Below, piece after piece: positions 1-7,037 of a stretch of 7,037 nucleotides of DNA. Below the pieces are notes generated by a model. That model searched no databases and was not told the DNA's origin. It saw nothing but the letters and a program-made list of their open reading frames with translations. Numbering within the stretch: position 1 is the stretch's first letter; every line of letters begins with the position of its first letter. The DNA is from Candidatus Gallimonas intestinigallinarum. Its GTDB lineage: Bacteria > Bacillota_A > Clostridia > Christensenellales > Borkfalkiaceae. Where the stretch lies: the NCBI GenBank assembly GCA_019116405.1, contig DXBS01000091.1, positions 1-7,037 on the forward strand. Direction: 5' to 3'. Made by a program: the position numbers and the translations under genes.

Positions 1-975
1 CTTGCGGACGGCACGGTCATCCGCCAGGTCCTCGGAAAGTTCGAGGACATTCAATCCGACCCCAACGCCTTCCGGGGGCTTCCGACGGGCTTCAAGCACC
101 TGGACCGCATCACCAACGGCCTGCAAAAATCCGACCTCATCGTCATCGCGGCGCGCCCCGGCATGGGCAAGACGTCGCTCTCGATGAACATCGTGGAGAA
201 CGTCTGTCTCAACAACAGCAAGACGGCGGCGGTGTTCTCGCTGGAAATGCCGCGCAGTCAGATCGTGCAGCGTCTTTTGTGCGCGCATGCGGGTGTCAGT
301 ATGGAAAAGGCGCTCTCCGGTCAGCTCAATCAGAAGGAGTGGCGCAATCTGATGGTTGCGAGCGACAAACTGCAGCGCAGCAAGGTCTTTATCGACGACT
401 CCTCCCGCGTGACGCCCGCGGAGATCTTGTCCAAATGCCGCCGCCTCGCCGCGGCGGAGGGCGGGCTCGATCTCATCATGATCGACTATATCCAGCTCAT
501 GGGCGGCGTCGGCGGCAAGGGCGGCGGCTCGTTTGAGAACCGTCAGCAGGAGATCGCGTCCATCACGCGCGATCTCAAGATCATGGCAAAGGAACTGGAC
601 GTGCCCGTCATCGCGCTCTCGCAGCTCAGGCGTATTCAGACCAAGGAACCGCAGCTCTCCGACCTGAGGGAGTCGGGCGCAATCGAGCAGGACGCGGATA
701 TCGTCATGTTCATCAACCGCCCCGACGTCACCGCGACGGCGGAGGAGCTCGCCAAGCATACCATCGTCAAGGGCTCGGCGGAACTCATCCTCGCCAAGCA
801 CAGAAACGGCTCTCTTGGCAGAGTGCAGCTTCGGTTTCTTGGCGAACTCACCAAGTTCGTGGACGTGGATGATCAGAACATTTCGGACGAGGAGCCGCCG
901 CAGTTCGCGCCGCCGCCCGAGGACTACGGCGCCGCGTATGACGACGATGCGCCCTTTGACGGGGGCGAGGTATGA
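1..975 (+). CDS. dnaB: Replicative DNA helicase DnaB, 5'-truncated by window edge
   Basis: This is the RecA-like ATPase part of the hexameric helicase that unwinds DNA at the replication fork. The reading frame is open from base 1, so the gene starts upstream of the window; 324 residues are present against about 440-450 for a full protein. The N-terminal domain that contacts primase is missing and the linker is only partly present. Numbering from the fragment start, Walker A is ARPGMGKTS at 51-59 (Lys57, Thr58), Walker B is LIMIDYIQLM around Asp162, SQLRR is at 207-211, and the DLRESGAIEQDAD motif starts at 221. KHRNG follows near the end of the domain. The loop after SQL is shorter than the SQLSRAVEQR-type loop of many DnaB proteins. 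The last 30 residues are rich in Asp, Glu and Pro and look disordered. The stop overlaps the sua5 start (ATGA). The identification is secure. Confidence 0.97.
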   Translation, partial: LADGTVIRQVLGKFEDIQSDPNAFRGLPTGFKHLDRITNGLQKSDLIVIAARPGMGKTSLSMNIVENVCLNNSKTAAVFSLEMPRSQIVQRLLCAHAGVSMEKALSGQLNQKEWRNLMVASDKLQRSKVFIDDSSRVTPAEILSKCRRLAAAEGGLDLIMIDYIQLMGGVGGKGGGSFENRQQEIASITRDLKIMAKELDVPVIALSQLRRIQTKEPQLSDLRESGAIEQDADIVMFINRPDVTATAEELAKHTIVKGSAELILAKHRNGSLGRVQLRFLGELTKFVDVDDQNISDEEPPQFAPPPEDYGAAYDDDAPFDGGEV

Positions 976-1985
976 AGACGCAGATCTTACCTGTCTCGCC
1001 GCAGTCGCTTGCCTACGCCAAGGAGCTCATCCAAGCGGGCGAGGTCGTCGCCTTTCCCACCGAGACGGTGTACGGCCTCGGCGCCGATGCGCGCAACGAC
1101 GCGGCGGTCCAGAAAATTTTCGCGCTCAAGGGGCGCCCCGCCGACAATCCGCTCATCGCGCACGTCCATGCCGGGTTTGACATCACCGCTCTCGTGGAGA
1201 CGCCCGCCTATACGGCGCGGCTGCGGGAAAAATTCCTTCCCGGATCGCTGACCATGGTCTATCCGTCCAAGGGGAAGGTGAGCCGCTTTGTCTCCGGCGG
1301 GCTTCCCACGCTCTCCCTGCGCGTTCCGTCCTCTGCGGCGGCGCAGGCGTTTTTGCGGGCGGTGGATATCCCGATCGCCGCGCCCAGCGCCAACCGCTCC
1401 AAGCACGTCTCGCCCGTCACGGCGCAGCATGTCGCGGATGACTTTGACGGCGATATCCCGCTCATTCTCGACGGCGGTCCGTGTACGGGCGGCATCGAAA
1501 GTACGGTTTTAGACTGCACGGGCGCTGTCCCGGCCATCCTGCGCGCGGGGCTGGTGACGAGGGAGATGATCGCGGCGGAAGTGGGAGCGTGCGAGGTCTA
1601 TGTCCCGCACGAGGGGGAAAAGCCCAAGAGTCCCGGCATGGCGTACAAGCACTATGCGCCCTCCTGCCGCACCGCGTTTTTTACGGAGGGAGAGGCGGAT
1701 CAGGCGATCCGATGCTACCTTGCCGAGCAGGGCAGGGGCGGAACGCCGTACTTTCTCTGCGAACACAGCTTTTTGGCGGCACATCCCGAGTATCGCGCGC
1801 TCGATCTGGGCGGGACGCCCGAGGAGATGGCGGCGCGGCTGTATGCTCACCTTCGCACGGGCGAGCGCTGCGCGACGCTGCTGATCGGGATCGAACCTGC
1901 GCTGAGCGGCGGCGTCATGGTCGGCGTCAAGAACCGCCTGCTGCGCGCGTTCGGGCGCTCCGAGATCAGGGAAAAGGATGTCTGA
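972..1985 (+). CDS. ywlC: L-threonylcarbamoyladenylate synthase (Sua5/YwlC type)
   Basis: The enzyme makes threonylcarbamoyl-AMP from threonine, bicarbonate and ATP. This is the first step of the t6A modification at position 37 of tRNAs that read ANN codons. At 337 residues it is the long Sua5 form, with a YrdC domain plus a C-terminal Sua5 domain. The YrdC domain covers about 10-195, with FPTETVYGLG at 28-37, KGRPADNPL at about 53-61, and a SAN-x-S/SP-x-TA segment in its second half. The linker motif SPGMAYKHYAP at 220-230 closes over the active site in this family. The start ATG overlaps the dnaB stop and has GGGGG at 961-965 as a Shine-Dalgarno site, so translation is probably coupled to dnaB. 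It is followed by ywlE and rpiB, the same order as in B. subtilis. Function is certain from the motifs. Confidence 0.96.
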   Translation: MKTQILPVSPQSLAYAKELIQAGEVVAFPTETVYGLGADARNDAAVQKIFALKGRPADNPLIAHVHAGFDITALVETPAYTARLREKFLPGSLTMVYPSKGKVSRFVSGGLPTLSLRVPSSAAAQAFLRAVDIPIAAPSANRSKHVSPVTAQHVADDFDGDIPLILDGGPCTGGIESTVLDCTGAVPAILRAGLVTREMIAAEVGACEVYVPHEGEKPKSPGMAYKHYAPSCRTAFFTEGEADQAIRCYLAEQGRGGTPYFLCEHSFLAAHPEYRALDLGGTPEEMAARLYAHLRTGERCATLLIGIEPALSGGVMVGVKNRLLRAFGRSEIREKDV

Positions 1986-1995
1986 CGGGGGACGT

Positions 1996-2448
1996 ATGAA
2001 ATACAGGAAGATCATCTTCGTCTGTACGGGCAATACCTGCCGCTCGCCGATGGCGGAGGCGGTGTTCAGAGCGGAGCTGAAAAAACAAAAGATCCGTTGG
2101 TATAAGATATCGTCCGCGGGGCTGCGCGCTACCGCGGGAGCGCCGATGTCGGAAAACAGCAAGGCAGTGCTGACGGAGGCGGGCATCGCGTTTTCGCCCG
2201 ACTTTCGTGCAAGGAGGCTGACGCAGAAGATGGTGGAGGACGCCTATGCCGTCGTCTGTATGACGTGGGAGCAGATGAAGCAGTTCGGCGGGGCGACCAA
2301 CGTCACCTGCATGTATGAACTTGCGGGAAGGGACATCCCCGACCCGTACGGACAGAGCATGGAGGTCTACCGCGCCACGCTGCGCGACATCTGTGAATGC
2401 GTGCCTGCGCTCATCCGCAAGCTGGAAATCAAAAATCAGACAAAATAA
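1996..2448 (+). CDS. ywlE: Low-molecular-weight phosphatase, probable protein arginine phosphatase YwlE
   Basis: A member of the low-molecular-weight tyrosine phosphatase fold, 150 residues. The P-loop CTGNTCRS lies at residues 10-17, with nucleophile Cys10 and phosphate-binding Arg16. The general acid is in DIPDPYG, Asp116. Thr14 sits where tyrosine phosphatases of this family usually carry Ile (CxGNICRS). In B. subtilis YwlE the equivalent Thr11 gives specificity for phosphoarginine, so removal of arginine phosphorylation from proteins (the mark used with McsB/ClpCP) is the better call. This rests on one residue plus gene order. I chose ATG 1996 because the family begins a few residues before the first strand, and GGGGGA at 1987-1992 precedes it, though only 3 nt away. 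An in-frame ATG at 1978, overlapping the sua5 end, would add MSDGGR and is a real alternative. Confidence 0.9.
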   Translation: MKYRKIIFVCTGNTCRSPMAEAVFRAELKKQKIRWYKISSAGLRATAGAPMSENSKAVLTEAGIAFSPDFRARRLTQKMVEDAYAVVCMTWEQMKQFGGATNVTCMYELAGRDIPDPYGQSMEVYRATLRDICECVPALIRKLEIKNQTK

Positions 2449-2471
2449 TAAAAAAATAGGGGGAAATCAAC

Positions 2472-2924
2472 ATGAAAATTGCAATTGCATGCGATCACGG
2501 CGGACTTGCACTCAAACAGGCGATCTGCACCTGGCTCTCGGAGAGCGGCTATGAAGTCGTCAATTTCGGCACGGACAGCGGCGCTTCCTGCGACTATCCC
2601 GACTTCGGCGTGAAGGCGGCGGAGGCGGTCGCCGCGGGCGCGTGCGACTACGGCATCGTCGTCTGCACGACGGGCATCGGCATCTCCATTGCGGCAAACA
2701 AGGTCAGGGGCGTGCGCTGCGCGCTCTGCTCCGAGCCGCTCTCTGCGAAGATGACCCGCCTGCACAACAACGCCAACGTGCTTGCCATGGGCGGCGGTAT
2801 GATCGGCGTCAACATGGGGCTGGAGATCGTCAGAACCTTTCTGGAGACGCCATTCTCCGAGGAGGGCAAGCACATCCGCCGCATCGATAAGATCGGCGAG
2901 ATCGAAAAAAAGTATATGAAATAA
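2472..2924 (+). CDS. rpiB: Ribose-5-phosphate isomerase B (RpiB/LacAB family)
   Basis: This enzyme interconverts ribose 5-phosphate and ribulose 5-phosphate in the pentose phosphate pathway; some family members act on allose 6-phosphate or, as LacA/LacB, galactose 6-phosphate. The 150-residue length is normal. CDHGG at 8-12 is the phosphate/substrate site, Cys65 in VVCTTGIGISIAANKV is the proton-transfer cysteine, and His98 in RLHNNANVL is the ring-opening histidine. The usual CGTG is CTTG here, a small variation. The start is clear: AGGGGGA at 2458-2464 is 7 nt before the ATG, within an AT-rich 23-nt gap, the only gap larger than a few bases in the gene string. The stop overlaps the next start (TAATG). 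The sua5-ywlE-rpiB order supports RpiB over LacA/LacB. Confidence 0.94.
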   Translation: MKIAIACDHGGLALKQAICTWLSESGYEVVNFGTDSGASCDYPDFGVKAAEAVAAGACDYGIVVCTTGIGISIAANKVRGVRCALCSEPLSAKMTRLHNNANVLAMGGGMIGVNMGLEIVRTFLETPFSEEGKHIRRIDKIGEIEKKYMK

Positions 2925-4453
2925 TGTTAAAGGCTCTCAAGGACAAATTACTTGAATCATTCACTTCCATCCTGCCCATTGCACTCATCGTGCTTGTGCT
3001 CAGCGTGGCGTTCGTGCCGCTGGAGACGGGGACCTTCCTGCTCTTTCTCATCGGCGTCTTTCTGCTCATCGTGGGGCTGGGCGGATTCATGCTGGGCGCG
3101 GACCTTTCCATGCTCGTCATCGGTGAGAAGATCGGTGCGACCATGACCCACTCGCGCAAGATCTGGCTGATCGCGCTGCTTTCCTTTGTCATCGGCATCA
3201 TCGTCACGATCGCCGAGCCCGATCTGCAGATTCTCGCCGAACAGGTGCCCGCCGTCGCGGAAAAGACGGTGCTCGGGAACTACCTGCTCATCCTCACGGT
3301 CGCCGTGGGCGTGGGAATTTTCCTGATGATCGGCATGCTGCGCATCGTGCTGCGCATCCCGCTGCACTATCTGCTCATCGTGTTCTATGTCGTGGCGTTT
3401 GTGCTGAGCATTTTTGTCTCGCCCGATTTCTGGGCGGTGTCCTTTGACTCGGGCGGCGTGACGACCGGGCCGATGACCGTGCCGTTTATCATGTCGCTTG
3501 GCGTGGGCGTTGCGTCCATCCGCAGCGGCAAGGGCAGCAAGGACGATTCCTTCGGTCTCGTCGCGCTCTCCAGCGTCGGGCCCATCATCGCCGTGCTCAT
3601 CCTCGGAATCGTGTTCGATCTGCACGACGTGGAGTACGTCATGACGCCCCTGACGCAGGTTTCGGACACGCGCGAGGTGTTCTTCGCCTATCTGCAGGGA
3701 TTTGGCAGTTGCGCAGAGGAAGTTGCGATCGCCCTTGCGCCAATTCTTGCCTTCTTTATCCTGTTCCAGATCGTGGCGCGCGCCTTCCGTCGGCGCCAGA
3801 TCGTACGTATTCTGGTCGGGTTCGTGTACACCTTTGTCGGGCTGACGCTGTTCTTATCGGGCGCAAACGTCGGCTTTATGCCCGTCGGCAGGACGATCGG
3901 GCAGGGGCTTGCCTCCCTGTGGGGTGGCTGGCTGCTCATTCCCGTCGGCATGATCATCGGCTACTTCGTCGTCGCAGCGGAGCCCGCCGTGCACGTCCTC
4001 AACAAGCAGGTCGAGCGCATGAGCGCGGGCGCGATCAGCTCTTCCGCCATGATGAAGGGGCTGTGCATCGGCGTCTGTATCTCCCTGGGACTCGCCATGA
4101 CGCGCATCCTCACGGGCATCAATATCATGTGGATCCTCGTTCCCGGCTACGTCATCGCGCTTGTGCTGACCTTCTTCACGCCGCCGCTGTTTACGGGCAT
4201 TGCGTTCGACTCGGGCGGCGTCGCGAGCGGCGCGATGGTCTCCGCATTCGTCCTGCCGCTCGCCATCGGCGCATGCAGCGTGCTCGATCCCACGGCGATC
4301 ATGACGCAGGCGTTCGGCTGCGTCGCCTTCGTTGCGCTCACGCCGCTCATCTCCATTCAGATCCTCGGCATCCACTACAAGCGCAAGACGGGCAGGATCA
4401 GGCGCAACTTCTCCAACGTCGGGGACAGGATCCTGGAGTACGAGGTGAGCTGA
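2924..4453 (+). CDS. DUF1538 family integral membrane protein, two homologous halves (putative transporter)
   Basis: A very hydrophobic protein of 509 residues with many predicted membrane helices and no cleavable signal peptide. I recognise it as DUF1538, a family without an established substrate. It is an internal duplication. GADLSM...GEKIG at 58 matches GANVGF...GRTIG at 313. AEPDLQILAEQV at 97 matches AEPAVHVLNKQV at 352. FDSGGVTTGPM at 174 matches FDSGGVASGAM at 428. The offset is 255, 255 and 254 residues. Paired acidic motifs (AEP and FDSGG) lying between helices are what one would expect of ion- or substrate-binding re-entrant segments in a two-fold pseudosymmetric transporter; that role is inference. 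There is no clear Shine-Dalgarno, and the ATG shares one base with the rpiB stop, so translation probably depends on coupling. The PII-like gene starts 1 nt after the stop, suggesting that the two proteins work together. Confidence 0.88.
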   Translation: MLKALKDKLLESFTSILPIALIVLVLSVAFVPLETGTFLLFLIGVFLLIVGLGGFMLGADLSMLVIGEKIGATMTHSRKIWLIALLSFVIGIIVTIAEPDLQILAEQVPAVAEKTVLGNYLLILTVAVGVGIFLMIGMLRIVLRIPLHYLLIVFYVVAFVLSIFVSPDFWAVSFDSGGVTTGPMTVPFIMSLGVGVASIRSGKGSKDDSFGLVALSSVGPIIAVLILGIVFDLHDVEYVMTPLTQVSDTREVFFAYLQGFGSCAEEVAIALAPILAFFILFQIVARAFRRRQIVRILVGFVYTFVGLTLFLSGANVGFMPVGRTIGQGLASLWGGWLLIPVGMIIGYFVVAAEPAVHVLNKQVERMSAGAISSSAMMKGLCIGVCISLGLAMTRILTGINIMWILVPGYVIALVLTFFTPPLFTGIAFDSGGVASGAMVSAFVLPLAIGACSVLDPTAIMTQAFGCVAFVALTPLISIQILGIHYKRKTGRIRRNFSNVGDRILEYEVS

Positions 4454-4454
4454 C

Positions 4455-5273
4455 ATGGCGGACAAAAGACAGACAAAATCATCGGTGCGCGCGGGCGGCA
4501 TCGCCAATGTACTCGGCGGAACGCCGATCGCCAACATGCTCGGCATGCGGCAGGGCGGAAAGCTTCCCAACCGCGTCAAGCTGCTCGTGAGCATCGTCAA
4601 TAAAAACGATATCGAACGGCTCAAAGAGGTCATCGACGACTGCTCCGTGTCGCTCACGGTCGCATTTGCGGGGACGGGGACGGCACATTCGCAGGTCCTG
4701 GATTATCTCGGGATCGGCGAGACGGAAAAGACGGTGGCGTTCTCCCTCATCCCGGAGAGCGACGAGGACCTGATCATGCGCGAGATCCGCACAAAGATCT
4801 CCCTCTATCTTGTGGGCCGCGGCATCTCCTTTACCGTCCCTCTGACGGGGATCTCGGAGATCGTCGCAAACGGAATTACGGGCGCCGCGTCGGAAAAGGC
4901 GGTGGACGGGAGTAAGATCATGACAAGCGAGACGAGACAATACGACCTCATCATTGCGGCGGTCGCCGCGGGGTTTGTGGACGAGGCAATGGAGGCGGCG
5001 CGCGGCGCAGGCGCGGCGGGCGGCACCATCATCCACGCGCACGCGCTCAACAACACCAAGGCAGAGCAATTCATCGGCGTCTCTCTTTTAGAGGAGCGCG
5101 ACCTGTTGCTCATTCTCACCAAGCGGGAGGGGAAGCTGCCCATCATGCAGGCGCTCTTTGACAGCGTCGGGCTCAAGACGCAGGCGGGAGGCATCATCTT
5201 TTCGCTGCCCGTCGATAAGACGGCGGGGATCTCCGCCTCGGACGAGGTGGCGGCAGAGGAGGCGAATCAGTGA
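4455..5273 (+). CDS. Tandem PII-like nitrogen-regulatory-type protein (two PII domains)
   Basis: A soluble protein of 272 residues holding two PII/GlnB-like domains. Domain 1 spans about 39-135 and contains GTGTAHSQVLDYLGIGETEK at 73-92. Domain 2 spans about 163-262 and contains GAAGGTIIHAHALNN from about 186, then GVSLLEERDLLLIL and a GLKTQAGGIIFSLPVD end. PII proteins are usually about 110-residue single domains forming trimers that bind ATP/ADP and often gate a membrane transporter through the T-loop. Here the T-loop region is short and differs from GlnB, so it belongs to a divergent PII-like branch. Residues 1-38 form a basic Gly-rich extension with a small repeat, IANVLG at 16-21 and IANMLG at 25-30. 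GAGGTGA at 4440s (4442-4448) lies 6 nt before the ATG. Position directly after the DUF1538 gene suggests regulation of that protein. Ligand unknown. Confidence 0.85.
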   Translation: MADKRQTKSSVRAGGIANVLGGTPIANMLGMRQGGKLPNRVKLLVSIVNKNDIERLKEVIDDCSVSLTVAFAGTGTAHSQVLDYLGIGETEKTVAFSLIPESDEDLIMREIRTKISLYLVGRGISFTVPLTGISEIVANGITGAASEKAVDGSKIMTSETRQYDLIIAAVAAGFVDEAMEAARGAGAAGGTIIHAHALNNTKAEQFIGVSLLEERDLLLILTKREGKLPIMQALFDSVGLKTQAGGIIFSLPVDKTAGISASDEVAAEEANQ

Positions 5274-5953
5274 AGCGTGTGATCTGTATCGGCGGGGGAG
5301 AGATTAGGAACCGCGAGACGCTCACGATCGATGCCTATATCGCAGGCGAGGCGAAAAAGGCGGCGGGCGAGCGGCGCGCCTGCGGGCTCTTTCTTCCCAC
5401 CGCCAGCCATGACTGCATGCCCTATTATAATTCCTTTCATAAGATCTACACCGGTCTGTTCGATATCAAGACGGACGTCGCGCTCACCGTCCGACAGGAC
5501 TTTGACCGCGAGAAGATGAAGGCCAAGTTTGAACGCGCCGACTTTCTCTATGTGGGCGGCGGAGACACTGTCTTTATGATCGAGCATTGGAAAAAGTCGG
5601 GGCTTTTAGAGTATATCCGCGAAGCGTATGAGCGCGGCGTGCTCATTGCGGGGCTCTCTGCCGGGGCGATCTGCTGGTTTGAGGACATGTATTCCGATTC
5701 GGTCGTGGAGGGAGAATATCAGATGTTTCCCGGACTTGGCTGGCTGAAAGGAAAAATTTCTCCACATTACAACGAAAGAATGCTTGACTTTGACGAAATA
5801 GTGTTGTATAATAGGTTTCGCGCTTGGGGCATTGAGAACGATGCGGCGCTGGAGTTTGCAGACGGTGAGCCCGTCAGAACGATCGGCGGCGGCAAGGTAT
5901 ATGACCTTGATGCAACGAGCGGAACGCTGGAAAAGAGTGTTTTTTCGGCGTAA
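5270..5953 (+). CDS. Peptidase E-like S51 family hydrolase
   Basis: A 227-residue cytoplasmic protein of the S51 / class I glutamine-amidotransferase-like fold, the family of Salmonella dipeptidase E (Asp-X dipeptides) and cyanophycinase. The nucleophile elbow is GLSAGA with Ser130, the catalytic histidine is probably His166 in SPHYNE, and YVGGGDT around Asp99 is the conserved loop before the nucleophile. The third triad member is uncertain; Asp143 lies near the spacing seen in PepE (Ser120/Asp135/His157). It starts with GTG at 5270, which overlaps the previous stop (GTGA), and AGAGGAGG at 5255-5262 is an excellent ribosome binding site with 7-nt spacing. Substrate cannot be read from sequence, so I give no pepE symbol. 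Its link to the PII-like/DUF1538 pair may be functional or only positional. A promoter is embedded in its last third. Confidence 0.85.
   Translation: MKRVICIGGGEIRNRETLTIDAYIAGEAKKAAGERRACGLFLPTASHDCMPYYNSFHKIYTGLFDIKTDVALTVRQDFDREKMKAKFERADFLYVGGGDTVFMIEHWKKSGLLEYIREAYERGVLIAGLSAGAICWFEDMYSDSVVEGEYQMFPGLGWLKGKISPHYNERMLDFDEIVLYNRFRAWGIENDAALEFADGEPVRTIGGGKVYDLDATSGTLEKSVFSA
5784..5812 (+). promoter_or_regulatory. Sigma-A-type promoter inside the peptidase gene, probably for tRNA-Leu
   Basis: TTGACT at 5784-5789 and TATAAT at 5807-5812 are separated by exactly 17 nt, so five of six and six of six bases match the consensus. Initiation would be near 5819, about 143 nt upstream of the tRNA. The coding sequence across it uses ATA, TTG and AGG codons, which are rare elsewhere in this GC-rich window, as if the DNA were constrained by promoter function. 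No other good promoter lies between it and the tRNA. Confidence 0.75.
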
Positions 5954-5961
5954 CCAAATAA

Positions 5962-6044
5962 GCGGACGTGGCGAAATTGGCAGACGCGCAGGTTTCAGGT
6001 TCCTGTGGGAGACCATGGGGGTTCAAGTCCCTTCGTCCGCACCA
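5962..6044 (+). tRNA. tRNA-Leu (anticodon CAG), CCA encoded
   Basis: A class II tRNA of 83 nt. The acceptor arm pairs GCGGACG at 5962-5968 with CGTCCGC at 6034-6040, followed by discriminator A6041 and an encoded CCA at 6042-6044. The anticodon loop reads TTCAGGT, giving CAG with G37, closed by CAGG/CCTG plus a T-T apposition at 31:39. A variable arm with a TGG/CCA stem and GAGA loop, typical of leucine tRNAs, comes before the T-arm, which has the loop TTCAAGT and stem GGGGG/CCCTT with two G-T pairs. It reads CUG codons, which are abundant in the neighbouring genes. The gene starts 8 nt after the peptidase stop and is followed directly by a terminator. Confidence 0.96.
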
Positions 6045-6111
6045 AACAAAAAACGGAGCAGTAAGCTCCGTTTTTTTGTTTGGTATAAAGTAGACTCACG
6101 AAGGGACTTGA
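6023..6111. repeat. Inverted repeat: tRNA T-arm and its reverse-complement copy flanking the terminator
   Basis: TCAAGTCCCTTCGT at 6023-6036, in the tRNA T-loop and acceptor, recurs as its exact reverse complement ACGAAGGGACTTGA at 6098-6111. Together with the terminator palindrome (6041-6084) this forms a composite inverted repeat centred at about 6062, with unpaired spacers of 4 nt on the left and 13 nt on the right. The right copy has no acceptor complement and is not a tRNA gene. Origin is unknown; inverted duplication or a repeat associated with tRNA ends are both possible. Confidence 0.8.
6048..6077 (+). terminator. Rho-independent terminator after tRNA-Leu, palindromic on both strands
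   Basis: The hairpin CGGAGC (6054-6059), loop AGTAA, GCTCCG (6065-6070) is followed by seven T, and six A precede it. The palindrome goes on outwards: ACCAAAC at 6041-6047 pairs with GTTTGGT at 6078-6084, making about 19 pairs with one bulge. It therefore could act in both directions. The outer arm includes the tRNA discriminator and CCA end. Confidence 0.92.
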
Positions 6112-6138
6112 GGGTGGAGGCGCGAGCGTCCGACATGA

Positions 6139-6760
6139 GCAAGGAATGAGCTCTATGCGCTGTACGACGAAAAGACGGACCAAGGCACCTCGCTGCACGG
6201 CAAGGCGGCGGAATTTGAGGGCGACTGCGTGGGCATCCCCGCAACGACGGCGGTGACCTATCTGACGGTTGCCGAGGGGACGGCGTTCAAAAACGTCTCC
6301 GGAAGCTCGGATGACCCCATGCCTGCGGGCAGCCCCACCTGGCTTTCGCTGCTCGTCGGACATTCGGAGACTGCGTGCTGCTGCACGGACGGGTATTTCT
6401 ATATCGACGGACTGTATTTCCCGGGCGAAAAGGGGAAGTTTGTATATAAAAACGACGAGCCGAAGTTCTGCGACCATATCAATCCCGCCTATGGCGGCGC
6501 CATCGTCGGCGGACATATTTTGCTGGACGAGGACTCGGATCCGCATGTCGGAACAGGCGGGGACGTGTACCTGCTGCCCATTTGCCAGACGCACAACATC
6601 TCGTTATAATCCCAATCACAACAAAGAGATCGGACAGGGCATGGGATTTTATATGGTGACGTCCAAAGATGTGGGTGCGGCAAAACTCGTAGGGTACCTG
6701 CGTGCCTCTGTCATTGCGGAGGCGCTCGCCCGCGAAGAGGAACGCGCCCGCGGCGATTAA
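6139..6760 (+). pseudogene. Frameshifted remnant of an unrecognised protein gene
   Basis: From 6139 a natural-looking protein reads in frame 1 (ELYALYDEKT...), through YFYIDGLYFPGEKGK and GGDVYLLPICQTHN, to a stop at 6607-6609. The next frame then continues smoothly as YNPNHNKEIGQG...GAAKLVGYLRA and stops at 6758-6760. Removing one T from the TT at 6604-6605 joins them as THNISYNPNHNKE. At the front there is no good start: ATG 6135 reads MSKE then a stop, and removing T6147 would join it to ELYALYDEK. It has no ribosome site at a usable distance, so 5' truncation is equally possible. About 205 residues would result. I do not recognise the family. GGHIL followed by LPICQTHN recalls the His/Cys spacing of HNH-like folds, but only weakly. 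Sequencing error is an alternative to decay. Confidence 0.6.
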
Positions 6761-6879
6761 TAGTTTCTCAAAAGAGGCCTCAGGCAGTTGCTTGCAAGAT
6801 TCGTGCTGCTCCGCCGCGGGCGGACCGCGCGCCGATCAAAAATTTTTTTTGAGAAGGCGCGGCAATGGGCGCGGAACGA
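6761..6879. other. Intergenic spacer with a 9-bp inverted repeat and GC-rich core
   Basis: I see no gene here. TTCTCAAAA at 6765-6773 and TTTTGAGAA at 6847-6855 are exact inverted repeats enclosing a GC-rich core with small possible hairpins (CCGCC/GGCGG at 6811-6823, or CGCGG/CCGCG at 6815-6829) and the palindromes GAGGCCTC (6774-6781) and CTTGCAAG (6791-6798). The tract of A5T8 at 6838-6850 does not directly follow a strong stem, so a classical terminator cannot be claimed, though this is where one would be expected. Confidence 0.4.
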
Positions 6880-6908
6880 TTGACGAAGGGGGCACAATCG
6901 TGTATAAT
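6880..6908 (+). promoter_or_regulatory. Sigma-A-type promoter for a gene beyond the right edge
   Basis: TTGACG at 6880-6885, a 17-nt spacer, and TATAAT at 6903-6908 match the consensus at eleven of twelve positions. Initiation is expected near 6915. It lies in intergenic DNA and points towards the leader and ribosome binding site at the window end. Confidence 0.85.
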
Positions 6909-6914
6909 GGTAAT

Positions 6915-7037
6915 TAAGCGCATTCGATGAAGAGGGGGACTTGCCGTCGGCTATGAAGCGGGCGGCGCAGCATCGGTGCGTGCTGGTACCGGAATAGCGC
7001 GTTCATTTCACGCAGAAGATAACACTTTAGGAGAAGG
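6915..7037 (+). ncRNA. Structured 5' leader RNA, class not recognised (candidate cis-regulator)
   Basis: The transcript from the promoter above has a leader of at least 120 nt. GCGCATTC at 6918-6925 can pair with GAATAGCGC at 6992-7000 (one bulged A), enclosing two hairpins: TGCCGTC at 6942-6948 with GGCGGCG at 6961-6967, and CGGTGC at 6974-6979 with GTACCG at 6986-6991. This is a three-way junction with a purine-rich joining strand (6926-6941). The helices were found by eye without energy calculation. It does not match a riboswitch consensus I know. It is followed by 28 nt of unpaired-looking sequence and the ribosome site. Confidence 0.45.
7029..7037 (+). promoter_or_regulatory. Ribosome binding site of a gene starting beyond the window
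   Basis: AGGAGAAGG at the very end is a strong Shine-Dalgarno sequence, so a start codon is expected within about ten bases past the window edge. It belongs to the transcript started at the 6880-6908 promoter. The encoded gene is unknown. Confidence 0.7.

Follow-up and report, generated by a model that had tools for sequence, protein, structure and literature searches.

The window, a stretch of 7,037 nucleotides, carries two adjoining genes on the + strand, of which the first (positions 2924..4453) encodes a DUF1538-DUF1538 membrane protein of 509 amino acids with a putative UmpA/UmpB-like antiporter core, and the second (4455..5273) encodes a tandem PII-like protein of 272 amino acids. A single base separates them. 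Two further + strand genes flank this unit and lie outside it: an rpiB-like gene (2472..2924; Pfam LacAB_rpiB), whose TAA stop overlaps the DUF1538 ATG by one base, and a peptidase S51/cyanophycinase-like gene (5270..5953; Pfam Peptidase_S51, 111 bits), whose start overlaps the stop of the PII-like gene by four bases. Both neighbors accompany the DUF1538/PII pair in 9/9 close relatives and in 0/11 of the more distant loci tested, and on the latter count we set them aside as parts of the system. The other genes of the window are also not found at these 11 loci, where DUF1538 and PII are kept. A role in classical nitrogen regulation was considered; a scan of seven window proteins returned no nitrogen-metabolism enzyme by Pfam match (0/7). 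The window gene nearest to such an enzyme is the cyanophycinase-like S51 peptidase.

The membrane protein belongs to the DUF1538 family, with a score of 452.7 bits in two stretches against Pfam PF07556 (gathering score 22.6). Its N-terminal half spans residues 19-230 (2978..3613, +), as defined by the best Pfam stretch, and its C-terminal half spans about residues 274-485 (3743..4378, +), as placed by an offset of 255 residues. The halves are 30% identical, with a half-to-half E of 1e-28. Each contains two conserved acidic residues: E98 of an AEP motif (3215..3217, +) and D175 of an FDSGG motif (3446..3448, +) have counterparts at E353 (3980-3982, +) and D429 (4208-4210, +), respectively. Across 267 DUF1538 halves and solo proteins, the corresponding alignment columns hold E in 94% (column 102) and D in 96% (column 178). 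The N-half is closer to the first, UmpA-like genes of split DUF1538 pairs, and the C-half is closer to the second, UmpB-like genes. Median identities were computed over every third row. Against the NCBIfam UmpA and UmpB models (NF041627/NF041628), however, the protein scores 176.5 and 125 bits and does not reach the equivalog thresholds (490 and 500, respectively); we therefore do not file it as UmpAB, only as working alike, and its substrate may differ.

Hydropathy indicates seven hydrophobic segments per DUF1538 unit, to which an AlphaFold model adds short helices; seven spans per unit are also predicted for UmpAB in the available text of that study (PMC5484666). With loop boundaries that follow hydropathy and that were fixed after the charge table had been viewed, the loops of the N-half contain 10 K+R on one side and 1 on the other, whereas the C-half has the reverse arrangement (2 versus 12). 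The same inversion between halves is present in 70/70 fused DUF1538 proteins, and in split pairs 51/55 first genes are biased one way and 56/56 second genes the opposite way. These loop charges, which are new here, suggest that the two halves sit in the membrane in opposite orientation, with the N-terminus of the N-half predicted to lie in the cytosol and the C-half inverted. The C-terminus would then also be cytosolic, which is the side where a fused PII domain must lie.

The downstream protein contains a first PII/CutA-fold domain (residues 39-146; 4569..4892, +), whose nearest fold is CutA1, and a second PII-fold domain (residues 161-264; 4935..5246, +). Both were assigned by fold matches to the PDB from a predicted structure (pLDDT 72.6). 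A direct sequence search of the window proteins against the PDB gave no yield, and BLAST and hhalign detected no significant alignment between the two PII halves. With Pfam P-II the window protein alone scores 18.6 bits, below the gathering score of 25. It has 737 homologues at E ≤ 0.001, of which the best 120 were listed, and 9/9 DUF1538-linked relatives that were scanned exceed the gathering score (25.3 to 55.3 bits). Placement of this product in the PII superfamily thus holds by fold and through its relatives. The original prediction of two adjoining genes, each internally duplicated, is likewise borne out.

The same prediction had cast the tandem protein as a nucleotide-sensing regulator. 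The PII-superfamily partner stands, but where classical PII proteins carry a basic B-loop residue, a hydrophobic one is found here. In GlnB/GlnK, the basic residue after GxG is K90; in the PII subfamily the position after GxG is hydrophobic (alignment A5), and R or K stands opposite it in four PDB alignments. The B-loop motifs of the window protein are GRGIS and AGGII. The glycine-rich loop residues are still conserved in the subfamily.

We surveyed 398 genomes from a single phylum, together with a few plasmids, using a PII profile that started from relatives of the window protein and was extended by matches from the survey itself; Pfam served as an independent check on nine of them. At E < 1e-15, members of the PII subfamily were found in 137/139 genomes with DUF1538 versus 2/259 without it; one of these two (G058) has only a partial gene of the PII subfamily. 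Among the matches listed, and after exclusion of two short fragments and of 14 clusters truncated at the end of a contig, a script placed a PII gene next to 134 of 139 assessable non-edge DUF1538 clusters; four second clusters (L216-L219) surfaced afterwards. Three of the five script-negative clusters are explained by ORFs that are broken, masked, or over-extended (L137, L202, L206), one is a DUF1538 pseudogene (L211), and one (L113) is without an adjoining PII gene, the only double PII to go with its fused DUF1538 lying on a different contig. Upon reading, two clusters genuinely lack an adjoining PII gene. DUF1538 is present in nine plasmid records, and PII adjoins it in the 7/7 examined by annotation or profile, including two that are alphaproteobacterial; beyond the Clostridia, the searches of plasmids yielded only Chelativorans and Methylocystis. 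Peptoclostridium acidaminophilum DSM 3953 provides named relatives of both partners, the DUF1538 protein WP_025436966.1 and the P-II protein WP_025436965.1.

Rare adjacency would have spoken against the proposed pairing, but adjacency is nearly universal in this sample, and the link between DUF1538 and PII is near-absolute in the surveyed phylum. Such conserved linkage is also characteristic of the PII-regulated transporter pairs GlnK-AmtB and SbtB-SbtA. PII proteins have many soluble targets in the literature available to us, and the PII-like protein could act elsewhere, in nitrogen or carbon metabolism, and merely be co-transcribed with DUF1538. We regard this as very improbable, as the contrast between genomes with and without DUF1538, together with fusions to the transporter, is hard to explain by co-transcription alone.

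These fusions number 67, with 65 arranged as D-D-P, one D-P fragment, and one P-P-D-D-P. The last, P0281, is a PII-PII-DUF-DUF-PII single chain with three PII domains per DUF pair and scores 35.9 bits with Pfam P-II (cut-off 25). In its model (pTM 0.59), the first two PII domains have pLDDT < 70. No part of this model was matched by Foldseek at E ≤ 0.001, although PII-like chains make up most of the list and the best rows are SbtB chains, one of them from an SbtA-SbtB complex (probability 1.00, E 3.5e-3 and weaker). The same search returned no fold relatives of DUF1538, the few long membrane-protein rows being poor (probability 0.16-0.41). The natural fusions make proximity of DUF1538 and PII, though not regulation, likely. 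They also strengthen the earlier proposal that a PII-superfamily protein is dedicated to this transporter. That the pair is almost never apart and is sometimes fused suggests that cells switch an ion exchanger via a PII-type regulator.

DUF1538 occurs as solo, paired, and fused genes. Of 20 clusters with solo DUF1538, 17 have one single PII gene downstream (among them L202, a fragment of a broken pair) and a further one has it upstream; two or more PII domains accompany fused DUF1538 in 57/58 cases. Despite these raw counts, we reject the view that both proteins underwent fusion in concert. On a FastTree phylogeny of 128 rows that is weak at the root, the DUF fusion is one change and the PII state undergoes at least 12, so that the two fusions are not one linked event and there is only one independent pair of fusions; in addition, 16 split DUF1538 pairs carry a fused double PII. 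The initial description of both proteins as pseudo-dimers fits DUF1538, for which "inverted repeat" is the better term. For the PII partner it is at most tentative: PII proteins are known as trimers, and in some relatives each DUF pair comes with three PII domains. With its solo, paired, and fused forms and a charge bias to match, DUF1538 offers a fresh case of inverted-repeat transporter evolution.

Contrary to the initial view that no substrate could be named, DUF1538 is not functionless. The available text on Halomonas zhaodongensis describes UmpA and UmpB, paired DUF1538 proteins, as a two-component Na+(Li+,K+)/H+ antiporter; in E. coli KNabc the pair brings back tolerance to salt and alkali and displays this antiport (PMC5484666). 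The clone was active in E. coli with no PII among its described ORFs, and the term PII has 0 occurrences in the main text of the paper, so activity does not require PII (PMC5484666). We consider it likely that the window encodes a DUF1538 (UmpAB)-type inverted-repeat cation/proton antiporter controlled by its own PII-like regulator docking on the cytoplasmic face, the DUF1538 protein being a probable sodium or potassium/proton exchanger. The 509-residue chain would hold UmpA-like and UmpB-like halves inserted in opposite directions, which together would form one inverted-repeat transporter with 14 predicted spans and two cytosolic termini. Its tandem PII-like partner, likewise cytosolic, would dock on the cytoplasmic face of the transporter and, as dictated by a small-molecule ligand (adenine nucleotide or other metabolite), would arrest the cycle of transport or let it proceed, in the way that GlnK acts on AmtB and SbtB on SbtA. 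That this clade carries out antiport, how the protein is oriented in the membrane, the docking, the ligand, and the sign of regulation are all points that we infer.

Alternatively, the architecture may be the same while DUF1538 of these Clostridia moves an ion or metabolite other than Na+/K+/H+. The low UmpA and UmpB scores are in keeping with this, as is the demonstration of antiport for one Halomonas pair only in the text available (PMC5484666). We nevertheless think it rather unlikely given the retention of one acidic residue in each of the two motifs, the adjacency of related PII genes to some CitMHS-type transporters and to CPA-type ones (Na+/H+ exchangers), few in number, and a proposal, in the portion of the literature available, that UmpAB homologues of cable bacteria serve in salt adaptation. 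Less probable still is a role for the PII-like tandem as a permanent subunit that serves the structure or assembly of the transporter, and not as a ligand-controlled switch. Near-obligate linkage and fusions, the hydrophobic B-loop position, and the CutA1-like first domain would all suit such a subunit, but the glycine-rich loop residues remain conserved, the PII subfamily also adjoins other transporters, and UmpAB was active from a clone without a described PII ORF (PMC5484666). The controlled antiporter remains our preferred reading.

Members of the PII subfamily are also found without adjoining DUF1538; those beside CitMHS-type transporters score 29.5 (L213), 25.4 (L214), and 23.4 bits (L226) with Pfam P-II (cut-off 25). 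As a broader and more tentative suggestion, which we hold as possible but somewhat short of even, PII-like proteins might be a general cytosolic control of monovalent-cation/proton exchange, acting on DUF1538, on CitMHS/MamN-like transporters (one subfamily), and, through another PII protein, on a CPA-type Na+/H+ exchanger. In this way a metabolic signal would be coupled to the pH and Na+/K+ balance of the cell, and DUF1538 would trace a path from a dual-topology single gene through an oppositely oriented pair and a fused inverted repeat to one chain of antiporter and three PII domains. The available part of a 2023 review lists, as transporters under PII control, AmtB/Amt1, SbtA, and the ABC importers Nrt and Urt, with no cation/proton antiporter among them (PMC10710835). 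As far as we searched, with subscription journals and preprints outside the scope, no DUF1538/UmpAB-PII pairing was found in print. If true, a near-obligate PII partner of DUF1538 would bring pH and Na+/K+ balance under the control of PII proteins and give a function, maybe unrelated to nitrogen, to many proteins annotated as "P-II family nitrogen regulator". The natural single-chain fusions make structure determination direct.

Among known systems, UmpAB shares with the window the DUF1538 family, the presence of one UmpA-like plus one UmpB-like unit, and seven predicted spans per unit. It differs in comprising two genes rather than one fused gene, in the equivalog cut-offs that the window protein fails to reach, and in that no PII partner is named in the available text (PMC5484666). 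The likeness to GlnK-AmtB is that a PII-superfamily gene adjoins the transporter that its product is thought to bind; AmtB, however, is unrelated to DUF1538, and GlnK is a single-domain protein that inserts its T-loop, whereas the window system has tandem or fused PII with a different B-loop. SbtB, whose chains are the best PDB rows for P0281, is similarly a PII-like partner of a Na+-coupled (bicarbonate) transporter, although the SbtA family is, to our knowledge, unrelated to DUF1538. According to the portions of the sources available, SbtB is a trimer (PMC10710835) and has been solved with AMP, cAMP, ADP, or ATP (PDB titles). The DUF606 family, finally, is made up of membrane proteins with two antiparallel domains (Lolkema 2008, cited through the available text of PMC3962082). 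Orientation differs in its basis, being read in DUF1538 solely from charge. We know of no relationship between DUF606 and DUF1538 and of no PII partner of DUF606. In both families, a single gene, an oppositely oriented gene pair, and a fused gene coexist, and the two DUF1538 units display the opposite positive-inside bias that marks a DUF606-like inverted repeat.

The DUF1538 gene (2924-4453, + strand) and the PII-like gene (4455-5273, + strand) lie within a plus-strand run that comprises, in order, the end of a dnaB-like helicase gene, a Sua5-like gene, a low-molecular-weight phosphatase gene, rpiB, the two genes under study, an S51 peptidase/cyanophycinase-like gene, and tRNA-Leu. The rpiB stop codon shares one base with the DUF1538 start codon, the single base predicted between the DUF1538 and PII-like genes is indeed present (4453/4455), and the first 4 bases of the S51 peptidase gene overlap the end of the PII-like gene. 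Based on these shared and overlapping gene ends, the four genes from rpiB to the S51 peptidase gene are probably carried on one transcript. Beyond tRNA-Leu (6100-7037), both ORFs tested (6229-6606 and 6269-6757) lack a Pfam match, and this stretch is possibly degraded or non-coding. Nine close relatives (L001-L009) retain the complete run. In the fetched stretch of 11 more distant loci, none of the window's other genes was found, but DUF1538 is present in all 11, and PII was detected by tblastn in eight and by profile in the remaining three (L153, L155, and L157), indicating that the unit is DUF1538 plus PII.

We surveyed 398 genomes of one phylum, 139 with DUF1538 and 259 without, scoring the PII subfamily by profile (E < 1e-15). 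It was present in 137 of the 139 DUF1538 genomes versus 2 of the 259 others, one of which (G058) has only a partial PII gene. In the two DUF1538 genomes lacking it, DUF1538 is either truncated at a contig end (G313) or a pseudogene (G065). Removing 14 clusters cut by contig ends and two short fragments left 139 clusters, a number that matches the genome count by coincidence. A script placed a PII gene next to DUF1538 in 134 of these, so within this phylum the adjacency at issue in the original prediction is far from rare. Among the exceptions, L137 does have a PII gene, but its ORF overlaps by more than the script allowed; L202 belongs to a broken DUF1538 pair, and the other piece of that pair has PII; and L206 is partly masked. 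L211, from G065, is the DUF1538 pseudogene, which carries several in-frame stops; no PII gene was found near it. The sole intact DUF1538 gene without PII nearby is the fused gene of L113 (3837-5336), and a double PII is encoded on a different contig of the same genome (L220, 3892-4614). PII also adjoins DUF1538 in all seven plasmid records examined, of nine found: by annotation in Vescimonas, Peptoclostridium, and Paraclostridium, by profile in Acetoanaerobium and Subdoligranulum, and as a "P-II family nitrogen regulator" following split DUF1538 genes in the alphaproteobacteria Chelativorans and Methylocystis. Separately, human-gut records named "Bacteriophage sp." (L160, MT835770.1, and H11-H13) encode the same PII protein; L160 also carries DUF1538 and is marked UNVERIFIED, and it may be a bacterial contig.

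PII copy number varies with the state of DUF1538. The 58 clusters with both halves fused in one gene have one double PII gene (53), two singles (2), none (1), or an upstream double PII together with a PII domain fused to the transporter (2); a lone single PII accompanies none of them. Split pairs (58 clusters) have one single PII (32), one double (16), two singles (9), or none (1). Solo DUF1538 genes (20 clusters) have a single PII downstream (17, including the broken-pair piece L202) or upstream (1), or none (2, both pieces); three more of the 139 clusters are broken. Repeated co-evolution of the two fusions was considered and rejected: a tree of 128 concatenated pairs contains one DUF1538 fusion change and at least 12 changes of PII state, and the correlation therefore cannot count as repeated co-evolution.

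Two stretches of the window's membrane protein match Pfam DUF1538 (452.7 bits), and its N- and C-terminal halves are 30% identical when aligned (E 1e-28; offset 255 residues), bearing out the predicted internal duplication. The original prediction took the protein for a likely transporter or channel and named no substrate. A transporter is supported, and the family has a published function: in Halomonas zhaodongensis, the genes for the DUF1538 proteins UmpA and UmpB overlap, and the two proteins are reported to make up a hetero-dimer that carries out pH-dependent Na+(Li+,K+)/H+ antiport in E. coli KNabc (PMC5484666). The NCBIfam UmpA and UmpB models each hit two stretches of the window protein, far under their equivalog cut-offs. 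In pairwise comparisons using every third row, fused N-halves are closer to split-pair first genes than to second genes (median identity 38% vs 30%), and fused C-halves are closer to second genes (39% vs 31%).

In an alignment of 267 halves and solo DUF1538 proteins, we set seven hydrophobic segments per half and counted K+R in the loops on either side. With segment borders fixed after the charge table had been seen, a weakness of this test, loop K+R was 8.0 vs 1.7 in fused N-halves (70/70 in the same direction) and 2.2 vs 10.4 in fused C-halves (70/70 in the opposite direction). Split first genes show 5.5 vs 2.4 (51/55 one way, 3 ties, 1 reversed) and split second genes 3.1 vs 8.7 (56/56 the other way); the window protein has 10/1 in its N-half and 2/12 in its C-half. 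By the positive-inside rule, these opposite biases suggest that the halves are mutually inverted, a reading we favor because the effect is large and the UmpAB paper also predicts seven spans per unit (PMC5484666). Solo genes are balanced (4.5 vs 5.4; 3 one way, 5 ties, 8 the other way; n = 16) and thus look like dual-topology proteins, candidates for which have a small charge bias (PMC3962082). Fourteen spans starting from a cytosolic N-terminus would return the C-terminus of the fused protein to the cytosol, the side on which any fused PII domain must be.

Natural fusions join the two partners. A search seeded with the additional C-terminal region of L173 retrieved 67 proteins: 65 DUF-DUF-PII, one partial DUF-PII, and P0281 (837 aa), a PII-PII-DUF-DUF-PII chain containing three PII domains and both DUF1538 halves. 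In L173 (fusion at 3638-5494) and L183 (2922-4802), a double PII gene lies immediately upstream of the DUF-DUF-PII gene, so this branch has three PII domains for each DUF1538 pair, as many as make up one PII trimer. The predicted P0281 model (pTM 0.59) is good in its DUF1538 part (blocks mostly 77-93) but not in its first two PII domains, and it therefore gives no reading of PII docking. SbtB chains head its PDB matches, one of them taken from the SbtA-SbtB complex (probability 1.00, E 3.5e-3 and weaker). None of the matches was as strong as E 0.001, and nothing matched the DUF1538 part with confidence.

The same PII subfamily has other partners, at a few loci met by tracing exceptions rather than by survey. 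It neighbors a same-strand CitMHS/ArsB-like transporter in L213 (3858-5792; in G376, a genome without DUF1538), L214 (3994-5858), L215 (2328-4205), and L226 (1480-3203; PII at 23.4 bits, under the Pfam cut-off). The nearest NCBIfam model for these transporters is MamN, below cut-off in the three scanned. Only a partial transporter is seen beside PII in L225. In L222 (920-4050), a single PII gene follows pntB, which encodes the beta subunit of the proton-translocating transhydrogenase, at a distance of ~270 bases, and at L220 and L221, both with double PII, no such partner was recognized. In L253 (187-1824), a more distant P-II protein (31.6 bits) is encoded immediately upstream of a CPA-type Na+/H+ exchanger (PF00999, 93.8 bits).

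We propose that the transporter is an antiporter built from two inverted halves, with the PII-like protein sitting on its cytoplasmic face and a bound metabolite deciding whether that protein stops or frees exchange. A role for PII as a modulator rather than a required subunit fits the activity of UmpAB in E. coli from a clone with no PII among its described ORFs (PMC5484666). Searches of the open-access literature yielded no family of cation/proton antiporters with a PII partner, no tandem or fused PII forms of such a partner, and no account of the DUF1538 topology series. An inverted-topology review that does not mention DUF1538 sets out the same three-step series for DUF606, in which a single gene, an oppositely oriented gene pair, and a fused gene coexist, as they appear to in DUF1538 (PMC3962082). 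PII-transporter pairs are an already known kind: GlnK controls AmtB and SbtB controls SbtA (PMC10710835), and by analogy DUF1538-PII may share this metabolite-dependent control of a transporter. Such control seems limited to transporters able to work as trimers (PMC10710835), which, if it holds, predicts a trimer of DUF1538 pairs.
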